Source: a virus. Taken from it: a stretch of 64,000 nucleotides of DNA. The notes beneath the pieces are model-generated. The model was not told where the DNA came from, did no database searches, and saw only the letters and a list, made by a program, of their open reading frames with translations. Numbering within the stretch: the first letter of the stretch is position 1; every line of letters starts with the position of its first letter. Location: IMG/VR virus record IMGVR_UViG_3300041964_000076, positions 1-64,000 of that record; one strand, 5' to 3'. This document shows positions 1 to 64,000 of the stretch, one piece after another. The position numbers and the translations under genes were made by a program.

Positions 1-1162
1 GCCTGAGTACGCGCCGACCGTTGTTGTATTGGTTTGCGTGATGCCGCTATCAATAGTCAGACCAGTGAAAAAGGTTGGGCGATCGTGCCGAGTGGAGAAT
101 TGATCGTGAGGTTTTCTAATATCCCTAGATGCAGGTACGATCGCACCTCTCTGATGTAGCTCGAATAGTCAGCGATCGGTGTGGTTCCGCAAAAAAGCTG
201 GCTCCCCCTGGATTACCCGTTAGTTTGTTCTTGCCAAACCAAAGAGCAATTAAAATTACCATCTGCGACTGTCACGCTACTATATTTGTGCGCCCAGCAT
301 AGGCAATATAGCATCTGGACAGGAGAGCCGCTCGTACTGGATTCTGATCCTCTGCTCGCTAACTGTCTTGATTGTTGTACAGGACTTCCAACAGATTGAT
401 GTGCCCCTTTGTCAGGGAAACAAAGGAGTCCACAAATCGATCGTGAATTATCTGCACATAGAATCATAGTCAGTGATGTGAGGCTCGACACTCCCGAAAA
501 GCTTTGCCGAACTCCTGTGTAGTTCAAGAAGGCATACTTTGGCAAAACGGTTTCAAAGCCGCTTACCTGAATGTTTGAGCCTGCCAACTCAATACTTAAT
601 CGTGTGAATTTTGTGCCTGCCAGGACTCCATTACCTTGCAAGAAACAAAAAGACCCCAGGCTGCCATTGTCCGTAGAATCAACATAAAGCAGCGAATTAT
701 AAATGGCGGACACGAAAAGATTCGAGCGATTACTACCAGCCCTGATCGAAACAACAGAATTGTAGATATTTATTTTAGATGCGGTTGAGCTGCGATCGCT
801 GCCTGTCGTATAGCTCAACAAGCTGTCGCTTGCCGATCCACCCTCATCGTTATTCCGAGAAATTAAAAGCTGACAGCCGCCACTGTAAACGGTCTGCCCT
901 AAGTAGGTTGATACGGCCCCAAAGTTAATCGTGCTGGATTCGTTAGCGCTAAATCTGCCATCCAGCAACTCGATCGTCTGGTTCGTGATGTTGAGGATGC
1001 TGGTGCCGCGTAGCGTAATATGCCAGTCCAACGATAAAGAGTACGCCACCCCTGTTGCAAGCGTGATGAGGTTGGTGAGCCAAGCGCTACGACATCAGCC
1101 AGGTATATGGCCTGTATCGCTAGAGAGCGTCTCAATATTTTGCCGTTAAGTTGTAATGGCAT
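1..1162 (-). pseudogene. Phage structural (fibre-like) protein, frameshifted, runs off the left edge
   Basis: A leftward gene starts at the ATG at 1162 (MPLQLNGKILRR...) and continues past base 1. It changes frame near 1080 and several more times below 400; between shifts the frames are open and read as Ser/Thr/Gly/Asn-rich beta-type sequence (for example LRGTSILNITNQTIELL, then NLTINSPLGTI near 100). Such composition is typical of phage fibre or minor structural proteins. No named family was recognised. It lies downstream of the capsid genes on the same strand. Either assembly errors or real decay explains the shifts. Confidence 0.45.
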
Positions 1163-1220
1163 TAGCAAGCGGGAAAAGACATTTGCGGTTACGATCGCAT
1201 CAACAAAAGGACTTCAAAAC

Positions 1221-1604
1221 ATGCTTGATACTGACGAAATCACTCAAATTGTTTCAGTGTTATGCTCGATCCCTGAAACTGGGTTTCGAGCTGTTTTCAC
1301 TAGAGCCGAACGTTAGCAGCGATCGATTGAGCTAGAGGCTCAGACTTTATTAGTCGCATTCAAACCATGCTGGAAGACATCACCAAATACGAGAAGCTGA
1401 TCAAAACAGGGCAGACGGACGGTAGTGGCAATGTTGTCTCTGGATGTGATGGTGAGTACAGTACCTATGGATCGGGTGGTACCGTTGCTCGGTACAGCAG
1501 CACTTAGTCAGACGATCGCTGCTTTAAGAGCTTTGATTTTCCCCAACTCACGCCGATCGCCCTTGTTTGGCACTCAAAGCCTCACCCATCGCATCACCTC
1601 TTAG
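1221..1604 (+). pseudogene. Small hypothetical protein, broken by frameshifts
   Basis: A rightward reading starts at ATG 1221 (MLDTDEITQIVSVLCSIPE) and stops at 1314-1316. Other frames carry on without stops through LEDITKYEKLIKTGQTDGSG to LSQTIAALRALIF, ending at 1604. The helical middle part and short length resemble small phage accessory proteins. It sits tail-to-tail with the HhH gene and is the only rightward reading inside the leftward head block. No function is assigned. Confidence 0.35.
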
Positions 1605-1981
1605 TCAAACGAAATTTGAGGGGCTAACGCATCCCAATCAACACGACTGATGGTTTTCAAATCATCAATACTAGTGAAGCGTTGATCGGGTCGGGTATTC
1701 CGTAGCATGACAAGTTGCCTTGCTACCTTTAGCCCAACACCGCTTAAACCATCAGCGATCGCTTCAGCCGTAGCCGTATTGATTGCGATGGCTTGCGGTG
1801 GTTCTATTTCTTCCTGAACTTCGATGGATGGTGTTGCCTCCTCAGTTGTAGGGATTTCGACTGGGGCGATCGGTTGTATCGTTAGCCCCAGCGCTTCTGC
1901 TAAATCATCAGGAATGTCAGCCTCACCTGCTGGGTAAAACTGACCTTTCCACCCGTAGCTTCTGTCTAAGGTCGTTTTCAC
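1601..1981 (-). CDS. Phage head accessory protein with C-terminal helix-hairpin-helix domain
   Basis: 126 residues. The first 35 residues (MKTTLDRSYGWKGQFYPAGEADIPDDLAEALGL) match the style of small proteins that follow capsid genes in many phages. A Pro/Glu/Thr linker (about 36-66) follows, then a ComEA-like helix-hairpin-helix (about 67-126) with INTATAEAIADGLSGVGLK and the second hairpin region FTSIDDLKTI. HhH domains bind DNA without sequence preference or mediate protein contacts. It starts 9 bp after the capsid stop, so it is probably made together with it. The structural role is inferred from position; the HhH call is from motif. Confidence 0.6.
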   Translation of the reverse strand: MKTTLDRSYGWKGQFYPAGEADIPDDLAEALGLTIQPIAPVEIPTTEEATPSIEVQEEIEPPQAIAINTATAEAIADGLSGVGLKVARQLVMLRNTRPDQRFTSIDDLKTISRVDWDALAPQISFD

Positions 1982-1989
1982 TTAACCTC

Positions 1990-3122
1990 CTAAGCTGCTA
2001 CTGGCTTTTGAACGTTAATCACAGCAACGCTTTCCGGTTCCTGAATGACCGGGAAGGCTGTAGCAAAGCCCTGAGCATCTAAGCCCACAGGTTTCATGTT
2101 GCTAGACCGTGCCCGAATCACACGACCGGGGCGATCTTCCCCAACGGCAGTGCCGATCGCGTAGTAGCCTAGTGTGTCTTCGACAATCTCAAACTCATTA
2201 CCATCAGTGCCCGTTGCAAACTCTTCGGTTCGTCCCGTGGCAGCACAAAGTACGAGAGAACCACGCGGCTTGAAGAAGTGAGTATTAATTTGATCGCGGT
2301 ATCGTAGGTCATAAAGCTCCATCGGTGGCAGACCCATGTTGCCAGTCAAGTAAGCGTTGATGGAAGCGGCATCAACCAACCCACGCGAGATGTAAAGGCA
2401 CCATTGTTGATCGCTAGTGATCCCATTTTCTGCTTTAACAGCAGGGTTTTTTGCCATTGCTGAAAGGATCTGGGTGTCGCCAATCATTCGGTTAACCTGA
2501 TAGCCCTTGTCAGATAACAACGCAACCTGGTTGAAAATATCTTCAAACGGATCGTAGGTGCCGTCTGTTTCGTACCAGCCTGCGGGGTTTGCTGTCGTGC
2601 CACCTGGATGGTGATGCGGATGTCCCAGCCGGATTAGAGATAGGAATCTCATACGGCTACTTCATCCAATTGGGAAATCGTGATCGAAGCGTTACAAATC
2701 CCTTGCCAGCGCTGCGCTTCTGCCTTTTCGATCATTGCCAGGATTGCAAGCGGTATTGATCCAATTGATCAGCGCTCGTTTAGGCTGCTACAGGGTCGCT
2801 AGCAGCAACTCATTTTATATTGTCGAAAATCCTTGCCAGTCAACTGTCTCGCAATGTCAATCTCACCCAGTCTCACTGAGAAGCTACCAAGCAATTCGCC
2901 CTTTTTAGTTGTGGCTCTGAATAGCGGGTGCCGTCATTGGCTACGACACTGAATAAACGATCCGATCTTCGGTAAATTCGTTAGATGGCACTAACCGTCA
3001 GGCAGTAGGGTTGCACCTAAGTAACGCCGTTGCTCCGTACCAAATTGCACCATTGGGTTACGAGCGATCGCCATCGGCTCATCCGATTCGATCAACTCAC
3101 GCATCAAGCTCCAAATATCCAT
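1990..3122 (-). pseudogene. Major capsid protein (gpE-like), N-terminal half frameshifted
   Basis: The intact part (2652-1990, about 210 residues) has features of the lambda gpE-like capsid family: a segment on re-reading stored positions (GDTQILSAMAKNPAVK), then KPRGSLVLCAA and a C-terminal beta-rich stretch. Upstream, frames open from ATG 3122 (MDIWSLMRELIESDEP) run through LVPSNEFTEDRIVYSV, GELLGSFSVRLGEIDI and LAMIEKAEAQRWQGICN. At least five single-base shifts separate them. Joined, the protein is about 370 residues, normal for the family. Its neighbours are a decoration-like protein and a scaffold upstream and the HhH gene downstream. The dense indels are suspicious for assembly error because this gene is essential for a phage. 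Confidence 0.6.
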
Positions 3123-3135
3123 TGATCAAGTCCTC

Positions 3136-3810
3136 CTATGCTTGCCCTTTGAGGCAGTTGTAATTTGCTCGAATCCAGGTCTTTTGAGGCGTGGGAAGAC
3201 TTGCCCAATTCGGCAGAAAGTTTTCATAGACAACGTTTCCAGCTTTCGCCATGTACATTTCGCACTCTGGATCGTCAAAGGCGTTATGCACGTCGAAAAA
3301 GAGGATGTGGATCTCGTCATCTGGTGTGGTTACATCAGCAGGACCGTAGCCAATACCTGCATCACGCTCGGCATAGGTGCGACCAATTAAAGTGCCCGCT
3401 TCCACATAAAGCGATCGGCTACCTGATGGGTTGTAACTAGCGGTATCAGCAGCGACTAAGGCTTGTGGCAGTGCTTCAACGGCGATCGTGGTTGCGCCCT
3501 TCATCGCGTTGGCAGTCGTCTTGGCATACTTGCCTGCGCCAGTGAAGTCTAGAAGTGTGCCAGCCGGAATCAGAATGGTTGTGTTCGTCGTTTCAGCACG
3601 GTTATCAGTTAGCGCTGTGACTGTGACGGAGGTTGCGCCCTGTGCAGCATTGGCACCAACGGTAACGACGATCGCATTACTAGACGCAGTAAAAGCAGCA
3701 GCATTCAAGAATGCGCCACCTGGAACAAGAACTTTTGGTTGATGTTGCGGAGTGCCTGACCATGCAGGCGATACCCGATCGAATGACTTGGCTAAAACGC
3801 GAGGACGCAT
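3136..3810 (-). CDS. Head decoration-like structural protein
   Basis: 224 residues. Residues about 45-120 contain repeated valine/threonine modules (GATSVTVTALT, GATTIAVEAL) typical of phage decoration or Ig-like capsid proteins; the C-terminal half (RSLYVEAGTLIGRTYAERDAG) resembles head decoration sequences. It lies between scaffold and major capsid genes, where lambda-like phages carry the decoration gene. A similar GATT-LTV module occurs in the tail tube protein near 13.5 kb. The function is inferred from context plus motif. Confidence 0.55.
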   Translation of the reverse strand: MRPRVLAKSFDRVSPAWSGTPQHQPKVLVPGGAFLNAAAFTASSNAIVVTVGANAAQGATSVTVTALTDNRAETTNTTILIPAGTLLDFTGAGKYAKTTANAMKGATTIAVEALPQALVAADTASYNPSGSRSLYVEAGTLIGRTYAERDAGIGYGPADVTTPDDEIHILFFDVHNAFDDPECEMYMAKAGNVVYENFLPNWASLPTPQKTWIRANYNCLKGQA

Positions 3811-3966
3811 AAAAGAAACCCTTTGTGTGGGATAGGGGTTGAATCCTTCCCCTCACAAAGGGTCTGGTGCGCTCACAGAGCAAATACTTTGGCTACACAG
3901 TAACCGTTAGATTTTTCAATACAGTCTCATCTGAGACTAATGTAACCCAAGTTTAGAAAAGCGCAA

Positions 3967-4666
3967 CTATGCCGTCTTCTTTTTGGGAGGACCCGTAAAA
4001 GTGCTAGCCAGAATAGTATTAGCATTAACCTCTTTTTTCAGTTCCGTTGGTGGCGCTGATGGTGTTCGTCGGGGTGCTGGATCGTTGCCAGTCGGTGCAG
4101 CTACTACAGGGAACAAAGCGTTTTCTACCCAACTACCCTAGCCCTTGAGCGTGTTCTCTTAAAGGCTTTTTATTTGTTTTCGCCTCATCAAGAACAAAAA
4201 CATCATTGTCTTCAATCAGGAAGCGATCGCTCGGTAGATTGATTAAAGTCGCCAATGCATCTGCATTCGTTCCAACTTTTGAAGCAATACGCTCATAGGT
4301 TAAACCTTTTTCAAGGTTGCCCATCTTCGCCTCAGTTTCAGCCAGCTTTGTTTCTGCGGTGGTGCGTGCTGCCTCTGCCTCAGTAATTTTGTGGTGAGGT
4401 CTTTAATCTTGCTAATTTCTCTTCGACGTCTCACCTTCTGCCACGTGGACACTGTTTCATCCAACAACTTTTGCAACTGCTCAGACTTTTGTTGCAGCTT
4501 CTTTTTCTCGTTTAAGATTTCAGCCTTGGAAGTGATGACGCGATCGCGCTCCTCTTCAAGTCGGCTTTATTTTGCCAATCTCACTACTTACAGCCGCATA
4601 AATATCGGCACGGTTAGGCAAAGCATCACAGTTTTGAATGGCGGCAAGAGCGGCTTGAAGATCCAT
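3967..4666 (-). CDS. Capsid scaffolding protein (coiled coil), frameshifted
   Basis: The reading starts at ATG 4666 (MDLQAALAAIQNCDAL) and ends at TAG 3969-3967, with shifts near 4565, 4395 and 4138. The joined product is about 230 residues: a short N-terminal part, a long charged coiled coil (RLEEERDRVITSKAEILNEK..., TEAEAARTTAETKLAE), a LysM-like short segment (YERIASKVGTNADALATLINL) and a Pro/Ala/Lys-rich tail ending PPKKKTA. Length, coiled coil, position just before decoration and capsid genes, and basic tail fit phage scaffolds. No protease domain is visible. Confidence 0.6.
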
Positions 4667-4774
4667 GTGTCGGGTAAGTTGTCAAGAGCTTTATAAACAT
4701 TATGCCCTAAGCGCTATGAGATGGCGATCTTAAGCAGATAGAGTTGATTTGGATCGTTATTGAGCGATCGCTTG

Positions 4775-5101
4775 TTAGACCCAGCGATCGCATAACCTTT
4801 CGCCTTCCAAGTAAAATTCACGTTGACCAGTTCTGACTAAGCTCACTATCAAAGCCGATGAATCTTCATGATCTATGACTTCTAATTCACGGGTCACAGA
4901 ATCAGGAATGCCACCAGGAATACTTTTCCCGTACTCTAAAAGATGGGCTTTGGTTTCAGCGTTTCTTTCGTCTTGCCATGTTTTAATTTTCGCTTTGGCA
5001 GTGTCGCCATCCAAACTGAAGCGATCGGCAACGTGTTGAATGAGCCACGCTCTAGCAGTTTCATTTGTCAAAACTGGTGCACTCTCTGGCTTTGACGGCA
5101 T
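4775..5101 (-). CDS. Hypothetical phage head-region protein
   Basis: About 108 residues if started at ATG 5101, which has a purine-rich AGAAGG eight bases upstream; a GTG eight codons earlier (5125) is the alternative. The sequence is helical and charged (AWLIQHVADRFSLDGDTAKAKIKTWQDERNAE), with no domain recognised. It is located between the MuF-like protein and the scaffold on the same strand, so it is probably expressed with the head genes. Confidence 0.5.
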   Translation of the reverse strand: MPSKPESAPVLTNETARAWLIQHVADRFSLDGDTAKAKIKTWQDERNAETKAHLLEYGKSIPGGIPDSVTRELEVIDHEDSSALIVSLVRTGQREFYLEGERLCDRWV

Positions 5102-5200
5102 CACAAAACCTTCTTCTTTTAACACTTCACTAGCTAGGCTTGGCTCAGGATGTCATTCATTGCTAACCTGCTAAAGATTGCTGCTATCAATACTAAGCGA

Positions 5201-5844
5201 TCACGGTTTGCGCCAGGCTATGAAACAACGGCATCGCCCTGAGCAACTGCAATTGGTGCCAGTGGTACAATCTCGGCAGCAGGTACAAACTGACCTTGTG
5301 TGCTGTAGATGGGGCACTCGGGGCAATGTTGAGCCTGTGGATCAAGGCTGCGCTTACCCACGAAGCCATCTCTAATTTTTGTTGTTTTCTCGGCTTGATG
5401 GAATGATAGCGCGGTCGATCGCCCGTACTGTGATGCTCTCGCAAGTGCCTGCTTCTCAGTAACTTCTCCTCTCGCCAAAGCTTGAGCAAACTGGTCGATC
5501 GCCTGATACTCTTTTGCTAACCTTGCCCCGACAAAACCATACTGCTGTTGAGTCATCTGGAGCTTGCCACCACTGCCCATAAGGGCTTGACGTAAATGAC
5601 TACTCTTGACGCTAGCTGCCATGCGCTCCTGCCATTCAGAGAGGCTAATTTTTCCCGATGCCATGAGGCGGGTATGCCCTTGCAGTTGGATGGCGGTACG
5701 TTGCGCTTCTGCGTCTACGACTTGCAGGACGGTAGCGCGATCGACAAACCGTTTGCTCTGAGCATTGCGGAATGCCCTAGAGTCTTGACGTATTCCAGTG
5801 TCGTGCGAGTGCCACCAATGAGTTCCGTGATCATTAAAGTCCAT
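5201..5844 (-). CDS. MuF/SPP1 gp7-like head morphogenesis (minor capsid) protein
   Basis: About 210 residues. The C-terminal part carries the family signature: ALSFHQAEKTTKIRDGF, then CPECPIYSTQGQFVPAAEIVPL, and after a one-base shift near 5245 the metal-binding-like end NCSCSGRCRCFIAWRKP stopping at 5201. Two compensating shifts near the start swap the reading ITELIGGTRTTLEYVKTL for an out-of-frame stretch. MuF-type proteins are minor head proteins made next to the portal and can enter the capsid. It lies downstream of the portal, as expected. Confidence 0.7.
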
Positions 5845-5853
5845 TAAAGTATT

Positions 5854-6290
5854 TCACTTGTAGAGATGATCAACGATTTGCCGCATACAGCTACCAACGC
5901 AATAAGCTAACAGTTCCTCGTCATTGTCTATTTGTTCGCCAAGCTTGAGGCGATCGATTACTCTCAAATAGCTAGTGGCTAGATGTACTGACTCGTGGCT
6001 GATACACTCAGATCCCAACCTTTCCTTACTGAAAGGACATCGCCAATCTTGGGTGCTTTTACAATTTGCCCATCGTTTGTATAACGTTCGCGCCACACGG
6101 GGACCGTTAAAGCACCGTAGCCACCATGTTTATCTCTGTCATGCGTTGACACCTTTGCACCAAAAGCCCACATCGCCTCATTGTCAGCAAAGATGTGCAC
6201 ATTGTAGTAATGCCTCATCGTAAGCTTGAATGGGTTCCACTTGCCTGGGTTGATGCTGAACTTAGCTATGCGATCGCTAATCCTCACCAT
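5854..6290 (-). CDS. Putative HExxH metallopeptidase-like phage protein
   Basis: Two overlapping frames join near 6010 to give about 140 residues: MVRISDRIAKFSINPGKW ... HYYNVHIFADNEAMWAFGA ... then ISHESVHLATSYLRVIDRL ... DEELLAYCVGSCMRQIVDHL. HESVH is an HExxH zinc-binding motif and DEELLAY supplies a third candidate ligand about 25 residues later, as in gluzincin-type peptidases. The family name is not certain. It lies between the portal-linked small genes and the MuF gene. A prohead protease role is possible but not shown. Confidence 0.5.
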
Positions 6291-6336
6291 CGCACTAGAC
6301 CTCTTCGATTTTGATTGTCACCAATGAGTTGCGCTG

Positions 6337-6782
6337 TCATAGCAACAAGTTAAAAGGATATACCGTACGGGCATAGATACACTCTCCATTGAAGTGAATG
6401 GTTTCTACCTCGTCATCGTCAGGGCAAACCGTAATTGCTTTTGCAAGAGCGATCGAGTGATTGGCAGCTTTATACGGGTTTGACTTCAGCCCGTATTTGC
6501 TTTTAGCAAGATAGCTAGACTTGCCATAGCCTTCAATTACTGAGAAAGTTTTGTTGACCTTGTTTTTGTTTTGGAGGTATTTACTGATTATAGAAACCGA
6601 ACAAAATAGAACCCTAAGCTCGGAAAAAGCTGATGTGATCTTTCTTGTTGTTATTTGAACTACTCCAGGTTTTGCTTCTTCAATGCCCCAAATCTCCCAG
6701 CCTGAAGCTTCCCAAACTTTAAGGTCAGTCTGAGACTCAACAACCCAATACTCATCGCCGTGTATATCTTGCTCATCTTCAT
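6337..6782 (-). CDS. Hypothetical protein
   Basis: An open frame of about 145 codons ends at TGA 6339-6337. It begins directly after the in-frame stop of the upstream gene and has no good start of its own; the ATG at 6782 is in another frame, so an early one-base shift is likely. It has mixed alpha/beta composition (DEYWVVESQTDLKVWEAS, KITSAFSELRVLFCSVSI, YARTVYPFNLLL). No family was recognised. Same-strand neighbours suggest a head-region accessory gene. Confidence 0.4.
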
Positions 6783-6786
6783 GTGG

Positions 6787-6960
6787 CTAACGATTTGCCG
6801 CATCAATGTATTGCGCAATCTCTTTGTCACCTTCAGCGATCGCCCGGTTCACATCGCCTTGAGTCAGGACAACTTCACCGCGATCGTTCGTCGGTTGCGA
6901 CTTGACGAGTGAAATAGGTTGACCCACTGGTTTAATTGTTGGTTGTGGTTCGGTTGACAT
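6787..6960 (-). CDS. Small hypothetical protein
   Basis: 57 residues (MSTEPQPTIKPVGQPISL ... EIAQYIDAANR). It starts at 6960 in a TAATG overlap with the stop of the DUF551-like gene, so the two are translationally coupled. The N-terminus is Pro/Gln-rich and the C-terminal part helical. No domain was recognised. Confidence 0.5.
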   Translation of the reverse strand: MSTEPQPTIKPVGQPISLVKSQPTNDRGEVVLTQGDVNRAIAEGDKEIAQYIDAANR

Positions 6961-7469
6961 TAGGGATACTCCGGTAGTGGCATCCACGCGATCGCGTCAA
7001 TCTCCCAGTCGCGATCGTCGGGGGTGAAGCCATTGGGATACTTTGCAAAACCCAGTTCAAAAGTCCCAGAGACGCATTCTACTTTTGCACCATCTCGATA
7101 AGCAATTAAAACTCTTTGCTGGTTCTCAGGGCTTTGCTCCTCTATGGGTATCCATTTGGCTTTAGTTGTTTCCGACTGCTGTTGTGCATTGTTATCAGGA
7201 TTCACAGCAGGTTTGGATTGCGTCTCATTTAACAACCTATGAGCCTCTAGCACACGCGCAAGCCTGTTCAGCATATGCATTGACTTTTCTAAGTTATCCC
7301 GTTCAGCACCGACAATAGGATAAAGAAGTTCATGATGCTTGATAAGATCAGTTTTCTGTAGCCAATACCAGTCCAGAGCGTTTGAGAAACGTGAAAGCTC
7401 CCTTCGGATCGACAAAGCTTGATCGATCATTGACTCAAGACTGAAGTTAGCTTTCTGCTGCTTTTTCAT
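6960..7469 (-). CDS. Helical protein with C-terminal DUF551-like domain
   Basis: 169 residues. The N-terminal two thirds are helical (SIRRELSRFSNALDWYWLQKT, LNRLARVLEAHRLL). The last 65 residues match DUF551, a domain common in phage accessory proteins: WIPIEEQSPENQQRVLIAYRD ... DAIAWMPLPEYP, with the conserved WIP start and WMPLPE end. No biochemical role is established for DUF551. It is coupled by one-base overlap to the next small gene. Confidence 0.6.
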   Translation of the reverse strand: MKKQQKANFSLESMIDQALSIRRELSRFSNALDWYWLQKTDLIKHHELLYPIVGAERDNLEKSMHMLNRLARVLEAHRLLNETQSKPAVNPDNNAQQQSETTKAKWIPIEEQSPENQQRVLIAYRDGAKVECVSGTFELGFAKYPNGFTPDDRDWEIDAIAWMPLPEYP

Positions 7470-7493
7470 TGTTGTCAGGGTTTTAGTGGTTGA

Positions 7494-7736
7494 TCAGTCA
7501 TCGCGTCTAGTTTTTAGAAAGAAGTGGGCAGCTAGTAAATTACAGACGAGCGAGATTAAGCGGTGAGATTCAAAAAGAGGAGCGTTAAAGGCAGAAAAAT
7601 TGCCTTGTATAAGAGATTTTTTGGTGCAGTACGGTTCAAGTCGCTCTCGGAAAGCCATCAAGTCTTCTTGAAGCTTCTGACCCATTTGGATTAATTGTTC
7701 TTCATCAGATAGCTGTCTCTGCGGCTCGATCGCCAT
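7494..7736 (-). CDS. Hypothetical protein overlapping the portal gene end
   Basis: About 80 residues from ATG 7736 (MAIEPQRQLSDEEQLIQM). It overlaps the last 32 bases of the portal gene, so translation is probably coupled. Predicted helical with a hydrophobic run near the C-terminus (HRLISLVCNLLAAHFFL). No family was recognised. Confidence 0.45.
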   Translation of the reverse strand: MAIEPQRQLSDEEQLIQMGQKLQEDLMAFRERLEPYCTKKSLIQGNFSAFNAPLFESHRLISLVCNLLAAHFFLKTRRDD

Positions 7737-9315
7737 TAGCATCTCCTGGGTTTAGTGGTCTGTTTGGATCGCTAGGTGTCACGCTTGCTGGAATCAAGCC
7801 AAGCTCTTGCAACGCCAAGATTAATTGCTGATTGTCAATCTGACCTAACGTGGCCAGACTGGTCAGCGTAGTAGCAGCGTTTTCTTCTGATGCCTCATCC
7901 TTAATAAGTTGCTGCTCCGCATCCGTATCCTCTATGCCTGCTGCTGACATTGCCGTGGAGCGCGATCGTAGTTTAGCCGCATAATCTTCACGGTTCTCTC
8001 TCCTTTCCTCAGGCAATGGGCTAGACGTACTCAGGCGCAACTGTACGGCTACGTCTAAGCCTTCATAGGCTTCTGGGTTATCCACCATCAGCATCAGGGC
8101 AGCGCCGAGAATCCCACCGATCGCGCTTTGCACCGTGTTCCGGTGTTCTTCTAGCGTGGTGTCAAAGTCCTGTCTAGATTGCACTCTGGCAATACCACTC
8201 ATGTTGAGGTCAGTGGCTAACAGATGTCCTTGCCCCATCTGGTGATAGATGATGGAGGTAGCGAGAACGTGCGATCGCTCAAACGTTTCAACGTTCACAG
8301 GTTCTCGATAATTTACCGAGGGGTTAGAGTAGCCCGTTATATTATCTTCAGCATCAAAGTTCGGTGTGCCCTGGATAAATGCGGTTTGCCCAACTCCGAT
8401 CTTAAAGTTGTTATCAGGCACGAAAGTCTTGACACCATTCACTTCATCCCAGTGCCCCGGTGGTTGAGCGCCCAGGATGATTCGCTCTAAGAACCCTGCC
8501 TGTTCCAGATTCCGCATGAGCATCGTGAGGACAAAGTTAGCAGCGCTCTGCGCGTCTCTCGCTGATTGAGTGATCAATGATGGTGCAGACATCTTATAGA
8601 CGGTGTAGCGCCCGCCTAGATTCAAGCGGATCTCTTCATCATCTAGAAGCCTGTTTCTCATTTGAGTCTAGAGTTTGGATGACAGTCTCGCCTGTCACCT
8701 CGTCAATAATTGAGACTCAATAAAGTCAACGTTGTCTATCTGATAGCGGTAGTAAATTTTCTCTAGAAACTTATCAGCATCATAGATAAGCTCGATCGCT
8801 CCCATATCAGGCGAGTGAATGGCAACACGACGAATCGGATCATCGGCATTCTCAAACCGCTTCGGAGTCCAGATCCTTAAATATGCCTCGCCTGCTACTG
8901 CTAAATCTTTGACAGCCTTCTTAAAGGGATCGCCCATGTCTGCTTCTTGAGTTTGACTCAAAGACTGAATGCGATCGATCCACCGTCTGTATCAATAACT
9001 CGGCTTCAGTTGCCGCTGAGTTGGCGCTTCTCCTTCGTGCCTTCTTCCGGTTCAGTCTCCACCCGATCGCCGCTTTCGTCCTTAAAAAACCAGTTAGGGA
9101 AGCGACCAATCAGCGCACGTACATGGCGATCGATGCAGTTGCGGATCAGGTTGTTGGTTTGAGAAACCCGCTCGATCGCCGCATTAAACTCTTCAGCATT
9201 GGGGTCGTTCTCGTCAACCTTGGGGCCAATCCAATAATCGAACAGATTCAGTCCCTCATAGTAGTCGAGGTTCTCTTGTCTCCAATCCTTCCGCCAACTA
9301 CTTTTTTGCCTTCAT
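7705..9315 (-). CDS. Portal protein, frameshifted in the N-terminal half
   Basis: The reading starts at ATG 9315 and continues through DYYEGLNLFDYWIGPKVDEND, RNCIDRHVRALIGRFPNWFF, AEAELLIQTWIDRIQSLSQTQ and GDPFKKAVKDLAVAGEAYLRIW, then the intact 318-codon C-terminal part (8661-7705). Shifts lie near 9300, 9020, 8975 and 8690. The total is about 530 residues, usual for siphophage portals. Dodecameric portals form the DNA entry vertex and dock the terminase. The gene is 20 bp downstream of the large terminase gene and upstream of the MuF-like gene, the standard order; the C-terminal Q-rich end (ALQELGLIPASV) is also portal-like. Confidence 0.7.
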
Positions 9316-9335
9316 GATGCAATTTTACTCTGGTG

Positions 9336-10652
9336 CTAATAAGTGGCGTAAGAAACAGCGGCGATCGGTCTATGCCGTGCATTTTTCTTGTTTTTGATCA
9401 GTGGCGATAGAGCGTATCTTCCAGAATCCCAACAGTGGTTAAACTTATCCACGATCGCAGGCAGTATGTCACCAGCGGCATTGGTCTTGTATTTATACAG
9501 TCTGCATTCTTCAATGGTTTTAGGGCATTGCGGATGCACAATAATCTGATCGAAGTTTCTTAGAAAAGCAATCCCGTCCTCAACCGACCCTTGCCACTTT
9601 TCAGCCCCAACCAGCTTAGGAATGCCCGTGCGTCTGACAAAGTTAATCGTGTCAGGTCTTGAGCTATCAGCCCTAACTACGTGCTGCTCAATGCCTGGAA
9701 GGTCGCGCATCCAACGATCGGCAATCTTGTCAAGTTCAAGACCGATCGCCCATGATTCGCGCTCAACATAAAGACGGCGATCGTTAATCCATAGCTTAAT
9801 TGCTGCTGTTGGATCAGCAGCAAAGCCCCAGTCTCCACCAAAGTACGGCCCATCCCAATCGGGCATCGGCTCAAACTCATCAATCTTCCATTTGCCGCTG
9901 AGTACCTGTAGCTCAGATTTAACGTTATAGCCACCCATCCAAACGTGATGGTAATAATCAGGATCGCGTGCCCGGTCGATCGCCATTTCTTCGAGCGACT
10001 CTTGTGGCAGCTTCGGATTGTCGCAGTAGTTCACTTCAACAACGATCGCACCCTTTGGTAAGCCTTCATCCCCTCTAAAAAACTGATCAACGGCATCCGT
10101 AGGTTGATCAGGGTTCCAAGTAAACCAAATCTCAGAACCAGGGGCACGAATGGTTGGACGCAGCAGGGAGAGCGATCGACCGCTTAAGTTTTGCGCTTCT
10201 TCTACCCAGGCAATGCCAAAGCCTTCTAATGACTTAATCGAGTCTGCTGTATGGTCTTGCATCCCCTGAAAGATGATGATGCCGTGTCCATCTTTGCGCC
10301 GGATCTCAGTCGTCAAGACTTCAAAAAGATGGGAGACTCCTAACGCTTGAATCTTGTTCTCAATCAGTGCTTTAGCCGAAAACTTCAGCGACTTCTGGAT
10401 CTCACGGATGCACACCGATCGCAGGTTACTATCCTCAACCATTCTCTGAACCAAGCGCTCTGCAAAGTGGTGAGACTTGCCGCCTGATCTGCCACCGTGT
10501 GCCCCTTTGTAGCGAGAGGGGGCAAGTAGAGGCGATGCCCATTCAGGCACGTCAATTTCTAGCGTTTTTGAGATGTGGCTAGGTTGCTGTCGTCTGCGTT
10601 TGTCTCGCAGTCCCTTAAGCGTGTTGACTCGACTGATGATCGACAGGCTCAC
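9336..10652 (-). CDS. terL: Terminase large subunit
   Basis: 438 residues with GTG start at 10652. The N-terminal ATPase has Walker A GGRSGGKSHHFAE (about 53-65) and Walker B with catalytic Glu in GIAWVEEAQ. The C-terminal nuclease (Terminase_3C/6C-like) has acidic signatures GGDWGFAADPTAA, RADSSRPD and DKFNHCWDSGRYAL. It packages DNA at the portal and cuts the concatemer. The frame is fully intact, in contrast with flanking genes. It overlaps the small subunit by 38 bp, indicating coupled expression. Confidence 0.93.
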   Translation of the reverse strand: MSLSIISRVNTLKGLRDKRRRQQPSHISKTLEIDVPEWASPLLAPSRYKGAHGGRSGGKSHHFAERLVQRMVEDSNLRSVCIREIQKSLKFSAKALIENKIQALGVSHLFEVLTTEIRRKDGHGIIIFQGMQDHTADSIKSLEGFGIAWVEEAQNLSGRSLSLLRPTIRAPGSEIWFTWNPDQPTDAVDQFFRGDEGLPKGAIVVEVNYCDNPKLPQESLEEMAIDRARDPDYYHHVWMGGYNVKSELQVLSGKWKIDEFEPMPDWDGPYFGGDWGFAADPTAAIKLWINDRRLYVERESWAIGLELDKIADRWMRDLPGIEQHVVRADSSRPDTINFVRRTGIPKLVGAEKWQGSVEDGIAFLRNFDQIIVHPQCPKTIEECRLYKYKTNAAGDILPAIVDKFNHCWDSGRYALSPLIKNKKNARHRPIAAVSYATY

Positions 10653-10998
10653 TTAATGCCTCATACGCTATTTTGAGTTCTCCAACAATCTTGCAAGCTC
10701 CAGCGATCGCATGAATAACTTTCGCATCCTCTTCAGTAGCAGCAAGAGGCATCCGACGATTGAGTTCAGTCAAGCCCACCTTAATTGTCTTGGTAGCGTC
10801 TGATTGCCAGTCAATCATAAGGATGCGCTTTTTAAGGGTGAAAGATTCGGAAAGTTTAGGATCTGAAGCAGATCTTCCCCTGTAATTGTAGATGGTTCGG
10901 CTTGTGATGCCCCAACGTTTAGCAGTAGCATCATCGCCAAACAGTTCTGCCTCTGCCAGTATTGATGATGCCTTCTCGTAAGGGAACTTTTGAGCCAC
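10615..10998 (-). CDS. terS: Probable terminase small subunit
   Basis: 127 residues. The helix-turn-helix region (about 20-45, GDDATAKRWGITSRTIYNYR) is of the kind that recognises packaging sites, followed by an amphipathic oligomerisation-like helix (VGLTELNRRMP, HAIAGACKIVGELKIAYEAL). It immediately precedes and overlaps the large subunit. The identification rests on HTH plus position. Confidence 0.65.
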   Translation of the reverse strand: MAQKFPYEKASSILAEAELFGDDATAKRWGITSRTIYNYRGRSASDPKLSESFTLKKRILMIDWQSDATKTIKVGLTELNRRMPLAATEEDAKVIHAIAGACKIVGELKIAYEALSEPVDHQSSQHA

Positions 10999-11058
10999 CC
11001 AAAAACCTTCTAATTAAATTGGCATTATCCAATCATGCCCTAGATACAAGGCTTTGCG

Positions 11059-11328
11059 CTAACCATCAGTGCCGCCAAGTTCATTTATCATTAGCCTTAA
11101 CCTTTCAAGTTCAGAGCCAACGCTTTCTGAGTCGATAAGTTTTGCGGTTTTAAGATGGCAGCAAGCCTCGCTGATTTCTTTTAGCGCTTGATTAGCTTTG
11201 ATAAGGTCGTCTAAACATTGACTGTCGCCAGTCTCTAATCGTCGGGAAAGCGCCTTCTGAGATTCCCAAAGGCAGCTTTGCATGACGTACGCAATCTGAT
11301 AACTAAAATTCGTTGGGGAATCACTCAT
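11059..11328 (-). CDS. Small helical hypothetical protein
   Basis: About 89 residues from ATG 11328 (MSDSPTNFSYQIAYVMQS). Helical, with Leu/Glu-rich heptads (SELERLRLMINELGG). It overlaps the upstream DUF4177-like gene by 8 bases. No family was recognised; a lagging member of the regulator-terminase transcript. Confidence 0.45.
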   Translation of the reverse strand: MSDSPTNFSYQIAYVMQSCLWESQKALSRRLETGDSQCLDDLIKANQALKEISEACCHLKTAKLIDSESVGSELERLRLMINELGGTDG

Positions 11329-11734
11329 TACTTTGCCCACGCACTGCCAAAGCCTCGTCGATCGCCTTTTTTGCTTGCTCTAACGCTTCCAAAGGGCTAG
11401 CCACAAAGACAATTTCCATTTGAGCGCTGGCAACATCGGCACCAGCAAACCACTTATAGGCTATGCAAACACCATCACGCATTAGCTCAAAAACTTGTAT
11501 CGGCTGTCCTTCGTAAGTGGCTACACACGCTAAGTTTTCTTGTACAGGGTCTAACGCAGCTTCTTCCGGTTCTGGTTGGCTGTCAGGCACTATCTTAGGG
11601 CGCTTGAAGACAAAATAATCCGTAGTGACACAAACCAACTCCCATCCCTGTGAACCCTCCTTGTTCAGGCGATCGGCTGGATTAAAGGGAGAAAATACAT
11701 CTGGCAGCGTTTTATATTCCCAGGTGACAGCCAT
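11321..11734 (-). CDS. DUF4177-like small protein
   Basis: 137 residues from ATG 11734. The N-terminal segment MAVTWEYKTLPDVF ... LNKEGSQGWELV ... YFVFKRPK has the pattern of DUF4177-type proteins (WEYK ... GWELV ... hydrophobic strand, KRP). The C-terminal extension is acidic then helical. The function of DUF4177 is unknown. The start overlaps the stop of the XRE gene (TGATG), showing translational coupling. A longer upstream start in the same frame would run through the XRE gene and was rejected. Confidence 0.6.
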   Translation of the reverse strand: MAVTWEYKTLPDVFSPFNPADRLNKEGSQGWELVCVTTDYFVFKRPKIVPDSQPEPEEAALDPVQENLACVATYEGQPIQVFELMRDGVCIAYKWFAGADVASAQMEIVFVASPLEALEQAKKAIDEALAVRGQSNE

Positions 11735-11991
11735 CAATCCTCCGTTAAATGCCGATCGGTCAATTCTTCGGGTAAGCAGCGCAGCAAACGGGCGATCGGT
11801 GGTAGATGTTCTGCTTTCAGTTGAGTTCTCCCCTGTTCCACTCTGGCGATATATTGCACGTTTACCGCGATGCCATCTGCCAACTCTTGTTGTGTCATCT
11901 CCCAAAAAGCACGGGTGCGGGCAATGTTCCTACCAATGATATTCGGTTGTTTAATGCCTGTCTTTCGTCGGATAGAATCGGTCACTATCAT
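11734..11991 (-). CDS. XRE-family transcriptional regulator
   Basis: 85 residues from ATG 11991 (an upstream TTG at 12018 is the alternative). The HTH spans about residues 22-75: IARTRAFWEMTQQELADGI as first helices, recognition region VNVQYIARVEQGRTQL, then PPIARLLRCLPEEL. It is the first gene of the leftward head operon and faces the rightward tail operon across about 90 bp, so it is well placed to control both. A CTATC/GATAG inverted repeat lies at its start codon. Confidence 0.75.
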   Translation of the reverse strand: MIVTDSIRRKTGIKQPNIIGRNIARTRAFWEMTQQELADGIAVNVQYIARVEQGRTQLKAEHLPPIARLLRCLPEELTDRHLTED

Positions 11992-12079
11992 TTTTCGATA
12001 GCTAATATCATTTATCAATAGTAACGCCGAATTTTGAAACCACAGCGGCTAGATTTGAGGCGTAGCGTTCATACCTGCG
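11985..12079. promoter_or_regulatory. Divergent control region between head and tail operons
   Basis: AT-rich interval between the XRE gene and the first tail gene. It holds the inverted repeat CTATC-N7-GATAG (11985-12001) and the related AT-rich stretch AATATCATTTATCAATAG just beyond. These are candidate operators for the XRE regulator. No clear sigma70 boxes could be fixed. Confidence 0.4.
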
Positions 12080-12514
12080 ATGTTCTTACGCGCTGAACAA
12101 GTCATTAATTCATTGCCAGCACCAACTTACTTGCGTCCTAACTTGACGCTGAGTTTTACCGTTTCTGACGGGGCAAGAACAACTGATAGCGCTGGTAATG
12201 ACATCTCAGGCAGACGCTTTGTGATCATTAAAGCTTCGGTGAAGGAACCCACACGGCAACCCACCGACGAGACAAGCCCTGGTGCTGGTACTGCCACGAT
12301 GCTACTTGAAGGTCGCTTAGTCGATCCAAAGTATTTACCTGAAGGCATAAGTCAAGAGTCGATCGCCCATGCCGAATTGAAAGATGAGACAAGTGGCGCA
12401 ACCATTACGGGTGACTTTAGGTTTCTGCCAACCACGCAAAACCGAACGAGCGCCATTACTAAAAAGTTTGGTCAAAGAATAGTTGGAGAATTGTTCTCAG
12501 GGAGTGCATCCTGA
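12080..12514 (+). CDS. Head-tail joining region protein, hypothetical
   Basis: 144 residues, beta-rich (YLRPNLTLSFTVSDGARTT, GRRFVIIKASVKEPTRQ, GEFRFLP-type C-terminal strand). First gene of the rightward operon. Its stop overlaps the next start (TGATG at 12512-12516). Its position before neck and tail-tube genes suggests a connector or adaptor; no family signature is certain. Confidence 0.45.
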   Translation: MFLRAEQVINSLPAPTYLRPNLTLSFTVSDGARTTDSAGNDISGRRFVIIKASVKEPTRQPTDETSPGAGTATMLLEGRLVDPKYLPEGISQESIAHAELKDETSGATITGDFRFLPTTQNRTSAITKKFGQRIVGELFSGSAS

Positions 12515-12903
12515 TGGAACTCAAATGGAATCCTCCCACAAGCAAAAACATCACAGCCACTTTTGGCTGGGGCAATGAACAGGTGGATTATGCCGTAGAT
12601 GTAGCGTTGGGCGTTACCTATCTGGGTGGCAATCGTGGACCCGCTCGTGACTGGACTGAAGTGGCGATCGCTCGGAATAATTTACCCCAGGTCTTTGCTG
12701 CCAATTACAACGGCAATATCAGAGAAGCCTTTTTAGATGTCGTTGATCACATGAAAGGCGATTTTAGCGATGTAATCGATCACTACGACTGGGGTATTCC
12801 CAGCAATAACACCAAGCAGTATAGAGAAGGCGTGCCCACCTGGAAAACCATTTCGGATTCAGGCGCACTCAGAGACTCCTTGCAAGTCGAGGTAAGCGAA
12901 TGA
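12514..12903 (+). CDS. Putative neck/tail completion protein (HK97 gp10-like)
   Basis: 129 residues. The C-terminal PTWKTISDSGALRDSLQVEVSE resembles the end of HK97 gp10-type tail completion proteins, where a tryptophan is followed by TGALRDS. The middle contains an amphipathic helix (REAFLDVVDHMKGDF). Coupled by overlaps on both sides (TGATG and ATGA). Role inferred from this end motif and order. Confidence 0.5.
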   Translation: MELKWNPPTSKNITATFGWGNEQVDYAVDVALGVTYLGGNRGPARDWTEVAIARNNLPQVFAANYNGNIREAFLDVVDHMKGDFSDVIDHYDWGIPSNNTKQYREGVPTWKTISDSGALRDSLQVEVSE

Positions 12904-13332
12904 ACGCAACACCAAGGCAACCTGCTGTATCAGAACTAGCCAAGACCGTGCGATCGCTCCTCAAGGATCAACTTGGCACCTTTGCCGATGGTGGGAGTGC
13001 AATCTGGGTGGAACCGCCACAAGCCCCGCAATCAGGTAAAGGTGTACACGTCTATATTCAGCGGCATTGTTCGCAACTCACCAGCGCTTTGTACCAGTGG
13101 CGCGTGTCGCTTGTGCTGCGTGGCGGCAAAGGGCAGGACTGATGCTGAACACGCTACCTATGAACAGAATTTACAGAGGTATGACCAGGCGATCGCATTG
13201 ATGCGCCAAAAGTTTCCCAGCTCTCGCGAAATCTCTACACCGTACCGCGAAGATTTACCCCCTCAAACAACCTTTTTGGTGGCTGTTGTGCAGCTAATGT
13301 CTACCCAAAAAATCATCGTCCAATCCCCTTAA
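12900..13332 (+). CDS. Putative tail terminator/neck protein, one frameshift
   Basis: Two frames join near 13135 to give about 143 residues: MNATPRQPAVSELAKTVRSL ... WRVSLVLRG, then TDAEHATYEQNLQRYDQAIAL ... FLVAVVQLMSTQKI. The layout of an N-terminal helix, central strands (VSLVLR) and a C-terminal strand (VAVVQL) fits tail terminator or minor tail proteins placed just before the tail tube gene. ATGA overlap with the preceding gene. Confidence 0.45.
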
Positions 13333-13345
13333 TTGGAGTTCCTAA

Positions 13346-14276
13346 ATGGTTTCCCTCTCAACAGTCAAGCTGAACGGTCCCTCAAACGCACTTGTGACCA
13401 CTAATATCCGGTTACAGATTGCCGAATTGCCGCTCGGTATTCGCGTCCCTCCTGTTTACACAATTACGGTTGCTACACCTGGAACGGCTCAATCCGTCAC
13501 GGTGGGTGTCGCGGCACTAATCGGTGCTACAACTCTCACCGTTACTGCCCTCACAGCAGCGCTGCCTGCCTTCTCAATTCTGACACTAGGCGGCTCCGGT
13601 GCGGTCGTCACCTCTGCGGCGGCGGCTAGTGGCGCAACAACCATCACCGTATACCCGATTAACTTTGAAATTGCAGCGGCTACAGTCTTTGCCTACGACG
13701 CTGGCGCCTTTAACGATCGGCTCAACGATGATCGCGGTGCACAGCCTTGCCAGTCATCGTCGATGTCGGCACTATCCTTACCTTTGGCGCTCAATCTGTC
13801 ATCGTGACGGGTCGTAGCCCAGCGGGTGCGGTACAGCTTCGTGTCAGCGCCCTTGGCACAGCATTGGTTGCTGGCGACACAGCGACGACTAAAGGCTTGT
13901 TTACGGTCTATGGTTGTACGTCTTCTCCCGTGCCCAGCCCTGAGCCAAAGGTCGTTGATACCACCAACCTGCTGTCAGGGATTGGGATGGAATCGAAGAT
14001 CACGGCGGTCAAACAAACCATGACTGTTAACTTCAACGTGGTTGCTGGCGACTTAGGTGGCGGGCTACTGGTTGACATTCTGCGAAACAAACAGAAATAC
14101 AACCGAGAGTTCTACTTCGAGGTATCGCTCGACTACAACGAATTGCACACCGGAGCGGCGATCGTCACCGCTGGCCCCGAATCTGGTGAAATCAAGACTT
14201 GAGAAAGATTGCTGCCACCGCTCAGGTGCAAGGCGATTCTTACGAATACACCAAGCCTAACTATGTCTTCTTCTAA
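13346..14276 (+). CDS. Major tail (tube) protein, frameshifted
   Basis: The reading starts at ATG 13346 and changes frame near 13740 and 14205, ending with QGDSYEYTKPNYVFF at 14276; about 308 residues. N-terminal beta modules include GATTLTVTALTAALPA and GATTITVYP, echoing the head decoration-like protein. The later part (KVVDTTNLLSGIGMESKI, MTVNFNVVAGDLGGGLL, REFYFEVSLDY) is typical of tail tube proteins. It precedes the chaperone-like and tape measure genes, the canonical order. Confidence 0.6.
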
Positions 14277-14451
14277 GGTCGAAGCTTACGACTACTTAGG
14301 GGCTGCTAATGGTGAGATTTTGCTGATTAATTGCGACCTCAAAGACGATCGGGTGCTGTGTGGTTTAGTCTATGCAACACCCGGACTACCCCCAAAGGTC
14401 GTGCTGTGTAATCCCAGTGGCAGGCAGATAGGCTTTATTCGCCATCCCTGA
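14263..14451 (+). CDS. Small hypothetical protein overlapping the tail tube gene end
   Basis: 62 residues from ATG 14263 (MSSSKVEAYDYLGAANGE ... PSGRQIGFIRHP). The first 14 bases overlap the end of the tube protein. Compact, beta-rich; no family was recognised. Orientation and spacing place it in the tail operon. Confidence 0.4.
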   Translation: MSSSKVEAYDYLGAANGEILLINCDLKDDRVLCGLVYATPGLPPKVVLCNPSGRQIGFIRHP

Positions 14452-14529
14452 CTCGATCAGAACATGGCAACCACAGTGCTACACCAGTCGAAACGATGAC
14501 ATTGAGTTTTCATTCACAAGGTACTAATC

Positions 14530-14808
14530 ATGGCTGACAAAGGTAAAGACGTTGAATTGATTGCGGTTACTCCCTGCTTTGACCATCAAGCAAAGGTGCG
14601 ACATGAAGTAGGGCATCAATTCACGGTGGACGAACAGCAGGCTAAAGACTTCCTCGAGATGGGTGCAGCGGTCAAGCCTGACGACAAAAAGGCAGAAGCA
14701 TTGATCGCCAATGCCCATGCGATCGCTGACAAAAATGCAGGCGCGATCGCTGCCCTCCATGAAATCGACGCAAACAAAACTGTAACCAACCCTGGCAATC
14801 TGGTCTAA
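14530..14808 (+). CDS. Small phage tail-operon protein
   Basis: 92 residues (MADKGKDVELIAVTPCFD ... VRHEVGHQFTVDEQQAKDFLEMGAAVK). The pattern of a short beta N-terminus followed by FTVDEQQAKDFLEMGAA resembles small head-tail region proteins of phages (a putative structural cofactor), but no role is known. A ribosome site cannot be fixed. Two bases separate it from the next gene. Confidence 0.5.
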   Translation: MADKGKDVELIAVTPCFDHQAKVRHEVGHQFTVDEQQAKDFLEMGAAVKPDDKKAEALIANAHAIADKNAGAIAALHEIDANKTVTNPGNLV

Positions 14809-14810
14809 CT

Positions 14811-16041
14811 ATGACTTTTAGCGCTTTCGGTCAACTCCGCTCCATTCCCACGCCCGTGATAACCCTGCCTGATGGGGACACCATTTACTTCATCAGCACA
14901 GGTGGAGTTGATGGCAATATCTATCCCGTTTCTTTCCAAGAAGAGGAACGGGAAAAGCAGGCACAAGTAACGATGCTGCTGTTCCAATCGTCGCGCAATC
15001 TGGCAAGCGATCGCGGCATCACGCCTGAGCTTGCCCTCGATCAAATGATGGCGCGAGATGGTGAAACCATCAACCCACTCAGCTATCTCGATGAAGTAGC
15101 AGGTAAAAACTATCTGCGACTGGTTTCCGAGAGCGCCAAGCTGAAGCTAGAAATGGTTGCCAACCTGATCCGGCATCGCGTTGCGTTTCACATCGTTGTC
15201 TCTCAACCCTGCAAAGCCAAGTCGAAGCAGTTGTTTATCAAGTGCCCCTGGTTCCTAGAGAAGCGTGCGATCGAGGTGGGTCAGTGCTTCCAATTCCCAT
15301 CCTTCAAAGTACAGATCGTAGAACCGTACGATCCTGAATCTGAGTCGATCGTAGTGACAGCGATCGGCGGAACTCTCGAACCGGGTGCCGTTGGCTTTTT
15401 GCTGAAGGCAGACAACAAGACCTATGCGATGGGCGATCCGAGCTGGTCAGCCGAAGAAACCCAATCGCTGACGCTGGTTAACGCTGACGGGTCAAAATCG
15501 CAGATTGATCAAATTTACGACTTTTACCTAAGCGAGTCGGGCAAGCTGCCTGAAGCAGAAGCCGAAAGCGGAGGGAAACGAATTAGCCTCGACGAGCGAG
15601 AAGAAAGGCTTCGAGAGTGGCTCCGGTCAAAGCTTATTGACTGGGACGAACTCTACTGGAGAATCCAACTCAGTGGATGTAGAGATCAACGGTTCAGCGC
15701 TGAAAACTTTGGAGACTGCCCTAGCTGGTTAGTGCTTCCAATGTGTTGAGCAAATCAGCAAGCGGGAACGGCAAAACGCGAACGTGATGGCAAAAGTCAC
15801 TCGATCGGCTGGAGTGGACTCTTCAATGGTTTTGGTGGCAAGGATAGCCCGAAAACCGAATGGTCTGAACTCTTGCCGTTTCCGATGGATGATGCGCTGG
15901 CGAATGACAAGCTCAGAATCAGCCAAGCAACGGCTGTTATTTTTGTTCGCTTGCACCGCAAAGGCTTGATTCCACCACACGTTACAGGGGCACTCACCCC
16001 TAATCGACGAAATCGAATCTCTCACTGGCAGCAAACTCTGA
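14811..16041 (+). CDS. Tail assembly (chaperone-like) protein, frameshifted
   Basis: The first 312 codons run intact from ATG 14811. After shifts near 15690, 15730 and 15990 the frames give VEINGSALKTLETALAG, LLPFPMDDALANDKLRIS, TAVIFVRLHRKGLIPPHV and a final LIDEIESLTGSKL. The C-terminal part resembles tail assembly chaperones that sit before the tape measure gene and are often themselves made by programmed frameshift. The many shifts here look like sequence errors rather than one slippery site. The N-terminal domain (GVDGNIYPVSFQEEER) is beta-rich. Confidence 0.45.
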
Positions 16042-16054
16042 TCGTAGGTGTGAA

Positions 16055-19000
16055 GTGGCAGCAGGCGTTTCTCTAGGGTCACTTTATTTAGAGCTTGGAC
16101 TCAGCACAGGCGACTACGATCGAGCGCTGTCGGCGGCGAAGTCTGCTGCCATTGGTGTGGGCAGAGATATTGAAAAAAGTCTCAAACTCAAGCCAACGGT
16201 TGACCACGCTGAACTTAAAAAGCTCAATCAACATCTGGACTTAAAGCAAAAGCACGTTGCCCAGGTTAATAGTTATTTTCGCTCTAACCCGCTTACGCCC
16301 AGAGTAGACACAAGCGAGGTTGACGCAGCCTCATCAAAGCTCAAAGCACTTAAAGCCAACAACGGTGGCACTATTCGCGTTGCTGTCTCTCAAGCCGTAA
16401 CAGGTGTAGCAGTGGTTCAAGCAATGGAGTAGAGAGAGCGATCAATGCCTTACCCGATCGCATTGCCAAAGCCATCAAGCCCGGTGCGTTGGGGCAAGCT
16501 GCGGGCAGCATTGGTCGCGCTGTGTCTAGTACGGTTGGTTCGCTTGCAGGTAATGTGCTGTCCATCCCCGCAAATCTGGCAGCAGAAGCCGGAAAGGGTC
16601 TTTTGTATGGCATCACACAGGAAGTCTCTAAAAATCTAGGGGGAGGGCTGTCTACTGCCCTAGAACGTGCAGCATCCACCTCGATCGGCTCGACTCGACT
16701 GCTAGGCGATAAGCTAGGCGGGCAACTCGGCAGCATGGTCGTTGAGAGCTTTAGCGATCGCCTGAGCTTGCTGACAGAAGTTGCCGAAAAAGCGGTAGAA
16801 GGCATCTCTGATCAGAAGCTAAAGAAAAAACTGCAAGAGACGATCGCTGATGTGAAAGCCGCGCCACAAGCGATCGCTTCGCAAACACAGGCGGCGATCG
16901 GCAGTGAGGCAATTGTACAAGAGGGATTGTACCAAAGAGGTCAGCAGCGAGAGGCGAACAAATCTAGAACTCCGCTTGTTAGAGAGCAGGCAGTAGAGGA
17001 ATGGAGGAGTGCCGTAGTTGTTTCAGACAAACTCGCAGGGGCTAGGACTGAAAGAATCAAAGCGCAAGCCGTTGCTGCAACTCGTCAGGTAGCTAGTGCT
17101 ACCAAAGCTCTTAGCAAAATTGATTCTCTGACTCAAGACAAATTTGGTCTTTCTGCATCTGACTTTAACTTAAAAGCTGCACCAATCTTGCAGCAAAGGA
17201 AGCGTAGTCAATTTGATTTAGCGCTAACACAAAATCAAATTGGCACAACACAGGCAAGCCTTCAATCAGACACAGAAGGCTTGCCAAAACTAGAAGCCTT
17301 GCAGAAACGAGCGACTAAAGCTGGCGACACTGGCTTAGCTGATCAATTAGCTAACGAGGTTTCAAACGCAAATTTACGTGTACAAGAAAACACAAAAAAA
17401 CTAAAGGCACTTAGCGCCAAGCAAGCAGTTCAAAATGACAAACTTGCAGAATACGACGCTTCAATCAGCGAAACTTTTGGGCAGTCTGCTGAAGAAGTTA
17501 TAAGATACAGCGCTTCACTGTCAAAGGCTCAACAAAAAGCGATTGCAGGAAAGCAAAAGCTTGGGGGCGCTAAACAGCAAATGCAAATAGCCAATATTGC
17601 TGCACAAAAAAAAGCGCAAAAATTCTTACAATTCAAAGCAGTAGCATCGCCTGATCAGCCACAGCAATACGAAGAGATTGCCCGCACGCTTTACGGTCAA
17701 GAGTTTGATACTGAAAAACTACCTCAGATGGTGGTTGCTGATGCCAGCCTCAAGCAATCGGGCGCGGTCAGCCAGTATGACCCGTTGCGAAACGCGATCG
17801 AGGTCACAACTGAAATGTACGAACAGGTGAAGGCGGGCACGCTCACACCGGAACAAATTACCGTACTCAGTGAAGAATTAGCCCATGCCAGAGATTTTGA
17901 TTTTGGTTCCTATCAAGGCATTCAGGCAGCACGACAAAATCGCACGGTGGGAGAAACTACGGCACCCACACCGGAAGAGTTCAGTGAGATAGCGCCAAAT
18001 CTGGGTTTATATGGCGAAGATCGACGTGCCCTAGAGTTGAGTGCCAAAACTGAAGCGTTGCGGAATACTCAAGCCTATCTGCAAAGACAAAAGCAAGGTA
18101 AAGGCTTTAGCAATGCTTCAGTTTTTGCTACTGGCAAAGACTTTTTTCAAAATAAAGAACAGAGTTAAACGCTCGGTTGGCTGGCTTTCAGGCGATGGCG
18201 GCGAAGCTGGGCGGGAACGTCGATAAAGTGGTCGAAACTTATAAAGAAGTGTTCGACAAAATTAAAAGTGAATTTAATGAACTTGCTGATCAAGCGGTCG
18301 CTGATGCCGCTACAGGTTCATTAGATGAAGCCAAGCTTGCAGACTACTCGAAGCGTCGGGAAGCCTTAGGCAGTCAACTACAAACGGTTGAGGGCAAGTT
18401 AACAGAACGAATTGCTAATTATAAGGTAGAGCCACCACCCGCACCAGTCGCAACCCCAGAAATGGGTCAACTTTTGCAAATGCCTTTGGCAATGCAGAGG
18501 CAACCTGAAATGGTAGAAGTTGCCACTGCTAAACCTGTAACGCCTGAAATAAAACGTGCGATCGCTCCAGCACCGACACAGGTTAAAACGCCTGCTGAAA
18601 GCGTTAAACAAGCGGCTTCCAGCGCAGGGCAAGTGGCTCGATCGACCATTGAAGCAGCGCAAAAGGCGAGTGCTACTGTTCAGCCAGCGCAAGTTGATAT
18701 TGGCAACGCACTCAACCAGGCAAAAGAGGTTTCGAGTAAGTTTTCTCAAGCCTACACCGCTCTCAAACAAGCGGTTAAAGCGGGCGATTTGACCAAGGCT
18801 GAAGCGTTCCTGGGTGTCATCCAAGCCAACGCAGAACGAGCTAAGGCAGAGGCTAAGACGGCTTACGCAGCGATGAAAGACCAGGGTGCAAGTCCTGGCG
18901 AACTATCGCAAGCTTCAAGTCGTATCGGTCAAATCAGCAAAGCAGAAAAGCTCGCTCAACAGCAAGTCGCTAAACTTCGCAAGCAGCAAGCTAAGGCGAT

Positions 19001-22000
19001 CGATGATGCGTCAGGTGCAGGGCTTAAGGCAGCGTCACTGGCACCCATGAAAGGTACAGCAGCAGTCGCAGCAGTGCCCCAATTAGCCAAGTTAAAAGAG
19101 CGCATTCAGACGCGTGTTGCCGTTAGCAACGATGCCAAAGCTTCAGGCGATGACTTAAAGCTCAAGCGCTGAATGTGGCTGGCATCTCTCGCAGCCTGAA
19201 CAGCAAGCGGCAACAGATGCTAGAGCAGGTTGAGCAGCAAATCGGTAACGCGATCGATGCGCTCACGCTCACTCTGCAAAATCAGCCCGACCTGATTGAC
19301 AATGCCAAAGTGAACCGCACGTTACAGCGGCTCAATGATATGACCGAACGCTTACTCGATGAGCGGACTGAAATCATTGATGATGTTTTTGAAACTGAGA
19401 TGCGGCGGGCAAATGATGAGTTGCTAGCGATTGGAGCAAAGGCGCAGCAGAAAGTAGATAAAGCTCCCTGACGTTGGCTTGTTGGCAGACAGAGCGATCG
19501 ACAACCAAACGCAAGACCAGTCTCAAAAAGTCATCCGCGAGAATGAACCTGAGATCAGACAAAATCGCCGCAAAGCCTATCAGATGGAGCGCGAAGGTGG
19601 GGCAGTCGTTCAAGAACGGTTAAAAGTTCTCCCACCGTCAGAAGTGCAAGGCTTTGGTAGTGGGCTACTGAAGCAGGCAAAAAGCACTGTTAGCTGGCAT
19701 CAATCAAGACATGAATACCGCTGTCCAAAAGCGGGTTGCTGTCTTGCTCACTGATGCTAAATCGCTATCCAATGACATTGAAACATCGCGCATTGTTGCC
19801 AAGGGGGAAGGCGACAAACAGCAAGCGAAAGCGTTAGGCAAGGTGGGCGGGCAAGCATCTAGCGCGATCGCGAAAGGCGATGCGATTCTGGCTAAACCTC
19901 AAGCAAAGTTACGGGCAAGGATCTGGCTGAACTTAAAGCGGTTGAGCAAGCGCTCAAGAAAGTATACGCACAGGTCGATCGACCCTTGCCACCTGACGCT
20001 GGTGGGTTTCGGCGGATTGGCTGCCAATGCGGGCGGTTTGCTCAATACGTTAAAGGGTCTGGGGCTTGGCTTTGCTGCTTTCCAGGGCTTGCAAGCGGCT
20101 GGGACTTTTCTCAAAGACTTCACCATGCGGTCTTTGGAAGCCGCTATGACGGTCGATCGGCTCAGAGTCGCTATGGATTACGCAGCAGGGGGAGCGGCTA
20201 AAGGTGGTGACGATTGGAAGTATGTGCAAAAAACGGTAGAAGACCTGAACACGCCTTTAGCGCAGTCACGCGAAGGTTTCAAACAACTAAGCGCTGCCAC
20301 CAAGGGCACAAATGTGGACGGGGAAACAACCAGAAAGCTTAACACTGGTATTTCGCAAGCCTCTGTCGCTCTAGGAATGTCACCAGAACAGCAAGAACGT
20401 GCTAACACCGCTATATCACAAATTGCGCAAAAAGGAAAGGCCCAAGCGGAGGAGTTAAGGGGTCAACTTTCAGAAACTGGCATTTCTTTCCAGTTGGTTG
20501 CCGACTCGATGGGCTTGACGACTTCCGAATTAAACAAGCAGTTGGAAACAGGCAGCGTACTTGCTGAAGATCTGCTACCTAAGCTTGCTGACAAACTACA
20601 GCAAGAGTTTGGAGCGTCAGCGGTCAATGCCGCAGGCAACGCTCAGGGCGCACTCAACAAATTTAATAACTCTGTACTGACCACGCAAGAATCATTCGGC
20701 AAAATGATTCAGCCTGCACAGGTAGCGATTCTTAACACCTTGTCAGCCGTTCTTAAACCTTTGGGTGAAAACATTCAGTTAGTAGCGCTGATTGTCGGCG
20801 CTTTAACGGCTAGTTTCGCTGTTTTTGGCGTAGGGGCACTTGGTTCTATTGGTGTAGTGTCTACAGCGTGGAAAACAGCAACACTGGCAGCAGCAGCGGG
20901 CGGGAAGATGCTGCTAGCCTCAATGGGACCCATCGCTGCCGCCTTTGTGGCGCTTTACGCCACAATCGAAGTCGGGAAAAATGTCTTGACTCGCTTCACC
21001 CCCTCTGACTTTGGCAAAGGTGTGATTGAGTCCTCTAACAAGATCGAAGAGAGTCTCACCAGAATTGCCAATAAAGCCGCGATCGCTCGTGGAGAGATCA
21101 GTCAGATTACACCACCTAAGCGCCAATCGTCTGGCTGGATTGATGATCTTCAGGTGAAGTCAGATGAGTTTTTCAGTGGTGCAGCTAGCAAGGTTGGTAT
21201 TAAGTGGCAGAACACCAACACAGCCGCAGAGGATCAAACCAAAAAAGATATAGAAGCGACTCAGAAGGCGGGCGAAACCGCTAAAAAGTTAGCCACGCAA
21301 TTTGACAAAGAGTCCCTAGTCAACTCCCTGAATCAAACCAAGCAACGCGATGAAGACTTGAAGCGCTTAGGCTACAAAAAACAGGCATTGCAGGGTGCAT
21401 TGACTCCAGACAAGCAGGCGATCGAGAAAGTTGATGTTGAAATTGCTGCGAAAACAGGCGATCGCAAAAAGGCGGCTGAAACTTTCAGCGATCGCTATGG
21501 CGCTGTTTCTAGCGCCCTGAAAAATTACCAGGAGCAACTAGCGAAAGTTGACACTCTTGAAGTAGATGACAGCGTCAAAGAACAACTCAAAAAGCCTTTG
21601 CAAGAGTCGGTCACAGCGCTGAAAACTGCCAAAGAGGAGATGGATGGACTGCAAAAGTCGGTCGGCACAGTAGTCGATCCAACACAAAAACTGCTGTCAG
21701 CGTTTGAAGGAATTAACACAGCCCTAGAAGAAACAAGGCGTAAAGCCGATGCTGCTTTTGCTCAACGCACCTTAAAAATTAATACGGATCAACTGACTGG
21801 GTTTAACAATGATATTGATGCTGGCGGCAAAGCAAATGTAGCTAAAGCGGAAGCAGAACGCGATCGACTCTCAGCCCAAGTTTCCGGCTCTCAAACTGCT
21901 ATTAGCAAAACAAAAGAGCAGTTAAGTGATCCGATGGTGCAAGATATGCTGAAGTCGGTTACAACCACTTCAGGCGCAAGCATTACACCCGATTCATCGA

Positions 22001-24814
22001 TCGCCCAAATTGAAGACGCAAAAAAACGTCTTAGCGACAAAGACTCTGGTAAGAAAGACGTATTAGACCAACTCAAAGCGTACCGCGAACAGCGTGATAA
22101 GTTGCCGGAACTGCAAGGGCAATTAGCAGGTTCTAAACTTCAGGTGAAGGAGGCAGGGCAGCAGCTAGTACTGACGCAGTTAGGACGGCAAACCGCTGAT
22201 GATGAGAGCAAGGTCAAACGGACGGAAACCGATCGCAATGCCAAACTCAGGAGTCAACAGTCAGCGGTCAATGTCAAGCGATCGAAGAACCTTTTCTACT
22301 CTGATGCTGATGCGGGTATTGCTGAAGCCGACCTGGGTATCAGACAGGCGGAATCACAGCGCACGTCTGCAACTACCAGAGAAGGCAATGTAGGGGCTAG
22401 CCTGAGGCGGATCAAGGAGTCATTTGATGCAGGCAAAATTAGCAAGGAGGAGTACGTTCGCCAAGAGCGCGAGCTGGGCGATCAGTTGGTGGAAGCGCGA
22501 TCGAAATCGGCAGAGGCAGAAGCGCAAATTGAAGAGGCAAGAGCCAAGAAGTTTGAAGCCGTCAACCGTCGGCGTATCGAGAAGGTGCAAGAGTTAAACG
22601 CTGATGAGGAATCCATACTCAAACGGCGCGAGACTTTAGCCAATGCCGGATTTAGTGCCAAGCAAGCCAGTCTGAGCATGGCAAAAGCAAGAACACGTTT
22701 TACAGTGAGGCTGATGCAGGAGTCGCTGAAGCTGGGCTGGGCGTTCAACGTGCTGCCAGCCAACAGCAGTTTGCAGGCGATCGCGCTGACTTGGTAGACA
22801 AGCAGCTACAACGAGTACGGCAACTTTATAAGCAAGGTGCCATGTCTGCGTCAGAGTTCCACAAACAGGAACGCGACTTGATTGATCAGGCGACGGACGC
22901 GAGAGCCAAAGGGACTGAAGCTGCTGCTGCCTAGAGGAGGCTTACGCCCGTAGAATTGAAGCCGTCAATCGTCAGCGGATTGAAAAAATCCAAGAGATGA
23001 ATGCTGATGAGGAGTCGATCCTCAAACGGCGCGAAAGCGTGGCGAATGCCAAATTCGTGGCACAGCAAGCGGGTCTGAGCATGGCAAAAGCCGAAGAACT
23101 CTTTCTTTAGCGAAACCGAAGCCGGGGTTGCTGATGCTGATATTGGGCGTTCAGCGTGCTGTGAGTCAGCAACACAGTTGCAGCGATCGCACTGGACTCC
23201 TTGAGAAGCAACTGCAACGAGAGCAGCAACTCTACAAACAAGGGGCAATGAGTGCGTCAGAGTTCCGCAAAAAAGAGCGCGATTTAGTAGACCAAATTAC
23301 AGAGGCACGCACTAAAGGGACGGAAGCGGCGGCGGCTCTAGAGGAGGCCGTATGCTCGTAAGGTTGAAGCGGCTAACCGTCAGAAGCTTGATCAGATTGA
23401 ACTGCTAAAGAAGAAGGCAGAAGCGGGCATTCAGCTTAAGTCCACTGACCAACAAACAGCGCTACAAACCAGCTTGCTGAGTAGCCCTGCGGCGGGCGAG
23501 CAAGAGCAGTCACAGGTAGCCCGATCGATCATCTTGATTGAGCAATCAGCTTCTACGGCTCGGATGGCGTTGAAGCAAAACGAGCTAGCACAGACGAAGC
23601 AACTGACAGCAGAGGGCGTGATCAGCGCCAAAGATGCGATCGAGAAAGAAATGCAACTCACTCAAGAACTGAGTGATATGAGACTGCAAGCGGCTCAACG
23701 TGAAGTGCAGATGGCGCAAATGGTCAAGGACAGTCGCGCTAAATTGTTGACCGAATTGGCACGACTAGAGAATGAGCAGATCGATCGCTCCAAACAACTA
23801 CTTGATTCTCAGGCATCGCTTGCCAAGGCACAATCTGACCTGTCGATCGCCCGTAGTTCAACCCAACTGAATACCACCGATCGCGCCTTTGGGTTGAGAG
23901 AACGGCTTGAAACGGATAAAAATCTAAACCCTGAAGTGCGGGCAACGATCGAACGGCAGTTAGGGCAGTCGGGCTTTGGCGGGATGGATTCTACAGGCAT
24001 CCTCAAACAAAGAGCGGCAATCGAGAATGATATTGCTGCCAAACAGGTAGCAGCACGTGAGACAGAGTTTGACTTTGCCCGCAAATCACTAGAAATTGAT
24101 TTACGGAAACAGGAGATTGCCAACAAAACGCTGGCGATCGAGGCTCAGAAATACAAGCTAGACAGCGATCGCGCCAAGCTCCAAGCGATCAAGGATTACA
24201 GCACGGCTCAGGCATCCGGCGACGAGTCAGGGATGCGGATGGCGGGCATGAGCCTTGATACTGCTGCCAATATGAGTAAGCTGGCTGACGCTCAACTGGC
24301 AGCCGCTCAAGAGAATATGGGCGTACAGAAACAAATTGCCGAAAACTCGCGCATTCAGCTTACTTTGAGCCAAGAAAAGATTCGCGAAGAGTTTGCAGGG
24401 CAAGACAGTATCAGGCGGCAAAACAATGAACTGAGCATCATTGAGCAAGCGGTAAAAGCCAAAACCCCTGCGAGAGCTTTGGGTGGACCCGTTAACGCTA
24501 GTCAGCCCTATCTCGTCGGCGAACGTGGACCCGAATTGTTCGTGCCTAAAGCAGGTGGGCAAATTTACAATGCCGATGATACTGCTAAAGTTTTCAGCGC
24601 CTCTGCTGCCACACCAACGATCGGGGGTAGCAGTAGTGGCTTCAGTGGGATGAATGGCAGTAGCGTCGATGCCAAGCTCGACAAGCTCATTAACGTAATT
24701 GGAGCGGCTTTGGGTCGCCCACACCTCACAGTCAGCAGTCCTCAACCTGTCAACGATGCCGCTCGTATCTACTCAGAAATTAGTGCTCAACAAGTCTCTA
24801 ACGCGAATATATAG
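16055..24814 (+). CDS. Tape measure protein, very large, frameshifted
   Basis: Starts at GTG 16055 (AAGVSLGSLYLELGLSTGDY) and ends at 24814. About ten shifts (near 16430, 18170, 19170, 19475, 19700, 19920, 19990, 22700, 22800, 22930, 23100, 23350) break it, and its parts read continuously over about 2,900 residues. The core at about 20.1-20.65 kb matches the tape measure N-terminal domain (LEAAMTVDRLRVAMDYAAGG, GQLSETGISFQLVADSMGL). Hydrophobic segments follow at 20.78-20.96 kb, then long coiled coils with a 402-bp tandem repeat. A peptidase-like segment EELAHARDFDFG lies near 17.89 kb. The C-terminus ends NDAARIYSEISAQQVSNANI. Tape measures set tail length; at the usual 0.15 nm per residue a tail above 400 nm would follow (inference). 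Confidence 0.8.
22297..23400 (+). repeat. Three tandem ~402-bp repeats inside the tape measure gene
   Basis: Copies start near 22297, 22697 and 23100. Each begins with an F-Y/F-S-(D/E) motif and AGIAEADLG-like sequence, passes KQGAMSASEF(H/R)K-type sequence (22826, 23232; diverged FDAGKISKEEY at 22422), and the first two contain NADEESILKRRE (22600, 23003). The spacing of 400-406 bp means about 134 residues per unit. Predicted coiled coil. Confidence 0.75.
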
Positions 24815-24821
24815 GAGAAAA

Positions 24822-25040
24822 ATGCAAGACTTTTCAATTGCAATTACTTTCAAAAATCCAAGCAAACAACCCATTACTCATGCTGATATTGATAGCTACG
24901 TAAAACTTGCCGTACAAGTGGTGGGAGAATCGCGCCAAATCAAGCAAAAGTTAATTGTTAGCAGTCCACACCCAATAAACGACGCGGCTAGGATTTACTC
25001 AGAAATCATTGCTCAACAAGTGCCCAACGCAAATATCTGA
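24822..25040 (+). CDS. Small protein carrying a copy of the tape measure C-terminus
   Basis: 72 residues from ATG 24822, with GGAG eight bases upstream. The N-terminal part (MQDFSIAITFKNPSKQP) is unlike the tape measure. The last 28 residues (VSSPHPINDAARIYSEIIAQ plus QVPNANI) nearly repeat the last 28 of the tape measure gene ending 8 bp upstream. This indicates tandem duplication of the 3' end with a new N-terminus. Stop overlaps the next start (TGATG). Role unknown; it may share the binding partner of the tape measure tail. Confidence 0.65.
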   Translation: MQDFSIAITFKNPSKQPITHADIDSYVKLAVQVVGESRQIKQKLIVSSPHPINDAARIYSEIIAQQVPNANI

Positions 25041-25546
25041 TGGCAATCAATTACCTTAGCTTTTCCATAGCAGGCATTACCATTCCCATCTATGCGGCGA
25101 CGGGTGAGATTGTCTTTCACAAACAAGATAATTTCCCACGGCTGCGAGCGGATGCACCAGGCGTTGAGCGCAGTGCTTACAATACACCCATCAAATATGG
25201 TGGCTTTCTGCCAGAACCGCACATCTGGACGGTGAAAGTTTTAGCACCGATCGCGCTTCAGCCCGTTGTGCAAGCCATGTATGACATCCATAACGACCTG
25301 TTCACAAAGCGGCAACCAGCGGAAATTCGGCTGATTGATGCTTACCAGATGTTTAATGAACTAGGCGATCGCACTCGCGCTGTAGCACCTGCACCGTTTG
25401 ATGCTGTGACCACCAATGCCTATGGACTGACTGAGTATTTTGCTCAGTTTGATGTGTGGTTCTCAAAGCGTCCCGAATTTACCCTCGAAGGGGGCAGCGT
25501 GATTATTGACTTAGCCTTTGAAGAGTATAAGGTCGTGCCTGCCTGA
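25040..25546 (+). CDS. Distal tail-like protein
   Basis: 168 residues, beta-rich (YLSFSIAGITIPIYAATGEI ... FTLEGGSVIIDLAFEEYKVV). It sits directly after the tape measure and before the large tip protein, the position of distal tail proteins in siphophages. No family motif is certain. Coupled to both neighbours by TGATG overlaps. Confidence 0.5.
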   Translation: MAINYLSFSIAGITIPIYAATGEIVFHKQDNFPRLRADAPGVERSAYNTPIKYGGFLPEPHIWTVKVLAPIALQPVVQAMYDIHNDLFTKRQPAEIRLIDAYQMFNELGDRTRAVAPAPFDAVTTNAYGLTEYFAQFDVWFSKRPEFTLEGGSVIIDLAFEEYKVVPA

Positions 25547-27430
25547 TGGGAATTAACGCCACTGCCAGCAAGATCAGAATTTTAGTCGGTCCCGACGCGA
25601 TCGACTTTAGCGAAGCGATCGTTAGTTTTGTGGCGGGTTTTGATAAGCGCGATCGTTCTGGGCAGTGCAAAGTCAGCGGGACACTGGTGCTGACAGCGCT
25701 GGATAACAACCTGGCTTTACTCAACCCTAGATTGAATTACGACATTGGCGGGGGCATTAACCCGCGGGCGCTGTGGAGTCGTGGTCAATTCATTCGCATT
25801 CAGTCTACTGATGCGAGTGGCACCTTAATCGATCATCGGTTTAGTAAGCTTTATATCCTCAAAGAACCACTACCACCAAAATCACCCCAACCTCAAGACG
25901 CGCGGATCACGTTAGAACTTGGCTGCGAGTTAAAGCTACGCGATTTTGCAGCACCGAATCCTAATCCCGTACTGGCGTGCGACCCTGAAGATCCAACACT
26001 TTCTCATGTGGGTATTGAGCAAAGCCCTAGCGAAGTGATCCGTAAATTACTGGTAAAAGCAGGGGTGACGGGCACCTGGGAAGGCGTGATTGAAAACTAT
26101 CCATTCTCCTACCCTGTTTCTAACGACAGTGGCAGCTATTTAGCTGTGGCAGGGGAAGTCGCGTTTGCACGGTTCTACTCATTGGTGCAAAAGCGATCGA
26201 CGGCAGGCAATATCACCGCTGTAGACTATCGCGCTACTGCCGATGCCACACCACTGCTGACAGTGACGATCGGGGAAGACGAGGCTGAATATGAACCCGT
26301 CTCAGGGCAAGAAACACCGTGCGAAGCGTTGCACTGTGAAGGCTCTACTTATGATGTGACAGATACATGGCAGGATGTGACGTTCTGCAAGGTTTTCTAC
26401 GCCCCTGGCTCTAACTTGGTCACACGGTTAACGTGTACGAGAGACGCACAGAGCGCTACTGAGATCTTGCATGAGGTGACAGAGTTAGAACCACGCGGAC
26501 TGTTAGCGCCAGACGATTTCCCTGGCAGTGATTCGCTCATCTTCAGTCGTCGCACAACGAATATCAAAACCTACGAGGCTAATGTTTGCGGCAACGGCAA
26601 GCTGCTGCAAGAAGAGACGATCATCGTCCGTCCGTTTCGTGTCGCCGTCAGCGAGTTCTGGAGTGGGCTGAGTACGGCTCAGAAAGCCAATTATGCTGCT
26701 TTTAGTCCGTCAATCGACACTCGCACGATCGTTTATTACAGCTACACCGAAAAAGAAGTAATCAAAGAGATTGAAAGCCGTACTAGCCGGATGCTGGCAA
26801 GTGTACTACCCAGTGTCGATCCAACGACCGCAGGCGTAATTTTTCAAGTGCCTGCTGCTAGCGAAATTCAGACCTACCGTGAAATCTGCCCAGGACAATG
26901 GGAGTACACGCAAGCATCAGCTTCACCACTGGTTGATGTTTACCCTGATGCGGTGCCTGATAGCGCGTCAGTCAGCGAGAAAATTAGGTTAGCAACAACT
27001 GACCCAATCTCAACTGTTTCCGCTAGTGGGCAGAACAATCCGCCTGCTACCGAGAGAAGACCACAGCGCTATGCCCGTAACGAACGGCAGTTAGAGGGTG
27101 TGGCACTCTTTGGTAGCTTTGCAGGCGCGAATCAACAAGATCGTAAGCGCTTCGTTTCAATCCCCTGGATGGTCAGCAATGAGCAGGCAAGCGCGATCGC
27201 TCAACACTTAGGCGCTGAACTAATTGGACGCAGACAAGGGGCACAAATCCTTTTAGCCTTAACTGATGTTTGGCTGACCAATGAGAACCCTTATCCAGTC
27301 ATTCACGTCAGAGAAGCCGCGTCTGGTGTTTGAGGGTGGGGAAATGACGGTGGTGCATGACACGATCGTTTATCAGGTTGATGCACTCAGTTTTGAGCAC
27401 GATCGCACTCGCGCTACGGTCGGGTTGTGA
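25546..27430 (+). CDS. Tail tip/hub-like protein
   Basis: 595 intact codons from ATG 25546, ending at 27333. After a one-base shift near 27320 the reading EPRLVFEGGEMTVVHDTIVYQVDAL extends to 27430. N-terminal beta-rich region with VLTALDNNLALLNPRLNYDI and a region of segments typical of hub or baseplate-like proteins that contact the receptor-binding module. It follows the distal tail-like gene. Six to eight cysteines, unusual for a phage structural protein. Yet another shift near 27428 would fuse it to the repeat/LamG protein downstream. Confidence 0.5.
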
Positions 27431-27468
27431 GTTGATCTGGCTGGCAACCATTCCCGCAGGGCGCAACA

Positions 27469-28514
27469 GTGCCAGTGCTGCCTTATGTGCCGACCGTCAT
27501 GCGATCGGGTGTGGCACCTGTACTCAGTCTGAGCGGTGTTGCAGGTGAGTTTGGATCACTCGATCACGCGATCGGGTGTGGCACCATTAATCAAACTGTT
27601 TGCTCGAGCGGAACAGGGGCAACAACGATCATCCGCTCGGGCGTAGCACCTGTACTCAATCTCTCTGCTTTGAGTGGTGACTATACCTTGCCTGTCATTC
27701 CGCTCGGTGTAGCACCTGTACTCAGATTGAGTGCTTTAGGTGGTAGTCGAATGCTTCAGTCGAGCGATCGGGTGTAGCACCAGTGATGAATTTGAGCACT
27801 TTGACGGCGCAGATTGGTGCGCTGCCTTCCGGTGCTCAACCTTCCGCCTACTGGAACCTAATCGCAAACGGTAACACTGCTGTGGGTACACCCAACCTCA
27901 CGGCTGGGTCAGGGGTATCCTTCGCCAGTGGCACCCATGCAGCGCTTAATGGAAGCACTAGCGCCACGCTTGCAGGGGCAGATACGGCAGACATTAGCGT
28001 GGGTAACGAAGCCTTCACGATCGGCGCTTGGGTTTATCTCAATAGCACAGCCTCTCTTCTTGCCTTCATGCAAAAAGGCTTGGGCGGGTCGGGCAGCAAT
28101 TATACGGGTGCTGTGTTTGAGTATCTTGTTTACTACGATCAGAGCGCCTTACGCTTTAGGGGTGCCTTGTATGACACGACTTCGCTTAATAGCTCCGGAG
28201 TTGCGATTGTTACGGCTTCAACCTTTGGCGCTCCAGCGATCAACACTTGGTATTACCTTGTGTTCTACTACAAGCCTGGATCGCCCAATACGATTGGGCT
28301 GAGCGTGAACAATGGTGCGTTTAATACGCTCACGACCACAATCAATCATGTTGACACGGCTACCAACATGACGCTTGGTTATCGTTCTAGTGATAACTTC
28401 AATCTCAATGGCAGGATGAGGTATGCAGGATTCTGGAAAGATCTACCAGCCGATGCTGGAGGAAGTATCGATCTTGCCTATTACTACAACGGGGGAGCTG
28501 GTCGTCCCTTGTAG
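27469..28514 (+). CDS. Receptor-binding protein: GVAPVL repeats plus LamG-like domain
   Basis: A GTG at 27469 begins VPVLPYVPTVMRSGVAPVLSLSG. Five 22-residue repeats (RSGVAPVLxLSALxG) follow; shifts near 27560, 27620 and 27770 keep the pattern in register. From about 27800 the protein reads as a jelly-roll concanavalin/LamG domain (SVGNEAFTIGAWVYLNSTA, NTWYYLVFYYKPG, GRMRYAGFWKDLP), a fold that binds carbohydrates. It is probably the receptor-recognition end of the tail. It may be continuous with the hub gene. The end overlaps the acyltransferase 3' end by 31 bp. Confidence 0.6.
27502..27790 (+). repeat. Five ~66-bp tandem repeats encoding RSGVAPVLxLSAL
   Basis: The core CGATCGGGTGTGGCACC or close variants begins at 27502, 27569, 27634, 27701 and 27765 (spacing 67, 65, 67, 64). 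The off-multiples of three coincide with the frameshifts, so the true unit is probably 66 bp (22 codons). The core includes part of a HIP1-like CGATCG. Confidence 0.75.
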
Positions 28515-29590
28515 CGGACAAAATGACGCTCTACTGTCCAGTAGAACAACCAGCCAACAACAACGGCAAAAACCATCGCAAGAGCAAAAAGCATAAGGGG
28601 GTTGCGGTAGCCGATCGTCATGGCAATCGCTTTCCAGCAAGCGAAAACAGGATAATGCACCAAGTAAAGCGAGTAGCTAAACGACCCTAGCCAAATGAGC
28701 CAACGTGAACCAAAAAAGCCTTCTAGCCAAGTTGGTTGCGTTCTGTCGACGCTCAGTTGAAAAAGGCAGGCTAACAACAATCCCGTCACCAGATCAAATT
28801 CCCAATATCGATTAAGGTGATCTCCAAAGAACAGCAAGCCGCTCAACTCGTTGCGATCGCCCATGATGGGAAAAGCCCAGAACAGGCACAGCAAAAGGGT
28901 AGCAGCAAACCAAGCAAAAGCTTTTGGCTCTGGCAATGCTTTTTGTGACGCGAGAAAGCTAAGTGCAAAGATGCAAAAAAACCAAAGCCCTAAAAGCCAT
29001 CCGTTAAAGTACCAATTCAGCCAGCAAGCCAAACCGCTGACAGCAATGGCGAACAAAAGTACAGCTTGAGATCCGAAGCGGCGGTGCAACCATACCAGCA
29101 CAGGGAAGAGCAGATAAATTCTAAGTTCTAGTGCCACTGTCCAAAGTGGACCTGTCTCCAGGGTTTCATCAACAAAGACATCATTAAGTAACAGTAAGTT
29201 GAATAGCATTTGTCTCTGGTCTGGTAGCCAGTCGATACCCAAAACCTGAAACCGCAAGGCGGCAAGCGCGATCGCCAATAGCGTCAGCGCATAAACAGGG
29301 GGCACAATGCGCCAGAAGCGTCGTTTGAGGAACGGTAGCACCAGGAATGGTCGATCGGGTTTGACTTGTAAACCAAGCGTGAAGCCACTGATAGCGATAA
29401 AAATAGTGACAGCCAAATGCCCGTAACCCAGTACGTGAATGAGTGGGTAAACAAAGCCAGTCGGGTTGCGTTGTAAGAATGAAGCGCTGGCATGGCAAGC
29501 GGCAACATAGAGAGCGCAAAAGCCGCGTATTCCGTCAAGATAAGGTAGTCTCACAAAAGAAGTCAGAAAGACACCCTCATCATGCCCCAT
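28484..29590 (-). CDS. Membrane acyltransferase (Acyltransferase_3/OafA family)
   Basis: 368 residues with about ten hydrophobic segments. The N-terminal YLDGIRGFCALYVAACHA contains the R-x10-H motif of the Acyltransferase_3 family. Family members O-acylate surface sugars at the inner membrane. It lies antisense to the tail operon, right behind the receptor-binding gene. Phages often carry such genes to modify host surface glycans in lysogens (seroconversion) and block superinfection; that role here is inference. A second explanation is host DNA captured next to the tail module. Confidence 0.85.
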   Translation of the reverse strand: MGHDEGVFLTSFVRLPYLDGIRGFCALYVAACHASASFLQRNPTGFVYPLIHVLGYGHLAVTIFIAISGFTLGLQVKPDRPFLVLPFLKRRFWRIVPPVYALTLLAIALAALRFQVLGIDWLPDQRQMLFNLLLLNDVFVDETLETGPLWTVALELRIYLLFPVLVWLHRRFGSQAVLLFAIAVSGLACWLNWYFNGWLLGLWFFCIFALSFLASQKALPEPKAFAWFAATLLLCLFWAFPIMGDRNELSGLLFFGDHLNRYWEFDLVTGLLLACLFQLSVDRTQPTWLEGFFGSRWLIWLGSFSYSLYLVHYPVFACWKAIAMTIGYRNPLMLFALAMVFAVVVGWLFYWTVERHFVRYKGRPAPPL

Positions 29591-29649
29591 TGCTTTCGCA
29601 AGATAGCCATTGAAGCAATCGTTCCTTTCCTACGCCGTACAGCCAAAAC

Positions 29650-29917
29650 CTAGCGACAAAGCCGTATCTTTGTAGCAGTAGCGCTTTCCGATCGCGCCAA
29701 CTCATCCTTAAACTTTTGCTGCTTCTGCTCATCCAATAAACCGGATGCTGCATCTTTCGCCGCCTGCACACTTCTCTTATTCGACTGATCGACTTCTGCC
29801 GTTGCCTGTCCACAAGTCCAGGGGTAGCCTTTCAGGTAAACCATAGCGGCGATCGCGGCTATAGCAGGGCAAGGGCGATCGAGCCACCGATAACGAGTGA
29901 GTTTTGTTTTGCGACAT
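29650..29917 (-). CDS. Small membrane protein, frameshifted
   Basis: From ATG 29917 the frames join as MSQNKTH ... LVIGGSIALALL ... AIAAMVYLKGYPWTCGQA and then a charged helical tail (EVDQSNKRSVQAAKDAASGLLDEQ) ending at 29650. One hydrophobic N-terminal segment, then a periplasmic or cytoplasmic helix. It lies 60 bp upstream of the acyltransferase on the same strand. No family was recognised. Confidence 0.4.
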
Positions 29918-29958
29918 TTTTGGTTTAGCCTAGCAGTCGCAAGGGCGATCGGCAAGAA

Positions 29959-30237
29959 TCAAGAGTTAAGAGCAGTTTTAACTTCCTGTAAGACCTCAAA
30001 ATAATCTGGAGAACTTAAGGCTTCCGGTTTGGCTGCCAATCCGCTAACGAAACGATCCAACGCTTTTACTTCTGCACTATCCAGCGTCACGCTCTCTAAA
30101 AAGTTCTGTTTGGCGACGGAGGCTAATTCGTCAATGCCGACTTCTTGACTTATCGCCAAAGCAGAATTAAGAACGATCGCGCTACCAGTTCTAAGTTTGA
30201 CAGTTTTCGCTGAACTAGACATTTTAACCACGCTCAT
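29959..30237 (-). CDS. Hypothetical protein
   Basis: 92 residues (or 87 from an internal ATG at 30222, MSSSAKTVKLRTGSAIVL). Helical (DELASVAKQNFLESVTLDSAEVKAL). No family was recognised. Leftward, with the membrane protein and acyltransferase; the three may form one accessory unit. The start is near the divergent mini-gene at 30263. Confidence 0.4.
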   Translation of the reverse strand: MSVVKMSSSAKTVKLRTGSAIVLNSALAISQEVGIDELASVAKQNFLESVTLDSAEVKALDRFVSGLAAKPEALSSPDYFEVLQEVKTALNS

Positions 30238-30262
30238 AAAAAATCAACCATAACATAGACCT

Positions 30263-30406
30263 ATGAGTACAGATGTCACAGCACTTTTAGAAGCGAGATC
30301 GCAGGCACGGTCAGAGCGCAACTGGGCAGAAGCCGATCGCTTGCGTAAACTGATTGAGGATCAGGGCTATCAAGTCGTCGATCGCAAGACGGCACCAGCG
30401 AACTGA
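30263..30406 (+). CDS. 47-residue protein resembling the cysteinyl-tRNA synthetase C-terminal tail
   Basis: ATG 30263 to TGA 30406. The sequence TALLEARSQARSERNWAEAD ... RLRKLIEDQGYQVVD follows the pattern of the CysRS C-terminal helix pair (L-x-x-R-x-x-A-R-x-x-x-(N/D)-W-x-x-A-D-x-(I/L)-R-x-x-(L/I)). CysRS uses this part for contacts near the anticodon end. No catalytic domain is present, so it is a free-standing piece. The resemblance is from memory of the family motif, not a search. Confidence 0.5.
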   Translation: MSTDVTALLEARSQARSERNWAEADRLRKLIEDQGYQVVDRKTAPAN

Positions 30407-30716
30407 AGGGAGGGCAAACACCGTCAGTCGTGAGCGATCGACCGCATCAAGACTCAAACCACAGTCAGGGTGTTGACGCCGATGGTAGTCTTTGGGGCTA
30501 TGCTCTCAGCACATGGATAGTGCCAAAAAGCGATCGGTGAGAGCTTGCCGGATCAATGATGTCAGAAGCCAATCAATAGACACTATCAGAGCGATCGCAC
30601 AACATCGCGCCAACTGTCGGGCTATGTGCCTTCTTTGCGGGACGCAGCCACCGATACAGTATTGATTCAATACACTTGACAGGTGGCACAATATAGGCAT
30701 TGTCACTACTCTTCCC
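30407..30716. other. 310-bp gene-free interval
   Basis: No convincing gene on either strand; the 84-codon leftward frame here has no protein-like pattern. It contains several CGATCG sites and a possible rightward -35 (CTTGACA at 30674-30680) without a clear -10 at proper spacing. It separates the cargo genes from the second set of tail genes and probably holds their promoter. Confidence 0.3.
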
Positions 30717-31368
30717 ATGCCTCCAGTTATTCCCAATCGCCTCTCATTGGATTTTCTCACAGCTTACCTGCCTAATGCCACGACGATCGACGCTCACCTG
30801 TTGACTGCTGCCCCGGCTGAAACAGCAAGCACAGGAGCCGATTTAAGCATTGTCTCTGGCGGTAACTACACTTCTAAAAACTTTACCCTCACTGCACCGT
30901 CTGCGGATGGCTCAGGGGCAAAGACAGTGCCCAGCGTTACCTCACTGAACTGGACAGGGCTATTCGCTGGCGCGGCAACTGCGATCACTCACATCGGCTT
31001 TACCAAACGTGCAGGGGGTAGTTATGCCTCTTCTGATCCTTTTGTTGATGCGATCGAACTAACGGCGGACACAACGATCGCGTCAGTCACAACCGCAACC
31101 GGGTCGCCCATATCAGCACGACAAACAGCTTTGCAGCGCTGACTGCTGGCAAACCATCACGGGCACTGGTATCCCCTCAGAAACAACGATTCTGGCAATT
31201 CCAACCAGTACAACGATCGTCCTATCCAAACGTGCAACGGCATCGGGCACCGTCACGGTTACGATTAAAACCCCGTCATCCTACACGCCACCAACGTCTT
31301 CTAATGGTGCGTCTGACTTCGCTTTTACGTTTCCTGCTTACCTACTCAAACTTGATGATTACCTGTAG
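30717..31368 (+). CDS. Minor tail/fibre-like protein, one frameshift
   Basis: 141 codons from ATG 30717 continue after a shift near 31105 as GQTITGTGIPSETTILAIP ... SGTVTVTIKTPSSYTPP ... FAFTFPAYLLKLDDYL to 31368, about 216 residues. Beta-rich, Thr/Ala/Ser-rich, resembling phage tail or decoration proteins. It ends immediately before the next gene. No specific family. Confidence 0.5.
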
Positions 31369-32283
31369 ATGGCTGACGATGTAACGGCAGAACTGCGAAG
31401 CCGTCTTGACGCAGCAAGAGGTGACTATAACAAGAGAGTTTTAGCGGCTCATAATGACCCGACTCAGGCTCAATCGTTTGCTGTGGGCTGGACAGGCGAT
31501 CGCCTCTTGGTGCGTGGCAATGATGGCACCCTGACAGCAAAACAGGTGATCACAAATGGGGCGATCGGGCTTGGCGATCCGGTCACTGTGAGCGGGGATA
31601 CTGCCAACGAAATGCCACGGGTGAAGCGGCAACCAAAGATCAGCGAGAGTCGCCCTGAGATTGATCTAGAAATCACGTTTGAGAGTATCGGCATCAACAG
31701 TCAGCCGTTCATGTTTAGCGTTAATGGCAGGACGCGCGAAATCGCTTATGATCTTGCTCAACGGTTTGACGTTTTTGGGCGCGGCTTGATGACGTTGCCT
31801 ATGCGGACACGCGATCGCAAGCTGAAAATGACGCTACACGCTGAAAATACTGGCAGCAATCTCGACACATCTGTAAATGCCTTTTTCTATCCTGCCAGAG
31901 TGCGAAATCTGGATGTGACCATTACCTGTGAGACTCAGGTTAAGAATTGGTACAGCAACAACCCACAGCCTGATTCACGTTTTGTCAACTGGCTGATTTT
32001 GGATGACTTTAAACTACCGACTCAAGACTTTTTTAGCTTTCTGGACACAGCAACGCTAGCCTATCCACCGTATCCCGTTAGCGCCAGTGGGTTTGTCAAC
32101 GATGGCATTTTTGGCACGATCGACGCTGAGAAGATTGTTGGTAAACTGAACGGCACAATTAGCCAGGGTGGACAAAATAGCGGTGCTAGCATTTTTATCT
32201 TCGCTCCCTTCACCGCTATTTCAACCCTTAGCGATGTTGACGCTTTCACTTACACGACCACTTACACTTTTACCTTCAAGTAA
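31369..32283 (+). CDS. Structural protein of unknown role
   Basis: 304 residues. Residues 1-70 (MADDVTAELRSRLDAARGDY ... GDRLLVRGNDGTLTAKQVITNG) are shared with the next gene. The rest is beta-rich (KMTLHAENTGSNLDTSVNAF, VTITCETQVKNWYS, IFIFAPFTAI). In-frame, intact, end overlaps the start of the next gene (TAATG). Its place at the end of the tail operon suggests a minor virion protein. Confidence 0.5.
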   Translation: MADDVTAELRSRLDAARGDYNKRVLAAHNDPTQAQSFAVGWTGDRLLVRGNDGTLTAKQVITNGAIGLGDPVTVSGDTANEMPRVKRQPKISESRPEIDLEITFESIGINSQPFMFSVNGRTREIAYDLAQRFDVFGRGLMTLPMRTRDRKLKMTLHAENTGSNLDTSVNAFFYPARVRNLDVTITCETQVKNWYSNNPQPDSRFVNWLILDDFKLPTQDFFSFLDTATLAYPPYPVSASGFVNDGIFGTIDAEKIVGKLNGTISQGGQNSGASIFIFAPFTAISTLSDVDAFTYTTTYTFTFK

Positions 32284-32558
32284 TGTCTGACGTTACCGCT
32301 AATCTGCGAAGCCAGCTAGACCGCTCTCGCAGTCGCTACAACGATCGCGCCAATGCTGTAAAGCCAACACCCGGTACAGGTGTTGTGGTTGGCATGAGTG
32401 GCGGGCTGTATCAAGTACGGGCGATCGATGGCAACTTGTATACGTGTCGCAGTATTTCGACTGGCAGCATCGAAATCGACCCCAATGGACAGGGGAAACC
32501 TGTGGCGCTCCATATCACCAATCAGGGCATACCAACGATTAGCGTGATGCCTGTTTAA
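32283..32558 (+). CDS. Small paralog of the preceding gene's N-terminal domain
   Basis: 91 residues. MSDVTANLRSQLDRSRSRYN ... VVGMSGGLYQVRAIDG ... STGSIEIDPNGQGKPV parallels the first 75 residues of the preceding 304-residue protein (VTAxLRSxLDxxRxxYNxR, then a small beta domain). The pair looks like a duplication, or a domain made both alone and fused. Convergent with the leftward gene 32555-32797, overlapping by 4 bp. Confidence 0.5.
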   Translation: MSDVTANLRSQLDRSRSRYNDRANAVKPTPGTGVVVGMSGGLYQVRAIDGNLYTCRSISTGSIEIDPNGQGKPVALHITNQGIPTISVMPV

Positions 32559-32797
32559 GGTGTGCTTGCTTCTATAAGTGCCGCCGCCGCTTTCACTGCT
32601 TCAGCGATCGTTCTACCAAAACCGACAGGCTCAACATTGCCGTCTAATTTGAGGTACTTTTCCCACGCTGAAAAATAGGCGTAACTGAATACGCCCGCAT
32701 ACCAAAGCCCCTCATCTTCATCAGGAATTACAGTCAGACGATGCTTGGCAATTAAAGCAACGATCGCGTCACCATCGCTGCCATCTGTATTAACCAT
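32555..32797 (-). CDS. Small phage hypothetical protein
   Basis: 80 residues (MVNTDGSDGDAIVALIAKHR ... DEDEGLWYAGVFSYAYFSAW ... GRTIAEAVKAAAALIEAS). The composition resembles small phage early/accessory proteins with a C-terminal AIxxAxxLI helix. No name is given. Tail-to-tail with the last tail gene, which places the end of the tail operon at about 32.56 kb. Confidence 0.45.
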   Translation of the reverse strand: MVNTDGSDGDAIVALIAKHRLTVIPDEDEGLWYAGVFSYAYFSAWEKYLKLDGNVEPVGFGRTIAEAVKAAAALIEASTP

Positions 32798-32884
32798 TGT
32801 TCACCTTTGCTGCGATTGTGGTGGGAGAAGATGCGATCGCCCCTCAATCATATGCCAGAAACCACGCAAGCCAAGCGCTGGTAC

Positions 32885-33193
32885 TTAGGACTTAAGGTAT
32901 CGAAAGTAAACTGCCAACGCTTCCTCTATCACCTGGATCTGTGTAGTCTCTTGACTGAGTGATCGCGCCACCACTTGATCCCACAGATCACGATTGACCC
33001 TGAGCTTGACAGGAATCTTGGGGCGATCGCCTGCCTGCCTGTTGCTGGCTTTCTTGCCAGAGATTGTCCCTAGACAACGCTGACAGGTCACTTTTTCAAT
33101 GTCAGAGGTGACGCGATCGGGTTCAGGCGTTCCCATGCCGCAAGCGTGGAAGCGATCGCTGAATTTTGGGTGCCGATAGTGGATGGCTTTCAT
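32885..33193 (-). CDS. Zinc-ribbon/helical small protein
   Basis: 102 residues. The N-terminal half has HACGMG ... KVTCQRCLGTIS, a possible C-x-x-C zinc site; the C-terminal half (KIPVKLRVNRDLWDQVVARS, TQIQVIEEALAVYF) resembles ribbon-helix-helix DNA-binding sequences. Both parts suggest nucleic-acid binding. The start overlaps the stop of the upstream gene (ATG/TAG overlap). Confidence 0.45.
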   Translation of the reverse strand: MKAIHYRHPKFSDRFHACGMGTPEPDRVTSDIEKVTCQRCLGTISGKKASNRQAGDRPKIPVKLRVNRDLWDQVVARSLSQETTQIQVIEEALAVYFRYLKS

Positions 33194-33561
33194 GCTAGTG
33201 AGGCAAGCTTGGTTGTGATTTGGTCAAAGCCTTCAGGTTTAAGGTGAGGCATCAAACTGTATACGGTTAAAGCCTTTTCATGCCGAGTAGCAATGTCGCT
33301 TACTACGTTGCTTAATGGGTTTCTGTTTAGCTTGGCTAGCGTTCTTTCTACATCTAGCTTGAACTCAGTAACGCGAGGCAAGTAGATTTTGTCGCCTGTC
33401 AATTCTGGATTGCCATGCCAACTTGTTCCTGTTAGTTCAACTGGCTTACCAATACTGCTGTCTGCAACAATTCCAGCATTCACCCCTGACATTATTTGCG
33501 CTGTCTTGAGATCAATCGTGCCTTCGTTCTGACTGTACAAACTTAAAATCGCTGCGTTCAT
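33190..33561 (-). CDS. Hypothetical protein
   Basis: 123 residues (MNAAILSLYSQNEGTIDLKT ... GIVADSSIGKPVELTGTSWH ... SDIATRHEKALTVYSLM). No domain was recognised. It is the first gene of a short leftward operon with the zinc/RHH-like gene; a CTAATG/CATTAG palindrome lies just upstream. Confidence 0.4.
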   Translation of the reverse strand: MNAAILSLYSQNEGTIDLKTAQIMSGVNAGIVADSSIGKPVELTGTSWHGNPELTGDKIYLPRVTEFKLDVERTLAKLNRNPLSNVVSDIATRHEKALTVYSLMPHLKPEGFDQITTKLASLA

Positions 33562-33588
33562 CTCGGTGCCTCGTTTCTCTCTACCCTT

Positions 33589-33606
33589 CTAATGTACACC
33601 CATTAG
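33589..33606. promoter_or_regulatory. CTAATG-N6-CATTAG inverted repeat
   Basis: Perfect 6-bp arms around TACACC, 28 bp upstream of the leftward gene starting at 33561. Dyads of this size are typical operators for small dimeric regulators such as RHH proteins; the downstream gene 32885-33193 has an RHH-like half and is a candidate binder. Confidence 0.4.
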
Positions 33607-33744
33607 AGTGGATTGGCAAGAGGGTGAGCGAAAAAAGTTGGAGTAGTGCGATCGCCCCAGCACAAAACGGCACGAGCGATCGTAAATCTTTCGCGCAATC
33701 CCTAGCGTACAGGTCAAAATGGTAGTGTCGATCGCGGTTGACAT

Positions 33745-34050
33745 ATGCCAGGACTACCAGACACGACAGACGATCGCCTTAACCATCTGGGCAAACTGAT
33801 GCACGAACAGGATGACGAGCAGATGGCACGCATCCAACGACTTGAGGAGCGTCAAGGCTTCCTTCTGAGCGCTGTGGCTCAATTGCAGAGGTATCTGCCT
33901 AAAGACATCATGCCAGTGCCAATATGTGACGTGGGAGAAGGGATAAGCGATGCACAAGCGATCGCGGCTCTACTGAACGCTGCTGACGTTGCAGGGCAGA
34001 TTGAGCAAGGGAAAGGAACGGGCACTTATACAGGTGATCTCAATGATTGA
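33745..34050 (+). CDS. Helical hypothetical protein
   Basis: 101 residues (MPGLPDTTDDRLNHLGKLMH ... RLEERQGFLLSAVAQLQRYL). Predicted coiled coil in the first half; the C-terminal part repeats small residues. First gene of the rightward lysis-region cluster. Its end overlaps the next gene by 8 bp. Confidence 0.45.
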   Translation: MPGLPDTTDDRLNHLGKLMHEQDDEQMARIQRLEERQGFLLSAVAQLQRYLPKDIMPVPICDVGEGISDAQAIAALLNAADVAGQIEQGKGTGTYTGDLND

Positions 34051-34468
34051 AGTTGAGCAAGCGCAAGTGGTAGTAGTGCGATCGCTGTTGGATCTGAACC
34101 TGTTCGTTGCAGACTATGTGATGGGCTGGGACGATCGGTATTTTTTTGAGGAAAGACCAGGTATTCCGCATTACTGGGACCCTGACACGAAAACTTGCTA
34201 CACATATAATCAATGGTCTCCGTCAGAAAGCATTGAAGACGCTTGGCAGGTTGTTGAAAAGTTAGAACACCTTACACCCGTTATTGAGGCGTTAACTCAG
34301 ACAGAGCAACAATCAGCTAAATGGCGTTGTCTGTTTGCAAATATAAGCGAACTTGGACTGAACCACGGGTGGCATCTATCTGACAGTTCTACCGCACCGA
34401 TCGCCATCTGCCTCGCTGCCCTCAAAACCGTAGGCATAGAAGTGCAACTGGAGCTAAATGATGCCTGA
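34043..34468 (+). CDS. Phage ABA-sandwich (DUF2591/BC1872-like) protein
   Basis: 141 residues from ATG 34043. Family hallmarks: DYVMGWDD near the N-terminus, then YNQWSPSESIEDAWQVVEKL, a central W-x-C-x-F strand, and the C-terminal STAPIAICLAALKTVGI (consensus TAPxAICxAAL). This domain is common in phage and prophage accessory genes of unknown biochemical role. Overlaps both neighbours, suggesting coupled translation. Confidence 0.75.
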   Translation: MIEVEQAQVVVVRSLLDLNLFVADYVMGWDDRYFFEERPGIPHYWDPDTKTCYTYNQWSPSESIEDAWQVVEKLEHLTPVIEALTQTEQQSAKWRCLFANISELGLNHGWHLSDSSTAPIAICLAALKTVGIEVQLELNDA

Positions 34469-34709
34469 ACCACGATTCCCACTGCCATACGAGCAAATCA
34501 ATAAACTTTCGTTTATTGTGAAGCAGCATCGGCAAAAGGCTGTTGAGGAGCTGGGTCAAACGAATTTCAGACTGGAACAATTACGTGGCGATATAAATGC
34601 GATCGCCCAAAAAACCCGCGATAGGGTGGGTAGTCTGAAAGCGGTGGCAATCATAGCGATCGCTCTGTCCATCATCAATCTCGGTCTAATCATCTTCTGG
34701 AAGCGTTAA
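34461..34709 (+). CDS. Small coiled-coil membrane protein
   Basis: About 82 residues from ATG 34461. The N-terminal two thirds form a charged helix (KQHRQKAVEELGQTNFRLEQ); a single C-terminal membrane segment follows (VAIIAIALSIINLGLIIFW) with KR at the end. It lies directly upstream of the holin-like gene and about 1.3 kb before the endolysin. A lysis accessory (for example spanin-like or holin partner) is possible. Confidence 0.5.
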   Translation: MPEPRFPLPYEQINKLSFIVKQHRQKAVEELGQTNFRLEQLRGDINAIAQKTRDRVGSLKAVAIIAIALSIINLGLIIFWKR

Positions 34710-35102
34710 ATGTCCAACATCACCCCAGAACACAGCCATAACGCTCGACCACTTGATGAGCAAATGGCAGCGCTGACCGATCGCGTGGATGGCGATATGG
34801 CAGCAGTCTTTGAGCAGTTGGACGAACAGAGCAAAATGATTGTGGCACTCAAGGCTAAGATTCAAAACCTGGACGATCGCCGGGGCTGGGTGGATGAGAT
34901 TGCCCTAATTCTCAACTGGGCAGAACGCAACCATAGATGGGTGTGGGGAGTTGTAGCGGCGGGGGCAGTAACAACGCTCTTGCTCAACATCTCGCAGGAT
35001 GGCAAAGAAAAGCTAGTGGAACGATTGACCACAGTAGAAGCGATTACAGCACTGGCGATCGTTGCAACGGCTGGCGCAAAAACGGCATTAGATAAGAAAT
35101 AG
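34710..35102 (+). CDS. Putative holin
   Basis: 130 residues. N-terminal soluble helix (MAALTDRVDGDMAAVFEQLD), then a membrane segment WVWGVVAAGAVTTLLLNI and a second hydrophobic stretch ITALAIVATAGAKTAL, short basic end. Location next to the lysis endopeptidase and the preceding membrane gene supports a holin role; there is no sequence signature that proves it. Confidence 0.5.
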   Translation: MSNITPEHSHNARPLDEQMAALTDRVDGDMAAVFEQLDEQSKMIVALKAKIQNLDDRRGWVDEIALILNWAERNHRWVWGVVAAGAVTTLLLNISQDGKEKLVERLTTVEAITALAIVATAGAKTALDKK

Positions 35103-35177
35103 TGGTGAAAAATGGATAAGTTACTAGACGTTGTTTATTTCCAGTTAATCCGACCCGTCAAGATGGGCACATACCAA

Positions 35178-35402
35178 CTACTTCAAACCAAGATCAAAAA
35201 TAGCTTTTGCTATTTCTCTAATTCTTCGCAGGCTAGCAGATTGATACCTTGTTGATTCATACCGCTGAATTTGTTGTTCTTTCATGCCCAGCTTTTCAGC
35301 GACATCTCTTTGCGTCAGTCCTAAGCGTTGCCTTTCCTCTATAAGCATTTCAGGTAGTTTATCAATCAAGTGATCAATAAATTGGGGGATCTGGTTTGGC
35401 AT
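35178..35402 (-). CDS. XRE-family regulator
   Basis: 74 residues. The HTH covers RQRLGLTQRDVAEKLGM ... KEQQIQRYESTRYQSASL, the standard XRE pattern; C-terminal REIAKAIF. It reads against the lysis genes and faces the HNH gene across 53 bp of AT-rich DNA with a TATAAT-like sequence, so it may govern that promoter. Possibly part of an inserted pair with the HNH gene. Confidence 0.7.
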   Translation of the reverse strand: MPNQIPQFIDHLIDKLPEMLIEERQRLGLTQRDVAEKLGMKEQQIQRYESTRYQSASLRRIREIAKAIFDLGLK

Positions 35403-35455
35403 AAAAACACAACAAAATAGTTGTATAATAGTATCATAGTTTTTGCAAACAGAGC

Positions 35456-36020
35456 ATGATACCTAAATTTAGTACGGCAGGCTGTATATACTCAAAACAC
35501 TGCCTTTCCAAGACTGGATACCCTGTTAAGACCTTTCAGCGTAAAGTTCAAAAAATTAGTCGTCTTGTTTTAGCAGAAAAACTCGGTAGACCGATAAAAG
35601 ACGGAATGGTTGCTTGTCATACTTGTGATAACAGGGCTTGTGTGAATGCAGAGCATTTGTACGAAGGCACTCGAAAACAAAATATACATGATGCTATGGA
35701 ACGAGCAGGAATGCAGCAAGGCTCTAAAAACCATCAAGCAAAACTCAATGAAACGCTAGCCGTATTTGCGGCACACAGACTGCGAGAAGGAAAATCCGTT
35801 TTTGAAGTTGCGGATATGCTTAATGTTGCGCCTTCTACTATAAGTTCCATAAAATCTGGTCGAACATGGGCTAAACACACAGGTTTAAAAGAAGGGGATT
35901 TGCCTGATAGACGACGTTTGCGCAGTCGTTAATTCAAAAGGTTGTACGGCGAATGATTTGATGATTAAGCTGGACATTAGTAAAACAAGTGCTTACAAGA
36001 AAATGAAAAAATATGTCTGA
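35456..36020 (+). CDS. HNH homing-type endonuclease with HTH modules
   Basis: 158 codons from ATG 35456. The HNH core is ISRLVLAEKLGRPIKDGMVA and CHTCDNRACVNAEHLYEGTR, as in phage free-standing HNH nucleases. AKLNETLAVFAAHRLREGK plus VADMLNVAPSTISSIKSGRT is a first HTH. In another frame, after a shift near 35885, a second HTH-like end continues (TANDLMIKLDISKTSAYKKM) to TGA 36020, overlapping the endolysin start. Such genes are mobile and insert between phage genes; codons are more AT-rich than the neighbours. Confidence 0.75.
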
Positions 36021-36633
36021 CAAAATTCTCTCTGTCCCTTTCATGGTTCAAAACGATAACGATCTTTGGAGTGGTGTTCACGGCAGCGTTCAATGCTGCC
36101 CTACTGCTAACGCCATGCTAGCGGCGACCCTGGACAAGGATATGATACCGTTAGCGAAGAAGAACGGCTTTAGAGAGCCTGAGAGTTACTACAAGAGTAA
36201 GTTTCAACCATTGGGCTATAGTGCCGCAGACAGAGGCAACCACGACGCTCACACCAGAGTTTTAGAGTCAGCCTTCGGCATCAAATCACAATGGCGTACT
36301 GACATCACTAGTAAAGACATCGTGCGATCGCTTGATGCTGACATCCCTATAGTGGTCGGCTTTGAGTATAAATATTCTGGGCATATATGCATTATTACTG
36401 GCTACTACAGCAGCGAGGGTGGTGGTTTGTATGTCCATGACCCTTATGGACTCAGGGCAGGGTCGGACAACTATTACCACTACATCAACCCTGGTTACGG
36501 TGATCAATCAGGCAAGCACGATCGCTACAGTTGGGGCTTGCTGAATCACGTTCTGTTTGAGCGTGGCACACCCAATAGAGGCGGCTGGGGTCGATGGGTT
36601 ACGAGCGTAGCAGGGAAGCCCACAGGCTTGTAG
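36013..36633 (+). CDS. C39-like cysteine peptidase, probable endolysin
   Basis: 206 residues. Peptidase_C39_2-type catalytic features: Cys in GSVQCCPTANAMLAA (about residue 28), His in YSGHICIITGYY, and Asp in YVHDPYGLR. The short N-terminal VPFMVQNDND is the usual start of this family. Family members cleave peptide bonds in cell-wall or precursor peptides. Its position after holin-like genes points to cell lysis; no separate cell-wall-binding domain or signal peptide is present. Confidence 0.75.
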   Translation: MSDKILSVPFMVQNDNDLWSGVHGSVQCCPTANAMLAATLDKDMIPLAKKNGFREPESYYKSKFQPLGYSAADRGNHDAHTRVLESAFGIKSQWRTDITSKDIVRSLDADIPIVVGFEYKYSGHICIITGYYSSEGGGLYVHDPYGLRAGSDNYYHYINPGYGDQSGKHDRYSWGLLNHVLFERGTPNRGGWGRWVTSVAGKPTGL

Positions 36634-36635
36634 AA

Positions 36636-36860
36636 ATGGATCGCAACCCACTACCATCGCCCAAAGAAATCGCACTGAATGAAGTGGCAGGGTTGCCACC
36701 TGAGTTGCAGGCGCACAGAGAAGCGATCGCCGCGATCGTTGAGAAGGTTGTACGCACAAGAGACTGGCAGACTAACGACATCCTTCAGCAGCATTTAGGT
36801 AATGTCAATTTTGCTGCCATTCAGTTGCGCGAGACGATTGAGAAGATGCTGCGATCGTAG
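36636..36860 (+). CDS. Small helical protein after the endolysin
   Basis: 74 residues from ATG 36636 (MDRNPLPSPKEIALNEVAGL ... EKVVRTRDWQTNDILQQHLG). Helical, soluble. Starts 3 bp after the endolysin stop, so it is co-transcribed. A longer start at 36594 would overlap the endolysin. No family was recognised. Confidence 0.5.
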   Translation: MDRNPLPSPKEIALNEVAGLPPELQAHREAIAAIVEKVVRTRDWQTNDILQQHLGNVNFAAIQLRETIEKMLRS

Positions 36861-37200
36861 GGGTTCAACCCGCCAGCGAAACCCGATCGCGCCCATCTTT
36901 TTGGTAAAATGGAATATGCCCCCGCGTGCTGGAAACACCGAGGGCGTGGTCAACCTAACGGATTAAGAGAAGGTCAACATGACTAGGATATACAGAAAAC
37001 CGACTGAATCGATCGGTGAAGTTTTTGGCAGCTAACAGTTTTAGGCATCGCAGGCAGAGATCACGCAGGGTTTGCGATCGCGGCTTGCCTTTGTGAATGC
37101 GGTAAGAGGCACCAGACAAGGCTTAACAGCTTGAGAACGAATAAAGCTTTATCTTGCGGGTGTCTAGCAAGACGAAATCCATCTGCTAGTGACAAGATTG
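36861..37200. other. Gene-free interval with a hairpin and very short reading frames
   Basis: No convincing gene. It holds the hairpin described at 36916-36950 and an 18-codon frame starting ATG 36979 (MTRIYRKPTESIGEVFGS) preceded by GAGAAGG. HIP1 sites are present. The lack of long frames on both strands suggests a boundary between the lysis region and the accessory region. Confidence 0.3.
36916..36950 (+). ncRNA. Stem-loop GCCC...GTG-loop-CAC...GGGC
   Basis: The sequence GCCCCCGCGTG CTGGAAA then CACCGAGGGC can fold with GCCC/GGGC as outer and GTG/CAC as inner pairs around CTGGAAA. Hairpins of this style occur before short unknown genes in many bacteria; here AAGAGAAGGTCAACATG with an 18-codon frame follows. 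Whether it is an RNA element or part of a 16-codon peptide (ATG 36916) is open. Confidence 0.3.
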
Positions 37201-37480
37201 TGACTCCGAATCATGGTTTTTCAGTAAAAGATCATTCGAGTCTGGAATATTTGACTTACATAAGCTGGAAAGCGCTTAGGCACAGATGTCAAAGATAGGC
37301 ATTCAAATACAGAAGCATTATGGCTCTAGAGGCATTGAAGTCTGATTCCAGAGTGGAATAGCTTTCCTCATTTTTAGCTGACATGGGATTGCGCCCCAAG
37401 CAAAGCGCATCTGGAATCGATCGTGCTGATGTGAACGGAAATTACGAGCCTAGCAACTGCGACTGGGGCTACAGCGAAAG
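37200..37480 (+). pseudogene. Remnant of an HNH/AP2-type homing endonuclease
   Basis: Fragments in shifting frames follow the order of this family: EYLTYISWKALRHRC, then HYGSRGIEV-like (from about 37318), then ADMGLRPKQSASGIDRADVN plus GNYEPSNCDW at 37380-37460. The family consensus is W-x-(A/N)-M-x-x-RC, YGxRGI, DMGxRP, DRID-x-xGNYEPxNCRW. Stops and shifts lie between blocks and the start is missing, so it is decayed. Suggests an earlier homing event next to the lysis region. Confidence 0.65.
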
Positions 37481-37679
37481 AGCAGGCGCCAGAACAAGCG
37501 GAACACGCGATGGCTCACCCTTTCAGGCAGAACGCGTTTGTCCTTAGCGCCGTGGGCTGAAGAATAGGTTTTCCAAGAGAAGTTCTTAAAGATAGGCTGG
37601 GTCGATTGGGCTGGAGTGTTGAAAGAGCTTTGACAGAGCCAGTCATGAAACAAAACAGGAAACGCATAACGCCCCCTAG

Positions 37680-39482
37680 TTTTACTCTGTTGGGGAACTA
37701 CCACTTGGTTCTTGCCCTGCCTTTTTGCCTGCTCATAGCCGCATCAGCAGGCAGCCATCAGTTTCAGCTAGTGTCCTGCCACTCGTTGGATACATTGCAA
37801 CCCCGATCGATGCGTCACCTGCCTAAGCATGGAGCCTCCGTAAGCCAGGTTGATTGCTGAGATTGCCTGTCGCAGTGCCTCAGCTTTGGCGATCGCGCTT
37901 GCCTCTGTGCAATCAACCAAAAGCACCACAATTTCATCGCCCCCTTTGCGTACTGGAACGTCCCCGTTACGGCAGTTATCTAGAAGAACACGCCCGATAT
38001 TCTGAAGCACAAAATCGCCAGCGGCATCGGATACTTCCTTGTTATACTGCCCGAAGCCGTCAGCATCAACGAATAAAAGCGCTAGCTGATAGCTATTGCG
38101 ATCAGCTTTAGCGACTTCACGCGGGAACGTTTCGGCTAGATAAATATTGTTGAAAAGTCCAGTCAGATGATCACGAACTAGCATTTCCTGAGCTGCTTTG
38201 CGATCGCTCAGTGCGCTCAACGCCTGCCCTAACTGTTGCCCCACAATCTCAGCAATCTCGATTTCGACATTGGTCAAGGGACGATCGCGCCTCAAGTGCA
38301 ACACGCCTAGAGTCTGTGTCTCGCGTCCGTAGAGAACAGAGGCACGCATAGATGGGAACCGCTCACAGGTTTGTGTAGATGTTCGCAGACCATTTCAGTT
38401 TCTTGATCCTCGCAGTAATGCACTTTCGCTTCTTTGAGCGATCGGCATTCATTCGGCATGAATCCCGCTTTGCTGCCTGCATCACTGCCCCAACTAAAGC
38501 GCCGCTCTGCGTACGATCGTGAGTTATCAATCAGAAAAGTTCGCCTGCCAGATAGGGGAAGAGTTTGCGACCCGCAACCCGCACAACATCGCCTGCCTCT
38601 TGGTAGGAGTCGCAAAGGTTGAGGCGTACTGATAACTCTGAGATCAAGTTGAGGTTCAAAACCATCAACGAGAGTCGGGTTTCTTTCTCGCGTAACTTTT
38701 CGTTGGCAGCAATCAATTTGCCTTGGGCGATTTGTTGATCGGTCACATCCAGACTAAAACCGCCGATGCATAACTCGTTGGTGTGTGGATCTGTAAACCG
38801 AAACTTGCGGGTGTAATATTCTCGCGGCTGCCCTGTGGCATCTGGCACTACCTCAATAAATTCTGCCTCGCCGTTTTCCGCCACTAGGCGATCGTTCTGC
38901 AAGATTCTCGCTGCCTGTTCCTCATCTTTGAGAAAGTTGGTGTCATTCAGCCCAATCACTGACGATGCGGGTCGTGCGATCGCACGTTCACACGCCGGTT
39001 GAGCCAGATCATGGTCGAGTCACTAGCCCGCTTGCAGTAGATGGGGTAGGGCGATGAATCAATGAATAGATCACGAATGAGCTGATGCTGCTCAAGCCCT
39101 GCCTGATTCGCCTGAGATGATTGAACGAGCGCGATCGCCTGTGCTGCGAAGGGGGCAACCAGAGTGCTGCTACTAGAGAGACGATCGCGGTTACTGCCTT
39201 AGCTCGCTACAGACAGGCTGTACAGGGGCAAGAAGACGGTAATGACCTCGGCAATGTGCGAGATGCCACAGCAGACGATAAAGGCGCAAAACAGCCCAAT
39301 GATTTGATAGAAGCGAAGGGGAACGCCTGCGAGTGAAACAGTTGCCGTGAGTAGTACAGGAGTGAGAGCGGGATAGCGAAGTAGGCGATCGCAATCAGCA
39401 CGTCACTGCCGACTAACGACCAAAGTAGATAGGGATTCCAGTTGAAGCAATAACCGTGAGGCACCCAGGAGAAATGATCCAT
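37680..39482 (-). CDS. Diguanylate cyclase with ethylene-receptor-like sensor, PAS and GAF domains; frameshifted
   Basis: The reading begins at ATG 39482 (MDHFSWVPHGYCFNWNPYLL). The membrane sensor has SDVLIAIAYFAIPLSLLYY (Asp +7 Tyr +11 Pro as in ETR1 Asp25/Tyr32/Pro36) and, after a shift, FIVCCGISHIAEV with the Cys-x-x-x-His copper site of ETR1. PAS: VIGLNDTNFLKDEEQAA ... REYYTRKFRFTDP. GAF: LIDNSRSYAERRFSWGSDAG ... LGVLHLRR. GGDEF: FVDADGFGQYN, I-site RNGD, then RKGGDEIVV (GGDEI). The end is VTASIGVAMYP ... GKNQVVVPQQ. About eight shifts. It would synthesise cyclic di-GMP in response to a membrane signal. Coupled to the EAL gene by TAATG. The exact end is uncertain. Confidence 0.7.
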
Positions 39483-40220
39483 TAGCAACCAGCCGTGGCA
39501 GCACCGTACAAATGCCCTTGCACTAACAGTTGTAAGTTTGGAAAATGCCTTGCCAGAGCGATCGCCCTCGCTTCAATTGCTCCCGATTCCAGATGCTCTA
39601 GCACAATCGGTATGTCACGCCGATGAGCGATCGCCATTGCCCCAAACACAACGCATTCGCGCCAATGGTCGCGGCCATCAGTCGCACGATCGAGCCGTCA
39701 ACTTCAAGAAATCAGGCTCGATCGCCAAGATCGCTGGAATGTTGGCATAACCTACGCCAAAGTCGTCAATGCCGATTGGTAAGCGTAGCTCACGCAGGGC
39801 ACTCAAAACCTGCGTCGAAGGTAACATTAGTGCCTCTGTTTCGGTCACTTCACAGTATAAAAGCCGTGGATTGATGCCGCTCTTGTTGAGTTGCTCCGTC
39901 ATGAAAGACGGAAACTGCAAGTCATTCAAACTTTGCCCACTCAGGTTGATTGCGTGCGGTATAGACGAGTGCTGCAAACGCTCCAGAGTGCCAACTACAG
40001 CAGCGCGATCGATCGCCTTTAGCTGCTCAGGAGTTACGTCATTGATGAATCTTGCCGCCGGGATTATCTCGCCAGACGGCTCCCTCAGTCTGACTAAAAC
40101 CTCAAACACGTAAGGGATTTCAACCCCAATTTTGAAAATGGGCTGACAGTGAAAGATCAGACTACCAGAGTCGATCGCCTGATCAATGCGCGATCGCCAT
40201 TGCATGGATGTGTTCGGCAC
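39482..40220 (-). CDS. EAL-domain cyclic di-GMP phosphodiesterase, one frameshift
   Basis: About 245 residues from GTG 40220 (or ATG 40205). Signature residues: FHCQPIFKI and FEVLVRLREP (EVL in place of EAL), AINLSGQSL (Asn), CEVTETEAL (Glu), GIDDFGVGYANIPAIL (DDFG) and FLKLDGSIVR (Lys). After a shift near 39640 it continues VFGAMAIAHRRDIPIVLEHL ... VQGHLYGAATAG. Most metal and catalytic residues are kept. It would degrade c-di-GMP; it is the upstream partner of the cyclase gene (overlap TAATG), so the two form a make-and-break pair. Confidence 0.8.
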
Positions 40221-40326
40221 AGTGACTAGCGTTCAGGATAAGTCCATCTTAGTCCCTGTGATGGAAGGGGCTGATGTTATGGGGCGATCGACTTCCTTTC
40301 TGTCTCACTTTATTTCTGCTGAAACC

Positions 40327-40356
40327 TTGACAAGGTTATAATCCTTTAGCTATAGT
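40327..40356 (+). promoter_or_regulatory. Sigma70-type promoter before the 98-residue protein
   Basis: TTGACA (40327-40332) and TATAGT (40351-40356) with 18-bp spacing. A GTGG-N6-CCAC dyad (40355-40368) overlaps the -10 and would place a repressor there. The motif ACCACCTAGAG near it recurs in the loop of the terminator at 40688-40738. Confidence 0.6.
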
Positions 40357-40383
40357 GGGTTCAACCACCTAGAGGGCAGACAA

Positions 40384-40680
40384 ATGGATTTAGCTAAATT
40401 TTGCACAGAAGAAAACAAAAGTTTGACCAAGCGTGAAACTGTTTGGCGTGTCCCTTCAGAATACAGCACTGAAATTGAAGCGTACGCACTGTCTCTTGGA
40501 GTTCGCAGATCGGTATCTGGAGAGTTGTTTGTAGCTTCCAGTAAAACAAATCAAAATTTGGGAATTAAAAGCCACGGACGCAACAACGATAAGTATTTTG
40601 TTTTTGCTCCTTACACAAAATCTCAATCAAGTCAGGTGTTACATGCACTTGCTCAAGCTGCAATTGAAGCTAGCAACTAA
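40384..40680 (+). CDS. Small hypothetical protein
   Basis: 98 residues (MDLAKFCTEENKSLTKRETV ... YSTEIEAYALSLGVRRSVSG ... SHGRNNDKYFVFAPYTK). It lies between a good promoter and a strong terminator, thus a single-gene transcript. No family was recognised. Lower GC than its neighbours, a hint of recent acquisition. Confidence 0.55.
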   Translation: MDLAKFCTEENKSLTKRETVWRVPSEYSTEIEAYALSLGVRRSVSGELFVASSKTNQNLGIKSHGRNNDKYFVFAPYTKSQSSQVLHALAQAAIEASN

Positions 40681-40687
40681 ATAAACA

Positions 40688-40738
40688 AAACCCGCGATCG
40701 CATTCTCAAGAACCACCTAGAGTCGCGATCGCGGGTTT
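40688..40738 (+). terminator. Rho-independent-type terminator built from HIP1 sequence
   Basis: AAACCCGCGATCGC (40688-40701) pairs with GCGATCGCGGGTTT (40725-40738): a 14-bp perfect stem, loop of 23, both arms holding a full GCGATCGC, ending in TTT. The palindromic HIP1 also allows each arm to self-pair. It follows the 98-residue gene by 7 bp. Confidence 0.7.
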
Positions 40739-40757
40739 CTTTATGGAGCATAACACG

Positions 40758-40952
40758 ATGCCTAACACCAGAAAAACCGATCGCGACGAAGTGAAGCGTA
40801 ACGCAGGCTTAAGCCTTACTGGGAAGCGAATTGACCAATTAGACAGTGATGCTAAGAAATACGGCTACAAATCGCGTGCGGCATTGCTAGAAGCATTCTT
40901 TGAGCAGCAGTACCCCGCATTCCTCTATCAGTTGATGCTCAACAAGGATTGA
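40758..40952 (+). CDS. RHH/CopG-like small DNA-binding protein
   Basis: 64 residues from ATG 40758 (an ATG at 40743 is the alternative). MPNTRKTDRDEVKRNAGLSL, then TGKRIDQLDSDAKKYGYKSR and AALLEAFFEQ fit the strand-helix-helix pattern of CopG-like regulators. No toxin partner is next to it; possibly a plasmid copy or phage regulator. Confidence 0.5.
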   Translation: MPNTRKTDRDEVKRNAGLSLTGKRIDQLDSDAKKYGYKSRAALLEAFFEQQYPAFLYQLMLNKD

Positions 40953-41070
40953 AAGATTGAAGGGGCGATCGCCCTTCTCACAAATCAAACTGTCCAAACG
41001 TTGCACACTGCCTAGAATAGAAGCAGTGGGGTGTAGCCATTGGCACAATTGTTTGGTGATAACGTCCAAA

Positions 41071-41489
41071 ATGGAAACTCCTAAACCCGAAAAGAAAGAG
41101 CAGTGCTTAGAGGACTCCTTGGCAGACGAAAAGCAGAAAGAGTTGCTTCTGCGTTCGGGACAGTTTTTATTAGTCACTGGAGCGCCGAATATCGCGGCGA
41201 GATCCCTGCCACGCCTGGAGTCGTGCATAACTTATTTGCATGTCCAATCAAACCAGCAGCAGCCAAAATCCTGTTGGCAGAAGGATTTAAGCCTATTGGA
41301 GGCGCATTACCAACCCACACGATTAAGTGCAATACGGCGCTTCTTCGTGACTCGTACAATCCTCGTGGTCTCTTCGATCTCTTTTTTGATCTCTCGGACT
41401 TTCCGCCGAATGATGGACTTTGGATCACGATCGAAACGTGCAAAAGATTGAAAAGCGACTGTTTACCTGCACTGAAAAAGCGTTGCTGA
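41071..41489 (+). CDS. Hypothetical protein, one frameshift
   Basis: From ATG 41071 (METPKPEKKEQCLEDSLADE) the reading shifts near 41165 into a frame with FISHWSAEYRGEIPATPGVV, HNLFACPIKPAAAKILLAEG, PRGLFDLFFDLSDFPP and ends at 41489; about 138 residues. A compact mixed fold is likely. No family was recognised. It precedes the pilin-like gene. Confidence 0.4.
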
Positions 41490-41618
41490 TTCGGTGCAGA
41501 TCTGAAAACGAGTTCCGTGGTGCTGTGATAACGAGACGATCGACATTGCTTGGCTGGATGATGGCAGCCGTTGCTTGGCACTGACGATCGCAGAGTATCG
41601 CAAAAAGGTCGGCATCCA

Positions 41619-42074
41619 ATGAAGCAAACCGCAGGCTTCACCTTGATAGAGCAGTTGTCTGTGATCCTCATCATCACAATTTTGGCAGCGATCGCTCTAC
41701 CTGCATTGTTCAATCAAGTCCGTAAAGCGCAGTCAAAACAGGCGGATGCCGACATTTCAGCAATGAAGACAGAAATCATTGAATGGTATCAGAAGAACGA
41801 TCGCTTCCCACATGATGTGCAACCCAATGTCGCTCCAGAAAACAACAGCGTACCCAGTTTTAAGGTGCAACCAGATACGCCTAACGATAGCCCCTATGAC
41901 TACGATCACCACTGCTTGCAAAAGCCAGAGGATGATTTTAAGACACGGTTTGTACGGGTCGTGTGGTTTGGCTGGGACAAGAAGCGGCAACACAACCACG
42001 AGAACACGACAATTAAAGATGTTGGGGATGATGTTGTGATTACTGTGTCGGAATCTGAACAGTGCCCTCCGTGA
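41619..42074 (+). CDS. Type IV pilin/pseudopilin-like protein
   Basis: 151 residues. MKQTAGFTLIEQLSVILIIT is a class III (prepilin) signal: short basic leader, Gly before Phe, Glu+5, then the hydrophobic helix IITILAAIALPALF. The remainder (KQADADISAMKTEIIEWYQK ... RFVRVVWFGWDKKRQHN) is a PilA/GspG-like periplasmic domain. It would be processed by the host prepilin peptidase. Unusual in a phage region; perhaps alters host pili (phage receptors, DNA uptake) or belongs to a captured locus. No other pilus gene is nearby. Confidence 0.85.
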   Translation: MKQTAGFTLIEQLSVILIITILAAIALPALFNQVRKAQSKQADADISAMKTEIIEWYQKNDRFPHDVQPNVAPENNSVPSFKVQPDTPNDSPYDYDHHCLQKPEDDFKTRFVRVVWFGWDKKRQHNHENTTIKDVGDDVVITVSESEQCPP

Positions 42075-42165
42075 TTGAAGGCTAGAATTGAGGAAGTACA
42101 AGCATTCCATCACAGGGTTCTAGCGTTTACAGCTTAGAAATTGGAGCGACAACCGCCCGAAGACG

Positions 42166-42507
42166 ATGGCATCAAAATTCATTCCAGGGATGCCAGTGCG
42201 TCCTTTGAATCCTTTCAAGATTCCGCCTTGGTTCGGTTGGTATAACGATCAGTGGTGTTTTTACATCTCTACTGAAGCGCAAGCGCCTGACAGAATTGCT
42301 ATACGCCCAAGCATCTTTTTCAAAGATCAGATAGTTATTCACTTGCAAGTCTGCCGCTACGCCCAAGGAGTCTTCCAAAACTTCTTTGCTTGTTGGCAGT
42401 GGGAAGAAGACTTTGAACTGGATAACGATTTGGAAGACAATCAGCAAGCCCTCAGTACTAGCAAGTCCTCAGTATCCGCATTTCTACCACCCTCAAAACT
42501 CAGGTAA
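42166..42507 (+). CDS. Hypothetical protein
   Basis: 113 residues (MASKFIPGMPVRPLNPFKIP ... VIHLQVCRYAQGVFQNFF ... acidic DNDLEDNQQ tail). Aromatic-rich beta core. Orientation as the pilin gene, 90 bp downstream. No family was recognised. Confidence 0.45.
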   Translation: MASKFIPGMPVRPLNPFKIPPWFGWYNDQWCFYISTEAQAPDRIAIRPSIFFKDQIVIHLQVCRYAQGVFQNFFACWQWEEDFELDNDLEDNQQALSTSKSSVSAFLPPSKLR

Positions 42508-42570
42508 TCTCTGCCTGTGTACTCTCTACCTCTAAAGACATAGTAGAGGCATCAGCTTGAGGGGCATGGT

Positions 42571-42696
42571 ATGAAAGGATTTTTGAGTCTGGTGTTGGTC
42601 GGAGCGATGATGCTGCAAGCCCGTGCAGGTGCCCCAGGTCGTCGTATTGGGGGTGGCACCAGGATGCAGGAGGTTAGTCATGTTGACCAGTATTGA
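42571..42696 (+). CDS. Small exported peptide with GGGTR motif
   Basis: 41 residues: hydrophobic leader KGFLSLVLVGAMMLQARA (signal peptide-like), then GAPGRRIGGGTRMQEVSH. The APGRRIGGGTR stretch recalls the N-terminal motif of cyanobacterial DUF928 proteins, so this is a truncated DUF928-like or an independent peptide. GGGGCATGGT precedes the ATG. The following 160 bp to 42858 holds no gene. Confidence 0.4.
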   Translation: MKGFLSLVLVGAMMLQARAGAPGRRIGGGTRMQEVSHVDQY

Positions 42697-42858
42697 TTAT
42701 GTAGCACTCGACCCAGCATTGAGTCCGATCAGCATCTATTAGTTAGGCATCAACGGGGTAGTAGCAAAGGCGATCGACGATGCAACGCCATACCCGACCG
42801 CAGTGGAAGTGCGAACCGTGTTAGAGAATGTTTGAGGGGCATGGATTGTGGTTGGAGC

Positions 42859-43431
42859 TTAACGGCGCTTTGGTGGCTTGAAGAAGTCTTTCTTTTTAAT
42901 CTTCACCATGCGCCCGTCTGGATGGTGCCACACGATGCCTTCAATCTCTCGATCGTTCAAGTATTCTTTAAGCCCTTCAAAATCTGTAGGTACAGCTTCT
43001 TTGATGATCACGCCGTCATGTGGCACTAGCACATGGCTAACAAACTTTTCAGGGTTGCCTTGCACCTTGGGTCCGCACAGTTCATAAGTACCGTTCTTGA
43101 GCGGTTGACTGAAAGCATCAACACCGCGATCGTATGCCTCTCTAAACCATTGATCCTCTTTTCCATCGCCAACGGGTAGCCATCCTGGATGATGCCCTGT
43201 CACTGGATCAGGTTCTTGAGCAGGTTCAAAACCTTCAGGTGGTGTCTTACCTGCTTTTGCGTCGTACCGCTTATACAGTTTACCGTCTCGCATCATGCAA
43301 CAAGTGCCATCAAACTTGCGAGTAGCAACGCCTTCGCCTGCCTGTACCCATTCACTGCCTTCTACGACTTCGTTGCAAACTAGGCGATCGCCGTCATAGT
43401 TACGCTGAAACAAAGAAATGATTTTTTTCAT
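42859..43431 (-). CDS. RNA ligase (DUF5565/Rnl-like nucleotidyltransferase)
   Basis: 190 residues from ATG 43431, with AGGAG six bases upstream. Motif I ATRKFDGTCCMMRDGKLYKR (lysine about 39 as the AMP acceptor), motif III-like GTYELCGPKVQG, motif IV EIEGIVWHHPDG and motif V MVKIKKKDF. Covalent nucleotidyltransferase fold; seals RNA breaks, for instance tRNA nicked by host defence nucleases, as T4 Rnl1 does. The upstream HNH frame runs into this gene only because of an indel; the RBS decides the start. Confidence 0.8.
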   Translation of the reverse strand: MKKIISLFQRNYDGDRLVCNEVVEGSEWVQAGEGVATRKFDGTCCMMRDGKLYKRYDAKAGKTPPEGFEPAQEPDPVTGHHPGWLPVGDGKEDQWFREAYDRGVDAFSQPLKNGTYELCGPKVQGNPEKFVSHVLVPHDGVIIKEAVPTDFEGLKEYLNDREIEGIVWHHPDGRMVKIKKKDFFKPPKRR

Positions 43432-43438
43432 AATTCTC

Positions 43439-43860
43439 CTACCTTTTAGAAACACGTTTGACCGTCCTGGCTTTGCGTTTGCGTGCCGGACGCTTAGAGA
43501 CTTTTTTGCGGGTATCAACGCCGATCGCAGCCTCTTCACAAACCCTGCCTGATTCCGATTTCCTAACTCTGGGTTCTTAGCATTCCATACCCAATTTTGT
43601 GGGGCGTGCGCCTCTTTGTGATGCTTGAGGCAGAGGGGGAAGCAGTCGATTAAGGGGCGTTCACTACCTGCAATGCTTACCCACTTCCCACCGTCCCAGA
43701 CACCGTATCTCACATGATGCACTTGTCTAGCCTTGCATCGGCACAACGTACACTTGCCACCCGTCGCCTGAAATGTGGCAGTGCGTATTGAGTGCCAATT
43801 AGGGGCGTAACGATGGGGGAAGGCTTGTTTGTGCAAGGCGGTGCGATCGCTGCAACTCAT
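43439..43860 (-). CDS. HNH-family protein B
   Basis: About 140 residues from ATG 43860. FPHRYAPNWHSIRTATFQAT, GGKCTLCRCKARQVHHVRYG and CFPLCLKHHKEAHAPQNWVW are an HNH core with zinc cysteines and the HH pair. After a shift near 43515 the end is basic, DTRKKVSKRPARKRKARTVK, with a stop at 43439. About half identical to the HNH protein at 44492-44877. Cuts DNA non-specifically or acts at a nicking step; a role in packaging or homing is possible. Confidence 0.7.
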
Positions 43861-43886
43861 TCAACGTTAACGCAAGCCAACTTGGC

Positions 43887-44279
43887 TTATTCATCTTCCG
43901 TTTTGTCTGCTGCCCCAAAAAAGACATAATCGATCGCCTGTTTAATTAAGCGATCGCCCCTCCTTCTTTCTTCCTGAAGCAAATAGTTAAGGTCGCCATC
44001 TTCGTCAAACGTGGCTGCTAAAATACCAGCTTTTGCTAGCGCAACCTTTAAACCGTAATCCCATCCAGAATTGCCAAAAGGTCGTTTGCCGCTAAAGCCC
44101 TCTCCTTCAGCCCATAACGTAGTCAGCAAGTCGTGCAAGTAGGATCGCACAGTGCCACTGCCATGCTCGTATTCAAGTGGCGCTGCTAACACCGCTTCAA
44201 CCTCAGTCATTGATTCTGCTGATACAACAGGTGGGGCTTTGATGTAACGATCGCCATTGATAATAACTTCGAGTGCCAT
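43887..44279 (-). CDS. Hypothetical phage-type protein
   Basis: 130 residues (MALEVIINGDRYIKAPPVVS ... RSYLHDLLTTLWAEGEGFSG ... GWDYGLKVALAKAGILAATF). The central YLHDLLTTLW ... GWDYG pattern resembles small phage proteins of unknown role. A member of the leftward operon between the two HNH genes. Confidence 0.5.
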   Translation of the reverse strand: MALEVIINGDRYIKAPPVVSAESMTEVEAVLAAPLEYEHGSGTVRSYLHDLLTTLWAEGEGFSGKRPFGNSGWDYGLKVALAKAGILAATFDEDGDLNYLLQEERRRGDRLIKQAIDYVFFGAADKTEDE

Positions 44280-44298
44280 GATTTTTACCTTGTAGTGG

Positions 44299-44490
44299 TT
44301 AACCGCGTTTCTTGATGTATTTGTCGATCGCCTCCATCAATACATCCTTTTCACTTTTGGGCTTTGGCTTGGGCTTATCCAGTAGCAGGCAGAGGGCGAT
44401 AGTAACAGCGACGATGCTGACTGTAATGGTTCCTGCTGGCACTAGAAAGCAAGTCCACTGGAGTTACACAAACAGTAAGCGAAAAGCCAT
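44299..44490 (-). CDS. Small single-span membrane protein, one frameshift
   Basis: From ATG 44490 (MAFRLLFV) a shift near 44465 leads to CFLVPAGTITVSIVAVTIAL plus CLLLDKPKPKPKSEKD and ends at 44299 (KYIKKRG). One transmembrane helix, then a basic cytoplasmic tail. It starts 2 bp after the HNH A stop. Confidence 0.45.
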
Positions 44491-44491
44491 G

Positions 44492-44877
44492 TTAACCACG
44501 TTTACCCAGCTTGGTTCTGTGTTTGCGGGTAGCACGCTTGCGGGCTTTCTTACGGGTGCTAGCGAGGCTTGCAACCGCTCCACAAAGGCGGGTTGATTGT
44601 GATTACCTAACGCTGGATTCTGCTTGTCCCAAACCCAATTCTGTGGTGCATGGGCGAGAGTGTGGCAAGAGTTGCAGAGCGGAAAGACATCAACTAAGGG
44701 GTGCTCCTTGCCAGCAATCGACTGATAGCGCTTACCGTCCCAAAGCCCATAGCGAGCGTGATGTACTTCTTTAGCTCTACCCGCACAAAGGCAGCAGCAA
44801 CCGCCCGTTAATTGCAGTGTCTGCTGTCTGATGCTGCGCCAGTTGGCAGCGTAACGGTGGGGGAAAGATTGACTCAT
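44492..44877 (-). CDS. HNH-family protein A
   Basis: About 128 residues from ATG 44877. FPHRYAANWRSIRQQTLQLT, GGCCCLCAGRAKEVHHARYG and VFPLCNSCHTLAHAPQNWVW show the same HNH layout as protein B. After a shift near 44565 the C-terminus is basic (TRKKARKRATRKHRTKLGKR), stop at 44492. ATGA overlap with the ATPase stop shows coupled translation. Confidence 0.7.
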
Positions 44878-46202
44878 TTCGCCCTCGTCCAGACGGTCAG
44901 ACCTTTGCTGTTGTAGACCGCGATCGCTCGTTCTCTGGCACGCTGAAAGAGGCGACTGGTTGAACCGCGTGGGTAACTCCAGAAAGCCTCCACAAATGCG
45001 GTGGGTGACTTGATGCCGTGGTCTAAGGCAAGGTCTACGATCGCGTGCGCTAGTGCCTCCTCTGATACCCCGTCAATTTGCTCAAATTCGGAGTCCTCCA
45101 AATTGTCAGCACTAGCACTGTAATCTTCAAAGTCCTCGTCCCAAGGGTCTTCTGGGTCGTGCTGAGTCGAATCGGTCAAAGCGTCCGTGCTGCCATCGTG
45201 CTGCGTTGGTGCTAGTCCCAGCCCGGTTCCCAGCGATCGGCTGAACAAATAGAAGCCCATCGGGGCAAGCGTCGTCAGGATCAGGGTTTCATTGAACTCT
45301 TGCCCACGCAAGCCGTCAAGCTGCTCCTGATAGTCCTTTGCCTTTTTGCCTTTAATCTGGTACTGAATGAGATCCTCGATCGAGTCGTAGGCACCTTTAC
45401 GCCCCAACGCCAGGAAGGAGACGCTATCTAGCACGCCCGTATTCCAGCCCCAGTCCTCTACGCGAGAAGTGTGGGAGCTGGCACGGAGGTAGATCTTCTC
45501 AGCCGCCCCTTGCAGCAGAATCCGCTTCGTCTCCCGGCTGAATTGAACGGCTTTCTCTCTGCCCTTTGTCTCCCCTGAGTCATCGTCAGAACAGGTATCA
45601 CGGACGAGGTTGAACTCGTCAATGAAGAGGCTGATGGTTTCGCCCTTGCCGCCATCTTGCCGTCGCCTGAGTTCTGCCAGCAGACGATCGAGCAACCCAA
45701 AAAGATCAGCCACTTTCTCAGGGCTGTTGCAATGGGTATAGGGCACGTTTGCCGCTTGGCAGAAAGCCCGCAAATCTTTGTCGCCCTTGCCGTCGATCGC
45801 ATAGACCGTATGCCCTGCCTGGAGCGCGTAAGCGATGGTTTCGATGAAGAGGGTTGTCTTCCCTGATCTCGTCTTTGATACCAGTGCTATTTGCCCGTCG
45901 AGCGCTGCGATTTCTGCCGCTAGATTCCGATGTGGGGGCAGCGCTGCCACTAGAGCAGGAGCATCTTGCGGCTCAATGTTGTACTGGATCTCTTTGGCTG
46001 TCAGCCGATCGTATAAAACCTTTTGCATTGCCGAGAGGTAGACCGAATCAATATCGTTTTTCAGTCTGCGAGTAGCTTTCAACGTGCGAACAGCAGGGGC
46101 AGAGACAAACTGTACTGCCCACCAGCCCGCGCCAAACAGCGCTGTACGTGATGGGTCGGCGCTGCCCAGAAAGAGTGAGGCGGTGAGCGTTGCCCAACCC
46201 AA
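44874..46202 (-). CDS. FtsK/VirD4-like ATPase of cyanobacterial mobile elements
   Basis: 442 residues from a TTG at 46202; upstream frame without stop allows a longer start. N-terminal hydrophobic helices (LTASLFLGSADP, LFGAGWWAVQFV), then Walker A ALVSKTRSGKTTLF, YAIDGKGDKDLRAFCQAA, Walker B SLFIDEFNLV, sensor-like RASSHTSRVEDWGWNTG and LILTTLAP. The acidic linker and C-terminal winged-helix-like domain (EALAHAIVDLALDHGIKSPT) follow. Membrane-anchored hexameric DNA pump or coupling protein. In cyanobacterial plasmids a similar ATPase occurs near transfer genes; here it may move DNA across the membrane or drive packaging. Confidence 0.75.
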   Translation of the reverse strand: MGWATLTASLFLGSADPSRTALFGAGWWAVQFVSAPAVRTLKATRRLKNDIDSVYLSAMQKVLYDRLTAKEIQYNIEPQDAPALVAALPPHRNLAAEIAALDGQIALVSKTRSGKTTLFIETIAYALQAGHTVYAIDGKGDKDLRAFCQAANVPYTHCNSPEKVADLFGLLDRLLAELRRRQDGGKGETISLFIDEFNLVRDTCSDDDSGETKGREKAVQFSRETKRILLQGAAEKIYLRASSHTSRVEDWGWNTGVLDSVSFLALGRKGAYDSIEDLIQYQIKGKKAKDYQEQLDGLRGQEFNETLILTTLAPMGFYLFSRSLGTGLGLAPTQHDGSTDALTDSTQHDPEDPWDEDFEDYSASADNLEDSEFEQIDGVSEEALAHAIVDLALDHGIKSPTAFVEAFWSYPRGSTSRLFQRARERAIAVYNSKGLTVWTRAK

Positions 46203-46288
46203 AAAGCCAGCTTGCCAGATGACCTTCTGGGAGTGGTCGATCGTGGCTTGCTGGCTTTGATGGGTGACAGGATGAAGTCTTGCACAGG

Positions 46289-46405
46289 TTAGCCCTTGAG
46301 CAGTTGGATAAGTTCTTGGTGGTAGGCAAGGCAGACCCCGATCGCAAGCCAGAACAGCCGATAGCCCACAAAGAAGCGGCTTTCAGGGAATCTTCTGCGC
46401 GGCAT
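46289..46405 (-). CDS. 38-residue membrane peptide
   Basis: MPRRRFPESRFFVGYRLFWL then AIGVCLAYHQELIQLLKG. Basic N-terminus and one hydrophobic helix. Overlaps the end of the upstream membrane gene by 23 bp, so coupled. Part of a run of short membrane proteins before the ATPase. Confidence 0.45.
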   Translation of the reverse strand: MPRRRFPESRFFVGYRLFWLAIGVCLAYHQELIQLLKG

Positions 46406-46717
46406 AGGCACTGCACAGAAAGCCTGCGATCAGCATGAGGGCGATCGGGATGGCTAGCTGTGGGACTACAGGCACTAGCAGCCGTAGGACGCTAATCAGG
46501 GTGGCAGAGCCGAGGATGTAGGACAGCACTTGTAGATTCAATTCGGCTAGCGTGGCAGGGAGTGCTAGGTCTTGCAGCCACTCCCATTTTGTCTCGGTCG
46601 CCTGGTTAATCCGGTTGGTGTCAAGCTTGATGGCTTCAGGCTTTAGCCCTGTATTGACGACGATATTAGGGCTCGCCTGGGGCTTGCGTCTGCACTTGCT
46701 GCTTGCTCACTCATCAT
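46383..46717 (-). CDS. Membrane protein, one frameshift
   Basis: From ATG 46717 (MMSEQAASADASP) a shift near 46670 leads to NTGLKPEAIKLDTNRINQAT, ETKWEWLQDLALPATLAELN, then VLSYILGSATLISVLRLLVP and IPIALMLIAGFLCSAYAA, ending at 46383. Two hydrophobic segments. Start overlaps the stop of the preceding small membrane gene (ATGATGAGTGA). Confidence 0.5.
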
Positions 46718-46899
46718 TGCCCTCCTCGGTGGGTTCTAAACTTGCCCACCAATGGCAACCACCAAACATAACGAGCGTGAAGACGGTCGGGACAAATGCG
46801 CCTGTAGCGATGCTGACACCACAGAAGATTAAGTTGATCCAGCCAAGCCCTTGGAGGGTAGGGCTGTCAATTCTGATGTATAGGGTACGTCGGAGGCAT
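46707..46899 (-). CDS. Small membrane protein
   Basis: A reading from ATG 46899 with an early one-base shift gives TLYIRIDSPTLQGLGWINLI and FCGVSIATGAFVPTVFTLVM, ending ASLEPTEEGNDE at 46707. Two adjacent hydrophobic helices. It overlaps the 3' end of the 262-residue gene in another frame; either reading may be extended by the indel. Low certainty. Confidence 0.35.
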
Positions 46900-47629
46900 G
46901 GTTGTTACGGGGGCTAGAAATGGCTGAATTGATGTAAAGGCTAAGGAAGAAGACAGGGACGGCAATACAAGTGAAGAGCAAGCCAATGCTGACGCGCTCC
47001 CAGGTCTGGCGCGAGATAGTGGGTAAGCTCCGCCCCTCGCTCGTTTGCACGGTGTAGTTAATCGTGCCTTGGTTGATAATCACGGAGCCACCTACACGCT
47101 TCGGCATACCTACCCGCAGTCCTTGAAAGCCCAGCAAATTAGGGTTAAACGGCTGATCTACCCGCGCCAACTCGCCGCCGCTGTTATCGTCAACGTGCCA
47201 GTCAGAAGCCTGGAGTGGGGAGGCTTTCGGCTCCAATCGTTGCAACTCACCACCATCATCGACTCGCGCCATCCGGTAGGTAGTGTCAACGGGGGTAACT
47301 GCTTGAGGTTGAGCAATGACGATCGCGCCAGCGTCAGCATTGTCAGCGCGGTGAGAGCTGACCAAACGGGCAAACTCCAAGGCTTTCGGGGTGTTGAGCT
47401 TTTGAGCGATCGCCTGAATGCCTGACTGGGTGTAGCAAATGCGCTTTGAGTTGTTCTGGGCTGGGTCGCGATACTCTAGCCAATCTTGCCCCTGCTGGAG
47501 ATTGGAGCGAAAGCCCTTCATTTTGTCGCCAGAGGTGCCTAAGCCAAGAGCGGCATAGGTTTGAGCGAGAAGCCAGGGGTATCCTTTAGCGGTGAAAGCT
47601 TGCTTGAGGGGGTGTTGCGTTGCGTTCAT
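46829..47629 (-). CDS. Membrane-anchored DNA-binding-like protein
   Basis: 266 residues from ATG 47629 (MNATQHPLKQAFTAKGYPWL). The N-terminal 80 residues look like a small nucleic-acid-binding domain (GFRSNLQQGQDWLEYRD, CYTQSGIQAIAQKL). A proline-rich middle part follows, and one transmembrane segment near the end (SIGLLFTCIAVPVFFLSLYI). Such domain-plus-anchor organisation may tether DNA to the membrane. It is located between the HTH gene and the run of membrane proteins. Confidence 0.5.
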   Translation of the reverse strand: MNATQHPLKQAFTAKGYPWLLAQTYAALGLGTSGDKMKGFRSNLQQGQDWLEYRDPAQNNSKRICYTQSGIQAIAQKLNTPKALEFARLVSSHRADNADAGAIVIAQPQAVTPVDTTYRMARVDDGGELQRLEPKASPLQASDWHVDDNSGGELARVDQPFNPNLLGFQGLRVGMPKRVGGSVIINQGTINYTVQTSEGRSLPTISRQTWERVSIGLLFTCIAVPVFFLSLYINSAISSPRNNHASDVPYTSELTALPSKGLAGST

Positions 47630-47692
47630 GGTGACAGCGGGGGTAGAGGGTGGAAAGGAGGAGTGCGATCGCCCCTCCAACAACGAGGAGGA

Positions 47693-48225
47693 TTAGGACT
47701 TTCCCAGGTCTTGCAATGCCGCTAAGGACTGCTGCAAGGCATCGGTTTCGCTGGTCTGAGCAGTGTCAATCATGTGAGTCTGCTGCTGATAGAGCCGCTT
47801 TTCGAGATGCAATTCGGCTGCTTTACGGGCGATCTTCTCCTTCGCCTGTCGCGTCTGATTAAGCTTGGCTTCGCGCCGCTGGATGTCTTGCTGCATGGCG
47901 CTTGTGACCATATCTGCCGCTTCAAAAATTGATTAGCAAGCGTCAGTGGATCTTCAAGCTGGATTGACTCATCCGATCGCAAGCTGTCGAGCGAAAAGGT
48001 TTGCGGCAGTTGGGGGTTGCCCATCACGATCTGATGGTTGCCTACTTCCACCGTGATTTCAGGGGTTTCGACGGTTGGCTCCAGGTCAAACTCATGCAGC
48101 AAAGTATTGAGATCGACGGGCGTGAGTCCGTCTGTCGTCTCAAGATTTAGTTCCTGGCAGCGGCGATAGACGGTGGACTTAGGAAGATTGTGGTCTTTGC
48201 AAAACTTGGTGAGGGATGTCTTCAT
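47693..48225 (-). CDS. HTH DNA-binding protein with coiled-coil tail, one frameshift
   Basis: From ATG 48225: MKTSLTKFCKDHNLPKSTVY and RRCQELNLETTDGLTP form an HTH; residues about 50-100 are a linker (EITVEVGNHQIVMGNPQLPQ). After a shift near 47925 a coiled coil follows (QDIQRREAKLNQTRQAKEKI ... LHLEKRLYQQQT) to 47693. First gene of the leftward operon and directly downstream of the TGGAAC/GTTCCA array, which is its likely binding site (autoregulation or centromere-like function). About 178 residues. Confidence 0.6.
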
Positions 48226-48248
48226 GATGGTTTTGGTGAAAGGCTTGC

Positions 48249-48345
48249 TGGAACTGGGTTGGAACGAACTGGAACGGGTTGGAACACGATTCTCTCGTTC
48301 CACGTTGAGGGAAGTCAGTTCCCATCGCGTTCCAAGGGTGTTCCA
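48249..48345. repeat. TGGAAC x4 / GTTCC(A/C) x4 inverted array with ~10.5-bp periodicity
   Basis: TGGAAC at 48249, 48260, 48270 and 48280; the inverse GTTCCA at 48297, 48329 and 48340 and GTTCCC at 48318. The arms face each other around about 48291 and all spacings are near 10.5 bp or a multiple (11, 10, 10; 21, 11, 11), so the sites lie on one face of the helix. Iteron- or parS-like structure upstream of the HTH gene. Confidence 0.8.
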
Positions 48346-48374
48346 CGCATGAGATCAAGCTAGCACATATAACC

Positions 48375-48461
48375 CCATATATCACCCCCTATCTACACTT
48401 AATTTGCTTGATTGTGCTTAAGATGGCAGTGACGAGCCGGATAATATAGGGGGATATATGG
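48375..48461. promoter_or_regulatory. Large imperfect inverted repeat in the divergent promoter region
   Basis: CCATATATCACCCCCTAT (48375-48392) is the inverse of ATAGGGGGATATATGG (48446-48461), except for a 2-base insertion. The right arm runs into the ATG of the rightward RHH-like gene at 48458. Good candidate operator for that gene's product. The region 48346-48457 must hold promoters for both directions. Confidence 0.5.
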
Positions 48462-48711
48462 CAGGAGAATCCAACGTGGTAGCTAAACCCGTAAAGAAGT
48501 TGATTGAAACCAGGGTCGGGACTGCTGATGATGACGCAGCTCGTAAACTGGCAGAAAGAAAGGGATTGCGATCGCTGATGTTTACAGCCAAGCAATCGAA
48601 CGTGGTTTGCCAATCCTGATCGAAGAAGACAACAAGCTGAATTGGTGGCACGCATCATCAGCCAAGGCTGAGATCAGGAACTTGCTAGACTCCTTGCCCG
48701 AAGAAAGCTAG
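48458..48711 (+). CDS. RHH-like small regulator, one frameshift
   Basis: About 84 residues from ATG 48458 (MAGESNVVAKPVKKLIETRV). After a shift near 48565 it continues KGIAIADVYSQAIERGLPIL ... AKAEIRNLLDSLPEES to 48711. The strand (IETRVG) followed by two helices (DAARKLAERKG, IADVYSQAIERG) is ribbon-helix-helix-like. Divergent from the HTH operon; ends 57 bp before a hairpin terminator. Confidence 0.55.
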
Positions 48712-48768
48712 CGGCGGCGATCGCACAGCTTGAAGCCCTTAAAACCTCTTAACGGGTTCACATAGCAA

Positions 48769-48802
48769 AACCCCGGCGATCGCGCCATAAATTGCCGGGG
48801 TT
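48769..48802 (+). terminator. Hairpin terminator after the RHH-like gene
   Basis: AACCCCGGC (48769-48777) pairs with GCCGGGGTT (48794-48802), 9-bp stem; the loop contains CGATCGCG. The T-run after it is interrupted, so termination may be partial or bidirectional. Confidence 0.6.
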
Positions 48803-48896
48803 CCCTTATTCATTTTTCTCCGCACTGATTAGAATGGCAAAAAACGTGGAGGCTTGACCGATGCAGCAAATGTACTGGAAAAGACAGTCCGATAAC

Positions 48897-49050
48897 TCAC
48901 TCATCCTCTACGCCCAGACAGATCGCGGCTGGCAACCGTGCCCACAGCAAGGACGATCGCGCTCTCATACTGCCGTTGACCACATAGCCCACGCGATCGC
49001 CCTTGCTGATGCCGATCGCTTCAGCGGGTAGCGCTTTAAGGGTTGTCATG
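48897..49050 (-). CDS. Small protein with SH3-like start
   Basis: 50 residues from ATG 49050 (MTTLKALPAEAIGISKGDRV plus GYVVNGS). The SKGDRVGYVV strand recalls the SKGDRVILRC of the 50072-50407 gene, a KOW/SH3-like pattern. Overlaps the upstream gene's end by 15 bp. A rightward frame of similar size (ATG 48861) covers the same DNA and cannot be wholly excluded. Confidence 0.4.
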
Positions 49051-49277
49051 TCTTGCCTTCTTTCTACTTTTATCAGCCTCAAGTCTTGCCTCAAACTCAG
49101 CGTAATCAGATCGTGCCAGCGTTTTGAGCGCTACCAACCCATCGATCGCGGCTTGCAGGGCTATTGCCACATCTTTCACTTCATGCGGGGAGTAGCGCCA
49201 GGTGCGAGATCGAGTTGAGATTGCAAGCGATCGACTAACTTTTCTTGGCTTTTAATTTTGTCTTCTATCGTGATCAT
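49036..49277 (-). CDS. Small coiled-coil protein, one frameshift
   Basis: From ATG 49277 (MITIEDKIKSQEKLVDRLQS) a shift near 49185 leads to HEVKDVAIALQAAIDGLVAL and KTLARSDYAEFEARLEADKS, ending at 49036. About 79 residues, helical. ATGA overlap with the upstream gene. Confidence 0.5.
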
Positions 49278-49864
49278 GGCTTCACCAACACAGCGCGAGT
49301 GTAATCAGTCTCACAAAGTTTCATGCCAGCATTGGCAGCGTAAAAAGCATCAATTGCCTGCTGCAACGCTTCAACACCTTTCATCTCAGAACAATTCTCT
49401 TCCCCTACTTGCTCATACCAGTGCTCTGTAAAAGCATCAGTAGTCAGCTTTTCAGGCTCAACCAGATTCACGCACCAAAGATAAAGGGATGGTTCAACCT
49501 CGTTGTCTTCGCACTCTTCTAAATAGTCTTCGATTTCGTGGTAAATCTTCTCGCCATCAGACTCGATCACCGCTTCGCAGTCTTTTGGATCAACGATCGC
49601 TGCCTTTTCAAACCTTTCTCGCTCGTATTTAGCCCAAGCTTCTTCGTCTCTCTCCCACGTCTTGCTTTCAAGCTCCGATAACAAGACTTGAAACTTGACC
49701 ACAGAAGAAGCAGCCGTAACATCGCTGGCGACAGCGATCGTCGCCATCTCACCATCAAGACTAAGCACTTTGGCATCCAATCCCGCCTTGTACGGCAACT
49801 CAGGGCGGACTTTTACCCACCACGTCACCCATTCATCAGTTTTGATTTCTGCGCGTTTTCTCAT
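49274..49864 (-). CDS. Hypothetical early-region protein
   Basis: 196 residues from ATG 49864 (MRKRAEIKTDEWVTWWVKVR). A beta-rich first part (KVLSLDGEMATIAVASDVT), an acidic helical middle part (EEAWAKYERERFEKAAI), then HEIEDYLEECEDNEVEPSLY. No family was recognised. Overlaps the neighbouring gene at its start by 4 bases. Longer start in track frame would overlap the next gene entirely and was rejected. Confidence 0.5.
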   Translation of the reverse strand: MRKRAEIKTDEWVTWWVKVRPELPYKAGLDAKVLSLDGEMATIAVASDVTAASSVVKFQVLLSELESKTWERDEEAWAKYERERFEKAAIVDPKDCEAVIESDGEKIYHEIEDYLEECEDNEVEPSLYLWCVNLVEPEKLTTDAFTEHWYEQVGEENCSEMKGVEALQQAIDAFYAANAGMKLCETDYTRAVLVKP

Positions 49865-50079
49865 GACCTCGAATCCTCCATCGCTTTTTGTCGTGCTGCC
49901 AATGCGTCTAGCTCGATAGTTAGCCGTGAGAGCGTAGACTGCCAGCGATCGTCCTTCATCAACCCATCTAACAGCCCTGCCTTGACAGGCCAGGGTAAAT
50001 CGCCAGAGAGCAACCGCAGACATTCGAGAGCGTGATGGGTGCCGATCGCTTCGGCTGTGGATAGTTGAAGGTTAATCAT
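49861..50079 (-). CDS. Small helical protein
   Basis: 72 residues (MINLQLSTAEAIGTHHALEC ... WQSTLSRLTIELDALAARQK). Helical; the end overlaps the next start (ATGA). No family. In the leftward operon 50645-48897. Confidence 0.45.
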   Translation of the reverse strand: MINLQLSTAEAIGTHHALECLRLLSGDLPWPVKAGLLDGLMKDDRWQSTLSRLTIELDALAARQKAMEDSRS

Positions 50080-50407
50080 AGGTTGCTCCTGCTAGTATTT
50101 GCCCAATATCGTCCAAAGCGTCGTCACTTAGTTTCTCCCACTTCACGGTTTTGAGTTGTGCCAGCAATTGTTGTCGATTCAATGCCGCTTCTAACTCTGG
50201 AGTAGGTTTAAGCATTTGACGATGAGGGGCATAACTTTCTGCGCCTATTTCTCGCCCGTTCGCCTTAAACCGATGCTGACTCTTCAGCGTGATTTGACCT
50301 GTGGGGCTAACGCTTTTAACAGACGTAGCAATTAACGTTGTTGTACCGTACTGCTGGCAACGCAAAATGACGCGATCGCCTTTGCTCCATGTGGTTGTTT
50401 CATTCAT
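50072..50407 (-). CDS. KOW/SH3-like small protein
   Basis: 111 residues from ATG 50407 (MNETTTWSKGDRVILRCQQY). The start is a KOW-type strand with GDRV; GQITLKSQHRFKANGREIGA continues the barrel; the C-terminal helix is LEAALNRQQLLAQLKTVKWE. Nucleic-acid binding is possible. The upstream gene overlaps its start by 8 bp. Confidence 0.5.
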   Translation of the reverse strand: MNETTTWSKGDRVILRCQQYGTTTLIATSVKSVSPTGQITLKSQHRFKANGREIGAESYAPHRQMLKPTPELEAALNRQQLLAQLKTVKWEKLSDDALDDIGQILAGATYD

Positions 50408-50639
50408 CACTAGCATCCTCACTTTTTCCCAACTCTCGCTGCAACTGAGTATCAAAATGCTCATCGATCCAGCGAATAGATCTTTCAATAAACTCGGAAC
50501 GTGTAACCCCACATTTAACCGCTAAAGCGTCTAGCCGTTCTGACGCAGTATCAGTAAGCAAAAACTGCTTAGGCTTTTTAGTTTCTCCATAGGAGCCAGC
50601 TTTGGCGCGGTTGTCTTTAGGCATATCAATTAAATCCAT
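50400..50639 (-). CDS. RHH-type regulator (CopG/plasmid-like)
   Basis: About 79 residues from ATG 50639 (TTG 50645 is the alternative). KPKQFLLTDTASERLDALAV plus KCGVTRSEFIERSIRWIDEH is a strand-helix-helix of the RHH fold. First gene of the leftward early operon; probably autoregulates through the AT-rich dyads just upstream. Confidence 0.6.
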   Translation of the reverse strand: MDLIDMPKDNRAKAGSYGETKKPKQFLLTDTASERLDALAVKCGVTRSEFIERSIRWIDEHFDTQLQRELGKSEDASDE

Positions 50640-50645
50640 AGCCAA

Positions 50646-50764
50646 CCTTTTTAAACTACCCCTTTATCGTACTCCTTCAATATACTGAGGTCAACATATT
50701 GACGTATGGATATGGGGATGACATACTAAAGGTATGACAACACACCTCACGGAGGAGCGCTCAA
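50646..50764. promoter_or_regulatory. Divergent promoter/operator region
   Basis: AT-rich DNA between the RHH gene and the rightward gene at 50765. It contains ATTGACGTATGG (50696-50707) and the dyad CATAC-TAAAG-GTATG (50722-50736) with similar flanks (GATGACATAC, GGTATGACA). GGAGGAGC precedes the rightward ATG. The repeated (G)TATG/CATAC elements are candidate RHH operators. Confidence 0.45.
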
Positions 50765-51016
50765 ATGCATGAACTTTGGACAACTCACAACTGGCAGAAC
50801 GCTACTGAGGAGCAGATTATTGCTGCTCTTTTCAACGCTCCCCCTTTTATTTGTCCTGAAGATATGGGTGCAATCAAGCGGTTCAATCCGCAAGCGATTC
50901 GCAAATATCAAGTGCTGTTTTACCAGGTGAAATTCCGAGTTACGCAAGCAACCCGCTCAAGCGTCGATAAACAGAAAGCGCTGCCCCTCCCGCGAAGAAA
51001 AAGCAGCGCCCTCTAA
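50765..51016 (+). CDS. Hypothetical protein
   Basis: 83 residues (MHELWTTHNWQNATEEQIIA ... KRFNPQAIRKYQVLFYQVKF), preceded by GGAGGAGC (strong ribosome site). Basic C-terminus (LPLPRRKSS). No family was recognised; likely an early regulator or small DNA-binding protein. Confidence 0.45.
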   Translation: MHELWTTHNWQNATEEQIIAALFNAPPFICPEDMGAIKRFNPQAIRKYQVLFYQVKFRVTQATRSSVDKQKALPLPRRKSSAL

Positions 51017-51045
51017 CAAAGTCCCATTACTGGAACCTCACAATC

Positions 51046-51230
51046 ATGTCATTATTCCTCAAGTCACAGCGACCTTTTTAATCAGCGCCAGCATCACTAC
51101 AATCGCCCTGCCTGTTCAAGCGGCAAGCTGCGACGCAAACCATCGAGGTACTGGACGGCTTTGCTATCAGCCACCAGCAGACATTAACGGACCGAAAACG
51201 ACTGGCGGTACTGGTACACGTAACCACTAA
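51046..51230 (+). CDS. Small secreted peptide with two cysteines, one frameshift
   Basis: ATG 51046 then a one-base shift gives leader LKVTATFLISASITTIALPV plus QA, a signal peptide, and a mature part SCDANHRGTGRLCYQPPADI ... TTGGTGTRNH. Two cysteines 11 apart could form a disulfide outside the cell. The GGTGTR end is reminiscent of the GGGTR in the peptide at 42571. No family is certain. Confidence 0.4.
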
Positions 51231-51255
51231 CAATTAACTATCAGGTGTGTTCCCT

Positions 51256-51519
51256 ATGATCACTCAATCCCTAGACCAGATTACGGCTGAAGTTGAAAGG
51301 CTCGAACAGCAGCGCGATCGCCTCATCCGTGAACTTAGCGGTGTCCCCACTGGCACAACCGAGGCTAACGCCGATGATATTGAAGCAGCAACTCGGTCTA
51401 TCCGCAAAGAGCTAATGCAGGTTTGTGCCCGTGTCGCTAAGTTGGGCGATAGCTGCCTAACGCTGCAAAAGCTCATCGCTTATCGGCAAGCAGCGATCGC
51501 GCAAGCCAAAGAGATTTGA
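51256..51519 (+). CDS. Coiled-coil hypothetical protein
   Basis: 87 residues from ATG 51256 (MITQSLDQITAEVERLEQQR ... QVCARVAKLGDSCLTLQKLI). Predicted long helix throughout. No family was recognised. Member of a run of small rightward early genes. Confidence 0.45.
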   Translation: MITQSLDQITAEVERLEQQRDRLIRELSGVPTGTTEANADDIEAATRSIRKELMQVCARVAKLGDSCLTLQKLIAYRQAAIAQAKEI

Positions 51520-51584
51520 AGAGCAAGGCGATCGCCCCTTCTCGCTGAAGCAAGGGGCACTGTAAACCTTTTTTGAGGATGACA

Positions 51585-51833
51585 ATGCACTTAGTAAAGT
51601 CAAACAACAACAACGAGTTAATTCAACCGCCACTTAAGTTTGATGGCGAAGGCTTTGGTGATACTGGCGTTTTTATTGATGGTTCGCTCAGGCATCAAGT
51701 AAAAGCAATGATTCAAGACAAAGGCGTGATTGTCTTTGACTTTCTGGATTATCCAGGAACCCAGACAGTGCTACTAAGTCGGGATAACGCGATCGCTTTG
51801 GCTCAAGAAATACTTAAAACCTATGCGGAGTAA
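51585..51833 (+). CDS. Hypothetical protein
   Basis: 82 residues. The ATG at 51585 has GAGG six bases upstream, better than ATG 51579 or TTG 51573. MHLVKSNNNNELIQPPLKFD ... VFDFLDYPGTQTVLLSRDNA and a C-terminal helix. The FDFLDYPGTQTVLLSRDNAI pattern looks like a small phage protein. Function unknown. Confidence 0.45.
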   Translation: MHLVKSNNNNELIQPPLKFDGEGFGDTGVFIDGSLRHQVKAMIQDKGVIVFDFLDYPGTQTVLLSRDNAIALAQEILKTYAE

Positions 51834-51837
51834 GCCC

Positions 51838-51972
51838 ATGACGATCGCAGAACTAGCCAACAGCTTAAACGATGCCCAGTTGGAAGCGTTGTATAACGCC
51901 TTAAGAACAAGGCAGTCGGCATCAGAGCTTCTGGAGTGCATTGCCCATCTGATCGACCAAAGAGGCGAGTGA
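51838..51972 (+). CDS. 44-residue helical protein
   Basis: MTIAELANSLNDAQLEALYN then ALRTRQSASELLECIAHLID. Too short for most callers; coupled to both sides (starts 4 bp after the previous stop; TGATG with the next gene). Helical. Confidence 0.4.
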   Translation: MTIAELANSLNDAQLEALYNALRTRQSASELLECIAHLIDQRGE

Positions 51973-52142
51973 TGTACTGTGCTCACATCTATCTCAAAGA
52001 TTCGCACCGCTGGACTTATCCAACGATCGCGGCTGCTAACTGGAGTGAAACTCTGAACATTGCAGAGGCGATCGCCCTTTGTCATGGGGCAAACGTCGAT
52101 CGACCAGGCACCGCTGTCTTCTGTTTAGCGGAAATTACTTAG
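51972..52142 (+). CDS. 56-residue protein
   Basis: MYCAHIYLKDSHRWTYPTIA ... EAIALCHGANVDRPGTAVFC. Contains a possible metal-binding pattern (Cys/His). Start overlaps the preceding stop. No family. Confidence 0.4.
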   Translation: MYCAHIYLKDSHRWTYPTIAAANWSETLNIAEAIALCHGANVDRPGTAVFCLAEIT

Positions 52143-52317
52143 GTTTCAAGCGTACTGCTACAAACTTTAAAGACATTGCCCATTCGCTTAAAGTTTTCAG
52201 CAAAATAGCTGAAAAAAGAACTAAATCGCTTTTCTGTGCTTAGAAAGAGATATGTTTCTTTTTTTTCGCGTTGGCATAATGGAAACAGTTTGACTGCCCC
52301 CTTCACAATCTGAAACC

Positions 52318-53007
52318 GTGGACTCAACCGCTCTCGCCAAAGCCAGTGCCAAGCTCACACGACTCAGACAGCTTTTTGCCTTACCTTCAGACTGTCAAAT
52401 CGCTCAAGACCGCATCGGGAAACCTGTCACAATTATCTGTGAGTCCCGTTCAGCTTTTCAAACATTGGGCGATCGACTTGTAGCGCTGGCAGCCGCCGCC
52501 GCCTGCGTTGATGCGCCAGTATTATCAATTATTGATCCGGATCGTCGTGCCCCCCTGACACTGAAACCAAAGCAAATTTTGCATTATTGGGGTGCTGTTA
52601 TGCCAGGGCTAATTTTGCCACGTGGAGCCGATGGGTTGTTGGTGATTACCAGCAAGATCGAACTACAGCGCTTAGTGTTGCTAAGTCCGAACACGAACGT
52701 GATTGAGATGGCAACGGACACAGGACTAGCAGCAGGCGCAAACTGCCACAAAACGAGCGGACTAACGCCAGAAGAATGGATTGGTCGCAAGATGTCAGAG
52801 GACACGCCAAAAGGTGTTCCCACATGGATACCGTCTGAAAAAGTCAAATTTATCGACGCTCTGACACAGCATCCAGATGGGGTAACAGGGTATGAATACC
52901 CTGCTTACAACTATCACGGTGATCCAATCCATCAATGTGTACGCGCTCAGCTTTGTCGACTCTGGGACGGTCGGATTGTGCGAATTGTCGAATCGCTCAA
53001 TACCTAG
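52318..53007 (+). CDS. Hypothetical protein
   Basis: 229 residues from GTG 52318. N-terminal mixed domain (PVTIICESRSAFQTLGDRLV, DAPVLSIIDPDRRAPLTLKP), a middle hydrophobic strand set (GADGLLVITSKIELQRLVLL) and a C-terminal domain (KFIDALTQHPDGVTGYEYPA). No family was recognised. A CATAAT-type -10 (52276-52281, preceded by TTGG) lies upstream. Convergent with the XRE repressor gene, overlapping by 4 bp. Confidence 0.45.
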   Translation: MDSTALAKASAKLTRLRQLFALPSDCQIAQDRIGKPVTIICESRSAFQTLGDRLVALAAAAACVDAPVLSIIDPDRRAPLTLKPKQILHYWGAVMPGLILPRGADGLLVITSKIELQRLVLLSPNTNVIEMATDTGLAAGANCHKTSGLTPEEWIGRKMSEDTPKGVPTWIPSEKVKFIDALTQHPDGVTGYEYPAYNYHGDPIHQCVRAQLCRLWDGRIVRIVESLNT

Positions 53008-53678
53008 TCTTCTTCTTTCTTGCCAGAACCATTGCGTGTTTGTTCTGGCTGTGTTTCAATATTCGGATCGAAACCAAACAGCCGTTGCCACTCGTCATAG
53101 TTAGTGCTGGAGACGCGAGAAGCGATCGCGGTAATAGTCAGCAAATCTGGGTCAATCGGCTGACCGAGCAGCAAAGACGCTAGCTTTTCGGAAGGAATAC
53201 CGATCGTGTGAGCAAAATTATAGACATCGCCTTCTAGATTGAGGCGTTGCATTTCAAGAATAAGTAGACGCGCAATTTCTTTCCAATTCGCTTCAGCCAT
53301 CTTTAGCACCGATAGGGGTTGATCCACTAAGACGACCTCAGGCGAACAGTCAATTTCTATATTTTGCAGCAAAACGATCGCGCTTTTAAGTTTCGCCGCG
53401 ATCGACTTTGGGGGCAGTTCTGCTACCCCCTTAATCTGTTGGCGCAATTCTTCGACAGAACAACCTTCTAGTTCTGCTAGCTTTTCCCACGATGAGACAG
53501 CAATCTCATCAGGATCAACCGCTTTGGGGTTGCCAGGGTCAGCACAATGCTCCCATTTGTGGATTGTGCTGTTTGTCTTTCCAAACAGTAGAGCAAACCC
53601 ATGCTGGCTCAACTGCCTTTGAGTACGGAGTTTGAGCACCAATGCCGCAAACCTTTCTTGCTCTTCTTGCTTAGACAT
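53004..53678 (-). CDS. XRE-family repressor-like protein
   Basis: 224 residues from ATG 53678 (ATG 53684 is the alternative). HTH in the first 55 residues: ALVLKLRTQRQLSQHGFALL ... TNSTIHKWEHCADPGNPKAV. The C-terminal part is a long helical domain (LEGDVYNFAHTIGIPSEKLA, ITAIASRVSSTNYDEW) and an acidic tail. Not a LexA-like peptidase; no Ser/Lys dyad seen. It faces the methyltransferase operon across an operator-rich gap, suggesting it represses it. Confidence 0.65.
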   Translation of the reverse strand: MSKQEEQERFAALVLKLRTQRQLSQHGFALLFGKTNSTIHKWEHCADPGNPKAVDPDEIAVSSWEKLAELEGCSVEELRQQIKGVAELPPKSIAAKLKSAIVLLQNIEIDCSPEVVLVDQPLSVLKMAEANWKEIARLLILEMQRLNLEGDVYNFAHTIGIPSEKLASLLLGQPIDPDLLTITAIASRVSSTNYDEWQRLFGFDPNIETQPEQTRNGSGKKEED

Positions 53679-53755
53679 TGGCAACCTGAATCAACGACTT
53701 GAGTAAGCGCTTTAATCATAGCCGATTGTAAAGCTTGTGACTATACGGTTGATTT

Positions 53756-53832
53756 TCTACTCAAGTTGAGAGATTGTAGATCCAAGTAGTTAATCTAAGT
53801 AATTAACTTGATTACTTGAGTAGTTAGATCCA
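53756..53832. promoter_or_regulatory. Operator cluster between repressor and early operon
   Basis: Repeats with TACTCAAGT, CCAAGTAGTTA, TAAGTAATTAACTTGATTACTTGAG and AGTAGTTAGATCC. The near-palindrome AGTAATTAACTTGATTACT is centred near 53805; AGTAGTTA occurs twice (53788, 53819) and TAGATCC twice. Three or more half-sites of one type indicate repressor binding. Confidence 0.55.
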
Positions 53833-53851
53833 CAAAAACATTCCTCATGTT

Positions 53852-53877
53852 GCCCCTGACTTCTACCAGGGGCTTTT
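53852..53877 (+). terminator. Terminator/attenuator hairpin in the early leader
   Basis: GCCCCTG (53852-53858) pairs with CAGGGGC (53867-53873) around ACTTCTAC, followed by TTTT. Sits between the operator cluster and the first gene at 53911, so readthrough could be controlled (attenuation or antitermination). Confidence 0.6.
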
Positions 53878-53910
53878 CACAAGTCAACTTGTACCCACTC
53901 GTACAAAGCA

Positions 53911-54129
53911 ATGCAGAACAAACCAAACGCTACTGGCTGGATTACGACTGTTGCTGTTTATAGCGGCGATCGCGCTTACAGCTACCCCGTCTATCGCTAT
54001 CGGATGAACGGCAAACTGCGATCGGTTTCTTTGAAGGGTGAAGGTCAGATCGAGCGAGTGACCAAAGCCATTTACCAACGCGAAACGATTTCTAGCATTC
54101 TCGCCATGCTCGGTCGCGCAGCAGCCTAA
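53911..54129 (+). CDS. Small hypothetical protein
   Basis: 72 residues (MQNKPNATGWITTVAVYSGD ... YSYPVYRYRMNGKLRSVSL). Beta start, helical end. First gene of the methyltransferase operon. No family was recognised. Confidence 0.45.
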   Translation: MQNKPNATGWITTVAVYSGDRAYSYPVYRYRMNGKLRSVSLKGEGQIERVTKAIYQRETISSILAMLGRAAA

Positions 54130-54194
54130 ATATTTGCGCCAGGAATCACCCTGGCTAGAAGCCTATACGCCCCGTCGTGAGCGGGACTCGACTA

Positions 54195-54983
54195 ATGACA
54201 ACTGTAACAACAAGAGACCGTGTTAGTGAAGCAGCTTTGAGCGTATTGAAAGCTGCAACGTGCAACGAAACTCAGATCAAACTGAATAGCCCAAAGCTCG
54301 ATCGCGGGTTGTACCTCGAAGTAAACGAAGTGCTAGAGCGATTGGGTGGCAAATGGAAAGGTGGCAGAGTGGCAGCGCATATCTTTCTCTTTGACCCATC
54401 ACCACTCTTTCAAGCGGTGCTAGACACAGGTTTACTGCCAGCTAAGAACCCGCTAGCCTTCTTTCCCACGCCTGAGCCAATCGTCAAAGAAATGATTGCT
54501 CTTGCTGGTGATTTGGACAATATGCAAGTGCTAGAGCCATCAGCCGGATTAGGGGCGATCGCTGACACGGTGAAAGCTATGTACCCAGCAGCACGAATTG
54601 ATTGCGTTGAAATTGACGATTTTAGAGCCTCAATCTTGAGAGCAAAAGGCTACACAACGGCTTGTGATGACTTCTTGCAGTATCCACTGCCTGAACATTA
54701 CGAAGTGATCCTGATGAATCCACCGTTCAGCGTGGATGGCGACAAAGCAGCAGACATCACCCACATTGAACACGCTTACAAATTGCTTGCCCCTGGTGGT
54801 CGTTTAGTAGCGATCGCATCACCTGGCTTTACGTTCCGCACTCAGAAAAAATACACCGCTTTTCGTGAGTTTGTTGAGCAAAACGGTGGCTGGAACGAAG
54901 TTGGTGAAGGTGCATTCAAGGCAAGCGGTACAGGTATCAAAACCGTCATGCTGTGGCTGGATAAGCCAGAGGTGGCAGCATGA
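54195..54983 (+). CDS. N6-adenine-type DNA methyltransferase
   Basis: 262 residues from ATG 54195. SAM-binding motif LEPSAGLGAIAD, acidic loop VEIDDFRASILR and catalytic NPPF (LMNPPFSVDGDK). The segment before it (FFPTPEPIVKEMIALA) is usual for phage adenine methyltransferases of this class. The N-terminal helical part (ALSVLKAATCNETQIKLNSP) resembles a DNA-recognition extension. End overlaps the next start with the conserved GAGGTGGCAGCATGA junction. Confidence 0.85.
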   Translation: MTTVTTRDRVSEAALSVLKAATCNETQIKLNSPKLDRGLYLEVNEVLERLGGKWKGGRVAAHIFLFDPSPLFQAVLDTGLLPAKNPLAFFPTPEPIVKEMIALAGDLDNMQVLEPSAGLGAIADTVKAMYPAARIDCVEIDDFRASILRAKGYTTACDDFLQYPLPEHYEVILMNPPFSVDGDKAADITHIEHAYKLLAPGGRLVAIASPGFTFRTQKKYTAFREFVEQNGGWNEVGEGAFKASGTGIKTVMLWLDKPEVAA

Positions 54984-55384
54984 GCAACACAACCACAACC
55001 GAACTGCTGCCACTGTTTCAAGAGTGGGCAGAGATGGAGAGCGATCGCTGCATTGTTAAACGCTACGGCGATCCAGAAGCTAACTGTTTAAACATTGAAG
55101 TGAAGTTTGTCTGTTGGGTGAGGGTAGTTACTTGCACAAGGGGCGATTTGTCTTTCAGCAAAACAGATCAGGCGATCGTGCAGGCAGTGGTGCAAGAAGC
55201 GATTAGCGATCATGGTTGGTTCGGATCTTCAAATACAGGCAAAGGATCTACTGTAGAAAATCCAACAGCTTTTGTGTCTAGAGGAGTTGGAATCTCTAGC
55301 GACTACTCGGAAGGATTAACCCCAGCGATCGCCCTTCTCGCCGCATACGTGCAAGCCATTCGAGCAGCGAGGGCAGCATCATGA
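54980..55384 (+). CDS. Hypothetical protein
   Basis: 134 residues (MSNTTTTELLPLFQEWAEME ... CIVKRYGDPEANCLNIEVKF ... LTPAIALLAAYVQAIRAARA). Alpha/beta with C-terminal AIxLLAAYVQA helix like the phage ABA-type small proteins. Between two methyltransferases, coupled on both sides by ATGA overlaps. Function unknown. Confidence 0.5.
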   Translation: MSNTTTTELLPLFQEWAEMESDRCIVKRYGDPEANCLNIEVKFVCWVRVVTCTRGDLSFSKTDQAIVQAVVQEAISDHGWFGSSNTGKGSTVENPTAFVSRGVGISSDYSEGLTPAIALLAAYVQAIRAARAAS

Positions 55385-56181
55385 GCGCCCAATATTTTGG
55401 CAGCAAAGCTTCCCTCGCCAAATGGATCTGCAACAACCTGCCAACACATACAACCTACATCGAACCATTCGCAGGTAGCGGGGCAGTCCTACTGCAAAAG
55501 CAACGCTGTCAGTCTGAGCAATTAAACGACCTGAACCAATCAGCCATCAACTATCTGTACTGGCTGCAAAGCGATGTCGCTGGCTTAGTGGATAACATTC
55601 ACCACTTGCAACCAGACTACACGATCGCCCTGCCCACAGAAGACCAGACGATCGCCTCTGCTGCATTCTTCTACCTCTACTCACAGCTCTCGTTTATGGG
55701 CGGTGGGACTCGTTGGAGTACAGGCGCAAGTACGAACGGCTACCGAATCAACACCGGGCACCTCTGGCAGGACTCGCAGCGCTTGCAAGGCATAAAACTG
55801 ACCAGGCACGATGCCTTTGAGGTGATTGAGCAGGTGAGCGACACAGATACCTTACTTTATGTCGATCCACCCTATCTCGGCTCTGTACGCAAGTCGAAAG
55901 ACAACCGTACAGCGAATCCCATTGAGTCGATGCCACGCCGCCAGTACGCCTATGAGTTGCTGAGTGAGGACGAACATAGAAGGTTAGGCGAGGTGCTACA
56001 CCGATCGCCTGCAATGGTCGTCTTAAGCGGTTTCCCATCGAGCTTATACGAGTCGCTGTTTGAAGTGCAGGGGTGGGCAGCAGCAAGCAAACGGGTGAAC
56101 GGTGGGGTAGAAAGACTCTGGCTTAATCCTGCTGTACAGAAGCGGCTGCCGCAGTTGAGTTTGTTGGAGGTCGCAGCGTGA
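55381..56181 (+). CDS. dam: Dam-like (D12 class) adenine DNA methyltransferase
   Basis: 266 residues. AQYFGSKASLAKWICNNLP at the start, SAM motif IEPFAGSGAVLLQK, catalytic YVDPPYLGSVRKS, and the segment FMGGGTRWSTGASTNG typical of D12 enzymes. Methylates adenine, probably in GATC (inference from the Dam family); GATC is inside every HIP1 site. Intact frame. Coupled to its neighbours. Confidence 0.88.
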   Translation: MSAQYFGSKASLAKWICNNLPTHTTYIEPFAGSGAVLLQKQRCQSEQLNDLNQSAINYLYWLQSDVAGLVDNIHHLQPDYTIALPTEDQTIASAAFFYLYSQLSFMGGGTRWSTGASTNGYRINTGHLWQDSQRLQGIKLTRHDAFEVIEQVSDTDTLLYVDPPYLGSVRKSKDNRTANPIESMPRRQYAYELLSEDEHRRLGEVLHRSPAMVVLSGFPSSLYESLFEVQGWAAASKRVNGGVERLWLNPAVQKRLPQLSLLEVAA

Positions 56182-56540
56182 ACCACTCACCATCGAGCCT
56201 CATCCACTACCTCATCCGCGCCGTGAGGCAGAGCCAAAGCCTCATCGCCACTGAACGCGCGATCGGCTCTCACCTCAAAAAGTCCCTCTGCACTCAAGCG
56301 ATGATCCGTCTGGAATGCCTGTATCCCTACACCGTCATTTGGGATCTACAGGTGGTAGATGATGCCCTGTCGCTACTGCTACGCCTTGACTGCCCTTTTC
56401 CTGAAGCTTTCGACCTCTACACGGTAAGAGCGATCGCACTGGTCTTGCAGCAGGAACTAGGCGTAGAGAATTGGGCAATTTTGGGGAGTGACGATCGCGG
56501 CTACCGTGTCCACGGCTCGACTTTGGAGGTAGCAGCGTAA
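56178..56540 (+). CDS. Hypothetical protein between methyltransferases
   Basis: 120 residues (MNHSPSSLIHYLIRAVRQSQ ... PYTVIWDLQVVDDALSLLLR ... LTLEVAA end). Helical, no family. Translationally coupled to both methyltransferases by GTGA and TAATG overlaps. Confidence 0.5.
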   Translation: MNHSPSSLIHYLIRAVRQSQSLIATERAIGSHLKKSLCTQAMIRLECLYPYTVIWDLQVVDDALSLLLRLDCPFPEAFDLYTVRAIALVLQQELGVENWAILGSDDRGYRVHGSTLEVAA

Positions 56541-57616
56541 TGGCCATCCTTAGAACTTTAGATTTATTTTCAGGCATTGGTGGCTTCTCTCTGGCCGCTC
56601 GCATGGTGGGCGGTATTGAGACACAGCAATTTGTTGAAATCAATCCGTACTGCCAAAAAGTATTAGCAAAGAATTTTCCAGGTATTCCATGCCATGACGA
56701 CATCCGAACCTACACAGCTAAACCTGGAGCTTTTGATCTCATCACCGGAGGCTTCCCATGCCAAGACATTTCAGCCGCAGGTAAGCAGGCAGGCATCAAA
56801 GAAGGCACGCGATCGGGCTTGTTCTTTGAACTCATGCGAATCATTCGCCTGGTTCGACCCCGATACGTTGCTTTGGAAAACGTCTCAGCGTTGCTTGCTA
56901 ATGGGATGGACATCGTACTCAGGGAGCTTTCCCAAAGCGGGTACGATGCAGAATGGTCAGTTGTTTCATGCGCCGATGTGGGCGGTGTCCACCTTCGAGA
57001 AAGGGTCTGGATTGTTGCCGACTCCAACGGCATCGGATACGCTCAACCGCAGACCTGGCAACCCTCACACGACGAAGAACGGCACGATTCGCCATGTGAA
57101 CGCAGAAGGACATCAGAGCTTTATGCGACTGTCACAGGTTGTACAGTTGCTACCAACACCGCGCCGTACAGATTTCAAGGGAGCTGTCACAGCAAAAACT
57201 GCTCAAGGATGCCTAGAAAGGGGCTACAGTCCCAACCTGCCAGAGTATTTGCAGTTGAGAAAAGCAGGATTACTGCCAACGCCCACAACACGAGACTGGA
57301 AGCACGGCAGCGCTGCTCAGGTAGACAAGCCACGATCGGAGCAATTGAACGATCGCTGTGCAGCGGCAACGGGCAAGACAAGGCTCAACCCTGTGTTTGT
57401 CGAAATGATGATGGGCTATCCGCAAGGATGGACAGACCTTACCTGATGACCCTGGAAGACTTGCCGCAGTTGTTGCCTTACGCAACCGATAGCGAACAAG
57501 TAGCCAATCGCAAAGAGCGGTTAGAAGCCTTAGGCAATGCGGTTGTACCCCATGTCGCAGCGATCGCACTCCAACGAATCTTGGCCCTGGAACTTTTGCG
57601 GGAGGTGGCAGCGTAA
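56540..57616 (+). CDS. C5-cytosine DNA methyltransferase
   Basis: 358 residues. Motif I LDLFSGIGGFSLAARMVGG, catalytic Cys in motif IV TGGFPCQDISAAGKQ, motif VI ENVSALL, motif VIII-like HLRERVWIVADSN, target-recognition region (about 165-310) with CRNDDGLSARMDRPY, and motif X RLEALGNAVVPHVAAIALQR. Complete and of normal size. From 56694 to 57446 the same DNA carries a second open frame in the +1 frame (see next entry). Likely target includes CG-rich sites such as CGATCG, but specificity is not predictable here. Confidence 0.9.
   Translation: MAILRTLDLFSGIGGFSLAARMVGGIETQQFVEINPYCQKVLAKNFPGIPCHDDIRTYTAKPGAFDLITGGFPCQDISAAGKQAGIKEGTRSGLFFELMRIIRLVRPRYVALENVSALLANGMDIVLRELSQSGYDAEWSVVSCADVGGVHLRERVWIVADSNGIGYAQPQTWQPSHDEERHDSPCERRRTSELYATVTGCTVATNTAPYRFQGSCHSKNCSRMPRKGLQSQPARVFAVEKSRITANAHNTRLEARQRCSGRQATIGAIERSLCSGNGQDKAQPCVCRNDDGLSARMDRPYLMTLEDLPQLLPYATDSEQVANRKERLEALGNAVVPHVAAIALQRILALELLREVAA
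56694..57446 (+). CDS. Overlapping +1-frame protein (SSPEAS...GWTDL family) inside the C5 methyltransferase gene
   Basis: 250 residues from ATG 56694 in the +1 frame. The sequence is SSPEASHAKTFQPQVSR ... WFDPDTLLWKTSQRCLLMGW ... SGSFPKAGTMQNGQLFHAPM ... LLPTPTASDT ... LNPVFVEMMMGYPQGWTDL. This is the order of a phage protein family usually found next to C5 methyltransferases (SSPxASxAKT, YDPxTxxWRTSQ, FSxxFPRSGxM.NG, LPTPxASD, NPxFVExMMGxPxGWT). Both frames are free of stops over 753 bp and both match known patterns. Function unknown. No clear ribosome site before the ATG. Confidence 0.6.
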   Translation: MTTSEPTQLNLELLISSPEASHAKTFQPQVSRQASKKARDRACSLNSCESFAWFDPDTLLWKTSQRCLLMGWTSYSGSFPKAGTMQNGQLFHAPMWAVSTFEKGSGLLPTPTASDTLNRRPGNPHTTKNGTIRHVNAEGHQSFMRLSQVVQLLPTPRRTDFKGAVTAKTAQGCLERGYSPNLPEYLQLRKAGLLPTPTTRDWKHGSAAQVDKPRSEQLNDRCAAATGKTRLNPVFVEMMMGYPQGWTDLT

Positions 57617-58104
57617 TGGGTGAAGCCAAACGCCGGAAGCAAAGAACTCCCAACTACGGACAGCCACAGTGCTACGTGCTGAACCTGTACGACGATCGCC
57701 ACCAACCGATCGTCTCCATCCCCATGCCCGTCAAGAATCGCGCCAAAGCCTTGATGACAGACTTAAACGCCATCGGCATGGCAGGCTCGATCGTCTGGTA
57801 CTTGGTCAATCCCACCGACTACTACTGGAGCAAGGTGCAAGGGGCGATCGCTCAATACTGTCAATCACTTGAGGCCATACCCGACTTCGCCACACTCCAA
57901 GAATGGGCGGCAGTCTTGCCTGAACGTTTCTGGGCGAATGTGGCAAGACCGGATGGGGCGATCGTCCAGTCCAGGGATAACGATCTCGGTCCCACTGGCG
58001 ATGTAGTGATGGAGTCTCGCGAGAATGTAGCACCGAAGCAGGAAGGGACGAAGTGCGATCGGCTGACGGATAGAAACTTTATGCAGATGTTGAGGGCAAG
58101 TTGA
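57616..58104 (+). CDS. MGEAKRRK-type hypothetical protein
   Basis: 162 residues. Opens with the basic MGEAKRRKQRTPNYG common in cyanobacterial and phage small proteins. Central aromatic helix region (GSIVWYLVNPTDYYWSKVQG), then PERFWANVARPDGAIVQSRD. Function unknown. TAATG overlap with the methyltransferase stop. Confidence 0.5.
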   Translation: MGEAKRRKQRTPNYGQPQCYVLNLYDDRHQPIVSIPMPVKNRAKALMTDLNAIGMAGSIVWYLVNPTDYYWSKVQGAIAQYCQSLEAIPDFATLQEWAAVLPERFWANVARPDGAIVQSRDNDLGPTGDVVMESRENVAPKQEGTKCDRLTDRNFMQMLRAS

Positions 58105-58382
58105 TGAGACTTAAACGCACGACTGAACTAACCGAAGGAATGCGAATCTGTCACCACAAAATGCAGGTTGGTCATCCGGCGTACTGGGAAGGGGCGATCG
58201 CCCTTGACTCAACGCCGCAGAAGCATTACGTGAGCAATGTGGCGTACCAGAAAGAGCGCGACAGGAGCAAGGGCGTACACGCAACTTGGTATATCGACGT
58301 GAAGTTTGCCAATGGGCGGATTGAGGATAAGGCGATTTCAGTAACGCGATTTATGGAAACACAACAGGAGGCAGCAGCATGA
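58101..58382 (+). CDS. Hypothetical early protein
   Basis: 93 residues (MMRLKRTTELTEGMRICHHK ... YVSNVAYQKERDRSKGVHAT ... FMETQQEAAA). Beta-rich core (ATWYIDVKFANGRI). No family. Overlaps both neighbours (ATGA type). Confidence 0.45.
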   Translation: MMRLKRTTELTEGMRICHHKMQVGHPAYWEGAIALDSTPQKHYVSNVAYQKERDRSKGVHATWYIDVKFANGRIEDKAISVTRFMETQQEAAA

Positions 58383-58714
58383 CAAGCGCAACACTCAAAC
58401 TGATTGATACCGAGTCCTACGAAACGGTTAAGACTGGCACTCTCAGCAAGGCAAACCTGATTGAGCTATGGGACTTGGGGCTAATCAACGCCACTGGCTA
58501 TATTGCCGCTGCTCTCATGCTGGAAGGGGATGAAAAACCGCTAGACATCGAAGGCTTCTGCTTACGCTGGCGAGGTATTCCAGACCCTCAAACAAGCAAG
58601 GTAAAAGCGATTAAACCCAAGCAAGTCAAGTTAGCGCTGATCGTGATGGAAGAGAAAGGCGCGATCGAAGTGCCAGACACGCCGATTCAACTCCGGCTCA
58701 ACTTTGGAGGGTAA
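58379..58714 (+). CDS. Hypothetical protein (winged-helix-like)
   Basis: 111 residues (MTSATLKLIDTESYETVKTG ... NLIELWDLGLINATGYIAAA ... LALIVMEEKGAIEVPDTPIQ). The order of ITELWDLGLINxxGYIxA, an LxIDGF-like strand and a wing (VMEEKGAIEV) suggests a small helix-turn-helix regulator. Not assigned further. GGAGG lies before the next gene. Confidence 0.5.
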   Translation: MTSATLKLIDTESYETVKTGTLSKANLIELWDLGLINATGYIAAALMLEGDEKPLDIEGFCLRWRGIPDPQTSKVKAIKPKQVKLALIVMEEKGAIEVPDTPIQLRLNFGG

Positions 58715-58718
58715 CCGC

Positions 58719-58925
58719 ATGAACAAACCCCAAAGACCACCCGCGATCGACAAGCTTCGATCGGTGACTCACTTCAACACAGTGCTTGGAGCGCTCATGC
58801 GACAGGGTTACGAAGAAAGCCGATCGCGCCTTGAGTATGAAGAGAATCGCACCCATCTACTCAACCTCTACCGACAGCACCAGCGCAAAGACAAAGTACG
58901 GCTCTACCCGTTGCCGCCTGACTAG
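58719..58925 (+). CDS. Small hypothetical protein
   Basis: 68 residues from ATG 58719 (MNKPQRPPAIDKLRSVTHFN ... NRTHLLNLYRQHQRKDKVRL), preceded by GGAGGGTAACCGC. Helical and basic. Ends the rightward early operon together with the next gene. Confidence 0.45.
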   Translation: MNKPQRPPAIDKLRSVTHFNTVLGALMRQGYEESRSRLEYEENRTHLLNLYRQHQRKDKVRLYPLPPD

Positions 58926-58964
58926 GTTTGTCGCGATCTCAATTTGAAACTTAGGAGCATTTTT

Positions 58965-59162
58965 ATGGACTTAGCACAGCACAACGTACCGATGACGATC
59001 GCGCAGATGGAAGGGCTAAAAAATCTGCTCACCCATTACTACAAAGACCTAGCAGGCAACCCCGTTTTAGATGCTGAGGCTTACATCAAAGTGTTAGACG
59101 AAGCGATCGCCAAAGCAGAAGCTACAGAACGCGCGGTGGCAGAAGCAATCGACCTGTCTTAG
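58965..59162 (+). CDS. Small helical protein
   Basis: 65 residues from ATG 58965 (MDLAQHNVPMTIAQMEGLKN ... LDAEAYIKVLDEAIAKAEAT), AGGAGC ten bases upstream. Two helices; the start is set by the ribosome site. No family was recognised. Confidence 0.45.
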   Translation: MDLAQHNVPMTIAQMEGLKNLLTHYYKDLAGNPVLDAEAYIKVLDEAIAKAEATERAVAEAIDLS

Positions 59163-59203
59163 GTTTGCCGCGATCGTCGGGGCAAAGAGGCGATCGCTTT
59201 TTC

Positions 59204-59431
59204 TCATTCATTAACTTTCAAGTGCGTGTCGTATCCTGCCGCCTTTGCAATTTCAGGCTTTTGCTGTAAAAACTCCATCCAGCGATCGCGAAATTCTAAA
59301 CGATCTAAACCTAGCAACTCAGCCGCAAAACCTTCTGTAAGCTGCCCATGAGTGTAAGTAAACAAAATGCAATGGTGCAAACCGTTTAGCCTTACAGCCT
59401 CTTTCTGTTCATCACTTAATCGAACTGCCAT
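59204..59431 (-). CDS. UPF0175-like small protein
   Basis: 75 residues from ATG 59431. LSDEQKEAVRLNGLHHCILF ... GQLTEGFAAELLGLDRLEFR matches the UPF0175 pattern (YxxGxLSxGxAAELAGxxRxEF), a family of small cyanobacterial HTH proteins often considered antitoxins. No toxin partner is visible beside it. Faces the small rightward genes. The longer frame to 59533 overlaps the next gene and was rejected. Confidence 0.55.
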   Translation of the reverse strand: MAVRLSDEQKEAVRLNGLHHCILFTYTHGQLTEGFAAELLGLDRLEFRDRWMEFLQQKPEIAKAAGYDTHLKVNE

Positions 59432-59507
59432 GACTTCTCCTATAGCAAACAAATATCTAAGGGGCGATCGCGCTGCTGAAACGATGGGCGATCTCACTTC
59501 TAAGCCG

Positions 59508-60161
59508 CTAAGCAGCCACAGAATCGCTTTCACCTTTCAGCTTTTTTCTGCTGACAAGCTCTTCAGGATGACAGCCAACAACGCTAACTATTGCGTCAAC
59601 GATCGTCATGTCAATATCGCTGGGGATGCTGTCAGCGTTGCACCATTGCCGCAATTTGGCAGAACTGACTTTTATAGAAAAGCGATCGCGCAGTTCTGCC
59701 TGAAGTTTTATGCGAGTAACTCTTTGACTTGCCAACACAACTCTCAAAGACCAATCGCGCCCGTACCGATGCTTGCTCCAATCGTAAGGCTTTGGCAAAA
59801 CATAGCGATACATCCTTGGAGGCTCTTTGCAAACGGAATACCGATATTTAGATCGGCGCTTGGTCGATGGGTCGTAGTTAAAAAACGGTTTCAGTCTGCT
59901 TATAAAGTAGTTTTCGTATTCATCCAGGAACTCACTCTTTGCAGGAAGCCACGCAATAACAGGAGTAACGTACGGCAAAGCAAGGTCATAAATACTGTGG
60001 GAGAGCCACCTAATAAGAATATTTTTGCTCTGCCCCACATAAAGAATTTCTCTGCGACTGATCACAAAGTAAATGCCAGATACAGCAGGCAAGTTCTTGC
60101 GATCGCGCAGTGGTACAAACGGCAAATCAAACGGATTAACAGAGTCAAGATTCATCGTCAA
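59508..60161 (-). CDS. GIY-YIG endonuclease with C-terminal HTH-like part
   Basis: 217 residues. LPAVSGIYFVISRREILYVG plus QSKNILIRWLSH is the GIY-YIG core (SGIYF ... YVGQS ... RW); ENYFISRLKPFFNY supplies the C-terminal core residues with Glu. The last 70 residues (KLQAELRDRFSIKVSSAKLR ... DMTIVDAIVSVVGCHPEEL) look like a helix-turn-helix/recognition part. Coupled with the XRE gene by ATGA. The large rightward frame opposite it is a shadow. Confidence 0.8.
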   Translation of the reverse strand: MTMNLDSVNPFDLPFVPLRDRKNLPAVSGIYFVISRREILYVGQSKNILIRWLSHSIYDLALPYVTPVIAWLPAKSEFLDEYENYFISRLKPFFNYDPSTKRRSKYRYSVCKEPPRMYRYVLPKPYDWSKHRYGRDWSLRVVLASQRVTRIKLQAELRDRFSIKVSSAKLRQWCNADSIPSDIDMTIVDAIVSVVGCHPEELVSRKKLKGESDSVAA

Positions 60162-60409
60162 ATCTTCACTCCAAAGTCAGTGCCTAACACCTCTTCGATT
60201 TTGCGAAGCGTCTCGACAGGTAGAGCAGACGGTTTGCCCGACTCAATTTTGTACCAGTTAGATGTGGTCATCCCGGCAGCAGCAGCCAACTCTGTGATCG
60301 ACCTGGAATCTGCCTCCCTTGCGGCTTTAATAAGCACTTCTAAGCCAGGTACATCTATAACCCTGCTAACCCTCATCACAGCTTGCACCATTAGATTTTC
60401 ACCTTCCAC
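60158..60409 (-). CDS. XRE-family repressor
   Basis: 83 residues from GTG 60409 (ATG 60391 possible). HTH: SITELAAAAGMTTSNWYKIE ... SGKPSALPVETLRKIEEVLG, a standard XRE motif. Its gene starts inside the operator region of a strong rightward promoter and overlaps the GIY-YIG gene, so it likely represses that promoter. Resembles a phage immunity switch or an XRE/nuclease addiction pair. Confidence 0.75.
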   Translation of the reverse strand: MEGENLMVQAVMRVSRVIDVPGLEVLIKAAREADSRSITELAAAAGMTTSNWYKIESGKPSALPVETLRKIEEVLGTDFGVKI

Positions 60410-60483
60410 TATATGTTGTCATCCATCACTATACTACTTTCCACTATTAGTTGACAAGCATAAGTTGACATCTTATAGTGGAA
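60404..60483 (+). promoter_or_regulatory. Strong rightward promoter with TTCCACTAT operators
   Basis: TTGACA (60451-60456), 17-bp spacer, TATAGT (60474-60479). TTCCACTAT at 60404-60412 and 60439-60447, and its inverse ATAGTGGAA at 60475-60483 overlapping the -10. The two distal copies flank the promoter as a 9-bp perfect inverted repeat with 27 bp between. Good operator set for the XRE protein. Confidence 0.75.
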
Positions 60484-60571
60484 TAGACAGACAAAACGAA
60501 TCGCCGCTGCCCAGCCCCGACCAAGAAGCAAGCAACGGCGATCGCTAAACCCTCACAAAGGATTCAGAACA

Positions 60572-60883
60572 ATGGTATCAGCAACCCAAGCCCAAGCAGC
60601 ATTAGCAGCTTACGCAGCAGGCGACATTGCCCAGATTCAAGCGCTCACAGCAGACCGATCGAAGATCGTCATGCATAAAGATTCCAGACAGCTTGGTTAC
60701 GTCTCTGCCTGGTTCAACGTGATGGCAAGCAACAACGCCACAGGCAAGAGCGAACAGATTGACGTTTATATGCCGCTACTAGGGATTGACGCGGTAGCGA
60801 TGGCGCAACGGACGATTAACGCTGCTTACAAAGGCTGCTACGTGGTAGTGAGCGCTCAACTGCAAGAGAACACACCGTTTTAA
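60572..60883 (+). CDS. Hypothetical protein with SSB-like NTPF tip
   Basis: 103 residues. Helical N-terminus (QAQAALAAYAAGDIAQIQAL), beta core (RQLGYVSAWFNVMASNNA, DVYMPLLGIDAVAMAQRTIN) and C-terminal QLQENTPF. The end resembles the PF tip that SSB proteins use to recruit partners. CACAAAGGATT precedes the ATG. First gene of the repressor-controlled operon. Confidence 0.5.
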   Translation: MVSATQAQAALAAYAAGDIAQIQALTADRSKIVMHKDSRQLGYVSAWFNVMASNNATGKSEQIDVYMPLLGIDAVAMAQRTINAAYKGCYVVVSAQLQENTPF

Positions 60884-60966
60884 TTTCTTCTCTACTCTTT
60901 CAGGTTGAAGCGGCTGAAACCTGAAAACTGCCGTACAACGTAAACCGCTAATTCAGGCAAAAACAA

Positions 60967-61971
60967 ATGAGTACTATTACTTTCAGCAACGAAGATTTTC
61001 CATCCTTGGCAGACAACGAGTATCTGAGTGAATGGAACCAGATTGGTTTTAGTGATTTGCGTGAAGGCGAACAAGCCTTGCTGCAACAGTTTCTAGCTTA
61101 TACAGATATCGCTGAGATTGACTTTGAGAACCTGTTGCTAGTCAAAGCAGCGGATGGCGGTTTCTTCAAGAACGTTTACGGTCCGTCTGTGTTTCAGCGC
61201 GAGGGTGGCTTAATCGTCAAGGTTGGCGGCAACGAGCTGCCAATGGCTGAAGAGAAAGATGCAAAGGGTGCAATCAACCTGTTTCGGATTGGAACCCTGA
61301 CCGGGACAATTGCGTTTGCTGATGAGCCGATTGAGATTGACCTGGATGTAGTTGACCCAATAACTAACAAGAAAACAGGTGAAAAAGCCAAAATTAATTA
61401 CTTTCCGGCTCGGATCGATTTCATGCCAGAAGACGGTACTGAGATTGAATACCGCATTCGAGTCAGCTTTCAGATAACAACCGAGCCGAGTCCAAGCAAA
61501 GTCAGGGCAGCGATGAAACGAGGTGATTCGATCGCTAAGTTTCTGCGCGAACCGGGTCAAGGCGGTGGCGGTGGTGACGCTGGCAAGATGCAAGAACTAG
61601 GGAATGGTGAGTTTCCAGTTGAAAGCTACCGCGCGGTCGAAACCAACCAGTATGGCACTCGTTACATCATCAAGTTAGTCGATGGGCGAGAAGTCTGGAG
61701 TCGGGGTAATTGCGATATGCAGCTTAAGGATGAGCTGTCTCGTAGTTCAGTCGATCGCGCTTTAGCCGAAGGCAAGCCAGTCACGCTGACAACTGCCAAC
61801 ATCAAAATTGGCTCTGATGGCAAATGTCGCATGGATTGCGCTTTACGTTTACGTGCTCCGCGTTCTGCCGATGACTCACTTGGAGAAGCAAAAAAGCCTA
61901 ACGTTACTCCTGTTAGAGAGTTGGCAGCAGCAGGCAGTGGCAAAGCCAGCAAAGACAATATCCCGTTCTAA
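60967..61971 (+). CDS. Putative ssDNA-binding/recombination-type protein with SSB-like tip
   Basis: 334 residues. N-terminal 200 residues are beta-rich (DFENLLLVKAADGGFFKN, GGLIVKVGGNELPMAEEKD, IGTLTGTIAFADEPIEIDLD), then a glycine-rich linker (GQGGGGGDAGK), a second beta domain (YGTRYIIKLVDGREVWSRGN) and the tail KASKDNIPF, very like the SSB tip (D-x-I-P-F). Suggests a single-strand DNA-binding protein with two OB-like domains. Adjacent to the helicase gene, as expected for a replication module. No family name is claimed. Confidence 0.5.
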   Translation: MSTITFSNEDFPSLADNEYLSEWNQIGFSDLREGEQALLQQFLAYTDIAEIDFENLLLVKAADGGFFKNVYGPSVFQREGGLIVKVGGNELPMAEEKDAKGAINLFRIGTLTGTIAFADEPIEIDLDVVDPITNKKTGEKAKINYFPARIDFMPEDGTEIEYRIRVSFQITTEPSPSKVRAAMKRGDSIAKFLREPGQGGGGGDAGKMQELGNGEFPVESYRAVETNQYGTRYIIKLVDGREVWSRGNCDMQLKDELSRSSVDRALAEGKPVTLTTANIKIGSDGKCRMDCALRLRAPRSADDSLGEAKKPNVTPVRELAAAGSGKASKDNIPF

Positions 61972-61995
61972 CCTGATTGCTTGAGTCAAAGAAAA

Positions 61996-62015
61996 CCCCC
62001 TGCGTCAACAGGGGG
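61996..62015 (+). terminator. CCCCCTG/CAGGGGG hairpin
   Basis: CCCCCTG (61996-62002) and CAGGGGG (62009-62015), loop CGTCAA, not followed by a T-run. Between the SSB-like gene and the helicase gene; may stall transcription or protect the mRNA end rather than terminate fully. Confidence 0.5.
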
Positions 62016-62066
62016 TGTCCACTACACCGCTTTGCTTTTACACAACTAACGGGTTAGCTAAAAATT

Positions 62067-63726
62067 ATGGTACAGGTTTACAGACCACAAGCTAGGCATC
62101 AAGATCCGATTGCAGCAGCGCTGCTCTGTTTAGCGACTGCCTGCGACGGAGCCAACCAGCGAGACAGCATTGGTTTTAATGCGACCGATACAAACTTTGG
62201 GCACTCACTAGCACAACAGGTACGTGATGACCGTGAACTGACAACCAATCAACGCCAGGCAGCGTTAGCCATGCTGAAGAAGTATCGACGGCAATTAGAA
62301 GCCGCAGATATTTTCTTGCCGACCATACCTGAACTGTTGGGATTGGTTGAGTCAGAAACGGAATCAGATGATGAAGACTATGAAGATTCAGAAGACTCTG
62401 AATTAGACGCAGTAACAAGACCATCTGAGTTTCGACTGAACCAACAGCAGCAAGCAGCGATCGCGCTAATGCGAGAGTTTTTAGGCTCAGACTCTACCTG
62501 GTTTGTACTTAAGGGCTATGCCGGGACTGGGAAGACAACGACGATTCAGACCCTAGTCAAAGAATTTCAGACGCAGCGTAAGGGCTACATCTGCATGGCA
62601 GCACCGACCAATAAAGCGGTCAAAGTGCTGAAGCGGATGGCAGCGAAAGAAGGACTGCACAACATTGACTTTGCAACGGTCTATCAACTGCTGGGTATGA
62701 AGCTAGAAGTGGATGACGATGGCAAAGAAAAGCCTGTCAGCGACCCCAACGGCAACAGTAGTTTTGATCAATATGACCTGATCATCTGCGATGAAGCCAG
62801 CATGATCAACAGCGAGATTTTGACCTGCATTCAAGGTGAGACACGCAAAGGTTTCCCCAAAGTCATCTTCATGGGTGATCCGGCTCAGTTGCCGCCTGTC
62901 GGTGAAAAGGAAAGCGCTGTCTTTGTGATTGAGCCACAAACTGAACTAACAGAAGTTATGCGCTACGGTTCAGTGATTGGCAATTTAGTCACCAAAATCC
63001 GCACTGACTTAGAAGCAAAGACACCGCCATTCATGCGATCGGCTTGCTCAGACGAAGGTGAAATCAAGGTTTCTGATAAGTTTGATTGGTTGGATGACCT
63101 GATTGCTGCTTACAAGTCAGAGGCGTATCAGCTTAACCCAGACCACTGCAAAGCGCTGGCATGGACGAATAAAACCGTTGATTGGCTGAATCGCTATATC
63201 AGAGACAACCTTTACGGTCTAGACGCAGAACAATTCATGCGTGATGAGCGCCTGATTGCTGTCAAGCCACTCGTACAAGAGCGCGAAGTAGTCATGCAGA
63301 CTTCATCAGAATGCACAGTGCTGGGTGCAGACCGCGATCAGTATGTAACAGGTAAAGAAGTATGGCAATGCATCCGACTGCGCTTGCTGACTGAAGACGA
63401 TCGACGGATACGACGATCGCGCTTGCTGCATCTGAACAAGAACGATTGTCGATCGTTTTGCAGTCTTACGCGAAGCCGCCTTTAAGTTAGAGCGTGGCAG
63501 TGCTGAGTGCAAAGCAAAATGGCGCGAGTATTACAACCTGAGAAATGCCTTTGCACCGCTTAACTACGCTTACGCCTTAACGGTCCATAAAAGCCAGGGT
63601 AGTACGTTCAACGAAGTCTACGTAGCACTCAGCGACATCATGCGGTGCAAAGACATCAAGCAACGCAATCAATTGCTGTATGTGGCAATGAGTCGCGCCA
63701 GCCAAAAGCTTTTCATCTCAAAGTAA
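62067..63726 (+). CDS. SF1 (RecD/Dda-like) DNA helicase, frameshifted near the 3' end
   Basis: From ATG 62067 473 codons read intact. Walker A LKGYAGTGKTTTIQTLVKEF, Walker B LIICDEASMIN, motif III VIFMGDPAQLPP, motif IV-like NKTVDWLNRYIRDN. After shifts near 63410 and 63450 the C-terminal motifs V and VI follow: YALTVHKSQGSTFNEVYVAL and RNQLLYVAMSRASQKLFISK, stop at 63726. About 552 residues. Acidic linker (ESETESDDEDYEDSEDSELD). 5' to 3' DNA helicase expected for recombination or replication. Confidence 0.82.
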
Positions 63727-63738
63727 TGAGCTCCTGTT

Positions 63739-63762
63739 TTACTCCCTCAATTGAGGGAGTAA
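63739..63762 (+). terminator. 24-bp perfect palindrome
   Basis: TTACTCCCTCAATTGAGGGAGTAA, two 12-bp arms without a loop, 13 bp after the helicase stop. Could be a bidirectional terminator or a protein-binding site; strong hairpin in RNA. Confidence 0.6.
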
Positions 63763-63793
63763 CCCGCTTCGCTGCACTCTGCGGTAATCGTCA

Positions 63794-64000
63794 TGCATTG
63801 GATTGATTCAAGTGAAACTAAACCCTGCCCTGTTTGCGGTCGCACTCACGACGCTGATTGCCAGATAGCGGCTGATGGTTGACCGTACTCTGTCACACAC
63901 GCACTCATCCTGGTTCTAAGGTATCCCAGCCAGCCGATGAAACAAATGGTTTTAAGTTTACAGGCAAGATTGAAACAAATGGTGTGCGCGATCGCGCGGT
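63794..64000 (+). CDS. Zinc-finger (DUF3854/CHC2-like) primase start, partial
   Basis: ATG 63794: MHWIDSSETKPCPVCGRTHD then ADCQIAADG; a one-base shift near 63880 leads to TVLCHTRTHPGSKVSQPADE ... FTGKIETNGVRDRA, running off the right edge. The C-x-x-C ... C ... C/H set and the order (CPVCGR, DC, TVLCHT) match the zinc-finger start of primase-helicases of cyanobacterial plasmids and phages. Suggests that the replication module continues to the right. Confidence 0.55.

Follow-up and report, generated by a model that had tools for sequence, protein, structure and literature searches.

The 64,000-nucleotide window analysed here (positions 1 to 64,000 of IMG/VR record IMGVR_UViG_3300041964_000076) lies in a 107,563-base virus record with tail genes (tape measure). 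The octamer GCGATCGC, which abounds in cyanobacterial genomes, occurs 94 times in the 64 kb, which suggests a cyanobacterial host. Three DNA methyltransferase loci stand in a row at positions 54195-57616: a PF05175-type locus (54195-54980), a Dam-like PF02086 locus (55381-56178) and a C5-cytosine methyltransferase ORF (56540-57616; 358 aa; PF00145, E 7.8e-41) within which a second ORF (56694-57446; 250 aa) is open in the +1 frame. The product of the latter matches PHROG_1008 'DNA methyltransferase' (E 9.8e-29), but no Pfam family. Further along the window, a minus-strand protein (59508-60161) with GIYFVISRREILYVGQSKN resembles a GIY-YIG endonuclease by eye, with no Pfam or PHROG match. The host-frame and +1-frame ORFs are referred to below as alpha and beta, and the features distinguished at the locus are as follows, with the assignment of the target-recognition region being inferred.

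56540-57616, plus strand: alpha ORF (358 aa), C5 methyltransferase motifs I-VIII and X
56694-57446, plus strand: beta ORF (250 aa), nested in the +1 frame, with a predicted hairpin block, an LPTP-containing target-recognition region and motif IX
56561-57019, plus strand: alpha catalytic motifs I (DLFSGIGGF), IV (GGFPCQ), VI (ENV) and VIII (RERVWIVA); pLDDT about 96
56680-56696, plus strand: beta start, ATG at 56694, with a weak AGGT 10 bases upstream (only a 4-base match to the anti-Shine-Dalgarno complement)
56832-57038, plus strand: conserved beta block bN (SCESFAWFDPDTLLWKTSQ...YSGSFPKAGTMQNG...LLPTPTASD), overlapping alpha motifs V-VIII, with both frames constrained
57012-57041, plus strand: beta LPTP unit 1 (LLPTPTASDT), where the host frame reads VADSNG
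57147-57176, plus strand: beta LPTP unit 2 (LLPTPRRTDF)
57270-57299, plus strand: beta LPTP unit 3 (LLPTPTTRDW)
57035-57490, plus strand: alpha pass-through segment (residues 166-317), predicted to be mostly disordered
57381-57440, plus strand: motif IX in the beta frame (RLNPVFVEMMMGYPQGWTDL), where the host frame reads NDDGLSARMDR
57491-57610, plus strand: motif X segment of alpha (EALGNAVVPHV...), outside beta

The sequence-only reading had proposed dual coding at 56694-57446, with methyltransferase motifs I-X in the host frame, a target region retaining DDGLSARMDR, and a +1 product recognised from separate phage proteins found near C5 methyltransferases. The observation itself is confirmed, with the coordinates and the relative frame of both ORFs exactly as described.

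Conservation and selection in the two frames

Using tblastn with the +1 product, 173 phage records were found. In Synechococcus phage S-H1, Acinetobacter phage vB_AbaM_ABMM1 and a podovirus both frames are open, while only the methyltransferase frame is annotated. Using the +1 protein, an alignment thereof and an alignment of the host frame, 264 loci were gathered from viral contigs, phage records and genomes, and sub-profiles were built for alpha motifs I-VIII, alpha motif X, the +1 conserved block (bN) and the +1 C-terminus (bIX). Of these, 220/264 loci have bN and bIX in one +1 ORF and motif X in the alpha ORF, while only two nested loci have bN and bIX in different +1 ORFs. Among the 80 genome loci, which were found with alpha alone, 45 are fully nested and six more have motif IX in the +1 frame and motif X in alpha. 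These loci come from Pseudomonadota, Bacteroidota, Bacillota, Planctomycetota, Verrucomicrobiota, Actinomycetota and candidate phyla, among others, and an E. coli prophage copy (strain PT62, near a terminase gene) is nested with only alpha annotated. The occurrence of the same arrangement in 220 loci from many sources, including finished phage genomes and an E. coli chromosome, rules out a sequencing or assembly frameshift that split one ordinary gene, which the distribution of the modules over two frames might otherwise have suggested. Prevalence was sampled only roughly, with a beta-profile match in 9/229 genomes of one class and 15/244 of one phylum, and weak matches among these may be shadows of single-chain enzymes.

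To determine whether the +1 frame is open by chance, synonymous codons were shuffled with the alpha protein and codon usage held. For the window alone, 4.8 +1 stops are expected in 203 overlap codons and none is seen (shuffle P about 0.005). Over 162 non-redundant relatives (27,989 codons), one +1 stop is observed against 613.7 expected, while the +2 frame is at expectation (1622 observed; 1564 expected). The nested loci were chosen partly by having bN and motif IX in one ORF and the number is thus conditional, but nearly all loci in which both are detected have them in one ORF, so that the condition removes little. By position, +1 stops are at expectation for alpha residues 1-48 and little below it at 49-60, fall at 61-84, are almost absent to the end of motif IX, and return at motif X (120 observed versus 108.8 expected, then 155 versus 95.1). 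Four-fold-site divergence at matched alpha residues is about 0.65-0.69 before beta, dips to 0.32 over the FSxxWPRxG part of bN, 0.33 at LPTP unit 1, 0.25 at LPTP unit 3 and 0.12-0.18 at motif IX, and returns to 0.67 at motif X. The stop depletion and the synonymous constraint both start and end sharply, matching beta. In motif IX the most variable host codon position is the first, which is the beta wobble position, a signature of +1 coding rather than of nucleotide-level conservation. The bIX profile scores 37.3 bits on real sequences and -1.3 bits on shuffled ones (147/147 above all their own shuffles), and the bN profile 70.7 against 24.1 bits (138/147).

In fourteen independent pairs at 70-92 % alpha identity, a simple dual-frame count gives omega values (odds of nonsynonymous change against expectation) for alpha of 0.22 before beta, 0.31 over bN, 1.22 over the target region, 1.10 at motif IX and 0.19 after it, whereas those for beta are 1.68, 0.96, 0.40, 0.22 and 1.56, respectively. 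Although few pairs and a simple substitution model were used, alpha is thus not under protein-level selection across the target region and motif IX, while beta is. Over bN alpha dominates, with beta constraint visible among alpha-synonymous changes (OR 0.27; +2-frame control 1.53), and both frames are constrained together mainly over roughly sixty codons overlapping motifs V-VIII. The host-frame block DDGLSARMDR (consensus GRVAxGVxxRVDR) is therefore not a target domain, as had been read from the sequence, but the out-of-frame shadow of the motif IX sequence of beta (WVEWLMGFPxGWTD). It could be argued that the +1 ORF is an untranslated shadow of the conserved methyltransferase frame kept open by codon bias, as part of the bN similarity is such a shadow (synonymous shuffles still score 24 bits) and single-chain control enzymes also show mild +1 stop depletion (about 0.66 of expectation over the clear controls). 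However, considering the near absence of +1 stops, the constraint of synonymous sites exactly at the beta motifs, the hand-over of selection to beta in the target region and motif IX, and the near-separate and fused relatives described below, this is very unlikely.

All 163 non-redundant nested loci have a start codon in the +1 frame before bN, and in 158 of these an ATG is present. In the window this is the ATG at 56694 (alpha codon 52), near where stop depletion begins, while ribosome-binding-site statistics were not informative. In one clade (loci L005, L219, L238 and L270) the +1 frame is open nearly from the alpha start, and in L270 a +1 ATG lies four bases after it. An ATG about 98 codons before bN recurs in 27 loci, but constraint so far upstream was not seen. 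The order of the modules along the DNA is that of a single-chain enzyme and fused relatives exist, so that a single polypeptide made by programmed frameshifting, from motif VIII into the +1 frame and back for motif X, could be considered. This appears improbable, as two shifts would be needed in nested loci, every locus keeps an internal start, constraint in the +1 frame begins upstream of motif VIII, which a late shift would not translate, and M.EcoHK31I is described as two polypeptides (PMC3404938). Internal initiation thus explains the data better than frameshifting.

Predicted structures and module order among relatives

The AlphaFold model of alpha has a pLDDT of about 96 for residues 1-165, mostly 33-58 for residues 166-317 (below 50 for 188-284), and high confidence again for the C-terminal helices, with the predicted disorder lying exactly between motifs VIII and X. 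Foldseek matches this model to the large domain of M.HhaI, a single-chain enzyme with no nested gene, over 169 columns of 327 residues (rmsd 1.9), and the alpha profile aligns to M.HhaI residues 12-179 and weakly to 297-318, skipping the small domain. Motifs I, IV (PCQ), VI (ENV), VIII and X of a C5-cytosine methyltransferase occur in order in alpha, but a target-recognition region and motif IX are absent between VIII and X in this chain and present in the +1 frame. The beta model is poor (mean 64), with confident hairpins in bN and a helix at motif IX, and finds no structural neighbour, with Foldseek against the PDB giving only noise (best E 0.5). Profile searches of beta and of its C-terminus against PDB sequences found no methyltransferase, and a comparison of the beta motif IX profile with that of single-chain enzymes was in register but not significant (probability 0.3 %, E 0.22). 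Similarly, Pfam gave nothing meaningful for any of 79 beta sequences, although all 79 match PHROG_1008, a cluster of annotated ORFs which carries the methyltransferase label without stating that the protein is a nested target/IX subunit. The target-domain label for beta therefore rests on position, selection and fused relatives.

The pattern LxPxxxxxxMGxP of motif IX (LxPxxxxxxMGYP in M.HhaI) occurs in beta, and in the alpha frame just before motif X in ReT1v (L003), Mycetocola (L234) and Streptomyces (L257). In these three loci and A1SD1 (L268), motifs IX and X are in the alpha frame while the +1 frame keeps bN and LPTP units, so that the division of labour varies in some Actinobacterial loci. 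Gene 65 of Mycobacterium phage Phasih (L265, 745-1971) carries motifs I-VIII, LLPTPSAAD, LHPAFPEWMMGWPAGWVT (motif IX) and IGNGVVPQQ (motif X) in one frame. In Arthrobacter phage Chubster, alpha (gene 81) is followed by gene 82 with many LPTP units, IX and X, which overlaps alpha by only 35 bases as annotated, though its frame is open further upstream and keeps a bN-like block inside alpha. The LPTPxAxDxKG unit of beta is repeated in L003, L257 and L264, with many copies in Chubster gene 82. Mycobacteriophage Arturo gp76/gp75 comprises alpha with motifs I-VIII, then beta with the target region, IX and X. The same modules thus sit in different frames in different lineages, and the +1 module is most likely the target-region/IX part of the enzyme. 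A tree of alpha (57 rows, 161 columns) is too poorly resolved to say whether nesting arose once, although the Actinobacterial frame variants group with good local support. Insertions are also seen among the relatives. In Acutalibacter (L251, 1042-2475) an HNH-like nuclease sequence (CxxC ... HHIDQNPKNN ... CAGCH), interrupted by one stop, sits between motifs IX and X in the +1 frame while the alpha frame stays open across it (478 aa), and in Gordonia phage Hans (L269, 582-2657) a LAGLIDADG endonuclease gene (964-1419) is inserted within alpha between motifs VI and VIII, yet the alpha frame stays open for 692 codons across it.

A two-polypeptide methyltransferase as the favoured interpretation

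The locus most likely encodes one C5-cytosine DNA methyltransferase as two polypeptides from overlapping frames, an interpretation held with high confidence. In this view, alpha makes the catalytic domain, comprising the SAM-binding, PCQ and ENV motifs and motif VIII, followed by a largely unstructured pass-through and motif X, which completes the catalytic domain. Beta would start at the internal ATG and make the small domain, with the hairpin block, the variable LPTP-containing target-recognition region and motif IX, and the two would assemble into one enzyme in the manner of M.EcoHK31I. A single-chain enzyme may have taken a frameshift after motif VIII and a compensating one before motif X, with the orphaned target/IX segment surviving through internal initiation and gaining the hairpin block by overprinting. 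The analysis demonstrates the conserved openness of the +1 frame, the hand-over of selection between frames, the module content and the existence of fused and unfused relatives, whereas the translation of beta, the heterodimer, DNA methylation and this history are inferred by computation alone.

The interpretation given in the sequence-only reading is partly supported. Dual coding is real and conserved, with the +1 frame under protein-level selection, but the overprinting of a functional gene on a complete enzyme is not supported. An independent protein of unrelated function could be suggested by the conserved N-terminal block of beta, which was not seen in single-chain enzymes, and by the lack of a known fold. 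This is unlikely, as the host frame has no motif IX, no folded target region and no selection there, and beta ends in a motif-IX-like sequence that other lineages carry in the alpha frame right before motif X. The separate family proposed in that reading appears to be this same subunit, as no relative was found lying apart from a methyltransferase. All 264 loci had an alpha, and even the nearly separate Chubster gene 82 abuts alpha.

The architecture resembles that of M.EcoHK31I (YGGCCR), a two-polypeptide C5 methyltransferase with motifs I-VIII and X in the large subunit and motif IX in the smaller polypeptide (PMC3404938), and this division is also seen in the window. M.EaeI is a further enzyme of this kind. 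The gene for the small subunit of M.EcoHK31I is nested in another frame of the large one, as is beta in alpha. However, the target domain of M.EcoHK31I was predicted in the large subunit (PMC3404938), while selection, predicted disorder of alpha and fused relatives place it in the small one here, and the published prediction may also be wrong for M.EcoHK31I. In M.AquI the catalytic and target halves are separate polypeptides (PMC3404938), an arrangement matched by the Arturo and Chubster relatives (I-VIII, then target region, IX and X). In the window, by contrast, motif X is in the first subunit and the second gene is nested in another frame. What is new is the breadth of the arrangement, the evidence that beta carries target recognition and the change of frame by modules between lineages. 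No description of nested methyltransferases of this family was found among the openly licensed papers searched, a scope that excluded most subscription papers and REBASE and does not exclude earlier recognition of the family.

It is somewhat more likely than not that a large, old and mostly unrecognised family of phage and bacterial C5 methyltransferases stores its catalytic and target-recognition halves in two overlapping frames, with the target region, IX and X having switched frame repeatedly between lineages to give nested, split and fused enzymes, and with the nested subunit having gained a new N-terminal hairpin block by overprinting motifs V-VIII. Long same-strand nested gene pairs with strong evolutionary evidence are rare in bacteria and phages, and here hundreds of diverged natural copies allow the passage of coding function from one frame to the other and back to be followed along a single enzyme. 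A nested small domain is also a natural scaffold for split-methyltransferase tools. On the interpretation favoured here, annotation misses half of an enzyme in many phage and bacterial genomes, such methyltransferases expressed from recoded versions of the annotated ORF would probably be inactive, and target specificity should be read from the +1 frame.
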